Shown piece by piece: positions 1-42,321 of a stretch of 42,321 nucleotides of DNA. A program made the position numbers and the translations under genes. The notes beneath the pieces were generated by a model, which made no database searches, was not told where the DNA came from, and was given only the letters and a program-made list of their open reading frames with translations. Position 1 is the first letter of the stretch. The number at the start of each line of letters is the position of its first letter. The DNA is taken from contig JAHBSS010000013.1 of NCBI GenBank assembly GCA_019639015.1, positions 1 through 42,321 of the forward strand, written 5' to 3'. This DNA is from Cryobacterium sp. (GTDB taxonomy: Bacteria; Actinomycetota; Actinomycetes; Actinomycetales; Microbacteriaceae).

Positions 1-1575
1 GAGATCCGGTTTCGGTCTACCAATCAGCTCTGGAACTTCGGTTCGTTCGCCATCAACATCCAATTCGATTCGGTGACTGCGCACCAACTTGCCGCCATCC
101 ATGTTGTAAAGACCGATCGCAAGGCGGTGTGGCCGAATCGTCGGATAGTCGGTGGGCGCGCTCTGCAAGACGGCGAAGGAAGTGAATGTGCCATCCGCGC
201 CGGTTTCAAAGGCCGGACGTAGCGTATTCACTCCGGCAGTTTCGAGCCACAATTTCGACCACTCGGTGAGGTTGCGACCACTGGTAATTTCAAGCTCGGC
301 AAGCAAGTCCTTGAGCTCGGTGTTTCCCCACTCGTGCTTCTTGAAGTACGAGGCAACTCCCGCGAAAAACTCGTCCTCACCGACCCAAGCAACGAGTTGC
401 TTCAAGACCGAACCACCTTTTGCATAGGTGATCCCGTCGAAGTTGACTTGGACATCTTCGAGGTCGTTGATAGTTGCAACCACCGGGTGCGTTGAAGGTA
501 ACTGATCTTGGCGGTAGGCCCAGGATTTCTCCATCGCTTGAAACGTCGTCCAAGCCTCAGTCCACTCTGTCGCGTTCGCTGTCGAAATTGTTGAAGCCCA
601 TTCAGCGAAAGATTCGTTGAGCCATAGATCGTTCCACCACTTCATCGTCACCAGGTCGCCGAACCACATGTGTGCTAGCTCGTGCAGGATCGTGACGACG
701 CGGCGTTCCTTGATTGCATCAGTGACCTTTGAACGAAACACGTATGTTTCCGTGAACGTGACGGCTCCCGCATTTTCCATTGCGCCGGCATTGAATTCCG
801 GCACAAAAAGTTGGTCATACTTCTCGAACGGGTAAGGACGATCGAACTTCTCTTCGTAGTAAGCGAATCCCTTCCGAGTGATGTCGAAAATGTACTCGGG
901 ATCAAGGTGTTCACTGAGTGACTTGCGTGAGTAAATTCCGAGCGGAATTGTGCGACCGTCACGACTCTTCAACTCGCTTTCGACCTTCGCATAAGGTCCA
1001 GCGATGATCGCAGTGATGTATGAAGAAATTCGCGGTGTCTGTTTGAACACCCAAGTCGTTTTGTCGTCATCCACTGAACGCGAAGCGACCCCTTGATTGC
1101 TGACAACTTCCCAAGCGGATGGTGCGGTAACCGTGAACTTGAAAGTAGCTTTCAAATCGGGTTGTTCAAACACTGCGAAAACGCGTCGAGAGTCCGGCAC
1201 TTCAAATTGCGAGTATAGGTAAACCTCATCATCTACCGGGTCCACAAAGCGGTGAAGTCCTTCGCCGGAGTTTGTGTATTCGGCATCCGCTTCAACTAGG
1301 AGCACATTTTGCTCGGCGAGGTCTTCAAGAGAAATTCGCATTCCGTCAGCGGCTGAAACATCCAAACTCTTGCCGTTTAACTCAATTGCGTAGACCTTTC
1401 GAGTAAATGCATCAATGAATGTTGAAGCACCCTGGCTGGCCTTGAACTTGACGATTGTGGTGCTCCGGAACACTTCAGAACCGATAGTCAAGTCGAGAGT
1501 GACGTCGTAGCTCTCTACTTCAATTAGCGCTTTGCGCTCTTGAGCTTCAACACGAGTCAGGTTGTCTGCGGGCAC
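1..1575 (-). CDS. pepN: Aminopeptidase N (M1 zinc metallopeptidase), C-terminus cut by window edge
   Basis: Cytosolic M1-family aminopeptidase that removes N-terminal residues from peptides. The reading frame is open to base 1, so 525 N-terminal codons are visible and the C-terminal helical domain is missing. The substrate-recognition motif GAMEN lies at residues 264-268, and the zinc motif HELAH at 298-302 with the downstream NESFAEW glutamate helix follows, all intact. The start is GTG at 1573-1575 (frame PADNLTRVEAQERK), preceded on the minus strand by AAGGAG five bases upstream. It diverges from the DsbA-like gene, as Rv2467 does from Rv2466c in M. tuberculosis. Family assignment is certain; substrate range cannot be read from sequence. 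Confidence 0.96.
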   Translation of the reverse strand, partial: MPADNLTRVEAQERKALIEVESYDVTLDLTIGSEVFRSTTIVKFKASQGASTFIDAFTRKVYAIELNGKSLDVSAADGMRISLEDLAEQNVLLVEADAEYTNSGEGLHRFVDPVDDEVYLYSQFEVPDSRRVFAVFEQPDLKATFKFTVTAPSAWEVVSNQGVASRSVDDDKTTWVFKQTPRISSYITAIIAGPYAKVESELKSRDGRTIPLGIYSRKSLSEHLDPEYIFDITRKGFAYYEEKFDRPYPFEKYDQLFVPEFNAGAMENAGAVTFTETYVFRSKVTDAIKERRVVTILHELAHMWFGDLVTMKWWNDLWLNESFAEWASTISTANATEWTEAWTTFQAMEKSWAYRQDQLPSTHPVVATINDLEDVQVNFDGITYAKGGSVLKQLVAWVGEDEFFAGVASYFKKHEWGNTELKDLLAELEITSGRNLTEWSKLWLETAGVNTLRPAFETGADGTFTSFAVLQSAPTDYPTIRPHRLAIGLYNMDGGKLVRSHRIELDVDGERTEVPELIGRPKPDL

Positions 1576-1697
1576 TACTACTCCTTGTGGGAACTGGATT
1601 CTTTGAAATGTGGCGCGGTGTCGTGCCAGACATCCAGCCTAGTAGCGCAGCCTTCAGGGCGACAGCGAGGACGACCTTGCCCAGGTATCGTGAAGTT

Positions 1698-2345
1698 GTG
1701 TCAACAAATTTGGATTCGTCAACAGTTACGCGGGCAATCGAAGCTCCGACAAAAGTAGATTTCTGGTTCGACCCCTCGTGCCCTTGGGCGTGGATGACGA
1801 GCAGATGGGTCGACGAAGTAGCAAAACATCGCAATTTGGATGTCACCTGGCATGTTATGAGCCTCGCCGTCCTTAATGAAGACAAGTTGCCTTCGGAAGG
1901 AACCGACTCGTTTCTGCCTCGAGCACTTCGCTACACACGTTTCGTCACAGCTGTTCGAGAGTTCGAAGGGCAACAAATCGTGAAACCTGTTTATGACGCT
2001 CTTGGAAACAGAATTCATATTGGTGGCTCCAAGAATCCAGACGAAGTGATCCCAGCCGCATTGGATGAACTAGGGCTTCCCGCCGAATATTTAAAATATG
2101 CGGACAGCGACGAGTTCGACGAGCAAATGCGGGCGAGTCACTTCGATGGGATCAATCGTGTTGGCCAGGATGTCGGCACCCCTGTGATTGCAATCGGCGA
2201 CACCGCTTTCTTCGGCCCGGTGATTTCGCCGGCACCGAAAGGTGAACAAGCTGTGTCACTTTGGGATGGAGTGGTCGCGGCCGCAAACTACGACGGATTT
2301 TTCGAGCTCAAACGTAGCCGCACTCGAGGTCCGATCTTCGACTAA
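1698..2345 (+). CDS. DsbA-like thiol protein of the mycothiol-dependent nitroreductase (Rv2466c) family, CPWA active site
   Basis: Thioredoxin-fold DsbA-like protein of about 215 residues, matching M. tuberculosis Rv2466c over its whole length (FWFDP-CPW-W-TSRW near the start, NRIH, GTPVIAIGDTAFFGPV, FFELKR near the end). Rv2466c uses a CPWC motif with mycothiol; here the second cysteine is alanine (C28-P-W-A31), so only the nucleophilic cysteine remains and a monothiol mechanism is inferred. GTG at 1698 is chosen because it gives the family length. The frame is open upstream to an ATG at 1587, but that lies only 12 bases from the pepN start on the other strand, leaving no room for a promoter or ribosome site. 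Followed after 37 bases by rpiB in the same direction. Confidence 0.85.
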   Translation: MSTNLDSSTVTRAIEAPTKVDFWFDPSCPWAWMTSRWVDEVAKHRNLDVTWHVMSLAVLNEDKLPSEGTDSFLPRALRYTRFVTAVREFEGQQIVKPVYDALGNRIHIGGSKNPDEVIPAALDELGLPAEYLKYADSDEFDEQMRASHFDGINRVGQDVGTPVIAIGDTAFFGPVISPAPKGEQAVSLWDGVVAAANYDGFFELKRSRTRGPIFD

Positions 2346-2382
2346 CCAAGTAATCACCTCTCGTGCTTCCTAGGATTGAAAC

Positions 2383-2868
2383 ATGCGCATCCATATAGCT
2401 ACAGACCACGCTGGGCTTGAGTTCAGCCACACAATCCAAGAACACTTGAAGGCTCAAGGCCATGAAGTAGTTGATCACGGACCGCAAAGTTATGACCCGT
2501 TAGATGACTACCCATCGTTTTGCATAAACGCAGCAATCGGCGTGGTAGCAGATCAGCAATCGGGCGTTGAGGCACTTGGAATTGTGCTTGGCGGTTCTGG
2601 TAATGGCGAGCAAATGGCGGCCAACAAGGTACGCGGTGCTAGGGCGGCACTCGTCTGGAATGAAGACACCGCCAAGCTTTCGAGAGAGCACAATGATGCA
2701 AACCTGATTTCGATTGGAGCGAGGCAGCACTCAATTCAAGTCGTACTCGAACTTGTAGACACATTTATCGCAACACCGTTCTCTCGTGAGGAACGGCACG
2801 AACGCCGGATCGCGCAACTGCGGGAATTCGAAGACACGGGAGCCATCGCGGGTAAGCAGGTCGACTAA
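2383..2868 (+). CDS. rpiB: Ribose-5-phosphate isomerase B
   Basis: Interconverts ribose-5-phosphate and ribulose-5-phosphate in the non-oxidative pentose phosphate pathway. The 161-residue protein carries the RpiB signatures: ATDHAG at 6-11, GSGNGEQMAANKVRG at 71-85, and a C-terminal helix with RRIAQLREFE. Like the mycobacterial enzyme it has a glutamate (E76 in GNGEQ) where E. coli RpiB has its catalytic cysteine, the actinobacterial subtype. It is followed after one base by the glycosylase gene, so the two are co-transcribed and probably translationally coupled. The neighbours pepN, Rv2466c-like and nei are the same as in mycobacteria. Confidence 0.96.
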   Translation: MRIHIATDHAGLEFSHTIQEHLKAQGHEVVDHGPQSYDPLDDYPSFCINAAIGVVADQQSGVEALGIVLGGSGNGEQMAANKVRGARAALVWNEDTAKLSREHNDANLISIGARQHSIQVVLELVDTFIATPFSREERHERRIAQLREFEDTGAIAGKQVD

Positions 2869-2869
2869 A

Positions 2870-3841
2870 TTGCCGGAAGGTCACTCAATTCATCGAATTG
2901 CTAAGCAATTTGACCGAAACTTCGTTGGTCAGAAAGTTACAGCAAGTTCCCCGCAAGGCAGGTTTGTGTCAGGCGCGAAACAACTTAGCGGTCACGAAAT
3001 TGTTGAGGCTAAGGCTGTCGGAAAGAACATGTTCCTTGGATTCGACCACGACTTATGGCTTCGCGTTCACCTTGGCATTTATGGAGCTTGGGATTTTGCT
3101 GGAGAAATCCTGGCGGACGGGACGATTGAAAGCTCGAATGGTCGAATCGGTCAGACTCAGCAACGCGGCACAGTTGTCGGTGCCCACGAGGATTCGCTCG
3201 GTAGCATCGGTGCCCCGCGACTGACAAGACTACGGATGTCCGAACAAGAAACAGCGGAAGTTGAAACCGAACCGTTCCCACCCGAGCCAATAGGTCAAGT
3301 ACGACTGCGCTTACTCGCAGAGCGTGCGGTCGCAGATTTGCGTGGACCTACTATTTGCGAAATCCGTGACGCTCAAGGGGTTCAAGAAGTTGTTGATTCT
3401 CTTGGACCTGATCCGCTAGTTGATGAAGGCCCGGAAGCTGAGAATCGATTTGCCTTGAAAGTCAAAAGTAAGCAAACCCCGATCGGTGTGCTACTTATGG
3501 ACCAGAGTGTCGTGAGCGGCATCGGCAACATTTATCGGGCAGAACTATTGTTTCGGGCGAAGTTGAATCCGCACATCCCGGGTAAACAGCTTAGTGAGAG
3601 CGCCATCCGGGAGCTTTGGCTTGACTGGTCACGACTGCTCAGGCTCGGAGTGGAAACCGGTCAAATAATGACAATGGATGGCTTGTCGAAAACCGACTAC
3701 CGAAAGGCGCTCGCAAATCGGGCCGACCGTCACTGGGTATACCACCGCACGGGCCTTCCTTGTCGAGTGTGCGGAACGAACATCGTCATGGAGATGGCAG
3801 CGGGGCGAAAGCTGTATTGGTGCCCGAAGTGTCAGGCATAG
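2870..3841 (+). CDS. nei: Fpg/Nei-family DNA glycosylase/AP lyase (Nei1-like)
   Basis: Base-excision-repair glycosylase removing oxidised bases. The real start is TTG at 2870, which puts the invariant catalytic proline and glutamate at residues 2 and 3 (PEGHSIHR); the open frame continues upstream to 2786 inside rpiB, but that extension would bury the catalytic N-terminus. The H2TH region has the signature DQSVVSGIGNIYRAELLFRA, and a complete C-terminal zinc finger has cysteines at 298, 301, 318 and 321. At 323 residues it is longer than typical Fpg because of an acidic insert around residues 90-135. Position after rpiB matches mycobacterial nei1 (Rv2464c), which supports Nei rather than MutM. 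Confidence 0.92.
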   Translation: MPEGHSIHRIAKQFDRNFVGQKVTASSPQGRFVSGAKQLSGHEIVEAKAVGKNMFLGFDHDLWLRVHLGIYGAWDFAGEILADGTIESSNGRIGQTQQRGTVVGAHEDSLGSIGAPRLTRLRMSEQETAEVETEPFPPEPIGQVRLRLLAERAVADLRGPTICEIRDAQGVQEVVDSLGPDPLVDEGPEAENRFALKVKSKQTPIGVLLMDQSVVSGIGNIYRAELLFRAKLNPHIPGKQLSESAIRELWLDWSRLLRLGVETGQIMTMDGLSKTDYRKALANRADRHWVYHRTGLPCRVCGTNIVMEMAAGRKLYWCPKCQA

Positions 3842-3889
3842 CGAAAGCGCGTTAGATAAGTTTGCGTTCGGCGTGGCAATCTTGAGGCT

Positions 3890-4507
3890 ATGCGCTATAC
3901 GCCCCACTTCGTTACGACCGACCCTGAAGAGGTAATGAAACTCATTCGCGAGAACCCTTGGTCGACGATTGTCGCCAACACATCCAAGGGACTAGTCGCA
4001 ACCCACTACCCGGTGCTTTTGGAAGAAAATCTTGACGAGATCAGCATCGTCGGTCACGTCGGCAGGCCAGAAGAGCGAACTCTCGAACTCGGTAGCGGTG
4101 AATGGCTTGTCGTCATTCAGGGCGCTCACGGATACATTTCCCCCGGTTGGTACGGCGAGATTCCGGCGGTGCCAACTTGGAACCATTCAACCGCGCACCT
4201 TTACGGGGTTCCAGAAGTGTTGAGTGATGACGAAAATTGGCAGGTGCTGGATCGCATGGTCGAGCATTTCGAGCACGTAATGCCGCATCCGAAACTTCTC
4301 AAAGACAACGAAGAATACGGTCGCAGCATTTTCGACGGAACAGTCGGATTTCGGATGCGCGTGACACGGTTTGAGGCGAGGCTGAAACTTAGTCAAAACA
4401 AGTCCGATTCGATCAAGCAAACCGTCATTGGCGGGCTTGATCACGGAGCCCACTACTCACAGCCGAGGCTCGCGGCGGACATGACTCGAGTGAACGGAAT
4501 CAAATGA
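3890..4507 (+). CDS. PaiB-like FMN-binding protein
   Basis: A 205-residue protein of the PaiB family (annotated as FMN-binding negative transcriptional regulator in Bacillus). Visible family features: the N-terminal MRYTPHF, ATHYPVLLE, GHVGRPEER, the hallmark HGYISPGWYGE...VPTWNHSTAHLYG (about residues 79-107), and the C-terminal EARLKLSQNKS. The fold is a split-barrel flavin reductase-like domain; regulatory function is known only for PaiB of Bacillus and is not implied here. The ATG is 48 bases after nei. Its stop overlaps the ATG of the next gene by four bases (ATGA), indicating one operon with the amidohydrolase. Confidence 0.9.
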   Translation: MRYTPHFVTTDPEEVMKLIRENPWSTIVANTSKGLVATHYPVLLEENLDEISIVGHVGRPEERTLELGSGEWLVVIQGAHGYISPGWYGEIPAVPTWNHSTAHLYGVPEVLSDDENWQVLDRMVEHFEHVMPHPKLLKDNEEYGRSIFDGTVGFRMRVTRFEARLKLSQNKSDSIKQTVIGGLDHGAHYSQPRLAADMTRVNGIK

Positions 4508-5946
4508 CGACGCTAAAAAATGCCCGCGTTGATGGTGAACTAGTCGACGTTCACATTGAGCATGGACGCATCGCCGCAATCTCTCCGGCGGGTTCGAAAA
4601 GCTACTCCGATGAACAATTCGACCTGGAAGGCCGCTGGTTGGTGCCGGGACTTTGGGATCACCACGTGCATTTCGACCAACAAGCGTTAGCGTTACGCAG
4701 AATTGATTTGTCTTCTGCGAAGTCGGCGAAAGGAGCAGCACTAGTGATGCGCGAAGGCCAAAAGCGCATTGCGCTCCGGGACGGAGAACTTCTCATTGGT
4801 CACGGCTTCAGGGATGGGCTCTGGCCAGACCGAATGACCTTTGAACTATTGGATTCGATCATTCCCGATCAACCAGTGGTGATGGTTAGCGCCGATTTGC
4901 ATTGTTCCTGGCTCAATAGTTCCGCGCTCGCGAAGTTCGGCTTCAACTCTCATCCAACGGGACTATTGCAAGAAGACGACTCATTTCTCGTGACTTCTAA
5001 ACTTCAAGTGCACTCAGAGCAAGAACTCGATCGTTGGGTTTCCGATGCTGCAATCCAGGCTGCCGCGCGTGGAGTTGTTGGGGTCACGGACATGGAGATG
5101 ACCGACAATATTGCAAGTTGGGGCAGGCGATTCGCGAATGGGTTCGACACTCTGCGGATTCAGGCGGGTATTTACCGTCAAGATTTGGATGCGGCAATTT
5201 CCGCTGGTCACAAGACTGGCGAACCTCTCGAAGCTAGTGGGCTTCTGACTGTCGGCCCGTTCAAGATACTCACCGATGGTTCGCTCAATACTCGAACCGC
5301 TTATTGTGTTGATCCCTACCCTGGCACGGATGATCGCGGCCTACTTACCGTCGGGCCGAGTGAGCTGCGTCCGTTGATGAAAGCGGCATCCGAATCGGGG
5401 ATTATCCCAGCCGTGCACGCGATCGGGGATGAAGCGAACCGATTGGTACTTGACAGTTTTGAAGCGGTCGGATGTGGTGGCCGACTCGAACACGCCCAAT
5501 TAGTGCTCCCAGAAGATTTCAAACGGTTTGCCCAATTGAAGGTGGCGGCGAGTGTGCAACCCGAACACGAGGTTGACGATCGTGATGTTGCCGACCGCTA
5601 CTGGCCGGATCGAAGCGATCGTGCTTTCGCTTGGCGAAGCCTTGTGGAGGCTGGGGCCGAGTTGCTGTTTGGGTCTGACGCTCCGGTGGCGCATTTGGAT
5701 CCGTGGCGAGCGATGGCTGCTGCCGTGTTTCGTACCGGTGATGAGCGGGAAGCTTGGCATCCAGAGCAACGACTCAGTTATTCGGAGGCTCTGAAATCGA
5801 GTGTGCATTCAAACATTGAGGAAGGTGAGACTGCTGATCTTGTTGCCGTCGATCGGGAGCCTGAATCTAGCCGAGCGGATGAATTACGAACGATGCCAGT
5901 CGCGCTGACGATGATTGCTGGACGAGCTACTTTCAGCGCGTTGTAG
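4504..5946 (+). CDS. YtcJ-like metal-dependent amidohydrolase
   Basis: A 480-residue TIM-barrel amidohydrolase of the Amidohydro_3/YtcJ group, hydrolysing an unknown amide-type substrate in the cytosol. Metal-site features: HHVHF at 53-57 after the typical VPGLWD strand, the strand LTDGSLN, the histidines in PAVHAIGDEAN and GRLEHAQ, and the aspartate in FGSDAPVAHLDP near the C-terminus. Unlike most YtcJ proteins there is no signal peptide. ATG overlaps the paiB-like stop by four bases, so expression is probably coupled. Substrate cannot be predicted; YtcJ relatives are generally uncharacterised. Confidence 0.9.
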   Translation: MTTLKNARVDGELVDVHIEHGRIAAISPAGSKSYSDEQFDLEGRWLVPGLWDHHVHFDQQALALRRIDLSSAKSAKGAALVMREGQKRIALRDGELLIGHGFRDGLWPDRMTFELLDSIIPDQPVVMVSADLHCSWLNSSALAKFGFNSHPTGLLQEDDSFLVTSKLQVHSEQELDRWVSDAAIQAAARGVVGVTDMEMTDNIASWGRRFANGFDTLRIQAGIYRQDLDAAISAGHKTGEPLEASGLLTVGPFKILTDGSLNTRTAYCVDPYPGTDDRGLLTVGPSELRPLMKAASESGIIPAVHAIGDEANRLVLDSFEAVGCGGRLEHAQLVLPEDFKRFAQLKVAASVQPEHEVDDRDVADRYWPDRSDRAFAWRSLVEAGAELLFGSDAPVAHLDPWRAMAAAVFRTGDEREAWHPEQRLSYSEALKSSVHSNIEEGETADLVAVDREPESSRADELRTMPVALTMIAGRATFSAL

Positions 5947-6004
5947 CAGTTCACGTCTCGCGTTGTGCGCTACCTGCTAGAAGGTACTCGGACTAATCGT
6001 GAAC

Positions 6005-6196
6005 TTACTGGATGGCGTGGTGACCGAGACCGGCGGTTGAGTATCCCGCAGCTGGCTGGATTTCCGGACGGGGCTCTTCAAGCTGATCGGTCCAATCCGT
6101 TCCGTTCCACCAGCGAAGCATCGGAAGTCCGGTTGGGTCGGGGTACCAACCAAATGGGGGTAATTCAGTTCTCGTGTCTTCAATTACTGTCGACAT
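6005..6196 (-). CDS. Short DUF2510-domain protein
   Basis: A 63-residue protein made almost entirely of one DUF2510 motif: PPFGWYPDPTGLPMLRWWNGTDWTDQ at residues 13-38. DUF2510 usually sits at the N-terminus of actinobacterial membrane proteins; here there is no membrane segment after it, so the gene is either a stand-alone mini-protein or the remnant of a larger one. The start ATG at 6194-6196 has GGAAAG seven bases upstream. It is convergent with the amidohydrolase gene and lies 158 bases beyond the terminator of the cysteine-rich mini-gene on the same strand. The 58 bases up to the amidohydrolase stop contain nothing recognisable. Confidence 0.65.
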   Translation of the reverse strand: MSTVIEDTRTELPPFGWYPDPTGLPMLRWWNGTDWTDQLEEPRPEIQPAAGYSTAGLGHHAIQ

Positions 6197-6265
6197 GTTC
6201 TTTCCAGACCTGCCTGCCGCGGGCGATTCGGGGGAGCGGCATTTGGCTTTTGAAAGCCGGGGGTA

Positions 6266-6303
6266 TTTAGGGTTTACCCCATTTTAGGGGGTAGAAACCT
6301 AAA
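6266..6303. other. Imperfect inverted repeat with ACCCCATTTTAGGGG core
   Basis: Arms TTTAGGGTTTACCCC and GGGGGTAGAAACCTAAA fold into an imperfect hairpin around a short ATTTTA loop. It lies between the mini-gene terminator and the DUF2510 gene and could be an operator, a transcript hairpin or a weak bidirectional terminator. The core recurs in modified form at 22904-22917. Function is not known. Confidence 0.45.
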
Positions 6304-6353
6304 AGAATCTGAATGTGAAAAACGTTTCTTGGCGTCGTGCGAAAGATTTGCGC

Positions 6354-6392
6354 AAAAAAAGCCCAGCCGCGCAGTTTTTCGCACGGCTGGGC
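6354..6392 (-). terminator. Rho-independent terminator of the cysteine-rich mini-gene
   Basis: On the minus strand, the stem GCCCAGCCG (6392-6384) pairs perfectly with CGGCTGGGC (6369-6361); two further GC pairs follow after one mismatch, the loop is 8 bases, and a run of seven T follows (A7 at 6354-6360 on the plus strand). This is the most canonical intrinsic terminator in the window. It begins 17 bases after the stop codon of the 25-codon gene, so it is either that gene's own end or an attenuator. Confidence 0.9.
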
Positions 6393-6409
6393 AATAGAGC
6401 GGGGAATCC

Positions 6410-6487
6410 TCAGCAGCAACCGCTCTCGCAGCATCCAGTGCTGCAGCAGTTGGCTTCGGTATCCGCGCTACAGTTTGCGTCACTCAT
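6410..6487 (-). CDS. 25-residue cysteine-rich mini-protein or leader peptide
   Basis: A complete small gene of 25 codons that is 28% cysteine: cysteines at residues 6, 14, 15, 19, 20, 24 and 25, in the pattern C-x7-CC-STG-CC-ESG-CC-stop. The N-terminal half is acidic and has no signal peptide (begins MSDANCSADTEAN). It has a perfect ribosome binding site, AAGGAGGT, five bases before the ATG, a small hairpin just upstream of that, and a strong intrinsic terminator just downstream. Six of the seven cysteine codons are TGC. I do not recognise a family. Possibilities: a metal-binding (metallothionein-like) peptide, a cysteine-responsive attenuation leader of the kind described in mycobacteria, or a precursor of a modified peptide. 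The signals make real translation likely; function is open. Confidence 0.75.
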   Translation of the reverse strand: MSDANCSADTEANCCSTGCCESGCC

Positions 6488-6492
6488 TGGCC

Positions 6493-6529
6493 ACCTCCTT
6501 CATCGACGAAAGTCGATTACACGAGCATA
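6493..6529 (-). promoter_or_regulatory. Leader of the cysteine-rich mini-gene: -10 candidate, hairpin and Shine-Dalgarno
   Basis: Reading the minus strand: a possible -10 TATGCT (6529-6524), then a perfect 6-bp inverted repeat ATCGAC-TTTC-GTCGAT (6517-6502), then the full anti-16S complement AAGGAGGT (6500-6493). The hairpin ends two bases before the ribosome site. No convincing -35 is visible. The arrangement suggests either an operator or a 5' stem affecting initiation. Confidence 0.5.
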
Positions 6530-6614
6530 ACCAGTTGCACGATTAGCTCGCAGGGTTCTCGGTGACTTTCGGGCAAGTAGGCTCGGAGCGTCAGCTTGTC
6601 ACATTAGGAGTGCG

Positions 6615-6842
6615 ATGAAGGTTGCGATTACCGGTGGGGCTGGTTTCATCGGCCGACATTTCGCGGATCGGTTCGACCCTGAAAGCGTGGTCGCAAAATG
6701 CACAAGTGTCGGAAAAATCATCATGTTGAGTTTCTTGTAAGCCAGGCTTAATCGCAATTCTGGTTACCACGAGTCAAAATCGGCGGCTGAAGAACTCATT
6801 AGAAATTTGGGACTCAACTACAAGATTCTTCAAGCGGGATGA
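6615..6842 (+). pseudogene. Decayed NAD(P)-dependent epimerase/SDR gene
   Basis: A remnant of a Rossmann-fold epimerase. The start has a good ribosome site (TAGGAG) and the intact nucleotide-binding segment MKVAITGGAGFIGRHFADRF, then the similarity stops and an in-frame TAA occurs at 6738-6740. Downstream in the same frame (6762-6842) the sequence YHESKSAAEELIRNLGLNYKILQ matches the Y-x3-K active-site helix and following strand of the same family, ending at a TGA. About 60-100 residues that normally separate these parts are missing and the C-terminal half is absent. It therefore shows an internal deletion, a nonsense codon and a truncation. No intact copy is present in the window. Confidence 0.8.
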
Positions 6843-7312
6843 TTTACGGTCGCAGGAGAAAGAACTCCCTTTTTGGTGTAAACCTGCTCGCCTGTGGCGA
6901 GTCGCACCCAAGGGCGCATCTTCGAGTAAGGAACATTGTATTTGGCGCTTGCCTCCACTACATGGGCGGCCTGCACATACTCCGTAAGTAGCGAGCCTGA
7001 TTCAAGGCGATGAGGTAACGGTGTAGAGCAAAGGAGAGGTACAGGTACGCTGAGGATTTGACCGCTACGCCCCAATTCGATCCCCCAGCCAGTGACGGTT
7101 ACTGCTGCGGTGCCGGTATTTCGAGCCGTGACCGAAACCATTTCTTCACTAATTCTCCCGTCCCCGCTGGCGATCCAAGACCTCGCGGTCGAAGCCTTTA
7201 CACTGTGAGTAGAGCGCCGCCAGGTGATTACTTGCCAAACAAACGATGCGATGCCCGCAATTCCACCCACAACGCCGATCGCGGCGACGAAAAAAGTAAA
7301 CAATCCGTTCAT
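6830..7312 (-). CDS. Membrane-anchored protein of unknown function
   Basis: 160 residues. One N-terminal hydrophobic segment (about residues 4-29, FTFFVAAIGVVGGIAGIASFVWQVI) is followed by a basic WRRS boundary and a soluble beta-rich domain with ARNTGTAAVTVTGWGIEL and MRPWVRLATGEQVYTKKG. This pattern resembles small hypothetical proteins of actinobacteria with an Ig-like domain behind a membrane anchor. It lies convergent to, and overlaps by 13 bases, the epimerase remnant, so its C-terminus may be altered. No function is proposed. Confidence 0.7.
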   Translation of the reverse strand: MNGLFTFFVAAIGVVGGIAGIASFVWQVITWRRSTHSVKASTARSWIASGDGRISEEMVSVTARNTGTAAVTVTGWGIELGRSGQILSVPVPLLCSTPLPHRLESGSLLTEYVQAAHVVEASAKYNVPYSKMRPWVRLATGEQVYTKKGVLSPATVNHPA

Positions 7313-7367
7313 GTTGAGATCGTCTCATCTGCCACATACATGAAGACTTGCTAGTTTCGGCGGACGG

Positions 7368-7438
7368 AGGGGCGGACGGGAATCGAACCCGCGTAATCAG
7401 TTTGGAAGACTGAGGCTCTACCATTGAGCTACCACCCC
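7368..7438 (-). tRNA. tRNA-Gly (TCC anticodon)
   Basis: Full cloverleaf on the minus strand, 71 nt: acceptor GGGGTGG pairs with CCGCCCC (one G-U), D stem GCTC/GAGC, anticodon stem TCAGT/ACTGA with loop CTTCCAA (anticodon TCC), T arm GCGGG-TTCGATT-CCCGT, discriminator T. CCA is not encoded. It is divergent from the tRNA-Pro/tig transcript. Confidence 0.95.
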
Positions 7439-7579
7439 GCAACTGGGCTTTCGCCTAGCGTGCTGTGCAATCCTATTACAGGTGAGCGCAAGTCGGCGCA
7501 TTGGCGAGTGGAGTTCGGGTAGACTTGCCGAGGCCGATTTGCGTGGTGTCAGCATCCGCTTCATGGGGCCAGCAACATC

Positions 7580-7654
7580 CGGGGCGTAGCTCAGCTTGGC
7601 TAGAGCGCCCGCTTTGGGAGCGGGAGGTCGCAGGTTCAAATCCTGTCGCCCCGA
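7580..7654 (+). tRNA. tRNA-Pro (TGG anticodon)
   Basis: 75-nt cloverleaf: acceptor CGGGGCG/CGCCCCG, D stem GCTC/GAGC, anticodon stem CCCGC/GCGGG with loop TTTGGGA (anticodon TGG), T arm CAGG-TTCAAAT-CCTG, discriminator A, no encoded CCA. It is only 34 bases upstream of the trigger factor start. A tRNA-Pro immediately before tig is a common actinobacterial arrangement. Confidence 0.96.
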
Positions 7655-7688
7655 CAAAAACCCAGTAACACCAGGAGAAATCGAAACC

Positions 7689-9038
7689 GTGAAGACAACC
7701 CTTGACCGCTTGAGCCCGACACGGGTGAAGTTGAACATCACCGTTACTCCGGAGGACTTGAAGCCGAGCATTGACCATGCTTATAAGCACATTGCAGAGC
7801 AAATCAATATTCCGGGTTTCCGCAAAGGTAAAGTACCGGCTCCGATCATTGATCAGCGGGTTGGTCGCGAAGAGGTCCTCAACCATGCGATAAGTGAAGG
7901 ACTCGATGGTTTCTTCCGGTCTGCAGCCGAAGAGGTGAAGGTCCGCCCATTGGGGCGCCCGTCTGCGGATCTGGTGAAAACCCCCGAGATCAAAGACTTC
8001 AGCGGGGACCTTGAGGTCGCTATAGAGGTGGATGTGCGCCCGGAGTTTGATTTGCCAAATTACGACGGCATCAAACTTGAAGTTGACGCAGTCACAGTCA
8101 CCCCGGATGAGGTGCAAGACGAATTAGAGGAACTTCTGAAGCGATTCGGCACACTTTCAACCGTTGAGCGTCCCGCAAAGAATGGCGACTTTGTTCAAAT
8201 CGATCTTCGGGCGACGATTGCTGGCAAAGAAGTCGACACCGCGAGCGGTATCTCTTACGAAGTTGGTAGCGGTGAACTGATCGAAGGAATTGATGAGGCT
8301 CTCGACGGCTTAAGCGCTGGAGAATCCACAACCTTCGAAGCGCCACTCATGGGTGGAGATCACGAGGGCGAAGTCGCCGAGATTTCGATCAAACTCGTGG
8401 CGGTGAAAGAGCGTGACGTCCCGGACGCTGACGACGATTTCGCTCAGATGGCTAGCCCATTTGACACCATCGGCGAGTTGCGAACCGACCTTCGTTCGCA
8501 GATCGAAAAATCGAAGTCTTTCGGCCAGGGTGCAGAGGCTCGCGACAAACTCGTCGAGAAGTTGCTTGAACTAGTCAAGATTCCTGTGCCTGAACAACTC
8601 GTTCAAGATGAGGTGCAACGCCATCTCGAGAACGAGGGGCGCCTTGAGGATGAAACTCACCGCGCAGAAGTTGCCGAATCCAGCGAGAAAACTTTCCGAC
8701 GCCAACTCCTTCTCGACGCAATTGTCGAGAAAGAGGAAATCAAGGTGAGTCAGGACGAACTGACCCAATACTTGGTTCAAGGGGCGCAACAGTACCAAAT
8801 GGAACCGGGCGAGTTCATCAAGATTCTCGACCAGAACGGCCAAATTCCTTCAATGATCGGCGAGGTTGCTCGAGGCAAGGCGCTCGCCATCGCGCTATCG
8901 AAGGCGAAAGTCAAGGATTCTAAAGGCAAGGATGTCGACCTTTCTCTCTACACAGCATCCGCAGTGAACGGCACACCGGAGTTCATTGAGCCAGTTGACG
9001 GGCCAGCAGACGGCGACCACGAAGGTCACAATCACTAG
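7689..9038 (+). CDS. tig: Trigger factor, ribosome-associated chaperone and peptidyl-prolyl isomerase
   Basis: Binds at the ribosomal tunnel exit and assists folding of nascent chains. The 449-residue protein has the N-terminal ribosome-binding domain with signature GFRKGKVP at 43-50, a central FKBP-type PPIase domain (about 155-245, with GDFVQIDL and [13 protein letters not shown]), and a helical C-terminal chaperone domain. It ends in an acidic, histidine-containing tail (DGDHEGHNH) seen in other actinobacterial trigger factors. GTG at 7689 is chosen: an AGGAG lies 11 bases upstream, and the longer frame to 7596 would translate through tRNA-Pro. First gene of the tig-clpP1-clpP2 block. Confidence 0.97.
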
Positions 9039-9089
9039 TCACAGTTGAATTTAACTGGACAACCTTGCGTTGGGTCAGTCACTGATTGC

Positions 9090-9107
9090 ACTTTGCCTTG
9101 GGCGAAC
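9090..9107 (+). promoter_or_regulatory. ClgR-like box upstream of clpP1
   Basis: The 139-base gap between tig and clpP1 holds a near-palindrome centred on TTTGCCTTGGGCGAA. Against the corynebacterial ClgR motif as I recall it (CGC, five bases, GCG, with A/T flanks) it matches 16 of 18 positions, with TGC in place of the first CGC. ClgR activates clpP1P2 in corynebacteria and streptomycetes, so the location fits. A small CGGGG-CCAA-CCCCG hairpin (9113-9126) follows. Confidence 0.45.
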
Positions 9108-9177
9108 ATGACCGGGGCCAACCCCGTGGCTTCGATAGTGTCGATACAGGCGAAAACAGAGACGGAGTCTACGCACA

Positions 9178-9774
9178 ATGAGTCAACCCGCATTGGTCAG
9201 CAGCATTTTTGACCAACTACTTAAAGACCGCATCGTTTGGCTCGGTTCCGAAGTGCGAGACGAGAACGCGAACGAGATTTGCGCAAAAATCTTGTTGCTC
9301 GCCGCGGAAGATTCGAAGCGCGACATCTACCTATACATAAACTCGCCGGGTGGATCAATCACCGCTGGAATGGCGATCTACGACACCATGAAGTTCGTCC
9401 CGAACGACATCGTGACCGTTGGAATCGGAATGGCCGCCTCGATGGGGCAGTTCTTGCTGTCATCCGGCACAAAAGGAAAGCGTTACATCACCCCAAACGC
9501 GCGAGTGTTATTGCACCAGCCATCCGGTGGTTTTGGTGGGACCGCCGCAGACATCCAAACCCAGGCGAAGCTAATCAATGACATGAAACAGCGGATGGCC
9601 GAACTCACCGCAGAGCAGACCGGCAAGACGGTCAAGCAGATCATTGAAGACGGGGATCGCGACAACTGGTTCACCGCTCAAGAAGCTCTCGATTACGGTT
9701 TCGTTGACCACTTGCGCGAGTTCGCAACCGATGTTGTCGGTGGCGGCGGCACGGCAGATAAGGGTGGAAAGTAG
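9178..9774 (+). CDS. clpP1: ATP-dependent Clp protease proteolytic subunit 1
   Basis: 198-residue serine peptidase forming one ring of the ClpP1P2 tetradecamer, which degrades proteins unfolded by ClpX or ClpC. Catalytic triad is intact: S88 (GMAASMGQ), H113 (LLHQPSGG) and D162 (GDRDNW). The spacing 25/49 equals that of M. tuberculosis ClpP1 (S98/H123/D172). It has only a short N-terminal extension, so little or no propeptide is expected. clpP2 starts five bases after its stop with GGAG overlapping the clpP1 stop region (AGTAGGAG), so the two are co-translated. Confidence 0.97.
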
Positions 9775-9779
9775 GAGAA

Positions 9780-10466
9780 ATGGAATTCACGAACTTGACC
9801 CCTTCTGGACTTGCGCGTCAAACCGCGGAATCCCGCTATATCCTGCCGAGCTTTGAAGAGCGAACCGCCTACGGTTATAAGCGGCAAGACCCTTACGCGA
9901 AACTGTTCGAGGACCGAATCGTGTTCCTCGGTGTGCAGATTGATGATGCGAGCGCCGACGATGTGATGGCGCAACTTCTCGTGCTTGAAAGTCAAGACCC
10001 GGATCGCGACATCGTCATGTACATCAACTCGCCCGGTGGATCGTTCACAGCAATGACCGCTATCTACGACACGATGCAATACATTCGCCCGCAGATCCAG
10101 ACCGTTTGCCTCGGTCAAGCAGCTTCGGCAGCAGCTGTGTTGTTGGCCGCTGGAGCGCCAGGAAAACGCCTTGCGCTACCCAACGCTCGCATTCTGATTC
10201 ACCAACCAGCAACAGGTGATGCCGGTCACGGCCAGGCCTCGGATATTGAAATTCAGGCCAAAGAAATTCAGCGGATGCGGACCTGGCTTGAAGAGACCCT
10301 CTCAAAGCATTCAAAGCGCACCCCGGACCAGGTGAACAAGGACATCGATCGGGACAACATCTTGAGCGCCGACGAAGCCCTCGAGTACGGCCTAATCGAT
10401 CAGGTGCTCACGACACGAAAGACCGAAACTCCTGCCTTGCAAAAGAAGCACGCGGAAGCGGTCTAA
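9780..10466 (+). CDS. clpP2: ATP-dependent Clp protease proteolytic subunit 2
   Basis: 228-residue partner of ClpP1. The triad is S116 (GQAASAAA), H141 (ILIHQPATG) and D192 (IDRDN), with spacing 25/51 as in mycobacterial ClpP2. The longer N-terminus (about 15-30 residues before the first core strand) is typical of the ClpP2 propeptide. The order clpP1-clpP2 and the tight spacing match other actinobacteria, where the hetero-complex is essential. Its 3' end overlaps the stop of the convergent copC-like gene by four bases. Confidence 0.97.
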   Translation: MEFTNLTPSGLARQTAESRYILPSFEERTAYGYKRQDPYAKLFEDRIVFLGVQIDDASADDVMAQLLVLESQDPDRDIVMYINSPGGSFTAMTAIYDTMQYIRPQIQTVCLGQAASAAAVLLAAGAPGKRLALPNARILIHQPATGDAGHGQASDIEIQAKEIQRMRTWLEETLSKHSKRTPDQVNKDIDRDNILSADEALEYGLIDQVLTTRKTETPALQKKHAEAV

Positions 10467-11059
10467 AGGCTCGGTTGCTCTGGCTTCTTGCGGCGAATCA
10501 GCAATAGAGCGATCGCTGCTAACGCAATCGCAGTGCTGACAATCGCAACGCCCAACCAAAGCGTCGAGGAGTCAGTCGATTGCGGCGCAATCGGTGGAGC
10601 GGTCGTGATCACGTTACCGGGAGTCTCATTGCAAACAGGGGGAGTCGCGCTACCCGGCAGAGGCTGCCAGTTCGGATCATTTGGAGCCCAGGTGAAATCC
10701 ACGTCTCCTGAAACCGAATGCCCATCGGCCGAAATGACTTGCCATTCAAGTTCGTACTCGCCTGCCGGCCCGGCCGCTGCTCGAGTGAAAACCGAGGGTC
10801 CTGTTACGGTCACGCAACCGTCGCCGTAATAGAGCCCATCCGGCCCTTCGATCTCCATGACAAAGCCTCGACTCTCGCCGCCTAGATCCAGCAGGTTCTC
10901 GTTCATCGTCACAATGAATTGGTCAGGCAAGCTTGAGAGCACTTCGTTCTCAGAAGGTGTCGATGAGACATAAAAGTCGTGAGCGTAAACTGGCTGGCCG
11001 GCAAACAACAATCCAATCGAGACTACGGCGGATAGCGTGGCAAGTTTGGCAATTTTCAA
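10463..11059 (-). CDS. CopC-domain secreted, membrane-tethered protein
   Basis: 198 residues: signal peptide (1-26, cleavage after PVYA), CopC/YobA-type beta-sandwich domain (27 to about 128), a Pro/Ser/Thr-rich linker, one C-terminal membrane helix (about 166-188) and a basic tail. The mature protein would begin with histidine (HDFYVSSTP), and the second copper-site region ISADGHSVSGDVDFTW is present, as in CopC proteins that bind Cu(II) through the N-terminal amine and histidines. Start is TTG at 11057-11059, the only in-frame start that keeps the basic n-region. No CopD partner is adjacent. Divergent from clpX across a 173-base gap. Confidence 0.88.
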   Translation of the reverse strand: MKIAKLATLSAVVSIGLLFAGQPVYAHDFYVSSTPSENEVLSSLPDQFIVTMNENLLDLGGESRGFVMEIEGPDGLYYGDGCVTVTGPSVFTRAAAGPAGEYELEWQVISADGHSVSGDVDFTWAPNDPNWQPLPGSATPPVCNETPGNVITTAPPIAPQSTDSSTLWLGVAIVSTAIALAAIALLLIRRKKPEQPSL

Positions 11060-11232
11060 GAGGCTGGTCCTTTCTTCAACGAAATAGGTCTACCTTCACC
11101 ATAACTACTACTCTCGAACGCTTCCTGAGTATTTGAAAACCGCCACGGAGTGTCAAAATACAGCGGCTGTCCCCGCGTCGGGTTAGGCTCTTATGACCGG
11201 GCATACACCGGAATGTTTCCAAGGAGGCGAAC

Positions 11233-12510
11233 ATGGCACGAATAGGTGAAAGCGCCGACTTGCTCAAATGTTCGTTCTGTGGAAAAAGTCAAAAACAGGT
11301 TCAGCAACTCATCGCCGGTCCTGGTGTCTACATTTGCGACGAATGCGTCGAGTTGTGCAACGAGATTATTGAAGAGCGACTTGCCGAATCCGGTAGTGAG
11401 GCGACGGCATCCTTTGACTTGCCAAAGCCGAAAGAGATTTTCGCATTTCTTGAGGAATATGTGATTGGTCAGGAGCCCGCCAAACGTGCCCTATCTGTTG
11501 CGGTTTATAACCACTACAAGCGCGTTCGCGCCGAGAAGGCGATCATGCCGGCGGAGGCGGTTTCTGAAGATGTCGAAATCGCAAAATCCAACATTCTGTT
11601 GATCGGACCAACCGGTTGCGGCAAGACGTATCTCGCCCAGACTCTCGCCCGACGGCTCAATGTGCCGTTCGCTGTTGCGGATGCTACGGCACTCACCGAA
11701 GCGGGTTACGTCGGAGAAGATGTTGAGAACATCCTGCTGAAGTTGATTCAGGCCGCTGACTACGATGTGAAGCGAGCCGAGACCGGCATCATCTACATCG
11801 ACGAGATTGACAAGATTGCGCGCAAGGCGGAAAACCCGTCGATAACGCGGGATGTTTCTGGTGAGGGGGTGCAGCAAGCACTCTTGAAGATCCTTGAAGG
11901 AACCGTCGCTTCGGTACCTCCTCAAGGTGGCAGGAAACATCCGCATCAAGAGTTCATTCAAATCGACACAACAAATGTTCTGTTCATTGTTGCCGGAGCA
12001 TTCGCAGGGCTTGAAGAAATAATTTCTCACCGAGCGGGCAAGAAGGGGATCGGCTTTGGTGCCCCGCTACATTCAAAGGGCGACGACAAGAATTTGTTTA
12101 GCGAAGTGCTTCCTGAAGACTTGCATAAGTTCGGTCTAATTCCGGAGTTCATCGGTCGACTTCCTGTTGTAGCAACTGTTGCGCCATTGGATCAGTCAGC
12201 GCTCATGGAAATCCTCACCGAGCCAAAGAATGCGTTGACGAAGCAATATCAACGCATGTTTGAGATCGACGGCGTGACTTTGGAGTTTGAACCTGACGCA
12301 CTTGAAGCAATCGCGGACTTGGCGGTCTTGCGTCAGAGTGGTGCTCGCGGACTTCGGGCGATCATGGAGGAAGTGCTCGGCCCGATCATGTTTGAGGTGC
12401 CTTCAAGCGAGGATGTCGGGCGGGTTATAGTCACGAAAGAGTCGGTCTTGAAGAATGCCGCTCCGACGATTGTTCCTCGCAAGCCAGAGCGTCGCGAAAA
12501 GAGCGCCTAG
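11233..12510 (+). CDS. clpX: ATP-dependent Clp protease ATPase subunit ClpX
   Basis: AAA+ unfoldase that feeds substrates to ClpP1P2. 425 residues: N-terminal zinc-binding domain with cysteines at 13, 16, 35 and 38, Walker A GPTGCGKT at 125-132, Walker [10 protein letters not shown], sensor region [10 protein letters not shown], the IGF-type ClpP-docking loop region ([10 protein letters not shown]), and the sensor-2 SGARGLRAI motif. A textbook ribosome site AAGGAGG sits six bases before the ATG. It is separated from clpP2 by the opposed copC-like gene, so it has its own promoter in 11060-11232, where I see no clear -35/-10 pair. Confidence 0.98.
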
Positions 12511-12542
12511 CTTAATTTGAATGACCCGTTTCGGGCTCACCC

Positions 12543-12563
12543 TATCTCTAAGATTTAGAGATA
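12543..12563. repeat. Perfect 9-bp inverted repeat before the S33 peptidase gene
   Basis: TATCTCTAA - GAT - TTAGAGATA, arms identical over 9 bases with a 3-base spacer, ending on the A of the likely ATG start. AT-rich and without a T-tract, so it does not look like a terminator. Operator or translation-blocking stem are the plausible roles. Confidence 0.6.
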
Positions 12564-13810
12564 TGGCTGTTAAATCTCGGCAACTTCAAGACCTCAAAAT
12601 AGATGAACACACTCTCAAGGTTCCACTCGTTTGGGGCGACAAGTCGGACTCTCGAACAATCGAGGTGTTCGTTGCTATTGTATCGAGACCCGGCGGTGAG
12701 AACCTTCCGTACCTGGTTTACCTCCAAGGGGGCCCTGGTCACGAAGCACCAAGGCCGATGCATTCGCCGGTCTCACCCAGTTGGCTAGACGCAGCGTTAG
12801 CCCACTATCGGGTTGTCATGATCGATCAACGGGGGACTGGCCGGTCAACGCCAGTTGGGGACTTCGATTTAGCTAAGGGCGCCGGCGAAGTCGCCGAATA
12901 CCTCACCCACCTTCGAGCCGACGCGATCGTTTCTGACTGCGAAGCGTTGCGAATCGAACTCGGCGCGAAGACGTGGAGTGTGCTTGGTCAATCGTTCGGG
13001 GGATTTACGACGCTTGCGTACATCTCGACGAACGCTTCTTCGCTAAGCGAGGTGTACATAACTGGTGGGTTGTCCGCGATTGGGCGACATCCGGATGAAA
13101 TCTACTCACTCACTTATGAAAAGATGCGTGCTGCGAGCGAGCGCTACTATCGCAGGTTTCCCGAGCATCGCAACGCGGTTCGCTCGCTTGTCGGACTTGC
13201 CGAGGAGGGTTCGATCGAATTACCGGACGGTGAAATCGTTTCACCTTCGCGGTTACGTTCACTCGGAATGTTGCTTGGCACAAATGACGGTTGGCAGGCT
13301 GTGCACAACTTGCTTGAGCTTTCACCGAAATCAAATGGCTTCCGTTACGACCTTGCTGGGGCACTTCCTTTCAGCGCGCGAAACCCGTTGTATTACGTGA
13401 TTCACGAGTCGAGTTTCTCTGACGGTTTCGTGACTAATTGGTCTGCAGAGCGCACCGAACCGGAATCATTCAAACAGGATGCGACGCTGCTAACGGGTGA
13501 GCATGTCAGGCGGGAGTGGTTGGATACGGTTCCCGGATTGAAACCGTGGAAGCAAGTCGCCGAGATCATCGCCAAACACGATTGGCCGGTGCTATACAAC
13601 CGGGACAAGATTCAAGAATCAAAAGTCGTTGGCGCGGCGGCCGTTTATCAAAATGACGTGTATGTGCCTCTCGAGTTTTCCATGGAGACCGGCGCGCTAA
13701 TGCCGGGTGTGATCCCGTGGGTTACTAGCGAGCAAGAACACTCGGGGCTGCGTCAAGGCGTCGTCTTGCCGAGGCTCATTGATCTTGCTCGCGGGCGCGT
13801 CGTGCGTTGA
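12563..13810 (+). CDS. Alpha/beta-hydrolase, S33 prolyl aminopeptidase-like
   Basis: 415-residue alpha/beta-hydrolase related to proline iminopeptidases. Oxyanion-loop motif LQGGPGHEAP (55-64), strand-turn DQRGTGRSTP (88-97), nucleophile elbow GQSFGG with S144, and a C-terminal histidine in EQEHSGLR. The family trims N-terminal proline from peptides; exact specificity is unknown. ATG at 12563 is preferred over an in-frame ATG at 12521, because conservation begins after it and the 12521 start has no ribosome site; neither start has a strong one. It follows clpX after 52 bases in the same direction but has an operator-like palindrome in front. Confidence 0.85.
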   Translation: MAVKSRQLQDLKIDEHTLKVPLVWGDKSDSRTIEVFVAIVSRPGGENLPYLVYLQGGPGHEAPRPMHSPVSPSWLDAALAHYRVVMIDQRGTGRSTPVGDFDLAKGAGEVAEYLTHLRADAIVSDCEALRIELGAKTWSVLGQSFGGFTTLAYISTNASSLSEVYITGGLSAIGRHPDEIYSLTYEKMRAASERYYRRFPEHRNAVRSLVGLAEEGSIELPDGEIVSPSRLRSLGMLLGTNDGWQAVHNLLELSPKSNGFRYDLAGALPFSARNPLYYVIHESSFSDGFVTNWSAERTEPESFKQDATLLTGEHVRREWLDTVPGLKPWKQVAEIIAKHDWPVLYNRDKIQESKVVGAAAVYQNDVYVPLEFSMETGALMPGVIPWVTSEQEHSGLRQGVVLPRLIDLARGRVVR

Positions 13811-13817
13811 ACCCGAC

Positions 13818-14468
13818 TCAAGCGCTCGCGTAACTCAAACTGAGCCAATTATCGCGCGTGAATTTTGCGGCTTGTTCGACGTCACGTTTCTTGGCAAAGG
13901 TGATGATTTCCGAATGATGTTTGACTGATTCTCTGGCATCCGCGGAGCTGAATCTGAGTTTTTCTACTCGACGCAATAGGGGAGTCAACTGCTCGAGAAC
14001 CTCGGCTACCAATGGGTTTCCGCTGGCTTCAACAAACACGGCATGAAACGCATCGTCTGCTTCCAAAGCCGAATCCGGATCTGAACGATCCAAGGCTGTT
14101 TCAAATTGTTTCGCGGCCGACCGCATCCGGTCGATGTCAATTGTGGTCAATTTTGGAACAGCAAGTCTCGCGGCGAGTTCGTGCATTGAGGCGACAACTT
14201 GCTGAGCATTCGCGGTAGCACTCTCATCGATTGGTGAAACTAGCGTCGCTTTGCCCGGCTTTGACTGGACTAGGCCGGCTCGTTCGAGGCGAAGTAGTGC
14301 CTCACGGATCGGAGTACGACTTGTTCCTAACCATTCGCCAAGCTCGTTGTCACGAAGCCGCTCGCCAGGAGCGAGAGTGCCGTCGATAATCGCGTCGCGG
14401 ATAGTTTCGTAGACGTTGTCGCGAAGAAGTGAACGCGCATGAATTGCCTGTTGTGCGGGAATGGGCAT
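13818..14468 (-). CDS. GntR-family (FadR/FCD subfamily) transcriptional regulator
   Basis: 216 residues: N-terminal winged helix (about 10-75, with YETIRDAIIDGTLAPGERL and LGTSRTPIREALLRLERAGLV) and a C-terminal FCD ligand-binding domain with the DDAFHAVFVEASGN metal/ligand signature. Divergent from acdS with 72 bases between the starts, so acdS is its likely target. The minus-strand TAGAAT ends six bases before its ATG, which suggests a leaderless transcript. The effector is unknown; ACC or a related amino acid would be logical. Confidence 0.9.
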   Translation of the reverse strand: MPIPAQQAIHARSLLRDNVYETIRDAIIDGTLAPGERLRDNELGEWLGTSRTPIREALLRLERAGLVQSKPGKATLVSPIDESATANAQQVVASMHELAARLAVPKLTTIDIDRMRSAAKQFETALDRSDPDSALEADDAFHAVFVEASGNPLVAEVLEQLTPLLRRVEKLRFSSADARESVKHHSEIITFAKKRDVEQAAKFTRDNWLSLSYASA

Positions 14469-14489
14469 AACAGTATTCTAGTGTGATAT

Positions 14490-14503
14490 ATTGCATATTG
14501 CAT
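14490..14503. promoter_or_regulatory. Tandem ATTGCAT repeat between gntR and acdS
   Basis: Two head-to-tail copies of ATTGCAT, which also contain the palindrome TGCA-TAT-TGCA. The repeat lies about 20-35 bases upstream of the gntR start on the minus strand, overlapping its expected -35 region. This is the best candidate operator for the divergent GntR protein. Confidence 0.5.
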
Positions 14504-14540
14504 ACGAAACACGCGAATTCGACTATTGAAAGGACGCGAC

Positions 14541-15548
14541 GTGGCGATTTCAGATTTCAAGCGGTATTCGATGACATTTGGGCCGAGCCCGATCCATAAG
14601 TTGGAGCGACTCAGCAAGCACTTGGGCGGGGCACAAATTTGGGCGAAGCGAGAAGACGTTAGCAGTGGACTTGCGTTCGGCGGTAACAAGGTTCGCAAGA
14701 TGGAATACATTGTTCCGGACATTATTGCCAGCGGTGCTGACACGTTGGTTTCCATCGGCGGATACCAGTCAAATCACACTCGCCAAGTAGCAGCTGTCGC
14801 CGCGCACCTTGGACTCAAAGCGGTTCTGGTTCAAGAGAACTGGGTCGATTGGCCCGACACTTTGAATGACCGCGTTGGCAATATCGAACTCTCGCGAATC
14901 ATGGGTGCTGAAGTTCGATTGGATTCGGCCGGGTTTGATATTGGCATTAGAGATAGTTGGAAGAAGGCGTTGGAAGACGTTGAAGCGCGAGGTGGTAAGC
15001 CGTATGCGATTCCAGCGGGAGCATCCGAACACCACTTGGGCGGATTGGGGTTCGCAAACTGGGCCTATGAAGTAGAGCAGCAAGAAAAAGACCTCGGAAT
15101 CTTCTTCGATACGATCATCGTTTGCACCGTCACCGGTTCGACTCACGCCGGAATGATTGCCGGCTTCGCTGGTCAAGAAAAGCCTCGAAGGGTGATCGGT
15201 ATCGATGCCTCTGCGACGCTAGAGAAAACTCGCGACCAAGTTGGTCGAATCGCTAAACACACGGCTGAACTCATCGGTCTTGGCCGTGAGCTTAGGGATG
15301 ACGAGATCAACGTCATGGAGGGTTGGGCAGGCGATCTCTATGGCATCCCCGTCGAATCGACGCTCAATGCAATTCGGATGCTCGGCTCGATGGAAGGCGT
15401 GATTCTCGATCCCGTTTACGAAGGCAAATCCATGGCGGGGTTGATTGATCTGGTTTCAAGCAAAGACATTCCCGCTTCAAGTAACGTGCTCTACGCCCAC
15501 CTTGGGGGTCAACTAGCGCTCAACGCATACAGCGCACTGTTTCGCTAG
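14541..15548 (+). CDS. acdS: 1-aminocyclopropane-1-carboxylate (ACC) deaminase
   Basis: PLP enzyme converting ACC, the plant ethylene precursor, to 2-oxobutyrate and ammonia. 335 residues versus 338 in the Pseudomonas enzyme, with near-colinear similarity ([47 protein letters not shown]). The discriminating residues are of the ACC-deaminase type, not D-cysteine desulfhydrase: PLP lysine K50, Y293-E294 (DPVYEGKSM) and L321 (AHLGG), one less than the Pseudomonas numbering 51, 294, 295, 322. GTG at 14541 is chosen: AAAGGA lies seven bases upstream, and the TTG at 14526 would overlap that site. Stands alone, divergent from gntR. Confidence 0.92.
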
Positions 15549-15577
15549 CAGCTTGCAGTTCGTGTGACAGTTCGGCG

Positions 15578-15606
15578 GATACTAGATTGATACTAAAGTG
15601 GTACCA
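15578..15606 (+). promoter_or_regulatory. Repeat operator/promoter of the toxin-antitoxin pair
   Basis: Two direct GATACTA copies (15578-15584, 15589-15595) spaced 11 bases, one helical turn, followed by the palindrome TGGTACCA (15599-15606), all just upstream of the antitoxin start. GATACT could also serve as -10. RHH antitoxins commonly autoregulate through such short repeats. Confidence 0.5.
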
Positions 15607-15614
15607 TTCGATTT

Positions 15615-15821
15615 GTGGCAATGAATTTGAGGATTTCGCCGGAGCTTGACGCGCAACTTCAAGCGATTGCCGATGACCGGCACGTTTCAAAACACGCTCT
15701 CATCCTGCAAGCAATTGAAGAATTTGCGTCGGCCACAAGGAAGACTACGCAAGTCATGGCGAGCGTTGAGCGCACTTTGATTCGGGATGCCGAATTGTTG
15801 CGTCGCCTCGAAGACGCGTGA
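15615..15821 (+). CDS. Ribbon-helix-helix antitoxin
   Basis: 68 residues starting MAMNLRISPELDAQLQAIADD, the typical N-terminal DNA-binding strand and helices of CopG/Arc-type antitoxins in actinobacteria; the C-terminal helix would wrap the toxin. Start GTG at 15615 is taken because MAMN is the usual family start; ATG at 15621 is possible. No Shine-Dalgarno is visible. The stop codon overlaps the toxin's GTG by four bases (GTGA), the usual coupling of antitoxin and toxin. Confidence 0.85.
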   Translation: MAMNLRISPELDAQLQAIADDRHVSKHALILQAIEEFASATRKTTQVMASVERTLIRDAELLRRLEDA

Positions 15822-16189
15822 CAATCTATCTTGACCCTGAGCAGGGTTTAGCAATCGTCGAACGGCTCGGATTTCGCATTCGTGATCGTGGCTTATTCCT
15901 GTCTGCCCTAGCACGGCCAGCCACGAGCGCGTTTGGAGAGGATGCTTACGAAACCATCGAGCTAAAAGCCGCGGCTCTATTAAGTTCTCTTGTCGGCAAC
16001 CACGCACTTTTTGACGGCAATAAGCGGACCGCGTGGGTAACCACGATGGCATTCCTGAACCTCAACGGGCTCGATATTGAACTTCCACTCGAAAGAAAGT
16101 TCAACCTGGTGGTTGAGGCGGCTTCGGGAACGCTCGAGCTCGAGCAAATCGCCGAAGTGATTAGTGAGGGTCTCGTCGAGTTGAACTGA
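15818..16189 (+). CDS. Doc/Fic-family toxin
   Basis: 123-residue protein of the Doc group of the Fic superfamily. The active-site loop H-A-L-F-D-G-N-K-R (residues 62-70) matches the Doc pattern H-x-F-x-D-x-N-K-R in length and catalytic residues, with leucine in place of the phenylalanine. Doc of phage P1 phosphorylates EF-Tu; that activity is inferred by family only. GTG start overlaps the antitoxin stop. The 3' end is one base from the convergent M3 peptidase. Confidence 0.88.
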   Translation: MTIYLDPEQGLAIVERLGFRIRDRGLFLSALARPATSAFGEDAYETIELKAAALLSSLVGNHALFDGNKRTAWVTTMAFLNLNGLDIELPLERKFNLVVEAASGTLELEQIAEVISEGLVELN

Positions 16190-16190
16190 G

Positions 16191-18221
16191 CTACTCCAGC
16201 CCACGCCTTTTGAGTAGCGGCTCGATCACCGCATCACGACCTCTGAAGTCACGGTAGGCCTCGAGCGGATCCTTGCTGCCACCAACGCCGAGCAGTTTCT
16301 CTCGGAACCGGTCACCGTTTGCTCTAGTTAGACCTCCGTTTTCCTTAAACCACTCGACCGTGTCAGCATCCAGCACTTCGCTCCAAATGTATGAGTAGTA
16401 GCCGGCGTCGTAACCGCCAGAGAACGTGTGCGCGAAGTAGGTGCTCGAATATCGAGTCGGCACCGCTGGATTGTCCAATCCAACCTTTGCAAGAGCTTCC
16501 GCTTCAAACTTCACTACATCGGTAACGCTGTCTTCGGAAGTAATTGAATGCCAAGCCTGATCGAGCAAAGCCGCCGCAAGGTACTCGCTCGTCTTAAAGC
16601 CTTCGTTGAATGCTCGACTTGCTTCGAGTTTTTCGACAAGCTCCTTCGGCATCGGTTCGCCCGTCTGGTAGTGAACCGCATAATTTGCTAGCACCTCAGG
16701 CCACAGCATCCACATTTCGTTGACCTGACTTGGGAACTCGACAAAGTCGCGGAACACACTCGTTCCCGTGAACTTCGGGTAGGTCACTCGCGCAAACAGT
16801 CCGTGAAGTGCGTGACCGAATTCGTGGAACAGCGTGTTCACTTCGTCGTAGGTCAAGAGTGTCGGTTCGCCCGCCGCAGGTTTTGGCACATTGTGGTTAT
16901 TGACGACAACTACCGGGCTTTCAAGTAAGTAGCTCTGCGCAACGAGTTCGTTCATCCACGCCCCGCCACGCTTTGAATCTCGCGTATATAGGTCATACAA
17001 GAACAGCCCTACCGCGCTGCCGTCTTCATTGCTGACTTCGAACACTCGAACATCTGGGTGGTAACCAATTAGGTCTTTGCGCTCTTTGAATTGGATGCCG
17101 TATAGCTGATTTGCCGCAAAGAACACTCCGTCTTGCAACACCTTCTCTGCCTCGAAGTATGGACGCATCGCCGCGGTGTCAACGTCGTACTTTGCGGTTC
17201 GCACCTTTTCAGTGAAGTAAGCCCAATCCCACGACTTGATTTCGTGCCCTGCGATTTCTTCAAGATCCTTTTGCTCTGACTTCGCGTTGCGGGCAGCGGG
17301 AGGGGCAAGGCGACCGAGCATTGTCGCAACAGCTTCCGGATTCTTGGCCGTCTCATCCGCCGTGACAAAACCGGCGTGCGTGTCAAACCCAAGCAACTTC
17401 GCGCGCTCGGCTCGCAATTTTGTAATCTGAAGCACCAATTCGCTGTTGTCGTACTCGCCGCCGCGGGAGCCTCTGGAACGAGAAGCCGTCATGATGCGCT
17501 CGCGAACATCCGCTTTCGTGAGATCTGATAGCCACGGATGCCCGGTCGGCAGCACGAGAGTCACGAGATACTTGCCGTCCAAGCCTCGTTCTTTCGCGGC
17601 CTCCGCTGCAGCGGAGATTTCGCCGGCGCCGAGACCATCCAGATCTGCAACGTCATCGATGACAACCGCGAGATCGTTCGTGTCGGCGAGCAAGTTCTTT
17701 TCGAACTTTGTCGTGAGCACCGAAAGCTCGCGATTGAATTCTTTGAGTTGCTCCTTCTGTTCGTCGCTTAGGCCGGCACCGGCGAGAGTCATTTCGGTGT
17801 AGTAACGCTCGACGAGGTAGCGTTGCTCGGCATTCAAGCCGAGGTCGTCGAGTTGGTCGTAAATCGTTTTGATCCGCCAGTAGAGCTGGGAGTCGAGTTT
17901 AATCGCGTCCTCGTGTGCCGCCATCATTGGTGCGATCTGTTCTTCAAGTTCATTCGTGAAATCGTTTGAGTCAGCCGAAGACTTGTTGTAGAACACTCGC
18001 GCTACTCGAGTGAGGGTTTGCCCGCTTTGTTCTAACGGGACAAGAGTGTTCTCAAAACTTGGCATGTCGCGACGGCTGGTGATGTTTTGTACTTCTGCCA
18101 AATGTTCTTTGAAACCCTGCTCGAATGCCGGAAGGTAGTGCTCGTCAATAATTTCTGCGAATGGCGGGAGCTCAAACGGTAGCTTGCTCGGTTCGGAGAA
18201 TGGGTTTTCTGAGTTGGTCAT
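16191..18221 (-). CDS. dcp: M3-family oligopeptidase (peptidyl-dipeptidase Dcp type)
   Basis: Cytosolic zinc oligopeptidase of 676 residues, the usual length for Dcp/OpdA proteins. The zinc motif HEFGH is at 466-470 in LFHEFGHALHGLF, and the third ligand glutamate region FVEFPSQVNEMW follows. The C-terminal YSYIWSEVLDAD and GGSKDPLEAYRDFRGRD motifs are typical of the family. It likely clears peptides made by ClpP and other proteases. The start ATG at 18221 has no clear ribosome site. Dcp and OpdA cannot be separated reliably from sequence alone; Dcp is the usual label in actinobacteria. Confidence 0.92.
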   Translation of the reverse strand: MTNSENPFSEPSKLPFELPPFAEIIDEHYLPAFEQGFKEHLAEVQNITSRRDMPSFENTLVPLEQSGQTLTRVARVFYNKSSADSNDFTNELEEQIAPMMAAHEDAIKLDSQLYWRIKTIYDQLDDLGLNAEQRYLVERYYTEMTLAGAGLSDEQKEQLKEFNRELSVLTTKFEKNLLADTNDLAVVIDDVADLDGLGAGEISAAAEAAKERGLDGKYLVTLVLPTGHPWLSDLTKADVRERIMTASRSRGSRGGEYDNSELVLQITKLRAERAKLLGFDTHAGFVTADETAKNPEAVATMLGRLAPPAARNAKSEQKDLEEIAGHEIKSWDWAYFTEKVRTAKYDVDTAAMRPYFEAEKVLQDGVFFAANQLYGIQFKERKDLIGYHPDVRVFEVSNEDGSAVGLFLYDLYTRDSKRGGAWMNELVAQSYLLESPVVVVNNHNVPKPAAGEPTLLTYDEVNTLFHEFGHALHGLFARVTYPKFTGTSVFRDFVEFPSQVNEMWMLWPEVLANYAVHYQTGEPMPKELVEKLEASRAFNEGFKTSEYLAAALLDQAWHSITSEDSVTDVVKFEAEALAKVGLDNPAVPTRYSSTYFAHTFSGGYDAGYYSYIWSEVLDADTVEWFKENGGLTRANGDRFREKLLGVGGSKDPLEAYRDFRGRDAVIEPLLKRRGLE

Positions 18222-18295
18222 GAGTCAACACTATTCGGCTTACCCACTAGCATCCGAAACCCGCCGTGTCCGAAGACGTAGATGCAAAAGATTCA

Positions 18296-18343
18296 TTGCA
18301 AAGAAAATCTTGCAAAGAAACACTTGCAAAGAAGTCTTTGCAA
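18296..18343. promoter_or_regulatory. TTGCAAAGA repeat operator
   Basis: Three direct copies of TTGCAAAGAA start at 18296, 18310 and 18324 (period exactly 14 bases). The third forms a perfect inverted repeat with the reverse copy at 18335-18343 (TTGCAAAGA-AG-TCTTTGCAA, 9-bp arms). A partial further copy TCTTTG is at 18349. The cluster ends 16 bases before the regulator's GTG, which strongly suggests an autoregulatory binding site. Confidence 0.75.
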
Positions 18344-18359
18344 TGATATCTTTGTACCT

Positions 18360-18998
18360 GTGAGCAATAACGAAGACTTCGAGTCCCTCGAAACAAGGCC
18401 TGTGCGCACGATAGACCTTGAATCTTTGAAGGCGCTCGCGCATCCGCTCAGAGTCCAAATCTTCGACGTGCTTTCAACATACGGCGAGTTCACTGCTAGC
18501 GGACTGGCCGAAAGGCTTGGCGAATCAAGTGGCGCAACAAGCTATCACTTGAGGCAACTAGAAAAGCACGGATTCGTTCGAGAGGTTGATGGCAAAGGTG
18601 TGGGACGGGAACGCTGGTGGGAACGCGTACCAGAGTCTGTGACCCTACCTTCAGATCTCTCCGCTGATTCCGCAGCAGGCCGTGAAGCTAGCCAGTTGGT
18701 TGTAAAGGAGTGGGCAAGCAGCAGGGAGAAGAAGCTTGGCGAATTCCTCGAGAAAGGGGAAGCGCAGCTTTCTAAGGAATGGTTAGAAGCAAGCGTCGTG
18801 AGTCTCACGAATGTGTTTGTAACGAGCGACGAGCTTGGCGACTTCACTGAAAGGGTCATGAAGCTCGCTACCAAATTTGCGGAACGCCATCGCCACCAGC
18901 GCACGAGCGGCTCCAGGCCAGTTCAAATCCAATTCAATGCTTTCCCCGTCATCGACGGGACAGAAATCCAAGACCAAGAAGTTAGGGAAAAGAAATGA
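18360..18998 (+). CDS. ArsR-like winged-helix transcriptional regulator
   Basis: 212 residues with an N-terminal winged helix: LESLKALAHPLRVQIFDVLS, then LAERLGESSGATSYHLRQLEKHGFV and the wing GRERWWE. No ArsR-type cysteine metal site is present, so metal sensing is unlikely. The C-terminal half is a helical domain found in this actinobacterial HTH_20-type group. GTG at 18360 is chosen, because the longer frame (to 18282) would translate through the repeat operator. Its stop overlaps the next gene's ATG by four bases (ATGA). Related genes are often beside MFS exporters; here the partner is a small protein instead. Confidence 0.85.
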   Translation: MSNNEDFESLETRPVRTIDLESLKALAHPLRVQIFDVLSTYGEFTASGLAERLGESSGATSYHLRQLEKHGFVREVDGKGVGRERWWERVPESVTLPSDLSADSAAGREASQLVVKEWASSREKKLGEFLEKGEAQLSKEWLEASVVSLTNVFVTSDELGDFTERVMKLATKFAERHRHQRTSGSRPVQIQFNAFPVIDGTEIQDQEVREKK

Positions 18999-19309
18999 CA
19001 ATCACAGCACCGATAAACAAAGTTAGTTCGTTATCAACCATGGAACTTTCAGTTTCTAACAACCCCAAGAAAGAGGTGAAAAGAGTGACATCCGCAGCCG
19101 CACCATTAAGCCCGCGTAGTCATGGCCCAGTTCGAATTGCGGAATCTCTCGGGATTGCACTTGTGAACTGGTCGCGCAAGCAAGACCCGGCGTTCAACGC
19201 CGAGAAAGCCTGCGCCCACGCCGAAAACCAGCGCATCCGCAATGCAGAATTAGCGCGGGAAATGCGCGAAGTTGAGAGCCTTAAGTTGCCTCAGCGCTTT
19301 GGAATCTAG
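18995..19309 (+). CDS. Small basic protein of unknown function, coupled to the ArsR-like gene
   Basis: 104 residues from ATG 18995, overlapping the regulator's stop. A second start, GTG at 19085, has its own ribosome-like AGAGGTGAAAAGA and gives 74 residues that include the more conserved-looking part (PVRIAESLGIALVNWSRK, then a charged helix to LKLPQRFGI). Similar small proteins with an LGLALVxW segment and charged C-terminal helix are linked to wHTH genes in Microbacteriaceae, from memory. No enzyme motif is visible; function unknown. Confidence 0.65.
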   Translation: MTITAPINKVSSLSTMELSVSNNPKKEVKRVTSAAAPLSPRSHGPVRIAESLGIALVNWSRKQDPAFNAEKACAHAENQRIRNAELAREMREVESLKLPQRFGI

Positions 19310-19324
19310 TCCAACTTCAGATCC

Positions 19325-19388
19325 GACCCCGATGCACGGTGGAGTGCAAGCCGAAAGGTTATTCCTCCTCCCACTGTGCATCGGGGTC
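19325..19388. repeat. Long inverted repeat between convergent genes
   Basis: GACCCCGATGCACGGTGG (19325-19342) pairs with CCACTGTGCATCGGGGTC (19371-19388): 17 of 18 positions, the odd one a possible G-U, loop 28 bases. The right arm lies inside the 3' end of the 88-codon gene and its stop lies in the loop. Probably a bidirectional transcription end structure without a T-tract. Confidence 0.6.
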
Positions 19389-19625
19389 TACTTCTTTAAT
19401 GAGCGCGTTCCCCGTTGCGGAGTCGACTCGGATTTCGATGAACGGCCCTGTTGATTCTGCAGGATCCAATTCCACAACGGGGCGACCTTCAAGCCAAGTG
19501 AGGGTCCAATACCGCGCGTTCAAATCGGTTTCGGTGTTTTCGACATTCTTGATTGCATCGACGACGACTTCCGGCAATTGCAAGGGCGGTGTCGAACCGA
19601 ATCGCCAGCGAGTTCCAAGTTGCAT
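19359..19625 (-). CDS. Conserved hypothetical protein downstream of valS
   Basis: 88 residues, starting MQLGTRWRFGSTPPLQLPEVVVDAIKNVE and continuing with TWLEGRPVVELD; acidic C-terminus. Similar short proteins sit behind valS in other Microbacteriaceae, from memory. The ATG overlaps the valS stop by one base (TAATG), so translation is coupled. Function unknown; no catalytic or metal-binding pattern. Confidence 0.75.
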   Translation of the reverse strand: MQLGTRWRFGSTPPLQLPEVVVDAIKNVENTETDLNARYWTLTWLEGRPVVELDPAESTGPFIEIRVDSATGNALIKEVDPDAQWEEE

Positions 19626-22180
19626 TACAACTCCTGCGCAAGTTGGATTTCCGTAACGACAACGTCATCACCCGGGGCGAAGTCCAAGTTCGCAATCTTG
19701 CCGACTGATTTGAGATCTTCCGTTGCGAGGCTTAGCAACTCTGGAGCCGAGATCGTCGCATGTAGCACCTCAGTTTTTTGAGACGCTTTCGCATCCGTCT
19801 TTGCCCGCCGGATATCAATAAGTGCTTCACTTACCAATTTCAGCAGGCCCTGATTTGTAGACAGTCCCAAAGGTTCTGGCCAAGTCGAGCGGTGAATCGA
19901 ATCCGTATGGGTCCAAGACCAAACTTCTTCAGTGGCAAAAGACAGCACGGGGGCTAATAACTTGAGCATGGTCTCTATCGCGGATCTCAATGCAGTTGTT
20001 GCGGAGCGCTGCGCAACCGGGCCCTGCGCTCCATACGCTCGCTCTTTCACGAGCTCGAGATAATCGTCACAGAATGTCCAAAAGAATTGCTCGGTAGATT
20101 CCAGCGCTTTCGCGTGGTCGTACTGTTCAAACGACGCAGTCGCTTCTCGGATGACCGCATCAAGTTCAGCAAGCATGTCAAGGTCGAGTGGTTCGGTCAC
20201 AGCGGCGAGATCTACGGGTCCGTCGCCAGCAAGTTGGTACACGAACTTCGCAGCATTGAGCACTTTTATTGCAAGACGCCGACCGATTTTCATTTGTTTC
20301 GGGTTTTGGGGATCGAAAGCCGCATCGGTCCCGAGTCTTGAAGTTGCCGCCCAGTAACGCACGGCATCCGATCCGTGTTCGTCAAGCATCGCTGCCGGAG
20401 TGATCACATTCCCTTTGGATTTGGACATCTTCTTGCGATCTGGGTCGACAATGAATCCGCTGATTCCGGCGTGCGCCCAGGGAGCAACGCCGTGCTCGAG
20501 TTGTGCTCTAAGCACTGTCGAGAACAACCAAGTGCGAATGATGTCTTGACCCTGACTTCGTAATGAGTACGGGAATACAACTTTGAACAGTTCCGGATCG
20601 CGCTCCCAGCCACCGGCTATTTGAGGAGTGAGGCTCGAAGTGGCCCAAGTGTCCATGATGTCGATTTCGCCCGTGAATCCACCTGGTTGATCTCGATCCG
20701 CTTCACTGAAGCCGGCAGGAATGTGAGTCGAAGGGTCGACCGGTAACAGATCTTCACTTGGCACGAGGACCTCGGTGCGTTCCCCGTTTTCGTCGAGTTT
20801 GTACCAAACCGGAATCGGGACCCCAAAGAAGCGTTGCCTTGAGATCAACCAGTCACCGGTCAGGCCGCCAACCCAGTTTTCGTAACGAACGCGCATGAAC
20901 TCGGGTACAAAATCAATTTCCACTCCCCGCTTGAGCAGAGAAGCTCGCAACTCGTCATCCCTGGCACCGTTCTTGATATACCACTGCATGGTGCTGACGA
21001 TCTCGAGCGGCTTGTCACCCTTTTCGAAGAACTTGACGGCGTGATCGATCGGTTTCGGTTCACCCTCGAGATCACCACTGTTCTTTAGCAAATCGACCAT
21101 TTGCGCCTTGGCGCTGAACACCGTCTTCCCAGCCAATTCGGCAAACGCAGCTTTGCCAGCCGTTGAAGTGATCGCGGCGGGCGGCTCGCTCAGAATGCGA
21201 CCGTCTCGACCGATTATTGTTCGGTTGGGCAAGTCGAGTTCGCGCCACCACACAACATCTGTTACATCGCCGAACGTGCAGATCATGGCGATTCCGCTGC
21301 CCTTATCTGGTTGGGCAAGTCGATGCGCAACGATTGGTACTTCGACACCGAAAATTGGTGTGGTTACTGTTGTACCGAATAGTTCCTTGAAGCGTTCATC
21401 ATCCGGATGAGCAACCAAAGCAACGCAAGCGGGAATCAGTTCCGGGCGCGTTGTCTCAATAAATAGTGGGGAGCCATCCGGTTTGTGAAACGCAACGCGG
21501 TGGAAGGCCCCGGGGACAACCTTGTCTTCGAGTTCCGCCTGAGCTACCGCGGTTCGAAAGGTAACATCCCAAAGCGTTGGAGCTTCAGCGCGGTAAGCCT
21601 CACCGCGAGCAAGGTTTCGAAGGAACGCACGTTGGGCAGCGCTTTGTGCCTCATCTCCGATCGTGCGATAAGTCTGTTCCCAGTCGACCGAAAGACCAAG
21701 GTCCCGCCATAACTTCTCGAATTGCTTTTCGTCCTCAACGGTGAGTTTCTCGCAAAGTTCAATGAAATTTCGACGGCTTATTGGAACCTGGTCCGCTGCC
21801 TTTGCGCTCTTGTTGTCGCCTCCTTCAAAAGGTGGTGTGAAGTTTTCGACATACGGCAATGTCGGATCGCAACGAACACCATAGTAATTCTGTACTCGCC
21901 GTTCAGTTGGAAGTCCGTTGTCGTCCCAACCCATGGGGTAAAACAAGACTTTGCCGCGCATCCGTTGGAATCGGGCCGATAAGTCCATGTGGGTGTAACT
22001 GAACACGTGCCCGATATGCAGCGAGCCGGAAGCGGTGGGCGGAGGAGTGTCGATCGAGTAAATGTTTTGTCGAGTTGCCTGCTCACGATCGAACCGATAG
22101 GTACCTCTGGATTCCCACTCGGCTTGCCATTTTCCCTCTAGTCCTTCGAGGGCCGGCTTTTCTGGGATGCTTTGAGGCAT
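19625..22180 (-). CDS. valS: Valyl-tRNA synthetase
   Basis: Class I synthetase charging tRNA-Val. 851 residues from ATG at 22180 (MPQSIPEKPALEGLEGKW), chosen because CGGAG lies five bases upstream; the open frame runs on to 22249. HIGH motif HIGH at 55-58 (TASGSLHIGHVFSYTH), KMSKS at 584-588 followed by KGN, and the editing (CP1) domain between them with TTRPELIPACVALVAHP. The anticodon-binding domain ends in a short C-terminal helix. Operon: valS then the 88-residue gene. No T-box upstream. Confidence 0.97.
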   Translation of the reverse strand: MPQSIPEKPALEGLEGKWQAEWESRGTYRFDREQATRQNIYSIDTPPPTASGSLHIGHVFSYTHMDLSARFQRMRGKVLFYPMGWDDNGLPTERRVQNYYGVRCDPTLPYVENFTPPFEGGDNKSAKAADQVPISRRNFIELCEKLTVEDEKQFEKLWRDLGLSVDWEQTYRTIGDEAQSAAQRAFLRNLARGEAYRAEAPTLWDVTFRTAVAQAELEDKVVPGAFHRVAFHKPDGSPLFIETTRPELIPACVALVAHPDDERFKELFGTTVTTPIFGVEVPIVAHRLAQPDKGSGIAMICTFGDVTDVVWWRELDLPNRTIIGRDGRILSEPPAAITSTAGKAAFAELAGKTVFSAKAQMVDLLKNSGDLEGEPKPIDHAVKFFEKGDKPLEIVSTMQWYIKNGARDDELRASLLKRGVEIDFVPEFMRVRYENWVGGLTGDWLISRQRFFGVPIPVWYKLDENGERTEVLVPSEDLLPVDPSTHIPAGFSEADRDQPGGFTGEIDIMDTWATSSLTPQIAGGWERDPELFKVVFPYSLRSQGQDIIRTWLFSTVLRAQLEHGVAPWAHAGISGFIVDPDRKKMSKSKGNVITPAAMLDEHGSDAVRYWAATSRLGTDAAFDPQNPKQMKIGRRLAIKVLNAAKFVYQLAGDGPVDLAAVTEPLDLDMLAELDAVIREATASFEQYDHAKALESTEQFFWTFCDDYLELVKERAYGAQGPVAQRSATTALRSAIETMLKLLAPVLSFATEEVWSWTHTDSIHRSTWPEPLGLSTNQGLLKLVSEALIDIRRAKTDAKASQKTEVLHATISAPELLSLATEDLKSVGKIANLDFAPGDDVVVTEIQLAQEL

Positions 22181-22276
22181 TTGAACTCCGATTCGATATA
22201 TGCGGCACTGTGTCAATTGCGAAGTGCCTGAGTGTGAGGTTGTACTCACATGGTATCGAATTAGAGCATTGAAGCC

Positions 22277-22870
22277 CTATCGCTTCAGCGTGACCGTCTT
22301 GTTCGTCTGACCGGTCGGTCCTTTGATGCTCACCGTGTAGATCTGTGTCGCGTTACTGCATTGGTAGTTGAGTACGTAACTGCCATCTGCTGCTAGACCC
22401 GTTTCGTACGGTCCGGCATAGGCATCTGTTACCCCAACCCCGATAGCCGCTTCGTTGGCATCCGAGCTTGTCCAAGTGAACGTTACTGGTACGGCGCTTG
22501 AGTCATCGGGGCAACCAACTTGCGTTCCGTTTGCCGGGGAGAAACTGTTGAACACCGGACCGGTTGCCTGGGGAGGGTTCGACGGTGATGGGCTGGCTTT
22601 CGGTGTACTAGTCGGCGTTGGAGTTGGCGTTGGTGTTGGGGAAGGCGTCGGTGTTTCGACCGGATTGCTGCTTGTCGGTGAAGGTGATGGGCTAGTCGCA
22701 ACCGTTCCTGTTCCCCTTGAAAACAACAGAGTTAGCAATACCGCAACCGCCACGAGCAGGATGATCCCGACTATTGCGAGGATGATCACGAGCGTTTTGG
22801 AATTGCTTGATTGCTTTGCCGGTTCGTCGGCTGCCGCATTGAATCGAACAGTTGGAGTTTCGTCGCCCAC
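22277..22870 (-). CDS. Membrane-anchored extracellular protein with Pro/Thr linker
   Basis: 197 residues. Cytoplasmic N-terminus (about 28 residues), one membrane helix (about 29-52, LVIILAIVGIILLVAVAVLLTLL), a proline/serine/threonine-rich linker with TP repeats (about 55-103), then an extracellular beta domain with two cysteines (VGCPDDSS and NYQCSNA, likely a disulfide) in an Ig/fibronectin-like pattern. GTG at 22870 is favoured over TTG at 22876 because AAAGG lies six bases upstream. This is a common actinobacterial architecture; no known function. Confidence 0.75.
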   Translation of the reverse strand: MGDETPTVRFNAAADEPAKQSSNSKTLVIILAIVGIILLVAVAVLLTLLFSRGTGTVATSPSPSPTSSNPVETPTPSPTPTPTPTPTSTPKASPSPSNPPQATGPVFNSFSPANGTQVGCPDDSSAVPVTFTWTSSDANEAAIGVGVTDAYAGPYETGLAADGSYVLNYQCSNATQIYTVSIKGPTGQTNKTVTLKR

Positions 22871-22903
22871 GTTCAACCTTTCAGTTCCGAATGTTGGAAC
22901 TGT

Positions 22904-22964
22904 ACCCCATTCTGGGGGCTAATGGGTGTGGAAGTTCGGAGCACCAGGACCGAACTCCCACACC
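22904..22964. terminator. Hairpin pair downstream of the MFS gene
   Basis: Stem of 14/15 pairs: GGTGTGGAAGTTCGG (22925-22939) with CCGAACTCCCACACC (22950-22964), loop 10 bases. A second short stem ACCCCATTCTGGGG (22904-22917) follows on the minus strand. Position just after the MFS stop on that strand suggests transcription termination or mRNA end stabilisation, though a T-tract is lacking. Confidence 0.5.
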
Positions 22965-22977
22965 AGTACTTGGGGTG

Positions 22978-24300
22978 TCACCGAGTTGATGGATCCTCGG
23001 ATTTTTCGCGAACCTTTGTCGCGATGATTGCGGCCACCAGTGTCGCAATCGAAAGCAACGCAAGCACAATTCCTGGATGCCACCAGGCTGCTGAAGTTGC
23101 TTTGGAAAGGTAGGCGGTGAAGGGTGGAATCAATCCCGAGATTACTGCCGCAACGCTATAGGCAATTGACAATGCGCTGTAGCGAACTTGACCGGCGAAC
23201 AAGTCAGACATTAGGCCACCTAATCCCGCCCAACTCATGGTCGGCAAGATCCCGCCAACAATCATCGTTCCAACGAGAATTGGGAAGGTTGCATACTGAA
23301 GCAACCAATACATTGGGAAGGTGATGAGGAGCGTTCCGAGCGCCCCGATTGCTACGACTCGCGCAGAGCCGATTCGATTCGCGAGCAACCCGAAGGCTGG
23401 AATGGTTACGAGTTGTAGCAAGCTCCCAATCAGGGTCGCCTGAAACAACTCTTGAGCCGAAAAGCCAAGTACGTTGATTCCGTACGCAACGGTATAGGTG
23501 TTCATGAGCGAGTAAGAGCCGATACCCAAGAGTGCCGCGGCAATGGCGACAAACACTGTTCCAGTGTGGGTCTTGAAAACTTGCAAAGCTGGGATGCGAG
23601 ACCTTTTCTCGGTTTCGACGAGATTCTTGAATACGGGAGTTTCGTCAATCGCCAGTCTCAAATAGAGCGAAACCGCCAAGAGCGGGAACGCGAGTAAGAA
23701 CGGAAGACGCCATCCCCAAGAAAGCATTTCGGCTGGGCTTAGCGTGAAGGTTAAGAGCAGGAATAGCGCGCCGGTAATGATGGTTCCAACCGGGGATCCG
23801 AGTTGCGGTAACGCTGCATAGAATCCGCGGTTCTTATACGAAGAGTGCTCGGTGGCCAGCAGGATTGCACCGCCCCACTCGCCACCGAGCGATAATCCCT
23901 GGATGAGTCGAAGTAGCGTGAGCAGCAACGGTGCGAGGATTCCGATGCTGGCGTAATCGGGGAGGAGTCCGATTGCGCCGGTTGCCACGCCCATTATTCC
24001 GATTGTCCAGAGCAGGGTCTTCTTGCGGCCGATCCGATCCCCTAGGTGGCCAAAAATAATGGCCCCTAGTGGCCTAACAAGATACGAGGTTGCGAGTACC
24101 AAGAATGCGAGGATCGTTGCAGTTGCGCGATCTTGTTCTGGAAAGAACAGGGGAGCACTGAAAATCGCGCTGAAATAGGCGAACACGTAAAAGTCATACG
24201 ACTCAAGCGAAGTTCCAACAAAGGATGCCCAAACGACCTTTCTGGCAACCTTAGGATCAGAGGCAGGTAGTTCGGTTCGCTCCAACTCGGTAGTTGACAC
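22978..24300 (-). CDS. MHS-family (MFS) metabolite:H+ symporter
   Basis: 440 residues, about 12 membrane segments. N-terminus KVVWASFVGTSLESYDFYVFAYFSA is typical of the metabolite:H+ symporter (MHS, ShiA/ProP-like) group; the loop 2-3 motif GHLGDRIGRKKTL and the segment RLIQGLSLGGEWGGAILLATEHS are present. These transporters import organic acids, shikimate, proline or betaine with protons; substrate cannot be fixed here. GTG at 24300 is chosen: AAAGGA lies five bases upstream, and the longer frame to 24384 would cross the divergent promoter region. Divergent from a TetR regulator, its likely controller. Confidence 0.9.
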   Translation of the reverse strand: MSTTELERTELPASDPKVARKVVWASFVGTSLESYDFYVFAYFSAIFSAPLFFPEQDRATATILAFLVLATSYLVRPLGAIIFGHLGDRIGRKKTLLWTIGIMGVATGAIGLLPDYASIGILAPLLLTLLRLIQGLSLGGEWGGAILLATEHSSYKNRGFYAALPQLGSPVGTIITGALFLLLTFTLSPAEMLSWGWRLPFLLAFPLLAVSLYLRLAIDETPVFKNLVETEKRSRIPALQVFKTHTGTVFVAIAAALLGIGSYSLMNTYTVAYGINVLGFSAQELFQATLIGSLLQLVTIPAFGLLANRIGSARVVAIGALGTLLITFPMYWLLQYATFPILVGTMIVGGILPTMSWAGLGGLMSDLFAGQVRYSALSIAYSVAAVISGLIPPFTAYLSKATSAAWWHPGIVLALLSIATLVAAIIATKVREKSEDPSTR

Positions 24301-24382
24301 GTGCTTCCTTTCAGGGATTTTGATAATTATTAGACTGAATCCAAAAATTGATATTAGAGCAAATCTGAAGGAATGGGAAATC
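24301..24382. promoter_or_regulatory. Divergent MFS/TetR promoter region with TTGATA...TTAGA repeats
   Basis: AT-rich gap containing the related segments TTGATAATTATTAGA (24320-24334) and TTGATATTAGA (24348-24358), the first with the palindrome ATAATTAT (24323-24330). Spacing of 28 bases is close to three helical turns. A plausible TetR operator pair; exact -35/-10 boxes are not clear. Confidence 0.4.
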
Positions 24383-24937
24383 ATGAATGCGGGTCGGCCA
24401 AAATCGTCGTCTCGAACGATGATTGAAGAAGCTGCCGCCGAATTGTTTCTCGAGCAAAGCTACGCGGGAACGAGTGTTGAGGAGATTACTAGTCGGGCTG
24501 GAGTGAGTCGTGCCAGTTTCTTCAACTACTTTTCTGCCAAGAGTGATTTGCTTTGGATTGATGTAGACACAGCGATAGACCAATTTGAAGCTCTACTAAT
24601 TTCCGGCGTCCAAATTCGTGAAGCAGCCGTTCAAGTTTCGAGCGAAATCGGTTCATCAAAGGTGCCGCTTTCGGTGACTGAATCGGATGTTATGGGCACT
24701 GCCGAGGAGCTGACGGCATCGGGACTTGCTCGGGTAGCGCGATTGGCGCGAGCCCTCGGTAAAGCCGAATGGCCCCAATCGCATGGGATCAGCACGCTAC
24801 TTGAGCGCCGCGTCGAGATAAATGCAATCTGCGGTGCCCTTGCTGCTGCTTGGATGCAGTGGGCGCTCGCAGGAACGAATCGAGAAGAATTGGTCCAATA
24901 TGTCTCTGATGCACTTGCACTAGTTGGACTAGAATAA
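24383..24937 (+). CDS. TetR-family transcriptional regulator
   Basis: 184 residues from ATG 24383 (MNAGRPKSSSRTMIEEAA), with a GGGA seven bases upstream. N-terminal helix-turn-helix is typical (AAAELFLEQSYAGTSVEEITSRAGVSRASFFNYFSAKSDLL, about residues 13-54). The C-terminal ligand domain is unclassified. Divergent from the MHS transporter by 82 bases, so a substrate-responsive repressor of that gene is inferred. The longer frame from 24320 has no ribosome site and lies in the operator-like region. Confidence 0.9.
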   Translation: MNAGRPKSSSRTMIEEAAAELFLEQSYAGTSVEEITSRAGVSRASFFNYFSAKSDLLWIDVDTAIDQFEALLISGVQIREAAVQVSSEIGSSKVPLSVTESDVMGTAEELTASGLARVARLARALGKAEWPQSHGISTLLERRVEINAICGALAAAWMQWALAGTNREELVQYVSDALALVGLE

Positions 24938-24949
24938 TAGAATGAATTC

Positions 24950-25306
24950 GTGTTATTCCGAGTTGATCCGAATTCAGGGGTCTCACTGTTCGATCAGTTG
25001 GCTGGGAGTATTCGGGCGGCAGCTATTGCAGGCAAAGTAAAGCGAGGCGAACGGTTACCACCTGCTCGAGAACTGGCGGCATCCCTCGAAATAAATGTGC
25101 ACACGGTGTTGCGGGCATACCAAATGCTTCGAGACGAAGGCTTAGTTGACTTGCGCCCGGGTCGTGGGGCAATTGTGACGGCCACGAATGTCGAAGACTA
25201 CCAAACGTTCAATTCGGCAATGCGGGAACTGATCGACGAAGCAAAGCGGCTAGGTATTCCACCGAATGCGTTAGCGGCCCAAATTAGAGAGGCATACAGT
25301 GAATAG
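24950..25306 (+). CDS. GntR-family (YtrA subfamily) transcriptional regulator
   Basis: 118-residue short GntR protein: winged helix (about 1-75, LFDQLAGSIRAAAIAGKVKRGERLPPARELAASLEINVHTVLRAYQMLRDEGLV) and a brief C-terminal dimerisation helix, the YtrA form with no ligand domain. GTG start at 24950 lies 12 bases after the TetR stop, with no clear ribosome site. The 3' end overlaps the DUF1648 gene by eight bases. YtrA regulators usually control the membrane genes they overlap. Confidence 0.88.
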   Translation: MLFRVDPNSGVSLFDQLAGSIRAAAIAGKVKRGERLPPARELAASLEINVHTVLRAYQMLRDEGLVDLRPGRGAIVTATNVEDYQTFNSAMRELIDEAKRLGIPPNALAAQIREAYSE

Positions 25307-26315
25307 CCCTACGGCAGCATCAACAACTAAGCTGCGAATCTTGATCGTCGGGGTGCTCATCCCTCTAATTTTCGCAACGACGAGTTTGAGCGTTATGTAC
25401 TCTTGGCTTCCGGAATTACCGGATCCAATAGCAGTGCACTGGAGCGGTGCAGGTGCCGATGGATTCGGCGCGGCTCTTTCGTTCATTTTGGTTCCATTCT
25501 TTGTAACTCTCATTTATGCGGTATTCGTTTTCGTCGCAACACGAAAGCTCTCGAAGAGTGGCCGACCGAGTTGGAATCAGAAATTCATTACGGTCATAGC
25601 TGTTTGGCTAAGCTCGATGCTTTCAATTAGTTTTCTGGGCTCAACATTCGTGCAGCGTGGCTTGCAATCGGCCACCCAAGCACCAGACACATGGACGTAT
25701 CTACTGTTGGGTGCAGGCGTCGGGTTAGCGTTGTCAACCGCGGGTTGGTTTTTCCTTCCGAGATGGGAGAACTTGCCGCTTGAGTCAATCACGCCAAACT
25801 CGGTCGTTGAGATCGAGCCGGGCGAGCGCGTCACCTGGATGAAAATGACGCGAATTGGATGGGCGGGCATTTCGGTAATGGCGTTCGCGGTCGCAGTTTC
25901 ATTGACCGCATTGGTTCTGGTGACAGTCGCAGGGAGAATGATTTGGGTTTCGGTTGCCGTACTTTGCTTCATCGTGATTCTTGTGCTGACTAACACTTGG
26001 TGGTGGATTTGCGCAGATCATCGCGGTTTATTGGTTCACGGCATCCTTGGCTGGCCGAGGACTTCGATTCCGCTTTCCGATATTCGATCTGTTCAGGTTG
26101 TACAAGTAAACGCGACTAGGGATTTCGGGGGTTGGGGTTGGCGTTGGGCAGGTAACGGCAGAAGCGGTGTGATTTTGAAGTCCGGTCCCGCTCTTGAAGT
26201 GACACGATCGAGCGGTAAGCGCTTTGTAATCACGACCGATGATGCCGAAACGGCCGCGGGGGTACTTGCGGGGCTCTTGGCCGAGTCGAGTAGCTCCAAC
26301 CGCACAACCCATTGA
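25299..26315 (+). CDS. DUF1648 integral membrane protein
   Basis: 338 residues with about six membrane segments. The N-terminal DUF1648 signature is clear (LPELPDPIAVHWSGAGADGFG, residues 38-58). The C-terminal third is a soluble domain with GWPRTSIPLSDIRSVQVVQVN and GGWGWRW, followed by a predicted strand and helix region of the kind that follows such membrane parts (PH-like). Coupled to the YtrA-type regulator, the frequent gntR-DUF1648 pair in Gram-positive bacteria. Function unknown; envelope stress or sporulation-immunity roles are known only for distant relatives. Confidence 0.85.
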   Translation: MNSPTAASTTKLRILIVGVLIPLIFATTSLSVMYSWLPELPDPIAVHWSGAGADGFGAALSFILVPFFVTLIYAVFVFVATRKLSKSGRPSWNQKFITVIAVWLSSMLSISFLGSTFVQRGLQSATQAPDTWTYLLLGAGVGLALSTAGWFFLPRWENLPLESITPNSVVEIEPGERVTWMKMTRIGWAGISVMAFAVAVSLTALVLVTVAGRMIWVSVAVLCFIVILVLTNTWWWICADHRGLLVHGILGWPRTSIPLSDIRSVQVVQVNATRDFGGWGWRWAGNGRSGVILKSGPALEVTRSSGKRFVITTDDAETAAGVLAGLLAESSSSNRTTH

Positions 26316-26329
26316 AGTTTCAAAGCTAG

Positions 26330-26552
26330 AATTGTGGAACAGACATTGATCCGGTCATCACCGGGGAGTTGCCGGAAGAACAGTTGATTCAAATACCGAA
26401 CTATTGCGGGTTTTGATTCAACCAATTAGAACCGGACGAGTGGGTGCGTTAAGCCTGAAATTGAGTGGTGCAGTCGGAACAAAGCGACCGCACAAGCGAG
26501 GTGGTACCGCGGCGAAAGTCGCCCTCGTGTGAATTGAAGCACGAGGAGAATC
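26330..26552 (+). promoter_or_regulatory. Translational T-box riboswitch of ileS
   Basis: Actinobacterial ileS-type T-box. Short stem I, CCGGT-CATC-ACCGG (26351-26364), exposes the isoleucine specifier ATC at 26357-26359. The T-box core GGTGGTACCGCGGCGAAAGT (26500-26519) binds the uncharged tRNA end. The sequestering stem CCTCGTG (26523-26529) with CACGAGG (26540-26546) hides the GAGGAG ribosome site of ileS. Uncharged tRNA-Ile should open it, so control is translational. A likely -10 TAGAAT lies at 26327-26332; no good -35. Confidence 0.93.
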
Positions 26553-29500
26553 ATGACTTACCCGAAGCAGAGCGGAAACGAGCCGCGCGAACCTCTAACG
26601 CCTAGCCCAAAGTTTCCCGCGATCGAAAAGCAGATTCTGCAGTTTTGGGGTAAGGACGACACGTTTCGCGCATCCGTTGCTCAACGCGAAGGATCACCGG
26701 AGTGGGTGTTTTATGACGGGCCACCATTCGCTAACGGGTTACCGCATTATGGTCACTTACTCACCGGTTACGCGAAAGACTTGTTCCCGCGATTCCAGAC
26801 GATGCGCGGCAAGCAAGTACACCGCCGCTTCGGTTGGGACACTCATGGGCTGCCTGCCGAACTTGAAGCCGAACGTCAACTCGGGCTCACAGACAAGAGC
26901 CAAATCGAAGAAATGGGAATTGCGGCATTCAATCGAACCGTGCGTGAATCAGTGCTCAAGTACACGAAAGAGTGGGAAGAGTATGTCACGAGAATGGCGA
27001 GATGGGTTGACTTCGAAAATGATTACAAGACTCTAGATGTCACGTTTATGGAGTCGGTAATTTGGGGCTTCAAACAGCTTTTTGACAAGGGGCTGGCATA
27101 CGAAGGCTATCGAGTGCTGCCCTATTGCTGGCGCGACCAAACACCGCTGTCGAACCATGAATTGCGCATGGACGACGATGTTTACAAGTCTCGTCAAGAT
27201 CAAACGGTCACGGTCACCTTCCCGTTGATCGGAGAGACCGCCGCGAGGCTCGACCTCGAAGGTGTACTAGCACTTGCTTGGACAACTACACCTTGGACTC
27301 TTCCCACGAATGAAGCGCTCGCGGTTGGCCCGGAAATCGAATACTCCGTGTTGGCTGCCCTTGATGGCTCAGCAAAGTATTTATTGGCTACGGAGACGAT
27401 CGGTTCGTATTTCAAAGAGCTTGGATATTCAGACAAAGCCGCAGCCTTAGAAGCGGTATCGAGGACGATCAAGGGCTCGGAATTGGCCGGCATCAAATAC
27501 CAAAGACTTTGGGACTTCTATGCCGATGCCGAAAAATACGGAACTCAGAATGCTTGGCAGATTCTCGTCGCCGATTATGTCGCCACCGGAGAAGGCACGG
27601 GGATTGTGCATCAATCGCCTGCATACGGTGAGGATGACCAAATAGTTTGTGCTGAAGCGGGTATCCCAGTCGTGCTTTCGGTCGATGAGGGTGGAAAGTT
27701 CTTGCCGGAAGTCGAAATCGTGAAGGGCCTTCAAGTATTTGAAGCGAACCCGATCCTGATCAAACAACTTCGCTCAATGGGGCGCCTGCTCAAAGTTGCA
27801 AGTTACGAACACAGCTATCCGCACTGTTGGAGGTGCCGCAACCCGCTCATCTACAAAGCGGTTTCCAGTTGGTTTGTGAAAGTCCCCGAGTTTCGGGATC
27901 GCATGGGCGAGTTGAATCAGCAAATCAACTGGGTGCCAGAGAACGTCAAGGACGGCCAGTTTGGCAAGTGGCTTTCAAACGCCCGCGATTGGTCTATTTC
28001 AAGAAACCGATATTGGGGTTCGCCAATCCCGATCTGGAAAAGCGATGATCCGAACTTTCCAAGGGTTGAGGTTTACGGCTCACTCGAAGAGATCGAGAAA
28101 GCGTTTGGCAGACTTCCGGTAAACGAGCAAGGAGAGCCGGATCTGCATCGCCCGTACATCGACGACCTTGTACGGCCGAACCCGGATGATCCGAGCGGGA
28201 AAGCCATGATGCGCCGGATCACGGACGTTTTGGATGTTTGGTTCGACTCTGGCTCCATGCCCTTCGCGCAAGTGCACTATCCATTCGAGAATCGCGAATG
28301 GTTTGACACGCATAACCCGTGCGACTTCATTGTCGAATACATTGGGCAAACTCGCGGATGGTTTTACACGTTACATGTACTGGCCACCGCTATATTCGAT
28401 CGGCCGGCGTTCCGAAACGTACTTAGCCATGGGATTGTGCTCGGCAACGACGGTCAAAAAATGTCTAAGAGTCTTCGAAATTATCCGGATGTAAACGAGG
28501 TGTTCGACCGGGACGGCGCGGATGCAATGCGCTGGTTCCTAATGTCGTCTTCAGTAATCCGAGGCGGAAACTTGGTCGTCACTGAGGAAGGAATCCGCTC
28601 AGGAGTCAGGGAGTTCTTGCTCCCACTTTGGAGTACCTATTATTTCTTCGCCCTTTACGCGAATGCAGCTGGTGGTTATGAAGCACACTGGCGTACCGAT
28701 TCGGATCATGAATTGGATCGCTATTTGTTGGCTAAGACTCGCCAACTGATTGAAGGAGTCAGTGCTGACCTTGAAGCACTTGATGCGCCGATGGCTGCGG
28801 ACAAGCTTCGTGATTTCGCCGATGTATTGACGAACTGGTACGTGCGTCGAACGCGCGACAGGTTCTGGGCTGGAGACGATAAACGCGCCTTCGACACTCT
28901 TTACACGGTATTAGAGACGCTGTGTCGACTAGCCGCGCCCCTCGCACCACTTGTGACCGAAGAAGTTTGGAAGTCATTAACGGCAGGGCGAAGCGTGCAC
29001 TTGGAAGACTGGCCAGATGCGCAGTCGTTTCCCGCAGACAGTGCCCTAGTCGAAGCGATGGACCGCGTGCGCGAATTGGCTTCCGCTGGACTTGCGCTTC
29101 GCAAAGCGACGGGAAAGAGGGTTCGCTTGCCTCTGCCGAAACTGACGGTGGTTGGCCAGACCGAGTCGGCAGCCGCGTTCACTGGAATCCTTGAAGAGGA
29201 ACTGAATCTCAAGAGTGTTGTGTTCGCACCACTCGAAGAAGACAGTTTGGCGAGCTACGGCATCTCACGAAAACTTTCTGTGAACGCCCGAACACTTGGG
29301 CCAAGGATCGGCAAAGACGTTCAACGGGTGATCCAGGCATCCAAGGCTGGCGATTGGAGTGTGGCCAAACAGCGAGTTATCGCCGGTGGTGTCGAGCTAT
29401 TGGACGGGGAGTTCGACCTGGTTCTCGAGGCGAGCGATCCGGATGCCGCAGTTTCGTTCCTAGCAGACGGCAGTTTCGTCGTGCTGGACACCCACACGAA

Positions 29501-29852
29501 TGCGGAACTCGAGGCTGAAGGTTTGGCGCGAGATATCATCCGGGCAGTTCAGGAGTCCAGGCGTTCTGCTGGCTTGGATGTGAGTGATCGCATTTGGTTG
29601 AAGCTCACGTTTGGTTCAAGTGACGAAGCCAAAGCGCTCGAGGCGCACAGCGAGATGTTTTCGGCGGAAACCCTCGCAACTCAAGTAAGTTTCGAAGTTT
29701 CGGACCTCGATGCAGTCGAGATAGAAAGTCTTGATTCTCAGGGGGTGTCGCGGGACAATGCTACGGAATTTCGCACTCTAGTGAGTGCGGGGGAGTATTC
29801 AAATGCGTCACCTGTGCTTATTGAGATTGCTCGTAAGGGATTGAATGACTGA
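26553..29852 (+). CDS. ileS: Isoleucyl-tRNA synthetase
   Basis: Charges tRNA-Ile and edits valine. 1099 residues, the long form common in actinobacteria and close to the eukaryotic/archaeal-like type that is usually mupirocin-tolerant (inference from length and motifs). HIGH motif HYGH at 65-68 ([12 protein letters not shown]), editing domain with [12 protein letters not shown], tryptophan-rich [16 protein letters not shown] at 636-640 ([11 protein letters not shown]), and an anticodon-binding C-terminal half. ATG at 26553 follows the T-box with GAGGAG four bases upstream. The last codons overlap folC by eight bases. Confidence 0.97.
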
Positions 29853-31212
29853 AACCGAATCTTCAAGTGCCGATCGTGAAGGCGCGCAGAAGGTATACCA
29901 AGAACTGCTATCTCGCGTTGGAGAGTCGGCTCCAAGGCCTCGATTGGAGCCAACTAGAAAGCTTGTATCTCTAATTGGTGACCCGCAAGATTCGTTTCCG
30001 TTCATTCATGTCACGGGAACCAACGGTAAGACAAGTACTAGCCGAATAGCCGCAAGCATCTTGCGTGCGCACGGATTGCGAACCGGGTTGCTTACTAGCC
30101 CTCACCTTGTCCGAGTGAACGAGCGGATCATGATTGATGGCGAACCGATCTCCGATTTCGCCCTAGTTTCGAATTGGAATGACATCCGTCCATATCTTCA
30201 AATCGTTGATGAAGAACTTGTTCGTGACGGCCAAGAACCAATTACCTACTTTGAAGCGTTGACCGCGCTCGCGTTCGCAAGTTTTGCTGACGCACCCGTC
30301 GATGTTGCAGTAATCGAGGTCGGCATGGGTGGTGAGTGGGATTCCACAAACGTTGGGGATGGCAAGGTCGCGGTATTCACTCCGATCGCGCTGGATCATG
30401 TTCACCGGCTCGGCAACACAGTGGCAAAGATAGCCACAACAAAGGCGGGCATAATCAAACCCGACGCGCGGGTTGTGTCGGCCAAGCAAGAAGAAGAAGC
30501 GCTTGCGGCAATCGGTCAAGCCGCTGCCTTGAATGAAGCGAGTCTCGCGGTTGAAGGCGATCAGTTTTCGCTAATTTCCACAAGAGTCGCCGTTGGCGGT
30601 CAACAGATTTCGGTTAGAGGAATTGCTGGCGAATATCTTGATCTTTTCCTTCCGCTGTTCGGTGACCATCAAGCGTCGAACGCAACGGTAGCGATCGCAG
30701 CAGTTGAGTCATTCCTTGGAGGTGGTTCGCAACCAATTCGCAGGGAACTTCTCGAACAGGGCTTGGCAAATTCGACTTCCCCCGGACGGATGCAAATTTT
30801 GGGAAGAACCCCAACCGTCGTGATCGATGCGGCCCATAATCCGCATGGTGCAAAGGCGTTGGCTTCCTCACTTCGCAAATATTTCGATTTCGACGAACTT
30901 GTCTTGGTCATGGGCATTCTTTCGGACAAGGATGCCCACGGGATTGTTGATGCTCTAGCGCCTCTTGCGAGTCATATAAATGTCACTCAGTCACATTCCG
31001 ATCGCGCGATCTCGGCAACGGAACTCAACGACCAGGTCGGTGCTTGGACGAGTGGAGTTGAGCACCGCAACTTCAATACCCTGGATGAAGCGCTCACCGA
31101 CGCACGAGAGTGGGCAGCGGCTAGTCCGTCGAGAATCGTTCTTGTAACGGGGTCTATAACCCTCATCGGCGAAGCGATTGAATTGGCACAAGCTCAAGGT
31201 TGGAAGCAATGA
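29845..31212 (+). CDS. folC: Dihydrofolate synthase / folylpolyglutamate synthase
   Basis: Adds glutamate to dihydropteroate and to folates. 455 residues of the Mur-ligase-like fold: P-loop GTNGKTS at 58-64 ([13 protein letters not shown]), the folate-binding loop [11 protein letters not shown], the catalytic [12 protein letters not shown] motif, and C-terminal domain with [12 protein letters not shown]. The ATG lies inside the end of ileS, so the two are translated in tandem. Order ileS-folC-DUF4233-ndk is standard for actinobacteria. Confidence 0.96.
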
Positions 31213-31619
31213 CGAATCAGGTTGAAAGCATTCCGCAAGAGTCACCCAAGCGAAAACTCAAGCGAGAAAAAACCGCGACCGAATCTTTGCTAAGCATTGC
31301 GCTTGCCATGGAATTAGCGCTCATGTTCTTCGTCGGAATTACGGCATTCGGTCTTCAAGCGTTACCAGCGGGGATCGCTCTTGGCGGCGGGGCGATAATG
31401 ATTGCCGTATTCTTCATTGCGTCACGACTCACCCGAACCGGTTTCGGAATTGGACTTGGATTTGCTCTTCAAGCGCTTCTCATTTTGACCGGGATAGTTC
31501 TGCCCCAAATGTTCGGAATCGGTTTCGGTTTTGCCGTGCTTTACACGCTCTGTTACATAAAAGGGCGCAGTCTTGACCGACAGAAACTTCAACACTTGCA
31601 ATCGGAGGAAGAATCATGA
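31209..31619 (+). CDS. DUF4233 membrane protein
   Basis: 136 residues: a charged N-terminus (to about 30) then four hydrophobic segments (LSIALAMELALMFFVGITAF, ALGGGAIMIAVFFIAS, GLGFALQALLILTGIVLP, FGFAVLYTLCYI), the DUF4233 pattern. It always sits between folC and ndk in actinobacteria. ATG overlaps the folC stop (ATGA); the upstream frame extension to 31200 begins with TTG inside folC and is not needed. Its stop overlaps the ndk ATG by four bases. Function unknown. Confidence 0.88.
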   Translation: MTNQVESIPQESPKRKLKREKTATESLLSIALAMELALMFFVGITAFGLQALPAGIALGGGAIMIAVFFIASRLTRTGFGIGLGFALQALLILTGIVLPQMFGIGFGFAVLYTLCYIKGRSLDRQKLQHLQSEEES

Positions 31620-32038
31620 CAGCTCCAATCGAAGAGACGCTCGTTCTAGTAAAACCTGACGGGGTTGCCAGGAGTTTGACTGGCGAGATCCTGAGACGAA
31701 TTGAGGCAAAGGGGTATCAACTTGTCGATATTCGCCTAGTCCACGCTGATCGAGAAATGTTGTCAAAACATTACGAAGAACATCAAGGCAAACCGTTCTA
31801 TGAGCCGTTAGTCGAGTTCATGGAGAGCGGCCCCGTCGTTGCAATGAGAATTGCGGGCAATCGCGTTATTGAAGGTTTCCGGATGCTCGCCGGAACTACT
31901 GACCCGTCCACCGCAGCGCCCGGCACGATTCGAGGCGATTTGGGTCGGGATTGGGGGTTGGCGGTTCAACAAAACTTGGTACACGGTTCCGACTCACAAG
32001 AGTCAGCGGCTCGTGAACTTGCGCTTTGGTTTGGTTGA
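31616..32038 (+). CDS. ndk: Nucleoside diphosphate kinase
   Basis: Transfers the gamma phosphate from ATP to other NDPs through a phosphohistidine. 140 residues with all signatures: ETLVLVKPDGVAR at the start, GNRVIEGFRMLAGTTDP, and the active-site histidine H123 in QNLVHGSDS. ATG overlaps the DUF4233 stop, ribosome site AGGAAGA seven bases upstream. Last gene of the ileS operon; the convergent VKOR gene begins its stop three bases beyond. Confidence 0.97.
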   Translation: MTAPIEETLVLVKPDGVARSLTGEILRRIEAKGYQLVDIRLVHADREMLSKHYEEHQGKPFYEPLVEFMESGPVVAMRIAGNRVIEGFRMLAGTTDPSTAAPGTIRGDLGRDWGLAVQQNLVHGSDSQESAARELALWFG

Positions 32039-32041
32039 GCA

Positions 32042-32644
32042 TCAACTGATAAAACTCAGTACGTCGAGTCGTATTTGTGCGATGACGGCGACGATCAAGT
32101 AACTGACGATCGTGATCATTGGGACCCACCCAAATGCCTTTGCGAAAAACCTCTGTGCGCTTCGCCCCGAGGGGATAGTCCCGGTAGCCAAGTTTCTCAA
32201 CGTGACAGTCCAAAATAGCGGGATTGTTACACTCCAAACAACCATGCACCAAGGGCAGAGTGTTCCAAGGCTGAATATGCTTTGATAAATCAGCCAACAC
32301 ACAAACGCGAGCGCTCCAGCAACTCCGACGTTGAACAAGATCCAAAACCATCGAGCAAATTTAGCTCCCGCAATGATTCCAACTCCGACGGCGATCGGCG
32401 CGACAAAGCCGCCGAGTCCCAGTAGCGGATTTGGAAAACCAAACACCGATCCTTGCCAGGATTCAAGGTTTGCTCCGCACTGAACGACGATGCTGAAATC
32501 GCAACCGAGACTCGACCCCGGGTTCGTGAGTGTTTGAATCTTGGCAATCGTCAACTCCCAAGAAGCCCAGAACCCTATTGCGCCCGCGACGACAAGAAAT
32601 AGCGGGAGGATTAGCGAACTTTGGGTTTTATTAGTGTTAGGCAC
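32042..32644 (-). CDS. Vitamin K epoxide reductase (VKOR) family protein
   Basis: 200-residue integral membrane disulfide-forming enzyme that reoxidises a periplasmic-type DsbA using quinone. Four conserved cysteines are present: C48 and C56 in the outer loop (GCDFSIVVQCG) and the CPWC active site at 130-133, together with the conserved SVFGFPN and SLGTLCPWC contexts. About four or five membrane helices. Expected partner is a secreted DsbA, not found in the window; the cytosolic Rv2466c-like gene at the other end is not one. Divergent from rne across 215 bases. Confidence 0.92.
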   Translation of the reverse strand: MPNTNKTQSSLILPLFLVVAGAIGFWASWELTIAKIQTLTNPGSSLGCDFSIVVQCGANLESWQGSVFGFPNPLLGLGGFVAPIAVGVGIIAGAKFARWFWILFNVGVAGALAFVCWLIYQSIFSLGTLCPWCMVVWSVTIPLFWTVTLRNLATGTIPSGRSAQRFFAKAFGWVPMITIVSYLIVAVIAQIRLDVLSFIS

Positions 32645-32859
32645 GAAATAAATTATTTCAGGTGAAATATCGCTCTACGCGTACCGCATGAGATAATAGG
32701 TCAACCGGATCGGGCCGCGCCCGAAACGGTCTAAGAAAGCTTCCCGGTCATCGCGCCGGGTCACATGCACCATTGACGGTGTGGAAATTGCGTAATAACG
32801 CAGAGGATTTGCGGTTCGTCGAGAGTTCGATTTAACCGCCCGAGATTTTGCATTGACGG
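32645..32859. promoter_or_regulatory. Intergenic region before rne with two GC-rich hairpins
   Basis: 215 bases between the VKOR and rne starts. Contains TCGGGC-CGC-GCCCGA (32710-32724, perfect 6-bp stem) and CCCGG...CCGGG (32743-32760). Neither has a T-tract. They may form a structured rne 5' leader or protein-binding sites. The right end has no ribosome site near ATG 32860. No confident promoter was found. Confidence 0.4.
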
Positions 32860-35196
32860 ATGGCGCGGCCATTCGAAGATGCGGGGAGTGCACCAGAGAT
32901 GGTGGAAGAAACAGAAAATAAAAAAAGCAAGACTCCAGCGAAAGTTGCTGCGACAAAGAAAACGGCACCTAAGTCAGCGAAGTCCGCGGCGATCAAATCC
33001 AAGTCGGCGACCCTAGACCAGGGTTTGGTTCCGCAGGATGCCGAAGGATTCTCTGCGCCAAAGCGGGGGAGCTCTAAAGCCTCAAGTGCAACCAAGAAGA
33101 CGACGGTCGCGTCAAAGTCCAAAGCTGTAGCGAAAGAAACGACAAGCGAATCAGCCCCGAAGCAAGCTACTGCTATCGGGCTGTCGCCACTGTTCCAAGC
33201 TCCTGATCTGCCTACCGTCAGACCAGCTAAATCGAAGTCTGCAGAAAGCTCGGATGATCAAGGGAGTTCACTTCGACACCGTGCCAGAAGGCGAGCAGGT
33301 GAAGAAGGCGATGTAGCATCAACGAATCCCAACACGGTCGTAAAAGTTCGGCAACCACGCAAGGAACAGCAGGTTTCGACCGAACCTCAGAAGGTGAAAG
33401 GCTCTACAAGGCTAGAAGCCAAGAAGCAGCGCAGGCGCGACGGCAGGGATGCCGGAAGGCGTCGCACGATTATTACCGAAGCCGAGTTCTTGGCCAGGCG
33501 GGAAAGTGTCGATCGAGTTATGGTTGTGCGTTCCAACTCGGACCGCATCCAGATCGGTGTACTAGAAGATGGTGTTCTTGTTGAGCACTATGTGGCGCGC
33601 GCGCAAGAGGCTTCGCTAATCGGAAATGTTTACATCGGAAAAGTTCAAAATGTGCTTCCGAGCATGGAAGCCGCTTTTGTCGATATCGGGCGTGGGCGAA
33701 ACGCAGTCCTCTACTCCGGAGAGGTTGATTGGGATGCTGCCACCGAGGTCGCTAGTGAGAGCAAACAGCAACCCCGTCGGATTGAACTCGCACTAAAACC
33801 CGGCGATCGAGTACTGGTTCAAGTAACAAAAGACCCGGTTGGCCACAAGGGGGCGCGACTGACGAGTCAGGTCTCACTCCCCGGCAGATACCTCGTGTAC
33901 GTCCCAAACGGTTCCATGAATGGGATTTCGCGCAAACTACCCGATACGGAACGAACTCGTTTGAAGAAAATTCTCAAAGAGATCCTTCCCGAGAACGTCG
34001 GAGTGATCGTCCGAACAGCGGCAGAAGGCGCGAGTCAGGAACAGCTAACACTTGACGTGACCAGACTTGCCGCACAGTGGGACGAGATTAGTGCTGTCAC
34101 AGAATCAACCCCGGCTCCGGCGTTATTGCACAGCGAACCAGACTTGCTCATAAAGATCATCCGTGATGTGTTCAACGAAGACTTTCAGAAACTGGTTGTT
34201 TCGGGTGACGATGCAATGGCAACGATTCAAAGCTACTTGCGGTTGGTGGCACCGGACCTCGCCGAACGGGTTGAGCGATTCCAAGGAGATCGCGACGTAT
34301 TCGACGAATTCAGGGTTTCTGAGCAGATCGAGAAAGCGTTAGATCGAAAGGTTTGGCTGCCTTCCGGCGGATCACTGATTATTGACCGTACCGAGGCGAT
34401 GACCGTTATCGATGTGAACACAGGAAAATTCGTCGGTTCCGGTGGAAACCTCGAAGAGACGGTAACCAAGAACAATCTTGAAGCTGCCGAAGAGATAGTA
34501 AGGCAACTCCGCTTGCGGGACATTGGCGGAATCATCGTCGTGGACTTTATCGACATGGTTCTTGAGTCAAACCGTGATTTGGTCTTGCGAAGACTCATCG
34601 AGTGCCTTGCTAGAGACAGGACAAAGCATCAAGTAGCCGAAGTTACTTCGCTTGGCCTAGTCCAGATGACCAGAAAGAAGCTCGGGCTAGGGCTTGTGGA
34701 GTCATTCAGCGAACCCTGCGACATTTGCGGCGGCCGGGGGATAATCATTCACCACGACCCGGTATCAAAGCACAAATCCGCGGCTCATGATTCAAAGCGT
34801 TCGTCAGCAATTTCGGAGTCGTCGCATTCAAAGGCCACGAACGGTACGCATGCCATTACCGAGGACGTAAAGAATGCTCTGGCCAAGATTGCTGCAAGCA
34901 CCATTCCTACCAATAACGCTGACTCTTTGGCCCACGAATCAGAATCAGCCAACGAGATACCTGTAGCGCAATCGGGATCGGAATTTGGGCACGAAAGCGC
35001 GATTCCTGATTCCGTAGAAATTCTTGATATTCCTGTAAAACGCCGTGAGCGCGCACCAAGAAGGATTAGCGCGAAGGATGCTGAACAGCTTTTGGACTCC
35101 GTTCTCGACTCGCTTCCCGAGGGTGCTCCAGCCAAAAGCGCCGGCAGAAGGCCACGTCGGGCCAGTTCGGCAGACTTGAGTTTGCCGAACAGTTAG
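32860..35196 (+). CDS. rne: Ribonuclease E/G
   Basis: Endoribonuclease that begins mRNA decay and rRNA processing. 778 residues: a lysine/alanine-rich disordered N-terminal extension (about 1-200), then the catalytic core: S1 domain (NVYIGKVQNVLPSMEAAFVDIG), 5'-sensor and DNase I-like parts with the metal-binding DVNTGKFVGSGG and IIVVDFIDM aspartates, and the zinc-link CDICGGRG. A second disordered basic tail follows. ATG 32899 (GGGGAG ten bases upstream) is an alternative start. Stop overlaps the convergent DUF4031 gene by four bases. Actinobacterial RNase E has this disordered-arm architecture. Confidence 0.94.
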   Translation: MARPFEDAGSAPEMVEETENKKSKTPAKVAATKKTAPKSAKSAAIKSKSATLDQGLVPQDAEGFSAPKRGSSKASSATKKTTVASKSKAVAKETTSESAPKQATAIGLSPLFQAPDLPTVRPAKSKSAESSDDQGSSLRHRARRRAGEEGDVASTNPNTVVKVRQPRKEQQVSTEPQKVKGSTRLEAKKQRRRDGRDAGRRRTIITEAEFLARRESVDRVMVVRSNSDRIQIGVLEDGVLVEHYVARAQEASLIGNVYIGKVQNVLPSMEAAFVDIGRGRNAVLYSGEVDWDAATEVASESKQQPRRIELALKPGDRVLVQVTKDPVGHKGARLTSQVSLPGRYLVYVPNGSMNGISRKLPDTERTRLKKILKEILPENVGVIVRTAAEGASQEQLTLDVTRLAAQWDEISAVTESTPAPALLHSEPDLLIKIIRDVFNEDFQKLVVSGDDAMATIQSYLRLVAPDLAERVERFQGDRDVFDEFRVSEQIEKALDRKVWLPSGGSLIIDRTEAMTVIDVNTGKFVGSGGNLEETVTKNNLEAAEEIVRQLRLRDIGGIIVVDFIDMVLESNRDLVLRRLIECLARDRTKHQVAEVTSLGLVQMTRKKLGLGLVESFSEPCDICGGRGIIIHHDPVSKHKSAAHDSKRSSAISESSHSKATNGTHAITEDVKNALAKIAASTIPTNNADSLAHESESANEIPVAQSGSEFGHESAIPDSVEILDIPVKRRERAPRRISAKDAEQLLDSVLDSLPEGAPAKSAGRRPRRASSADLSLPNS

Positions 35197-35501
35197 GAGG
35201 AGATCTGACTGCCGGAACCGGATCGCATTTTGCGTTCCCGGCGCTCGCGTTGAGTTACCCTTAGCCCGCTCGATTTCAAGCGTTTTACAAGTTCTCGATT
35301 GCTCACAAGTAGTGCTCCCGCATTCACGAACTCCAAGTGGCGACTTGCCGGAATGTCGTAGTGATCAAGATCGAATGCTCGGGCGGGAAGCCCCACGGCA
35401 CTTGCGAATTCGTGAAGTTCTTCGAGAGATTCATCGCTCACAAGGTGAGCCCAAAGCGTGCCATGCGCAGGCCAGCGTGGCTCATCGATAAGAACCGTCA
35501 T
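35193..35501 (-). CDS. DUF4031 protein
   Basis: 102 residues from ATG 35501 (MTVLIDEPRWPAHGTLWAHLVSD), which is where DUF4031 proteins begin; the frame is open to 35600 but without further similarity. Conserved elements: WPAHGTLWAHL, ELHEFASAVGLPARAFDLDHYDIPA, and VSNRELVKRLKSSGLR. Weak ribosome site. Gene overlaps rne tail-to-tail by four bases and its start region faces the rplU promoter. Widely conserved in actinobacteria, function unknown. Confidence 0.85.
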   Translation of the reverse strand: MTVLIDEPRWPAHGTLWAHLVSDESLEELHEFASAVGLPARAFDLDHYDIPASRHLEFVNAGALLVSNRELVKRLKSSGLRVTQRERRERKMRSGSGSQISS

Positions 35502-35529
35502 GAAAGCGAGTCTAAACAAGAGCCTAAGT

Positions 35530-35558
35530 TTGACCGCCCGGTCTATCTCAGGTAAGAT
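35530..35558 (+). promoter_or_regulatory. Promoter for rplU-rpmA
   Basis: TTGACC (35530-35535), 17-base spacer, TAAGAT (35553-35558): the best housekeeping promoter in the window. Transcription would start near 35565 and leave a leader of about 80 bases before the rplU GTG. It lies just upstream of the DUF4031 start on the opposite strand. Confidence 0.75.
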
Positions 35559-35643
35559 CGAACCTCGGCGCATCTTGGGTAAAGCCTGTTTTAGCGCCAA
35601 CGTCTTGAAGTTTTTGACAGTCCCAAAACACTAGGGGTTCTAA

Positions 35644-35952
35644 GTGGTTTACGCAGTTGTGCGCGCCGGTGGCCGCCAAGAAAAGGTTGAGGTCGGTACC
35701 GTTGTGGTTATCGATCATGTAAAAGCCGAGAAGGATGGCACAATCAGCCTGACTCCAGTGCTGTTCGTCGATGGCGACAAGATCACCCATGACGCAAAAT
35801 CACTCGCCAAGATCACGGTGAAAGCGGAAGTCATCAACGATCTTCGCGGACCGAAAATCAACATTCAGAATTACCGCAACAAATCGGGTTACAAGCGACG
35901 TATGGGACACCGTTCCGAGCTCACCAAAATCCGCATCACGAGCATTAAGTAG
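35644..35952 (+). CDS. rplU: 50S ribosomal protein L21
   Basis: 102-residue large-subunit protein binding 23S r[27 protein letters not shown] at the start and the C-terminal signature [31 protein letters not shown] start at 35644 with AGGGG six bases upstream. First gene of the rplU-rpmA-(obgE) operon, 12 bases from rpmA. Confidence 0.98.
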
Positions 35953-35964
35953 AGGGCAAGACTA

Positions 35965-36219
35965 ATGGCACACAAAAAGGGAGCTAGTTCCTCTCGAAAC
36001 GGTCGCGATTCGAACGCGCAACGTCTTGGAGTGAAACGATTTGGCGGCCAGACCGTCAACGCCGGTGAAATTCTCGTCCGCCAGAGGGGTACACATTTTC
36101 ACCCTGGTGAGAACGTGGGTCGCGGTGGAGATGACACGCTATTTGCGCTTTCGGCTGGATCGGTTGAGTTCGCCTCAAAGGGTGGTCGCAAGGTAGTCAA
36201 CATTGTGACGGGAGCCTAA
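35965..36219 (+). CDS. rpmA: 50S ribosomal protein L27
   Basis: 84 residues beginning [24 protein letters not shown] with the L27 core GVKRFGGQ and [25 protein letters not shown]27 reaches the peptidyl transferase centre. There is no cleaved N-terminal extension, unlike the Firmicutes type. RBS AGAGGGCA upstream of ATG 35965. Normal partner of rplU. Confidence 0.98.
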
Positions 36220-36261
36220 ACCGCCTGTTTCAAAGGCCAAGACAAGATTTATCTTCGTTGG

Positions 36262-36279
36262 GGCGAGCTAACGCTCGCC
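36262..36279 (+). terminator. Hairpin between rpmA and obgE
   Basis: Perfect 7-bp stem GGCGAGC-TAAC-GCTCGCC, followed by TTCGGCGTTT rather than a proper T-run. Possibly a partial terminator or processing site giving less obgE than L27 mRNA. Confidence 0.45.
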
Positions 36280-36309
36280 TTCGGCGTTTAATGGGCGGTG
36301 GAGGAACAC

Positions 36310-37848
36310 GTGGCTGAGTTTGTAGATCAAGTAACTTTGCACCTTCGCGCCGGTAGCGGCGGAAATGGATGCGTGTCAATCCGTCGCGAAAAGTTCAAAC
36401 CTCTCGCAGGCCCAGACGGTGGCGACGGCGGGAACGCCGGAGACATTATTGTCGTGGCCGATCCTCAAGTGACAACTTTGCTTGGATTCAAACGTGCACC
36501 GCATCGCAAGTCAGACAACGGTGGCCCCGGAATGGGCGACAATCGCACCGGGTTTAGTAGTCCCGATGTTTTACTTTCCGCCCCTATCGGAACAGTCATC
36601 AAAGACAGCAACGGTGTTACCCTTGCCGACCTAAAACGCCCGGGAGAAAGGTTCGTTGTTGCAGAAGGTGGGCAAGGTGGCCTTGGTAATGCTGCACTTG
36701 CTAGCACTAAACGTAAAGCCCCCGGTTTCGCTTTGCTTGGCACTCCTGGTTGGGAAGGCGATGTAATTCTCGAACTGAAAGTGATGGCGGATGTCGCGCT
36801 TGTCGGCTATCCTTCCGCGGGCAAATCGAGCCTCATCGCAGCAATGTCCGCTGCAAGGCCGAAGATCGCCGATTACCCGTTCACAACTTTGCAACCGAAT
36901 TTGGGAGTCGTGGATGCGGAAGGAGTGCGATACACGATCGCGGATGTTCCCGGATTGATTGAGGGGGCAAGCGAAGGCAAGGGACTCGGTCTCGAATTCT
37001 TGAGGCACGTCGAGCGATGCACCGTTATCCTTCACGTGCTTGACTGCGCGACACTTGAGCCCGGTCGAGATCCTCTAACTGACCTCGACGTGATTTTGAA
37101 TGAGCTCAGGTCATACGAGGTTGAGGGTGGTCAAGTGCCGCTAATAGATCGACGCCAACTAGTGGCACTAAACAAGGTTGACGTGCCCGAAGGCAAGGAA
37201 CTAGCTGACCTGGTTCGCAGCGAACTGGAGGCCCGCGGTTACGGAGTGTTTGAAGTGTCCGCAGTGAGTCACGAAGGGCTCCGGGAACTTTCGTTTGCAT
37301 TGGCGAGTCTGATCCGAGAGGACCGTGCGAACCTTGCCGTACCTGAAGTAGTAACAATCAGGCCAAAACCCGCAGATGCGTCTGATTTCGAGGTCAAAGT
37401 CGAAGGCGGCTCAAGCGGAAATACTTTCCGGATTATCGGTCGCAAAACAGACCGCTGGGTAGCGCAAACGGATTTCGAAAATGACGAAGCAATTGGCTAC
37501 CTGGCGGACCGGCTTGCCAAGCTCGGCGTGGAGGAAGCACTCGTAAAAGCAGGTGCAACTTCGGGGTCTAAGGTTGTCATAGGTGCGGGTAAAGGCGTGG
37601 ATTTCGATTGGGAGCCAACGCTAACTTCAACTGCCGAGCTGATCACAAGTCCGCGAGGCTTGGACGCCCGCTTAGACGCACAGCAGCGTCCCTCCAGAGC
37701 GCAACGTCGAGAAGATTACTTCGATCGGATGGATGCAAAGGCTGCTGCCCGCGCAGAGCTCGAGCAAGAGCGCAAATCCGGACTCTGGACGCAACAACAC
37801 GACAACACAGCAAAAGGGTCCGATCCAGAGGATGAGTCAGCAACTTAG
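36310..37848 (+). CDS. obgE: Obg-family GTPase (CgtA)
   Basis: Ribosome-associated GTPase for 50S assembly and stress response. 512 residues: glycine-rich Obg fold (to about 155, [23 protein letters not shown]), G domain with P-loop GYPSAGKSS at 166-174, G2 [10 protein letters not shown]3 [10 protein letters not shown]4 NKVD, and a C-terminal OCT domain; the last 50 residues are basic and disordered, which is longer than in E. coli. GTG at 36310 is preferred over GTG 36298 because GGAGG lies five bases upstream of it. Overlaps the proB start by 17 bases. Confidence 0.96.
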
Positions 37849-38632
37849 TTCCCGCAATCAAATTCCAAGCGCGCGTCGAGTAGTAGTCAAAGTCGGTTCG
37901 TCCTCGATTAGTGGAACCAATGCGAGCCAATTGCCTAACCTTGTTGACACGATCGCGGTTTGTCACAGTTCCGGAACAGAAGTGGTCTTAGTTTCCTCCG
38001 GGGCGATCGCAACCGGTTTGCCTTTTCTAAACCTCAGTTCAAGACCAACAGACCTTCCCACTCAACAAGCCGCCGCAGCGGTAGGACAGTCATTGCTCAT
38101 CCACCGCTACCAAGTTGCGTTGGAGCGTTACGCGATTACAGCGGGTCAGGTCCTGCTGACAGCCGGGGATTTGGAAAATGTTGAGCATCGAGATAACGCC
38201 AAGCGCGCAATGGAGCGACTTTTGGCGCTACGGATTCTTCCAATCGTGAACGAAAACGACACGGTCGCAACTCATGAGATCAGGTTCGGCGACAACGATC
38301 GCTTGGCTGCACTTGTTAGCGAACTAGTTGACGCCGACCTGTTGCTCTTGCTTTCGGATGTTGACGGCTTGTACACGAAACCGCCATCAGAGCCTGGTGC
38401 CGAAATAGTTCGCGAAGTCGGGTTTGATGATCGGCTTGAAGGGATAAGCCTTGGGGGAGTTGGGTTGGCGGGACTCGGCACCGGTGGTGCTGTAACCAAA
38501 GTCTCCGCTGCTAGGCACGCCAATTCGGTCGGAATACCGACCCTGCTGACATCCACAGAACAATTTGCGGCTGCTCTTGCCGGCGAACATGTTGGAACTT
38601 GGTTCGAACCGGCGATCGAAAGAACCGCGTAG
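37832..38632 (+). CDS. proB: Glutamate 5-kinase, short form without PUA domain
   Basis: First step of proline synthesis from glutamate. 266 residues containing only the amino-acid-kinase domain: [10 protein letters not shown] near residue 18, [36 protein letters not shown] (nucleotide/substrate site) and LLSDVDGLY. The C-terminal PUA domain present in E. coli ProB (about 370 residues) is absent. ATG 37832 overlaps the end of obgE by 17 bases; the frame is open further upstream but inside obgE. Usually followed by proA; proA is not here. Confidence 0.93.
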
Positions 38633-38729
38633 CAAGCGTCGAATTTCCAGTTCAATCCTTAGACCTGTGTCTGAAACAGGGTAGATTGGGTTCGGCGTTC
38701 ATTTGAGTTGAGTTTGGAACGGAGTTGGG

Positions 38730-38915
38730 ATGTTGCCATTGGTACTTGCGGCGGTTGAGGAGCGGGCTCCGTTGATTATGCCAAACTGGGCGTTCCCGCT
38801 CACAGCATTCATTGTGTTCACCGTTCTTGGTGTGATCACTTGGAGTTTTCGAGATGTCGCCAACCGTCACGGCGGGCGCGCCCACTCCGACCGTAACGAG
38901 CACTCCGGGCACTAG
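38730..38915 (+). CDS. Small single-pass membrane protein
   Basis: 61 residues: hydrophobic segment [21 protein letters not shown] (about 19-39) followed by a polar, histidine-rich tail. Small proteins of this layout are found between proA or proB and nadD in many actinobacteria. ATG 38730 has GGAG six bases upstream. The gap from proB (97 bases) shows only a weak CCTGT...ACAGG stem. Function unknown. Confidence 0.7.
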
Positions 38916-38926
38916 GCGGAAAATCT

Positions 38927-39529
38927 ATGGCCGCCCTTGCGCAAAGGCGCCCACGAATAGGCGTCATGGGTGGCACGTTTGATCCAATTCACCACGGCCA
39001 CTTGGTTGCAGCGAGTGAGGTACGTCAGCACTTTGATCTGGATAGCGTGATTTTCGTCCCGACAGGTCAGTCGTATCAGAAGCGCGATGTAACAGAACCG
39101 GAACACCGCTATTTGATGACTGTTATTGCAACTGCCGCTAATCCGTCGTTTTCGGTGAGCCGAGTGGATATTGATCGAGAAGGGCCGACTTATACGATTG
39201 ACACTCTTCGCGAGATGCATGAACTCAATCCGGATGCCGAAATATTCTTCATTTCAGGAGTCGACGCGTTAGCCAATATTTCCGAGTGGAAGGATGCCAG
39301 TTATCTGTTCGAACTGGCACATTTTGTTGCTGTGAGTCGGCCGGGGCATTCCTTGAAAGTTACTGGATTGCCCAAAGAGCACGTAAGCTTGCTGGAAGTG
39401 CCCGCTCTGGCGATCTCATCTACAGACTGTAGGAGCAGAGTGAACCGGGGATTCCCGGTCTGGTACCTAGTTCCAGACGGGGTCGTGCAGTACATCTCCA
39501 AATATCATTTGTATCGGAGTTCAACGTGA
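38927..39529 (+). CDS. nadD: Nicotinate-nucleotide adenylyltransferase
   Basis: Adenylates nicotinate mononucleotide in NAD synthesis. 200 residues of the cytidylyltransferase-like fold: [11 protein letters not shown] at 15-25, [10 protein letters not shown] substrate loop, [13 protein letters not shown], and the C-terminal [10 protein letters not shown] motif in place of the usual ISST.IR. ATG 38927 sits 11 bases after the small membrane gene. Its stop overlaps the next gene's GTG by four bases (GTGA). Confidence 0.96.
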
Positions 39530-40749
39530 CAACCTCGCAAGATGAGCGCCCCACGAGCCGTAGGGCTCGGCGGGAGAGCGAGCGCGGTTTCGCAGAGTCT
39601 GGACCTTCAACACCGGTACCGCAATCGCAGTCTAGTTATAGCCCTGATCAGGTATTTCCAGGATTTGCCAGTCATTCAGAACAGCCAGCAGCGGCTCATG
39701 AATCAAGACACGGCGCTGTTCCCGCGGAGCAGCCTTTGCGGCGGCCTCGGGCATCCGGAAACCCTCGCGACGACGATAACCCACCCCAGTTCCGTGCAAG
39801 GGACTTTTCGCCTGAAGGCCGGGGAACTTCGTTCACCGCAACACCCCAAGTACCCTATACACCGCCATCAGTCGGCAGTGAGAGTCTCACTTACCAAACC
39901 TTGCTAGGTGGCGCTCAAGCCTCAAGCGCTCCTCAATTTGCTGCGACCCCAGACACCCCAAAAGTGGTCACAGAATCCCCCTCGCCTTTTGGCTTTGACC
40001 CAGGACCGGTTGAACAGACCCTAAGTCGCCGTGAGCTTCGAGCACTGCGAGACGCTGCCTTAGCGCAAGAGCCAGGCGCCGCATCCGATGGCTTGACAAC
40101 GCAACTGCCTCCGTTGGTTGAACCCAACGTTCAATCAACCCCAAGTGCGACTCAAACGTTCTTTGCGACTCCAACTCAAGAGCCGGCCTTCAACTTTGCG
40201 CCAATACCTCCGCAGCCTCAACCAGTCGTACAAGAAGCCCCGATTCGCGAAGTGATCACTGCACCGGAGGTTTACTCAACCGGAACCGCCCCTTCTGCCA
40301 CAGACGATGACGCGTTCTCGGCACTAATCGGGCATCACCGCAGGGATGTTGCCGCCAGCGATTCGATCACAACAAGCGCGTTGATCATGCCAGCTTTCCC
40401 GCAAACCGGGCAAATAACCTCTCCGCTAAGCGGCACCGGCGAAATCCTTCTAACTGGTTCTGTGAATTTGCCGCACAGCCTCGCAACCACTGGCCTGAAC
40501 CCCGCGAGGTTCGATTCGCCAGATATCGACAAATTCTTCGAAACCTCCGATCGCGAAATGATTTCCCCGGATGCGGCGCCAGTTAGTGCGTCAAGTGCTG
40601 TGAGTTCACACACTTCGACCCAGAGTGTACTGATTTCGAAGCCGCCAAGGGGCGGAAAGATGGTAATGGTGCTTGGCGTGACTGGCGCGGCTCTTGCAGT
40701 CGGAGTAGTACTGCTTTTCGCCGCCGGAATGATCTTCAAGATCTTCTGA
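39526..40749 (+). CDS. Large disordered protein with C-terminal membrane anchor
   Basis: 407 residues, mostly low-complexity Pro/Ser/Thr/Gln sequence (residues about 1-370) without a folded domain I can recognise, ending in one membrane helix (about 384-404, [25 protein letters not shown]) and a two-residue tail. The N-terminal part is arginine-rich ([14 protein letters not shown]) and [13 protein letters not shown] occurs mid-way. In related genomes this nadD-rsfS slot may hold a LytR-type or a similar disordered protein. Translationally coupled to nadD. Function unknown. Confidence 0.8.
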
Positions 40750-40787
40750 TTGGTATTCGTGAAGCACTCTACATTTGCGAGGAAGCT

Positions 40788-41144
40788 GTGACAGTTTCCA
40801 AGACAACTTTGCGAGATTTGAGCACCGCGATCGAGGCAGCGGAATCGAAGCAAGCTGAAGATTTGGTTGCCCTAGACGTGTCGCTACCGCTGCCATTTGC
40901 AGAAGTGTTTCTGCTTGCCAGCGGTAGAAGTGAACGCCAAGTTCTTGCCATTGCCGAAGAAATAGAGGACAGGCTTCGAGACATCGATGTGAAACCGTTG
41001 CGGCGTGAGGGTAGGCGAGAAGGTCGCTGGGTGTTGCTCGACTTTGGTGATCTCGTGGTGCACGTATTCCACCAAGAGGAGCGAATGTACTACTCGCTTG
41101 AGCGCATTTGGAAGGACTGCCCGGTCATCCCCTTGGGCAGTTAG
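40788..41144 (+). CDS. rsfS: Ribosomal silencing factor RsfS
   Basis: 118-residue RsfS/Iojap protein that binds L14 and blocks subunit joining under nutrient shortage. Family features: KQAEDLVALDVS, FLLASGRSERQVLAIAEEIEDRL, and RREGRREGRWVLLDFGDLVVHVFHQEERMYYSLERIW. GTG start at 40788 with GAGGAAGCT directly upstream. Standard neighbour of nadD; stop is followed after one base by the next gene's ATG. Confidence 0.97.
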   Translation: MTVSKTTLRDLSTAIEAAESKQAEDLVALDVSLPLPFAEVFLLASGRSERQVLAIAEEIEDRLRDIDVKPLRREGRREGRWVLLDFGDLVVHVFHQEERMYYSLERIWKDCPVIPLGS

Positions 41145-41145
41145 C

Positions 41146-42105
41146 ATGTCCGAACTCGTCAGGTGGGATGCTACTCCCGCAGATCCAATCGAGAACATTC
41201 GCCGAATCGAAGAGTGGGTGGACGAGCTACTGGGTATGGATTTGGTTTCGGAATTCGCAGGCGATAGCTCCAAATTTGCAAGCCTTGAACTTGTGGCAAA
41301 ACTCGAAGCGCTCGACAATTTCGCAACACTGAATTGGGATTTTCGCGCAGGCCGCGAACGAAACCTCGCGCTCGAACCAATTTTCACTAAGGCGCAATCG
41401 GCCGCAATTGACTCGGCTGCTGCGCGATTGTGGCTGGATGGCACACCCACGCCGCGCAAGAAGAAATACGACTCAGCAATCATGACCGGTGGCATGGTGA
41501 GGGCAGGAATTGTAAAACCCCGCTTCCTGGTTGAACTCTCGGAATCCGGAGTTGAATTCGGCGAGGCGGTGTTTCTCGGTGCTAGTCGCGCTTTCGCCGG
41601 GGATGAGGTGGCTTTATCCGAGCGACTCGGAGTTGATGGTGACAACGAGATTGACGCAATGCGAACCGGGATGACTCAAGCGTTTGGGCTTGGAACTCCA
41701 ACGGAACACCGAAGTGGCGGGACAGGTTTCGGCTATTGGGAAGAGACGGAATGGCAACACGGCCAGCAGATGTTTAGGGTGATAGCGGCGCCATCATCCG
41801 AACCCAACTCGCGTCGAGCAAACACGCTCGACACATTCAGGTATCTGGCGGGCTCAATAGATCCAGCTTCAAAGTCAATTCTTGTTGTGACCACTCCGGT
41901 TTATGTGCCGTACCAAGCCGCGATGGCTGTCATGGCATTCGGTTTGGAACGGGGGTGTTGCGTCGAGACGGTTGCCGTGAGTGATTCGGCAAATGATCTT
42001 GGCCTAGACACTCAGATTTTTGGCCAACAACATAAGCTCCAAGAATTACGGTCTGCCATTCATGGTTACCGCATTCTGATTGGCGAACTACTAAGCGGTA
42101 GATAA
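41146..42105 (+). CDS. Conserved protein of unknown function downstream of rsfS
   Basis: 319 residues from ATG 41146, one base after the rsfS stop; the open frame continues upstream inside rsfS. Soluble, no signal peptide. Two parts can be seen: a helical first part (about 1-100, with LVAKLEALDNFATLNWDF and GRERNLALEPIFTKAQ) and a mixed alpha/beta part with IMTGGMVRAGIVKPRFLVEL, ASRAFAGDEVALSERLG and, near the end, SILVVTTPVYVPYQAAMAVMAFGLERG. The latter reads like a nucleotide-binding alpha/beta fold resembling the DUF218/YdcF group, but I cannot confirm this. No function is proposed. Confidence 0.7.
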   Translation: MSELVRWDATPADPIENIRRIEEWVDELLGMDLVSEFAGDSSKFASLELVAKLEALDNFATLNWDFRAGRERNLALEPIFTKAQSAAIDSAAARLWLDGTPTPRKKKYDSAIMTGGMVRAGIVKPRFLVELSESGVEFGEAVFLGASRAFAGDEVALSERLGVDGDNEIDAMRTGMTQAFGLGTPTEHRSGGTGFGYWEETEWQHGQQMFRVIAAPSSEPNSRRANTLDTFRYLAGSIDPASKSILVVTTPVYVPYQAAMAVMAFGLERGCCVETVAVSDSANDLGLDTQIFGQQHKLQELRSAIHGYRILIGELLSGR

Positions 42106-42220
42106 ATAATCAATTACCGACCCGTGAGCGATCCGGCTTTGCTTGCAAAATAGTACTAGCCCGACCGGTTCGAACCTGTCAGAATTACCCCAACGCCCGA
42201 CCAGCGCAAGGATCAAACAC
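42106..42220. other. Intergenic stretch with GGTTCGAACC palindrome
   Basis: 115 bases between the unknown protein and the last gene. Holds a perfect 10-bp palindrome GGTTCGAACC (42167-42176) extendable to 16 of 18 positions (GAC.GGTTCGAACC.GTC). It resembles a tRNA T-arm in isolation, but no cloverleaf surrounds it. TTGCTTGCAAAATAGTACTA upstream is a possible promoter region. Confidence 0.4.
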
Positions 42221-42321
42221 ATGAGAACTCTACGTTCCCTGTTATTTGTAGTACCGGCCATCGTCCTCACGGCTGGTACCCCGGTGCGAGCTGTGCGCCC
42301 TAGGGGAGGCGACGCGGCATG
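42221..42321 (+). CDS. Start of a probable secreted protein, cut by window edge
   Basis: ATG at 42221 with AAGGA nine bases upstream opens a frame that runs to the end of the window (33 codons). The N-terminus is signal-peptide-like: MRTLR, then SLLFVVPAIVLTAGTPVRA. Too little is visible to assign a family, and the later codons are more GC-rich than the neighbours. Confidence 0.45.
   Translation, partial: MRTLRSLLFVVPAIVLTAGTPVRAVRPRGGDAA

Follow-up and report, generated by a model that had tools for sequence, protein, structure and literature searches.

The minus strand of the stretch of Cryobacterium sp. DNA analysed here (42,321 nucleotides, hereafter the window) contains an open reading frame running from 6487 down to 6410 whose product, MSDANCSADTEANCCSTGCCESGCC, would have 25 residues, 7 of them cysteines. 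This ORF is very probably a real gene. An earlier note, made from the letters of the window, had described it as a cysteine-rich ORF of 25 residues with a Shine-Dalgarno sequence ahead and a terminator behind, a description that our reading confirms. The features of the locus are the following:

6410 to 6487, minus strand: cysteine-rich micropeptide gene, MSDANCSADTEANCCSTGCCESGCC, from ORF reading and from similarly built ORFs in six sister genomes
6493 to 6500, minus strand: Shine-Dalgarno sequence AAGGAGGT, read from the sequence ahead of the peptide ORF
6354 to 6392, minus strand: intrinsic terminator, with a 13-pair stem, a loop of 6 and a T7 run
6502 to 6517, minus strand: putative ArsR operator ATCGACTTTCGTCGAT, corresponding to the family's proximal site and the top weight-matrix position of the window
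6005 to 6196, minus strand: neighbouring small DUF2510 ORF (Pfam E 5.6e-12)
6615 to 6740, plus strand: truncated epimerase-like start (MKVAITGGAGFIGRHF...), at the position taken by arsR in sister genomes
6833 to 7312, minus strand: 160-aa ORF with no Pfam match

The terminator divides into a stem-loop (6392-6361) and the T7 run (6360-6354), and the next ORF on the minus strand, the DUF2510 ORF (6196-6005), probably lies outside the unit of the peptide gene. A simple scan found no sigma-70 promoter for the gene, and an RNA family search returned two tRNAs and nothing else. Sixteen nucleotides before the peptide start there is an overlapping ATG (ATGAAGGAGGTGGCCAATGAGTGA; 6480-6503, minus strand) that opens a different frame of seven residues; that frame extends to 77 residues in sister genome G299 and 109 in G075, so the cysteine frame is the one that is kept. 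The DUF2510 ORF encodes 63 aa, and a similar 62-aa ORF lies behind the peptide gene of sister genome G138, so that the pair is kept in both genomes notwithstanding the hairpin between its members.

Among eight genomes sampled from the genus, which include the window's own (G000; 1.88 Mb, 87.9% complete), the peptide gene is present in seven, namely the window's own and 6 of the 7 sisters, where copies were located by comparing the region at the DNA level, which gave the syntenic copies, and by scanning the neighbourhoods of tig and an amidohydrolase gene. The sister peptides are MADGCCGTDASCCEGCCENGCCETSCC (G138), MNEDCTSGACCPEACTAGCCNSGGCC (G299), MNEDCMSGACCPEACTAGCCNSGGCC (both G075 and G300), MDEDCCDPLTCPPELCGTGCC (G190) and MNEDCCELLNCPPDICSPGCCC (G276); G236 has no peptide ORF beside its ArsR (L159). 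The conservation check in sister genomes proposed by the earlier note thus did not refute the ORF. A purine-rich Shine-Dalgarno sequence also precedes the relatives' ORFs, being weaker in G138 (AAGGGGGG). In all six sister copies a divergent arsR lies upstream of the peptide gene, encoding a protein of the form LLPIRDLQSCC[AS]PITRE...CVCDL that matches Pfam HTH_5 (E 1.3e-17) and in which Cys15-Cys16 is invariant. These two positions match the As(III) site of the Corynebacterium glutamicum ArsR, which is given as Cys15-Cys16-Cys55 in the available text of PMC11868830, and the best match among solved structures is 6j0e, an arsenic-responsive ArsR (E 3.7e-19). G276 carries two different arsR-peptide pairs (L093, L120), with arsC directly behind one and a MIP channel gene intervening in the other.

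We surveyed the spread of this arrangement across Microbacteriaceae, where an As(III)-type ArsR occurs at E<=1e-20 in 180 of 299 genomes. Among the matches listed, 149 ArsR loci, each with about 1.1-1.5 kb per side, were subjected to a fixed ORF test (a length of 10-45 aa, 4 or more Cys, a Cys density of 0.15, CC occurring twice, and a stretch resembling an SD), a criterion that was fixed after the first examples had been seen. In 33 of the 149 loci there is an SD-led peptide ORF on the divergent strand no more than 800 nt from the arsR start. These 33 ORFs represent 32 distinct coding sequences, and their peptides have 12-28 residues with 4-10 Cys; a CC is terminal in every one, though the test required only two CC anywhere. 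The ORF lies at +74 to +145 from the ArsR start in 25 loci and at +513 to +547 in the other 8. Applied to the rest of the 149 loci, the same test found 1 ORF in 725 kb of strand, against 33 in 119 kb, corresponding to densities of ~1.4 per Mb of strand elsewhere in the loci and ~277 per Mb inside the divergent 800 nt, an excess beyond chance. Presence of the peptide rises with the identity of the ArsR to the query: 7/7 at 80% or above, 23/60 at 70-80%, and 3/82 below 70%. The automatic test was negative in 116 of the 149 loci; a peptide lacking a counterpart at so many ArsR loci is therefore dispensable. The test does miss some copies, including L116 (one CC) and L106 (seen again as L325); the two CC-rich ORFs beside ArsR that are outside the test's set are those of L116 and G069, and L017, in G087, lies outside the 149 loci. 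A sub-type of only 12-14 residues (MDETTGCCGGIGCC, MDDQTCCGGICC, MESSTGCCSGGCC) lies behind arsC, rather than ahead of it, in L261, L266, L276, L279, L108 and L140.

Searching the 299 family genomes directly with the peptide gave only weak matches outside G000 (best E 0.04), one of which, in G087, adjoins an ArsR. A profile search of the same genomes gave 12 matches at E<=0.05, 10 of them beside ArsR and most being the profile's own rows. The new matches were in G069, beside ArsR and ArsC; in G152, a solitary gene with both of the palindromes described below; and in G209, where the frame is interrupted by a stop and there is no peptide ORF. Since the family profile gives it no score at E<=1, the window copy is, as judged from its sequence, a divergent member of the family. 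At the level of the order, a divergent peptide ORF was found in none of the 30 ArsR loci scanned (0/12 in the same family, 0/18 in other families). On named contigs, a set that partly repeats genomes of the 149-locus survey, 28 of 42 ArsR loci have a peptide ORF, and the genera concerned include Leifsonia, Humibacter, Subtercola, Glaciibacter, Agrococcus, Curtobacterium and Diaminobutyricibacter. A tblastn search of plasmids with one relative, with the low-complexity filter on, gave no match.

Several observations bear on whether these ORFs are translated. When the peptides were aligned from the C-terminus in six groups, pN/pS was 0.04 (n=3), 0.17 (n=4), 0.28 (n=6), 0.44 (n=3) and 0.84 (n=3) in five of them, and 2.15 in the sixth (n=4), which is variable in length and crudely aligned. 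TGC/TGT switches occur at kept Cys positions, and within groups the non-Cys residues and N-terminal Cys pairs are also kept; across the family, sequence outside the cysteines varies widely. The window peptide matches nothing in Pfam or NCBIfam, in keeping with the earlier note, which had recognised no family, and among relatives long enough to be scanned (members of at least 20 residues) none matched in NCBIfam (10 peptides) or Pfam (9 peptides). By these comparisons the peptide belongs to no named family, and an ars-operon peptide of this kind is not named in any of the titles and abstract openings listed by the literature searches.

The family lies beside an As(III)-type arsR or other ars genes; the window copy has no arsR beside it. 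An arsC gene is in the same locus as the peptide in 28 of the 33 cases, and in 40 of the 116 ArsR loci without a peptide. Gene order is peptide-arsC in 16 of the 33, peptide-MIP channel-arsC in 2, arsC-peptide in 8, and in 2 arsC is behind arsR; in the remaining 5 arsC is absent from the fetched flank. A MIP channel gene is near the peptide gene in 9/33 loci. The arsC is of the LMW-phosphatase type (Pfam LMWPc), with NCBIfam arsenate reductase models falling below their cut-offs on a 75-residue piece, and inspection by eye found no peptide-ArsC fusions. Of the loci without arsC, L090, L092 and L127 show an ORF on the strand of the peptide gene, 190-360 nt behind it (CsoR-type, DUF2510-like and short-chain dehydrogenase), L102 has a weakly PLDc_N-like ORF (Pfam just under cut-off) behind it on the other strand, and L098 has no Pfam match behind the peptide on either strand.

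When peptide gene and arsR are adjacent, as in 25 loci, two conserved near-palindromes lie between the genes. The distal one, ATTGACAnnCGTCGAT, contains a TTGACA that would be a -35 box, and the proximal one, ATCGACAnnCGTCGAT, lies directly ahead of the ribosome site; the spacing between them is 37 bp in 14 of the 25 loci and 33-42 bp in the others. From their conservation between arsR and the peptide gene, we read both as putative ArsR operators. The 20 proximal picks from other genera, including three (L134, L284, L288) that are the poor automatic picks among the 25, were used to build a weight matrix, which was run on both strands of the window. Its best position in the whole window is 6502-6517, scoring 18.4 and 17.4 on the two strands, with the next position at 14.2; the window gene therefore keeps the proximal site though arsR does not adjoin it. 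The distal palindrome was not found ahead of the window gene.

Folded against mononucleotide shuffles, the 60 nt past the peptide stop reach z<=-2, the more stable side, in 20 of the 33 loci; among random windows 27 of 447 do so, and among segments behind arsR 8 of 149. The stems, judged by eye, vary in sequence from genus to genus, and the hairpins that have arsC behind them mostly show no U run, so these may act as partial terminators or as ends that stabilise the message; a Bacillus hairpin between ars genes lowers expression of the genes behind it, according to the available text of PMC4562236.

The window's own genome departs from this pattern. At 87.9% completeness, G000 has no As(III)-type ArsR at E<=1e-20, no CVCD motif in any of the 8 of its 9 HTH_5 matches that were inspected, no ArsC match (in a search run without a positive control) and no SBF/Acr3 (in a search whose control was positive in 12/14); given that completeness, these absences are not proof. 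To the eye, the epimerase-like start in place of arsR is similar to an ORF close to the G276 copy, and we take it to mark a rearrangement; the 160-aa ORF (6833-7312) lies next to it, likewise where arsR is in sister genomes. The adjacent arsR is lost in this genome, so control there is in trans or relaxed. A comparable case is G152, from another genus, where the solitary peptide gene MDAETLCFELGCPPALDQSCCSSGCC (L329) has both palindromes and the hairpin and no arsR motif within the 3 kb fetched, and where an ArsR is encoded elsewhere in the genome. An FMO-like ORF lies upstream of that gene.

Because the family adjoins ArsR repressors and arsenate reductases in Microbacteriaceae, an arsenic-binding role is probable. 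We consider it likely, and the best reading, that the gene encodes an arsenite-binding micropeptide derepressed through ArsR, in effect a minimal, metallothionein-like thiol sponge. Under this model, ArsR would occupy an operator covering the -35 box and another just before the ribosome site, and keep the gene off until arsenite bound at its Cys-Cys site released it. With its strong ribosome site and a hairpin directly after the stop, the gene would then yield a short, heavily translated message, and the vicinal thiol pairs of the peptide would bind As(III) (or Sb(III)) and retain it in the cytoplasm, alongside ArsC, the source of As(III) from arsenate. The Cys pattern is compatible with thiolate metal binding; we infer that the peptide would bind As(III), which presumably benefits the cell.

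The earlier note had suggested, among other ideas, a metallothionein-like or copper/zinc-binding peptide. The metallothionein-like part of this suggestion holds up, but the metal would most probably be arsenite rather than copper or zinc, since As(III)-type arsR and arsC adjoin the family and the palindromic sites are shared. That the peptides are instead Cu/Zn/Cd metallothioneins or precursors of a modified peptide, with the arsR neighbourhood incidental, appears very improbable: cysteine density alone would be compatible with it, as would the CsoR-type metal-sensitive repressor (Pfam Trns_repr_metal) behind the G075 gene, but such a gene was noticed at one locus only, and what the family is linked to is the As(III)-type arsR, arsC and the palindromes between them. 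The CsoR-type gene in question is at 4564-4884 of L084, minus strand, the same strand as the peptide gene and 360 nt behind it. A modified-peptide precursor, also proposed by the earlier note, is further disfavoured by a peptide too short for both leader and core and by the neighbouring ORFs read by eye, none of which resembles a modifying enzyme. An arsenic metallochaperone, ferrying As(III) among ArsC, ArsR and an efflux channel, much as ArsD serves ArsA, rather than storing it, would suit the presence of arsC in 28/33 loci, the nearby MIP channel gene in 9/33, and the vicinal Cys pairs, which are also a property of E. coli ArsD as described in the available text of PMC4562236. We nevertheless regard it as unlikely, as no partner is common to all loci (5/33 are without arsC, and the window and L329 without arsR) and the sequence beyond the cysteines varies widely.

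Similarly unlikely, in our estimate, is a cysteine-codon attenuator, in which ribosomes short of Cys-tRNA or thiols under arsenic would stall at the terminal Cys-Cys codons, mask the hairpin and allow arsC to be transcribed. The CC ends of all 33 ORFs, the stable hairpin past the stop (z<=-2 in 20/33, also where arsC follows) and the arsC or MIP-arsC genes behind 18 of the 33 peptides are all as such a device would have them. This reading is weakened by the 8/33 copies that follow arsC and the 5/33 with no arsC in the fetched flank, although the latter are mixed evidence (an ORF on the same strand does follow in L090, L092 and L127); in 2/33 more, arsC lies only beyond arsR. Moreover, stalling near the stop needs neither kept non-Cys residues nor N-terminal Cys pairs. 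The version in the earlier note, in which the attenuator acts on the DUF2510 ORF, fares no better, since a terminator with a U tract separates the two genes and the relatives show the arrangements just listed.

The arsenite-binding micropeptide, if the model is right, would be the intracellular sequestration gene that ars operons are said to be missing, and possibly the smallest dedicated metalloid-binding gene product known. That Microbacteriaceae ars operons regularly include a so far unrecognised natural family of arsenite-chelating micropeptides, the shortest of 12 residues (MDDQTCCGGICC), seems to us slightly better than an even proposition. According to a 2025 abstract (PMC12093948), the ars operon has yielded no gene for sequestration inside the cell, and the peptide family would supply one. 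Should the peptides bind As(III), they would be natural, genetically encoded tetra- and hexacysteine chelators that could serve in sensing and bioremediation, and arsR with its peptide gene would form a two-gene arsenic module that is directly testable. Annotation pipelines usually do not call genes as short as these, which would explain why they were overlooked earlier.

The closest known systems each share part of this design. The bacterial metallothioneins SmtA and BmtA and the mycobacterial MymT are proteins of ~50-60 residues that bind Zn/Cd or Cu. Like them, the peptides would be small, Cys-rich cytoplasmic products under a metal-sensing repressor; unlike them, they have 12-28 residues, match nothing in Pfam or NCBIfam where tested, and lie beside an As(III)-type ArsR. 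ArsD, a folded As(III) metallochaperone that works with ArsA, is likewise an ars-operon product with vicinal Cys pairs, but it is a folded domain of ~120 residues, against 12-28 residues here. Mycobacterial polycysteine leaders resemble the family in being very short actinobacterial ORFs with Cys runs towards the end; here, in contrast, Cys pairs are distributed along the peptide, residues besides Cys are conserved within groups, and behind 15 of the 33 copies there is neither arsC nor MIP-arsC. Engineered CCPGCC tetracysteine tags bind biarsenical dyes. Like them, the family peptides carry Cys-Cys pairs, two or three of them, separated by a few residues (e.g. MDDQTCCGGICC), but they come from natural genes beside arsenic-sensing repressors, and successive pairs mostly have three or more residues between them. 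In the ars1 cluster of Bacillus sp. CDB3 (PMC4562236) there is also a hairpin between ars genes, one that lowers downstream expression there, although it lies between arsC and arsD and the available text mentions no micropeptide. In function, the peptide would resemble a metallothionein or a natural tetracysteine chelator of arsenic.
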